Source of the DNA: an uncultured Planctomycetaceae bacterium
Lineage (GTDB): Bacteria > Planctomycetota > Planctomycetia > Pirellulales > Pirellulaceae
Assembly: GCA_903927685.1 (NCBI GenBank)
Contig: CAIYOB010000328.1
Span: forward strand, 1-9,447
Direction of reading: 5' to 3'
Length of the DNA: 9,447 nucleotides
Positions 1-9,447 of this stretch are shown piece by piece. Numbering within the stretch: the first letter of the stretch is position 1; every line of letters begins with the position of its first letter. Under the pieces are notes generated by a model, which saw only the letters and a program-made list of their open reading frames with translations, had not been told where the DNA came from and did no database searches. The position numbers and the translations under genes are program-made.

Positions 1-1
1 T

Positions 2-319
2 CCCAAGTTGGTCGCGCCGGCGCCGCGGATTGCCCCGCCTGCCAGAGGGGCGACGGCGCCGAAACCGAGCGCTGCCAAGCCGCCCCGCACCGCCGCCGTG
101 CCAACCTCCCGGACGGCAGCGTCCGGTAGCCTTGTTCCCGCCGTTCACTTGCAGGCGCCGACGCTGCCGTTCCAGGCGGCGGTCCCGGCCCGGCAGTCTT
201 GGAGCCCGCGAACCGGAACTGCGGCCACGGAGCCTGCGCGCACTTCGCCGACTCCTCCGCCGACTCCTCCGCCGTCCCGGTCCGGCGCCACGCGGCGGCG
301 AACGATTTCCGAACCCTAA
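2..319 (+). CDS. C-terminal tail of an upstream Pro/Ala-rich protein (partial, 5' end outside window)
   Basis: This frame is open from the left edge to a TAA at 317-319, about 105 residues. It is almost entirely Pro, Ala, Thr, Ser and Arg, with no recognisable domain, so it looks like a disordered C-terminal tail. Third codon positions are overwhelmingly G or C, as expected for a real GC-rich gene. The internal TTG and GTG codons have no convincing ribosome binding site, so I take the real start to lie upstream of the window. The stop is only 25 bp before the GTG start of the exbB-like gene, which suggests the same transcription unit. The function cannot be told from this fragment. The alternative is non-coding low-complexity GC-rich DNA. 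Confidence 0.5.
249..272 (+). repeat. two-copy 12-bp tandem repeat inside the Pro-rich tail
   Basis: The 12-mer CGACTCCTCCGC occurs twice in direct tandem, at 249-260 and 261-272. Twelve is a multiple of three, so it duplicates a Pro/Thr-rich tetrapeptide unit within the partial upstream coding region without breaking frame. It is a minor low-complexity expansion. Confidence 0.7.
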
Positions 320-331
320 CAGAGAACTCGC

Positions 332-338
332 GGAGAGG
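332..338 (+). promoter_or_regulatory. ribosome binding site that decides the exbB start
   Basis: GGAGAGG lies 6 nt upstream of the GTG at 345. This spacing favours GTG 345 over the in-frame ATG at 357. The same frame stays open far upstream, but that part overlaps the Pro-rich tail in another frame and has no such site. Confidence 0.6.
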
Positions 339-344
339 TGCGTC

Positions 345-1223
345 GTGACGAATCCCATGTCCCTGGTTCCACGGATCACGCCCTGGCCGGCGGTCGCCGG
401 CCTGCTGTTCCTGGCGGCGGCCTGCTCGCGTTTGGTCGGGCAGGATCCGGCTGGCTTGACGCCGGAGGCGACGGCCGCTTCCGCGACCGCACCGGCGCCG
501 CTGGCCGGACCGGTTGTCGACGCCGAACGGATTCCGATGAAGAACCTGTTGCAGGTCATGCGCGACGGCGGCCCGCTGATGCTCCCGATCGGGATCTGCT
601 CGGTGGTGCTGCTGGTCTTCGTGTTTGAACGCGCGATCAGCCTGCGGCGGGGACGCGTCATTCCCCGGCCGTTCGTCAAACGGTTCCTGCAACAGCTGCG
701 CGACGGCCAACTCGACTCCGAGACGGCCCTGGACCTGTGCGAGAAGAACCCCAGTCCCGTGTCCGACGTATTCGCCGCAGCGATCCGCAAGTGGGGGCGT
801 CCGGCCGTCGAGGTCGAACAGGCGATCATCGATTCGGGGGAACGCGTCGCCAACGAACTCCGCAAGTACCTGCGCGTGATCAACGGAGTCTCGACCGTCT
901 CGCCCTTGCTGGGGCTGCTGGGAACCGTGCTGGGCATGATCCAGACCTTCAATACGATCGCCGTCGGGGACGCGATGGGCCGGCCGGAGATGCTGGCGGG
1001 CGGAATCGGCCAGGCATTGCTCACCACGGCCGGCGGGCTGTGCGTGGCGATCCCCGCCTTGATCGCCTACCTGTACTTCGTCGGCCGCGTGGACCGGCTG
1101 ATCATGGATCTCGACGGACTGGGCCAGCGGATCGTCGACGTCATCGCGGCGGACAGCCCGGTGCCGCGCACTCAGGAAGCCGAACGCGCTGGCGGCGAGA
1201 GGAAGAGCCGCCGCGCGGCATAG
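345..1223 (+). CDS. exbB: MotA/TolQ/ExbB proton-channel family protein with N-terminal extension
   Basis: The protein has 292 residues from GTG 345. ExbB/TolQ proteins are inner (cytoplasmic) membrane subunits that, with ExbD/TolR, couple the proton motive force to mechanical work on a TonB- or TolA-like partner. The N-terminus has a hydrophobic stretch at about 16-27 (signal peptide or anchor) and an Ala/Pro/Thr-rich linker to about 62. The family core follows: a membrane helix at about 77-95, a cytoplasmic region at about 100-180, then two helices at about 182-205 and 225-247. The second helix carries the signature [15 protein letters not shown] (about 189-203), and a conserved Thr-Thr pair sits at 227-228. 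Such N-terminal extensions are known in long ExbB variants and in planctomycete homologues. The exbD-like gene follows after 114 bp. The family call is firm, but the energised partner is inferred from context. A basic tail (RKSRR) ends the protein. Confidence 0.93.
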
Positions 1224-1268
1224 TCCCGTGCTGGGAAGCTGTTCCAGGGCCAAGCGACGAAGTCAAGA

Positions 1269-1284
1269 ACCCGGTCTCCCGGGT
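1269..1284 (+). promoter_or_regulatory. intercistronic hairpin between exbB and exbD
   Basis: ACCCGG, loop TCTC, CCGGGT form a perfect 6-bp, five-G/C stem in the 114-bp gap between the two genes. No T-tract follows, so it is not a classical intrinsic terminator. It could act as an RNA-processing or stability element between two subunits needed in unequal amounts. The stem is seen directly; the role is inference. Confidence 0.35.
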
Positions 1285-1337
1285 CGAAACAACTCGTAGA
1301 CCATGAAAGGCGGCGCTCGCCGGCGCTGCGACCTGCC

Positions 1338-1757
1338 ATGCCTTTGAAAACATCCCAGGATGACCTGCCGTCGATCAACCTGACGCCGATGCTCGACATC
1401 GTGTTCAATCTGATTATCTTCTTTGTCGTCGGCACACGGTTCGTCGGAGCGGAAAGCAAGTTGCCGGTCCAAGTGCCCGCGGTTTCCGAGGCGGGAAAGC
1501 TGGCCCCGGCGGTGGAAAAGTACGTCGTCAATGTCTACCGCGACGGAAAAGTCTCGCTGAACGACCAGTTCCTTACGACCGGGCAACTCTGCCAGGAACT
1601 CACTGCGGCACGAACGCGATGCCCCGGCCTGAGCGTGATCGTGCGTGGCGACGGCGAGGGTTCGTTTCAGAATGTCGCCAGCGTCTTGAACGCCTGCCGC
1701 CAGGCGGGCGTCGCCGACATGGGCATCTCGGTCCGCCTGCCGGGAAAGGGCGGCTAG
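1338..1757 (+). CDS. exbD: ExbD/TolR biopolymer transport protein
   Basis: The protein has 139 residues, typical for ExbD/TolR. A short cytoplasmic N-terminus leads into one membrane helix (about 18-36) in the context NLTPMLDIVFNLIIFF. Asp20 matches the membrane aspartate that carries protons in this family. The rest (about 45-135) is the periplasmic domain, ending in a Gly-rich tail. It contains the usual strand-helix pattern, including VVNVYRDGKVSLND and a later LSVIVRGDGEG stretch. ATG 1338 places the helix at the expected distance from the N-terminus, and there is no good upstream alternative in frame. The ribosome binding site is weak. It would pair with the ExbB-like protein upstream, and the next gene starts 3 bp after its stop, implying translational coupling. 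Confidence 0.93.
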   Translation: MPLKTSQDDLPSINLTPMLDIVFNLIIFFVVGTRFVGAESKLPVQVPAVSEAGKLAPAVEKYVVNVYRDGKVSLNDQFLTTGQLCQELTAARTRCPGLSVIVRGDGEGSFQNVASVLNACRQAGVADMGISVRLPGKGG

Positions 1758-1760
1758 CTC

Positions 1761-3758
1761 ATGAGCACCGCAGCCCCAGTCTTTGCTCAGCTTCCCGGCT
1801 GGGGCCTTGCCGGGCTCGCGTTGCAACTGAATACCGTGCTGCTGGCGGCCGGCCTGGTGACTTTGAGCGGCGGCCTGCTGGTGCTGCTGTTCACCCGCTG
1901 GGGACAAGTCCGACCGTTGGCCAAGTGCGCTGCGCTGTCCGTGTTCGCCCACCTGCTGATGCTGGCGTCGGCGTGCGGAATCCGGTTGTTTGACGAACTG
2001 CCGGCTCCGCCCCGCGAGCAAGTCATCCGGCTGTCAATGCTGGAGCCCAGCGAATCGCCGTCGGAAGCGGTGCCCGAGAATCCGGACACGGTCCCCGAGT
2101 CGTCGCCGCCGGTCCCCGAACCCATCCCGGAGCCGGCCGAACGGGTCGCCGACGAAGTCCCGCCGTCTCCCAGCCTGGCCGATCCCATTCTGGCGGAGCC
2201 CATGCCGCCGGAGTTGCTCGCCGCCCCTGCCGAATCCACTCCGTCGGACGCCCCGCCGGAATTGCTGGCCAGTCCGACGCCGGACGCGGCCTCCCCGGCC
2301 GTCGCCAGCGCGCTGCCGGAGATCCCGGAGTTGCTCCCGCAACCGGCTGTGGCGGAACCGCAGCGGTTACCGCCGGCGGAATCGGCAGCGACGCCGACCT
2401 TTCGGATTCCTGCTCAGGCGGCCCAACGTCTGACGGCGGAAAGCGAAGATCTGCAACGGCTGATCGACCTGGTCCTGCCGTCGCCGTCCGCAGACGCCCT
2501 GGCCGACTCGTCCGACCAGACCACCGCCGCGGAGAACACGAGCGGCGAGCCGGCGCCGGCCTCACCCGCACCTGCTGTCGAGCCGTCCCTGGCCGACAGC
2601 GAACACTGGACGCAAGTGCCGCCGGCCGCTGCGGCTTGGCAATTGGCGTCCTCGGCCGGCGGCCCGGCGCTGCGAGAACTGCCCGCCGGTTACCGCAGTC
2701 GCAGCATGCCGCAGCGCCAGGCAACATTGGCTGCCGGAGGAGGCAGTCAATTCACCGAGGCCGCCGTCCAGGCGGCGTTGCAGTGGCTGGCGGCGAACCA
2801 ATCCGAGGACGGCCGTTGGGATTGCAGTCTGCACGGCGGCGGCCGCGAGATGCTGACGCACGGGCACGACCGTGGCGGGGCGGGGGCTGAAGCCGACACA
2901 GCCGTCTCCGGCTTGGCCATCCTGGCCTACCTGGGCGCCGGGCAGACGCACTTGGACGGCCCCCACGCCGCGACCGTCCGGCGCGGCCTGGATTTCCTGG
3001 CTCGCAGTCAAGCGGCGGACGGCAACCTGGCCGGCAACGCCGAACTGTTCGCGCGGATGTACGCGCACGGCATGGCCACGTTGGCGGTGGCCGAAGCCTA
3101 CGGGATGAGTGGTGATGCGGGCCTACGGCCGTGCCTGGAACGGGCTCTCGGGTATACGATTCGCGCCCAGCATCCGGTGACGGGAGGCTGGCGCTACCAG
3201 CCGGGCGATGACGGAGATACCAGCCAGTTGGGCTGGCAACTGATGGCGTTGCACAGCGCCCAACTGGCCGGCCTGCCCGTTCCCGCCACGACGCGAGCCG
3301 GGATGATCCGCTTTCTGAACAGCGTGACGACGGGACCACAGCGCGGCTTGGCGAGCTACCGCCCCCGGACGGCGCCGTCCCGTACAATGACCGCCGAGGC
3401 ATTGGTCTGCCGCATGTTCCTGGGAGTGAAACAGGACGAGGCCGCGATTCGAGAAGCGATCGCGTACCTGCTGCAAGAAACCCCGCAGGCCGGACCGTTC
3501 AACGAGTACTACTGGTACTACGCCACGCTGGCCCTGTTCCAGTTGCAAGGCGACGCCTGGGAAGCTTGGAACGGGGCCCTTCAAGAGCGGCTGCTCGCCT
3601 CGCAGGAGACCAGCGGCACCCTCGCCGGCAGCTGGCCCACCAACACCGTCTGGGGCGGCTACGGCGGCCGCGTCTACACCACGGCCATGAACGCCCTGTG
3701 CCTGGAAGTCTACTACCGCCATCTGCCGCTGTACGCCACTCCCGGCGGCGGCCAATGA
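1761..3758 (+). CDS. TonB-like N-terminus fused by Pro/Glu linker to a prenyltransferase/squalene-cyclase-like alpha/alpha toroid
   Basis: The protein has 665 residues. Two hydrophobic segments (about 22-45 and 54-77) start it. The second contains S60-V-F-A-H64, an S-x-x-x-H motif like the one TonB uses in its membrane helix to contact ExbBD. Residues about 80-310 are a Pro/Glu/Ala-rich linker, as in TonB, where such a linker spans the periplasm. Residues about 330-655 are helical repeats of the prenyltransferase/squalene oxidase-repeat type: ALQWLAANQSEDGRWD (339-354), AVSGLAILAYLGAG, LDFLARSQAADGNL, GDDGDTSQLGWQLMALHSA (482-500), and a C-terminal YGGRVYTTAMNALCLEVYYR. The DxDD acid motif of squalene-hopene cyclases is absent (DDGDTS occurs instead), so cyclase chemistry is unlikely. 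A binding, inhibitor-like or structural role is more plausible. The 3-bp gap after exbD indicates one operon. The toroid family and position are firm; the TonB-like coupling is inference. Confidence 0.88.
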   Translation: MSTAAPVFAQLPGWGLAGLALQLNTVLLAAGLVTLSGGLLVLLFTRWGQVRPLAKCAALSVFAHLLMLASACGIRLFDELPAPPREQVIRLSMLEPSESPSEAVPENPDTVPESSPPVPEPIPEPAERVADEVPPSPSLADPILAEPMPPELLAAPAESTPSDAPPELLASPTPDAASPAVASALPEIPELLPQPAVAEPQRLPPAESAATPTFRIPAQAAQRLTAESEDLQRLIDLVLPSPSADALADSSDQTTAAENTSGEPAPASPAPAVEPSLADSEHWTQVPPAAAAWQLASSAGGPALRELPAGYRSRSMPQRQATLAAGGGSQFTEAAVQAALQWLAANQSEDGRWDCSLHGGGREMLTHGHDRGGAGAEADTAVSGLAILAYLGAGQTHLDGPHAATVRRGLDFLARSQAADGNLAGNAELFARMYAHGMATLAVAEAYGMSGDAGLRPCLERALGYTIRAQHPVTGGWRYQPGDDGDTSQLGWQLMALHSAQLAGLPVPATTRAGMIRFLNSVTTGPQRGLASYRPRTAPSRTMTAEALVCRMFLGVKQDEAAIREAIAYLLQETPQAGPFNEYYWYYATLALFQLQGDAWEAWNGALQERLLASQETSGTLAGSWPTNTVWGGYGGRVYTTAMNALCLEVYYRHLPLYATPGGGQ

Positions 3759-4049
3759 CCGGCATCTTCAGACTTGCGCAACGTGGGCCGCCCGAAACCG
3801 CTCCCGCCGCTGAGCCAGGCTTCCCGTTCCCGGGTCCGGCCCGCCCGCGCTGACAACCTGCGTGAGTTCGCCGCCCGCATGCGAATCGATGATCGGAATC
3901 CACGCATCAAGAACTGGCCTTCCAGCCAGTGCTGCGCGCGACCGTCCGACCCGAGGGCGCTAGTCCGCGTGTGCCTGACGAACCGCGAAGTGCTGGAGAC
4001 CAGCGGTTTCCCCGCGTCGCCCACGAGGCCCGCTGGCACGCCGTTCCGC
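3759..4049. other. convergent intergenic region with a small hairpin
   Basis: This gap separates the end of the exbBD-toroid cluster from the end of the oppositely oriented phosphatase gene. A perfect 6-bp inverted repeat with a 6-nt loop lies at 3913-3930 (ACTGGC / CTTCCA / GCCAGT). A shared bidirectional terminator would be expected here, but no T-tract follows on either strand. I see no convincing gene. A 32-codon frame beginning at 3755 overlaps the toroid stop as ATGA and ends at 3853; it has no recognisable content. Confidence 0.4.
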
Positions 4050-5036
4050 TCACGGCTCGCTCGGCAGCGAATACTTCGCCAGGATGACCGTCACGTTGTC
4101 CCTGCCGCCGCGCCGCAGGGCTTCGTCCACAAGTCGTCGGCAACCGTCGGCAGCGGACTCGGCGCGGGCGATGATCTCGCCGATCGCGGCGTGTTCAATC
4201 ATGTTGGTCAGCCCATCCGTGCACAGCAACAGTTGATCCCCATCCTCCAGACGCCTGATCTGCACCTCGGGAGCGTCCTTCGCTCCGCGGCCGCCCAGCA
4301 CCCCGGTCAGCATGTGCCGCCAGCGGTGGGTCAGGGCCTGCTCGGCGGTGACCTGGCCCGCATCGAGCAGGGCTTGTGCCAGGGTCTGGTCGCGAGTGAG
4401 CTGTTCCAGGTTACCCTGCCGCAGCAGGTAAGCCCGCGAGTCGCCGGTGTGGATGACGAACAGGTCGGCCCCAAAGCTGCAGGCCACCGTCAAGGTCGTC
4501 CCCATCCCGAACAGCGAGGGATCCTCCTTCGCCCGGTCGACCAACGCCTGATCAATCTGGTGGAAGCGGCGCAGGGCCCTGGCGATCAAGGCGCGAATGG
4601 CCCGCTCGCGGGTTTGGGGCTGATCCAGCTTCAGCCACCACTTCGCCGAGTTGAGGATGAGATTCACGCCCGTCCGCAGGGCCAAGCGGCTGGCGAGATC
4701 GCCTGCGGCCGCTCCGCCCATGCCATCGGCCACGCAAAACGCGTATGCGGTCTCGCCGAATTGGCGTGGCAGGTCTTCCTCCGGCAGACTCGTCCGCAAT
4801 CGTTCCCAGGAGCGGCTGGCGCGGTACACCAGGAACGCGTCCTCGTTCCTGGGACGGACTCGCCCCGGGTGCGACAGCGCCTCGAAATCCACGGACACGA
4901 GCGACGAGTAAGGTTCCGGCCGTTCCGTCTCCAGATCAAAGACGGTGAAGTCCAAGGTATCGGACACAGCCGGGTTGTCCGGGTCGGGACCGGACTCGAT
5001 TTCCACCCGCAGGTCAGCTTCGGCTTCCGGCTTCAT
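4050..5036 (-). CDS. PP2C/PPM-family Ser/Thr protein phosphatase
   Basis: The protein has 328 residues. It is a metal-dependent phosphatase removing phosphate from Ser/Thr residues, the usual antagonist of Hanks-type kinases. Family motifs appear in order: RPRNED (61-66, metal-binding Asp66), ADGMGGAAAGD (103-113), GTTLTV (179-184), IHTGDSRAYLLR (195-206), LCTDGL (271-276) and GGRDNVTV (310-317). All the metal-coordinating Asp positions appear to be present. An acidic, Glu/Pro-rich N-terminus of about 45 residues precedes the catalytic domain, and there is no membrane segment, so it is cytoplasmic. ATG 5036 is chosen because AGAGAGGA lies 7 nt upstream and because it leaves 25 bp to the preceding gene. 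The frame extends to 5114 but would then overlap that gene. It appears to be the second gene of a unit with the metallopeptidase. No kinase is in the window, so the substrate is unknown. Confidence 0.93.
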   Translation of the reverse strand: MKPEAEADLRVEIESGPDPDNPAVSDTLDFTVFDLETERPEPYSSLVSVDFEALSHPGRVRPRNEDAFLVYRASRSWERLRTSLPEEDLPRQFGETAYAFCVADGMGGAAAGDLASRLALRTGVNLILNSAKWWLKLDQPQTRERAIRALIARALRRFHQIDQALVDRAKEDPSLFGMGTTLTVACSFGADLFVIHTGDSRAYLLRQGNLEQLTRDQTLAQALLDAGQVTAEQALTHRWRHMLTGVLGGRGAKDAPEVQIRRLEDGDQLLLCTDGLTNMIEHAAIGEIIARAESAADGCRRLVDEALRRGGRDNVTVILAKYSLPSEP

Positions 5037-5043
5037 CTCGTCG

Positions 5044-5051
5044 TCCTCTCT
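5044..5051 (-). promoter_or_regulatory. ribosome binding site of the PP2C gene
   Basis: On the minus strand AGAGAGGA ends 7 nt before ATG 5036. It selects this start over longer in-frame versions and lies in the short gap after the metallopeptidase stop at 5062. Confidence 0.65.
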
Positions 5052-5061
5052 CCGCCACCCT

Positions 5062-5928
5062 TCACAGCTCCGCCTCCGGCAACTCGAACAGATCCTTGGC
5101 CGCCGCCAAGTCACCGGTCTTCAAGCCCAGCCTGAACCAGCGGGAGCGCTGCTCGGAGCTTCCATGCGTGAAGGAATCCGGAACGATATATCCCTGCGAT
5201 TCTCTCTGCAGCCGATCATCGCCGACGGCGGCGGCGGCCCGCAGCCCCTCTTCGATGTCGCCCGACTCCAGGATGTTCTTCATCTTCTGGGCATGATGCG
5301 CCCACACGCCTGCCAGATAGTCCGCCTGCAATTCGAGCCGCACGGACAGTCGGTTCTGCGCCGCCTTGCTGACCCGCTCGCGCTGCTTGTCCACCAAGTC
5401 CATGAAGCCTATTTGTTTCTGTACATGGTGGCCGACTTCGTGGGCCAGCACGTAGGCGACCGCAAAGTCGCCCGGCGCCTTGTACTTGTCCTGCAGTTCC
5501 TGACAGAAGCTCAGATCCAGGTAGACGCTTTCGTCTGCCGGACAGTAGAACGGGCCCATCGCGGCGCTCGCAAAGCCGCACGCCGACTTCACCTGGCCCG
5601 AAAACAGAACCAGCTTCGGCTCGCGGTATTTGCCGCCCAGTTGCTTCGGGAACAGCACGTTCCACACGTCCTCGGTGTCGGCCAGCACCACGGACACGAA
5701 CTGCCGCAGGGGCTCTTCCTCCGGGTCTGCCTGTACCGCCACCCGCCCCGGCTGGACGGCAGGCGGGTTAGCAGCCTGCTCGAGCAGCGCCTGCGGGTCG
5801 CCGCCCAGGAGAGCCACCAGCAGCACCAACAACAGCGTTCCCAATCCCCCGCCCATCACCAGCCCGCGAACAGGAACGCCGCGGCGATCTTCCACGTTGC
5901 CACTTTCCCTACGACCTTGCCAACGCAT
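5062..5928 (-). CDS. ypfJ: neutral zinc metallopeptidase, YpfJ family
   Basis: The protein has 288 residues, the usual length for this family. The N-terminus MRWQGRRESGNVEDRRG is characteristic and fixes the start at 5928. It is followed by one membrane helix (about 24-42), a short linker, and the peptidase domain (about 70-285). The zinc site is HEVGHH (163-168) inside YVLAHEVGHHVQKQ. The likely third ligand is Glu199 in RLELQADYLAGVWAHH. Other family blocks are GFASAAMGPFYCPADESVYLDLSF in the middle and FTHGSSEQRSRWF near the end. The membrane anchor suggests the domain lies outside the cytoplasm. The physiological substrate of the family is poorly known. This is the first gene of the minus-strand pair with the PP2C phosphatase, and its promoter should lie in the 5929-6476 gap. 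Confidence 0.93.
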   Translation of the reverse strand: MRWQGRRESGNVEDRRGVPVRGLVMGGGLGTLLLVLLVALLGGDPQALLEQAANPPAVQPGRVAVQADPEEEPLRQFVSVVLADTEDVWNVLFPKQLGGKYREPKLVLFSGQVKSACGFASAAMGPFYCPADESVYLDLSFCQELQDKYKAPGDFAVAYVLAHEVGHHVQKQIGFMDLVDKQRERVSKAAQNRLSVRLELQADYLAGVWAHHAQKMKNILESGDIEEGLRAAAAVGDDRLQRESQGYIVPDSFTHGSSEQRSRWFRLGLKTGDLAAAKDLFELPEAEL

Positions 5929-6476
5929 GGCTCCACCCCATGACCTCTAACTCACAAGAGTTCGTTGCATGCCAACGTTCGGAAGTATAGGTCGACGGCG
6001 AGTTCCAGCCAAGGTAGGACGCGTCTTTCCCGGGCGACAGCGCAGTTCAGGGGGCGAAGCTGGACCTGGAGACCCACCTTCACGACGCCGAACAGTGTCG
6101 GGCATGCCTGCGGTTCCTGCTCGGCGAGGAAAATGTCGCAGTGTTTGACGCCAACCGCGAACTGCCGGAACGCCGAAGCCCTGTCAGGGCCGCACAAATG
6201 ACGGATGCAGCGCGCTTGTTGTGCCCTTTCAGGACGCGTAACGGAATCGTGTGGTTTCCTGGTCCCAGGGCGTTGCCCTGGACGGATATGTCCTGGCCCC
6301 TTCGGCGCGGAAGAAATACCCAACACAATGACACACCGCACTCGTGCGTCGGCAAGCCGAAAAGTCGGGGCTGCAATGGGCCGCCGGTGGTTTCCCATTC
6401 CGGCGGCGACCGCCGTCCCGCTCATAACCCACGCTTGAAGCGTTGCAGATGCACTAATCTGGAACGAGATTCATTC
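5929..6476. other. divergent intergenic region without a supported gene
   Basis: This 548-bp gap lies between the minus-strand metallopeptidase and the plus-strand secreted-protein pseudogene, so it should hold the promoters of both. Open frames cross it on both strands: 5952-6425 minus, and a plus frame that continues into the downstream pseudogene. None has a ribosome binding site together with recognisable content. The plus frame from 6018 to about 6175 contains the short stretch EQCRACLRFLL, which has a Cys-x-x-Cys pair, but I cannot assign it. The right half holds the palindrome cluster described separately. Confidence 0.5.
6178..6310. repeat. cluster of GCCCT/AGGGC palindromes, candidate dispersed REP-like element
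   Basis: Three related inverted repeats lie within about 130 bp. At 6178-6190 is GCCCTGTCAGGGC, perfect around a central T. At 6223-6235 is GCCCTTTCAGGAC, a degenerate copy. At 6265-6281 is CCAGGGC-GTT-GCCCTGG, a perfect 7-bp stem. A weaker GCC/GGC stem follows at 6296-6306. The translated phrase across this block (for example PGRCPGRICPGPFGAE on plus, or RPGQRPG on minus) resembles spurious proteins I recall recurring in planctomycete genomes. That would indicate a dispersed intergenic repeat. The palindromes are seen directly; dispersal is from memory and not testable here. Confidence 0.5.
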
Positions 6477-7804
6477 ATGAAACAGCACTCACTTTCCCGC
6501 TCTGCCGTTGCCGCGTTGTGGGCAATCCTCCTTTCCGCCTTCCTCGTCCATGTGGCTGCGGCGGGTGAGCTGCGATTTGCCGGGGCGCTGGGGAACTCGA
6601 CCGAGTCTGTCGCGGCCTTTGCCGGCACGACGGCCGCCGGGATGGGACCGGTGATCGACGACGAAACAGCGATCTGGGAGCGTGGCGGCAGCACGCGGCT
6701 GAACCGCTATGCGCTCGATGGCCGGCTGCTGGCGAGTCTTGACCTTCCCGAAAGCCAGAATCGCGAGGATCAGCTCACGCGAGTGGGAAACCGGCTGCTG
6801 CTCAAGCTCGGCCGGACGATTGACACGCTGGCGTTGGATGCCGCGCCGGGCACGAAGCCGCAAAACCTGGAGGTCACTGCCGAAGTGATGTCGTCGAGCG
6901 CGTGCGGAGGCCGCGTGGTGCTGTTCGACAAGAACGCGGGCGAGTTGTTCTGGTTCGACCCGGCCACAGGCTCGCGCACGCTCCTTGCAAAGCCCGAAGG
7001 CGACGTGACCGGACTGCACGTCGGCGCGGACGGCACCGTGTTTGTCTTCGGCGGGAACCAGGTGCGTGCCTGGAAGGACGGCCAGCCGGTCAGCGGCTTC
7101 GCGAAGGAATTCCGAGGCGAACGGCCGCAGAAGATCGGGGACCACTGGTTCAGCCACACGTGGCACGGGACCATCAACCGGATGAACGATCGGTTTGAGC
7201 CCGAGCCGGGCGTGGTTCTGGGCGGTGCGTCGGGTTCGTTCATCGGCTATCTGCCGCAGAGCGCCGGGTGCAAGACCCCTCGCCCTGGATCAACCACGGC
7301 CGCGACTGGACCAAGCTGTTCGCCACCGGCGACACCGTCGATTTCCAGTTCGCCACCGATGCCCAAGCCGATCCCCAGCGCCGCGGGCCGGTCCCGGACG
7401 ACAAGCGGCTCGTCATCGCGTCCTTCGCAGGCCAGAGCGTCGCGGTGCTGTACGAGCATCGCAAACCGGGCGGCGAAAACCCCATTGAATTCACTTCGCC
7501 CTGGCGAGGTGAGAGAGTGGACGACGTCAGGCAAGTGCCCGGCGTCCAGATCGACGTCAAGACCAGCGATGGCGGCTACGAACTCAACGCCGCCATCCCG
7601 TTACAGGCCCTCGGGCTGAGCCTCGCGCCCGCCCAGAGCATCCGCGCCGACTTCGGCGTCACCTACGGCGACGCCCGCGGCACCGACACGAACCTGCGTT
7701 CTTACTGGTCGAACCAATGCACCGGCCTCGTCGACGACATCCCCGGCGAAATCATGCTCTCGCCGGACCTGTGGGGACAGTTGGAGCTGCGGAAGGGAAC
7801 ATGA
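6477..7804 (+). pseudogene. secreted propeller/CBM9-like protein, disrupted by internal deletion and frame change
   Basis: ATG 6477 begins a Sec signal peptide (basic start, hydrophobic core to about residue 27, AAA before Gly30). It is followed by about 230 residues with the repeating strand pattern of an NHL/beta-propeller protein (for example [50 protein letters not shown]). Coherent sequence in this frame stops at about [12 protein letters not shown] (to about 7259); the frame then runs nonsensically to a stop at 7617-7619. From about 7268 a different frame reads [17 protein letters not shown] and continues to a TGA at 7802-7804. It ends as a typical family 9 carbohydrate-binding-like module: [28 protein letters not shown], then [17 protein letters not shown] and LWGQLEL. 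The start of that module is missing, so sequence was lost at about 7251-7271, not merely one base. Broken, unless the assembly is wrong. The original was probably an exported carbohydrate- or surface-associated protein. Confidence 0.8.
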
Positions 7805-7899
7805 AATGCCTGGCCAAAAAGGAGGCGGGAATCACGGCCGGAGATTGTCCTTTCAGAACGGATCGGCAAAGGCTGCCTGGCGACCGTCTAACGGACGCA

Positions 7900-8177
7900 T
7901 CATTTCGTTTGCAGTCCTTCGAGCTTCGCCAACTTCTCGGCTTTGGCATCGAAGCTCCAAGACGAGTCGCAGCCCAGCAACAGGGCCGACGCCACGTGAA
8001 ACGGATCTAGACCAGTCGCTGCAGCGCGTTGGTGAACTCCATCCTCAGCAACCAAGTGACAGGCAACGGCGTAGCAGGGGTCGGCCGTAACGAGTCCAGC
8101 AGGGCGTCCGCCTCAGGGCTGTGCGTCAATTCGAGCAGGCTGTTGGTGAAGAAGTTCGTGTCAGCGTAGACGATCAT
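7900..8177 (-). pseudogene. PIN-domain (VapC-like) toxin remnant with deleted middle
   Basis: From ATG 8177 the minus strand reads MIVYADTNFFTNSLLEL and, later, LPVTWLLRMEFTNALQRLV, then hits TAG at 8009. This has the PIN-domain first acid (Asp6) and the second (Glu47). From 8007 the next frame reads DPFHVASALLLGCDSSWSFD and, through a Lys/Ala-rich stretch, ends EGLQTK with a TGA at 7902-7900. That is the usual C-terminal end of the same family, with the remaining acidic positions. The 56- and 35-residue halves total about 91, against about 140 for a typical VapC-like protein. Some 50 central residues are therefore missing, and the junction at about 8007-8020 also shifts frame. PIN toxins are RNases that cleave RNA and are paired with antitoxins. 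This copy should be inactive. Confidence 0.8.
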
Positions 8178-8254
8178 TCCTCACCCGCGATGATGCGGTT
8201 GATACGTTCCATCTCGATCGAAGATCCCTCGACCGCTTGACGTAAGCCATCGAT
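8174..8254 (-). pseudogene. 3' remnant of an antitoxin gene overlapping the PIN start
   Basis: The minus frame 8254-8174 reads DGLRQAVEGSSIEMERINR then IIAGEE, and its TGA stop overlaps the PIN-gene ATG as ATGA. This is the arrangement expected of a coupled toxin-antitoxin pair. The frame is closed by a TGA just upstream (8257-8255) and has no proper start, so only the tail of the antitoxin survives. The family cannot be assigned from 26 residues. The role is inferred from position and the ATGA overlap. The 8255-8431 stretch upstream shows nothing further I can identify. Confidence 0.45.
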
Positions 8255-8431
8255 TCACGACCATTGAAGGCATCCAGTCCTGCCACGGCGAACGGAACGC
8301 ATCGGAAACCGTGAACCAGACTGCGTTTCTTGTGAGCTATCAGAACCCATTTCCGTGCTGGCGTATTGCCCGACCGACCGCGGAGCGTCGGCCTGCTTCC
8401 ACTCGCACGGTTCTGCCGGTACCATGTCCGT

Positions 8432-9115
8432 ATGGCATGGCGCATTACGGACCTCGTGGTGGACGGCGAACTGGACAACACCGTCAAAGGACGAGTCACT
8501 GGCTGGCTGCGGCTGGTGGGACTCGACGAACCGGTGCGGTTGGAGTTGCTTGGGAATTGCCGGCCGGATCTGGCCGGGTGGCGGTTCCGGATTGTTCGCC
8601 TCGACCCCATCCCGGCCTGGGCCGAGCCCGTCGCTCTGGACGGGTTTGCCATGCAGCAGATCGGCGAGGCCGGGGATATCCTGGCCGATCAGATGCTGCG
8701 GCACTACGACTGCCCCGTGGACGAGTTGCTCGCCCGGATCCGAGCCGGCGAGCCGCCGCCGACGGATCTGCGGCCGGCGCTGTACTTGGAGTGGTACAGC
8801 GGCTGCAACGGCCGGGTCGTAATTCAAGACACCCGGTTGGGCGTGAAACGACTCGGCTGCCGGACGTTCGAGCTGACCGCGGATGACCTGCGGCTTGAGA
8901 ACGAGGAAGGCGAGCGCCGCCTGGAGGAACTTCGGCGCCAGGGTTACTTCATCGAAGCAACCCCGCTGGGAGTTCTCGGCTACTACCAGGGCGACGGCGA
9001 TGAGCCTTGGGACGACAGCCTGCAGGCTGAACTCGATCGGGACGCGGAGAGAATCGATCGTGCCATCCGCGACTCGCTGGACCATCCGCCGGAGAACGAC
9101 AACACTTCGCGATGA
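8432..9115 (+). CDS. conserved hypothetical protein, planctomycete-type
   Basis: The protein has 227 residues from ATG 8432. There is no signal peptide or membrane segment, so it is probably cytoplasmic. Visible blocks are GELDNTVKGRVTGWLRLVG (12-30), a beta-rich first domain with LELLGNCRPDLAGWRFRI, then GFAMQQIGEAGDI (71-83), and LYLEWYSGCNGRVVIQ (117-132). A charged helical C-terminus follows, with many Glu/Arg/Asp from about 150. The GELDN...GxVTGW and EWYS..NGRVV blocks resemble hypothetical proteins I recall from planctomycete and other genomes; I know no function. The start is chosen because MAWRITDLVVDGELDN begins the ordered part. The frame extends to 8366 without coherent sequence, and no clear ribosome binding site is visible. 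It stands alone, converging on the minus-strand gene at the right edge. Confidence 0.75.
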   Translation: MAWRITDLVVDGELDNTVKGRVTGWLRLVGLDEPVRLELLGNCRPDLAGWRFRIVRLDPIPAWAEPVALDGFAMQQIGEAGDILADQMLRHYDCPVDELLARIRAGEPPPTDLRPALYLEWYSGCNGRVVIQDTRLGVKRLGCRTFELTADDLRLENEEGERRLEELRRQGYFIEATPLGVLGYYQGDGDEPWDDSLQAELDRDAERIDRAIRDSLDHPPENDNTSR

Positions 9116-9144
9116 GCCCTGGGGCGTTTCTTCGTGACGCCGGA

Positions 9145-9447
9145 TTAGTCCGCTGGACAGCTGGTCGCCTCGGCATCCAGTGCCGCGGCCGTGGCTTGCT
9201 TGACGCTCGCGTGCCGCGGCTTGGCGGTCTTGGGATTGGTTCGCGGCGGTTCCAGGACGGGCAACTGGTAGAGCGCGTTGCGGGCATCGTCCGTGGTCAC
9301 CGTCTGGGTCAGTGTGGGGCAGTCCTCGTTCGTCCGCGAGGCGACGCGATCCTCGCGGCGCGTGAAGATCCAGCCCAGGAAGTTCTTGGCGACGGACCAG
9401 ATCATGCCCAGATCGCCGGCGCCCAGCAGCATCTTGGCTAACCGCCA
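9145..9447 (-). CDS. C-terminal part of an unrecognised protein (5' end outside window)
   Basis: The minus strand is open from the right edge (reading WRLAKMLLGAGDLGMI at the edge) to a TAG at 9147-9145, about 100 residues visible. An ATG at 9432 exists but has no ribosome binding site, and the coherent sequence continues beyond it, so the gene is probably cut by the window edge. The first 30 residues form a hydrophobic or amphipathic stretch (LGMIWSVAKNFLGWIF). A polar, Thr/Pro/Lys-rich tail follows that looks disordered. I do not recognise the family. It converges with the hypothetical gene ending at 9115. Confidence 0.5.
   Translation of the reverse strand, partial: WRLAKMLLGAGDLGMIWSVAKNFLGWIFTRREDRVASRTNEDCPTLTQTVTTDDARNALYQLPVLEPPRTNPKTAKPRHASVKQATAAALDAEATSCPAD

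Follow-up and report, generated by a model that had tools for sequence, protein, structure and literature searches.

A candidate force transducer with a squalene-cyclase-like toroid head encoded behind exbB and exbD in Planctomycetota

Described force transducers and the planctomycete locus

Escherichia coli TonB, which works with ExbBD, has an SxxxH helix, a Pro/Glu-rich linker and a C-terminal domain of its own. Tol-Pal has motor subunits, the transducer TolA with an S...H helix and a CpoB/YbgF-like TPR gene nearby; in Planctomycetes the system is described as largely reduced (PMC8871954). The helix motif has been formulated as SHLS (Ser-3X-His-6X-Leu-3X-Ser), with a contact hub made up of Ser and His and no contact made by the Leu of TonB (PMC12905483), and a predicted beta strand following the helix in force transducers has been termed the motor box (PMC12204202). 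Heads other than that of TonB have been proposed for vWA proteins (Williams-Jones et al. 2025, PMC12204202), which possess an S...H helix and a proline-rich linker and which, in the PVC group, occur in the gene order TPR-tolQ-tolR-transducer. The same source describes PorE of Bacteroidetes, an outer membrane lipoprotein that fuses CpoB, TolB, carboxypeptidase and Pal parts. Among the matches listed in searches of open-access papers, none described a toroid head.

The window, by which we mean the whole 9,447-nucleotide stretch of DNA that was analysed, from an uncultured Planctomycetaceae bacterium, carries exbB, exbD and a toroid gene head to tail (Table 1). Only three bases separate exbD from the toroid gene, in keeping with the earlier note, which had placed that gene directly after exbB-exbD. 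The exbB start, a GTG, was chosen by us, and the ExbB N-terminus is a signal-like segment. The Pro/Ala-rich ORF upstream has no Pfam match; it is truncated by the window, so the position occupied by a TPR gene in relatives is cut off in the window itself. Downstream, the phosphatase and metallopeptidase genes lie on the opposite strand and converge on the operon, which therefore ends at 3758. Farther along, the gene with the exported-looking start is split across two reading frames near 7265.

Table 1. Features of the window (positions in nucleotides; residues are those of the encoded protein)
Feature	Position	Strand	Remarks
Pro/Ala-rich ORF, 3' end, cut by window edge	2..319	+	stops 25 bases ahead of exbB
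exbB/tolQ-like motor subunit	345..1223	+	292 aa; PF01618, 95.8 bits (cut-off 22.9)
exbD/tolR-like motor subunit	1338..1757	+	139 aa; PF02472, 83.4 bits (cut-off 25.4)
Gene for candidate toroid-headed transducer	1761..3758	+	665 aa
Transmembrane helix 1, residues 14-44	1800..1892	+	helix in predicted model; followed by positive loop; predicted out-to-in
Transmembrane helix 2, residues 52-73, with S60 and H64	1914..1979	+	TonB/TolA-like, putatively motor-binding; from model and conservation
Motor-box-like strand, residues 88-94	2022..2042	+	I89 and L91 at H+25 and H+27
Linker, residues about 96-300	2046..2660	+	Pro/Ala/Glu-rich, mostly disordered; from model and sequence
Squalene-cyclase-like (alpha/alpha)6 toroid, residues 321-658	2721..3734	+	confident predicted model; no D.DD
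PP2C-type phosphatase	4050-5114	-
PF04228 zinc metallopeptidase	5062-5928	-
Gene with exported-looking start	6477-7804		C-terminal part weakly CBM9-like

Judged by their sequences, the exbB and exbD of the window are sound motor genes. The pore threonines T145 and T178 of TolQ have their equivalents in T194 and T228, which are Thr in 61 and 59, respectively, of 62 ExbB rows, and S28 of TolQ TM1 is kept in 59 of the 62. The Trp of that helix (W32, if this is the residue meant in PMC12905483) is not kept in these ExbBs. Window ExbD D20 aligns with the proton-carrying Asp of TolR, D23, and is retained in 71 of 72 ExbD rows, the other being gapped; one exbD ORF longer than 200 aa was left out of this alignment.

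The toroid system resembles Tol-Pal in its motor subunits, transducer, S...H helix and, in related loci, TPR gene, but the toroid protein has no TolA C-terminal domain, and TolB_N occurs in none of the 57 genomes of the order considered below. With the vWA transducers it shares the S...H helix, the proline-rich linker, a head other than that of TonB and the gene order, whereas the head there is a vWA fold and here an SHC-like toroid, and the operonic toroid form has two helices (compared with PMC12204202). Squalene-hopene cyclase (SHC) and the other type II terpene cyclases have the same alpha/alpha toroid fold; unlike them, the window protein has no D.DD, its family has no conserved one, and the protein is predicted to be periplasmic and motor-anchored.

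Anchor, linker and toroid of the 665-residue protein

For conservation we used the 113 homologues of at least 590 aa that remained from the best 120 of 2181 matches, 7 of the 120 having been dropped as shorter. The predicted model contains both N-terminal membrane helices that had been read from the sequence, and S60 and H64, which the earlier note had singled out in the second of them, are kept in 112 of these 113 listed homologues, with a gap in the remaining one. Of the SHLS motif, only S and H are kept in the toroid family. Ala takes the place of Leu in 108 of the 113, and the final Ser position holds mostly R (48), Q (20) or K (19), with S in 3. In this respect, and in having two N-terminal helices rather than one, a toroid where TonB has its C-terminal domain and, in related loci, an operon that includes a TPR gene, the window protein differs from E. 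coli TonB. It resembles TonB in the SxxxH helix, the Pro/Glu-rich linker and the putative ExbBD partnership, and also in spacing: I45-S-V47-T-M49-V50 of E. coli TonB (in the L162 sequence), which we read as its motor box, starts 25 residues past H20, and I89-R-L91-S-M93-L94 of the window protein starts 25 residues past H64. Hydrophobic residues occupy positions 89, 91, 93 and 94 in 112, 113, 107 and 104 of the 113 listed homologues, respectively. The putative motor box of the toroid protein is a sequence pattern in register with that of E. coli TonB, the structure model being disordered there. The linker that follows had been described as Pro/Glu-rich, a description that stands with the addition of Ala.

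Residues 44-56, between the two helices, carry a net charge of +2 to +5 in 112 of the 113 listed homologues, and since this loop is positive the toroid should be periplasmic. The four anchorless paralogues examined begin with signal-like segments. A cytoplasmic toroid, which would have undone the earlier reading, is unlikely on account of both observations.

A confident model supports the claim that a toroid stands in place of a TonB C-terminal domain, and no Pfam match to TonB_C or the TolA C-terminal domain was found in the window protein at E-values up to 0.1, nor any Pfam match to VWA. Fold matches of the toroid model comprise terpene cyclases, the transaldolase AprG, GH76 mannanases and sugar 2-epimerases. 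Among squalene-hopene and type II terpene cyclases (2sqc, 8paj, 8pak and 6sbb), identity to the nearest entries is 16-19%, and the window protein scores 23.2 bits against PF13243, under its cut-off of 26.1. Sequence searches of solved structures with the window protein or A1 gave only weak local cyclase matches; with a mixed toroid profile, SHC was a clear match. A match of a cilia protein to the residues around the linker was judged compositional.

The earlier note had described the toroid as lacking the catalytic DxDD motif, which is correct for the window protein; some relatives have D.DD or D.DT. D.DD occurs past residue 280 in 8 of the 113 listed relatives: six times in the loop leading into the sixth inner helix, once 13 residues before W631 and once in the C-terminal tail. 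In that same loop a further 22 of the 113 have D.D[T/S]. The loop corresponds to window residues 626-629 (3636-3647), which read PTNT; D.DD or D.D[T/S] stands there in 28 of the 113. It may be what is left of an acid motif of cyclases, or a site of another kind. The repeats of the toroid align with those of SHC in several registers, so that the equivalent of the DxDD helix is ambiguous. More broadly, 24 of the 113 listed relatives have D.D[D/T] near the first inner helix, and 27 have it near the sixth. Some members of the family therefore carry an acidic motif, which is not conserved.

Conservation of the pocket was judged from the starts of the inner helices, as a stand-in for the lining of the cavity. 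By this measure Y434, D486, W477, Y479 and Y587 are nearly fixed across five toroid classes. H436 is kept in 10/10 anchorless and 73/74 operonic toroids, whereas 6 of 19 orphans have Q there, and E546 and W585 differ between classes. W492, R637, E649 and Y651 are marks of the anchored toroids, orphan and propeller forms included; among anchorless toroids they are found in 1/10, 1/9, 0/10 and 0/10, respectively.

Gene neighbourhood, distribution and paralogues

When GTDB genomes were scanned with the alignment, 533 relatives were returned, of which the best 80 loci (a non-random sample, cited by L number) were taken; a scan of viral contigs found no relative. Co-occurrence with exbBD, a premise of the earlier note, is the rule in this sample: of the 74 loci with at least 1.2 kb of upstream DNA (6 of the 80 had less), 71 have exbB, exbD or both immediately upstream. 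An exbD within 300 bases upstream is found in 61/74, an exbB within 1300 in 61/74 and both in 51/74, the separate counts being lower bounds since starts were taken as first possible codons, which also puts some distances off. The three loci outside the 71 are L005, a split ORF whose first part adjoins exbD, and L063 and L080, in which neither exbB nor exbD was found upstream. At L061, L065 and L075 exbB is upstream of the toroid gene and no exbD was recognised by profile; the gene could lie at another place, or have diverged beyond the reach of the profile. In 40 of the 52 testable loci among the best 80, exbB/exbD are preceded by a TPR gene from a single family; the member tested is CpoB/YbgF-like, with 276 bits against TIGR02795 (tol-pal YbgF; cut-off 90.1). 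One TPR-exbB-exbD-toroid locus (L069) belongs to a Candidatus Sumerlaeia genome, outside Planctomycetota by title.

In the same sample the S...H motif is present in a membrane helix of 68 of 77 complete proteins (65 detected automatically, and L004, L061 and L065 by reading), three toroid ORFs open at a contig end having been omitted. L020, L039 and L066 have A...H instead. The predicted helices of other ORFs contain S...H in 12/829 cases, four of which are in VWA proteins. These are the paired VWA-matching proteins with S...H helices at L049:18017-22211 and L071:16473-20558, on the minus strand; two of them score above the VWA cut-off and the other two slightly under it. The pairs resemble the published vWA transducers.

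Fusions of a PD40 propeller to the toroid (1202-1589 aa) are found at L064, L067, L068, L072, L073 and L079, all of which carry exbB, exbD and the TPR gene, with the toroid gene after exbBD. These six proteins have one N-terminal helix with neither S...H nor A...H. A CarboxypepD_reg domain scores above the cut-off in L067 and L072 and just below it in L079. With PD40 propeller and CarboxypepD_reg beside exbBD and a TPR gene, the last three recall PorE, and three of the four kinds of PorE part surround the toroid in the propeller-toroid loci; the PorE description, in the portion of PMC12204202 drawn on, differs in mentioning no toroid.

To gauge distribution, we turned to 57 genomes from the order of Bythopirellula polymerisocia (L038), which we take to be Pirellulales, in the phylum presumed to be Planctomycetota; the window's own genome is not among them. 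All 57 contain the toroid family, with 2 to 8 matches each at E-values up to 1e-60. TonB_C is found in 22/57 and the plug of TonB-dependent receptors above cut-off in 29/57, whereas TolB_N is found in 0/57 and in 3 of 14 control genomes, including E. coli. That the toroid system excludes TonB is not supported, since both are present in 22 of the 57 genomes. At the 30 best-scoring loci of these genomes, which may overlap the first 80, exbD and exbB are both upstream in 29 (L149 has neither), and S...H is present in 29, with A...H in L141.

Across the phylum, 126 of 149 genomes contain the family (E-values up to 1e-40). Twenty-eight phylum loci were read, giving S...H in 19, A...H in 2 and none or an unclear motif in 7; exbD or exbB stands beside the toroid gene, within a short flank, in 7 of the 28 and is missing there from 21. 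At L180 the gene order is reversed, toroid-exbB-exbD. A survey of paralogues in 8 genomes yielded 31 further loci with 33 toroid ORFs: 22 membrane-anchored, 10 anchorless and one fragment. S...H is present in 21 of the 22 anchored proteins (L109 lacks it) and absent from the 10 anchorless ones. Both exbB and exbD adjoin the toroid gene in 3 of the 31 loci and are missing from 28, so motor adjacency is a trait of particular operonic forms. Orphan toroids with a single TonB-like helix are common. Those among L091-L121 (for example L100, L104, L106 and L111) have one TonB-like S...H helix and no nearby exbBD, and an N-terminal tail, Pro-rich in some, precedes the helix. At L094:618-5999 an anchorless toroid of about 380 aa adjoins MoxR-type AAA, DUF58 and BatA/vWA genes.

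A toroid as the probable head of a force transducer

The earlier reading, an ExbBD-powered machine with a toroid, is supported by these results; to it are now added the motor box, the upstream TPR gene, paralogues throughout the phylum and the published vWA precedent. From the computed anatomy, conservation, gene order, fold and distribution, we infer that the protein probably is a force transducer driven by protons and headed by a toroid, part of a Tol-Pal-like envelope system. Working like TolA or TonB in the periplasm, it would dock through helix 2, by way of S60 and H64, on the rim of an ExbB5-ExbD2 motor; the motor-box strand and the proline-rich linker would transmit its motion over the width of the periplasm; and the toroid would use its conserved aromatic and charged pocket to grip, at the peptidoglycan or the outer membrane, either a partner or a ligand. 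Together with the upstream CpoB/YbgF-like TPR protein, the transducer would form a Tol-Pal-like envelope machine of Planctomycetota.

Several observations count against this, namely the half-kept SHLS motif, the PD40-toroid proteins that lack S...H and A...H although they follow exbBD, and the paralogue loci, most of which lack adjoining exbBD; to these come the three proteins with A...H, the Trp of TolQ TM1 (W32) that these ExbBs do not keep and the D.D[D/T] motifs of some relatives. The first three observations would also suit a protein that is merely membrane-anchored and co-transcribed, with ExbBD driving something else and S...H inherited without coupling. We regard this as improbable: two residues are fixed within an otherwise variable hydrophobic helix, the motor box accompanies them, operonic forms hardly depart from the order exbB-exbD-toroid, and the orphans retain S...H, as expected if their motor is encoded elsewhere. 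The pocket could equally be catalytic. It is conceivable, if unlikely, that the toroid is a working periplasmic enzyme acting on glycan, peptidoglycan or lipid, with ExbBD powering or positioning substrate access, so that the motor delivers an enzyme instead of pulling a partner. The high conservation at the inner-helix starts (Y434, D486 and Y587 across the classes, and H436), the enzymes in the fold list and the D.D[D/T] motifs near the first and sixth inner helices would fit such an enzyme. However, the acidic motifs come and go within the family, the variation at E546, W585 and H436 is unlike one fixed chemistry, and no substrate or known catalytic set was recognised.

Public names of some matches (squalene--hopene cyclase, terpene cyclase) suggest a conventional cyclase of the squalene-hopene kind or a relative of it; that the window protein is one is very improbable indeed. 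Such an enzyme would account for the fold and sequence relationship to terpene cyclases and for the D.DD (6/113) and D.D[T/S] (22 more) in the sixth-inner-helix loop of listed relatives, but the score of the window protein against TIGR01507 is 24.5 bits, far under the curated cut-off of 431.1, the protein has a single toroid with no conserved acid pair at that loop, and its gene sits in an operon with a proton motor.

Returning to the toroid-headed transducer, what sets it apart is the toroid head; vWA heads on the same kind of anchor, in the same gene order, had already been proposed (PMC12204202). A bolder and rather tentative proposal is that Planctomycetota swapped the TolB/Pal end of Tol-Pal for toroid-headed transducers throughout the phylum. 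These would comprise an operonic form, equipped with a motor and a TPR protein of its own, and several orphan S...H forms sharing motors, each toroid having a different envelope ligand; TonB_C, vWA and toroid would then be exchangeable heads, and this would be the first terpene-cyclase fold with which a proton motor pulls.

The toroid family is a concrete candidate for the means by which Planctomycetes energise their envelope and hold it together. If the transducer reading is true, 5:2 proton motors accept exchangeable heads and the terpene-cyclase fold gains a mechanical role. A TonB/TolA-like rod tipped with a terpene-cyclase-related ring points to an undescribed motor-driven envelope machine in planctomycetes.
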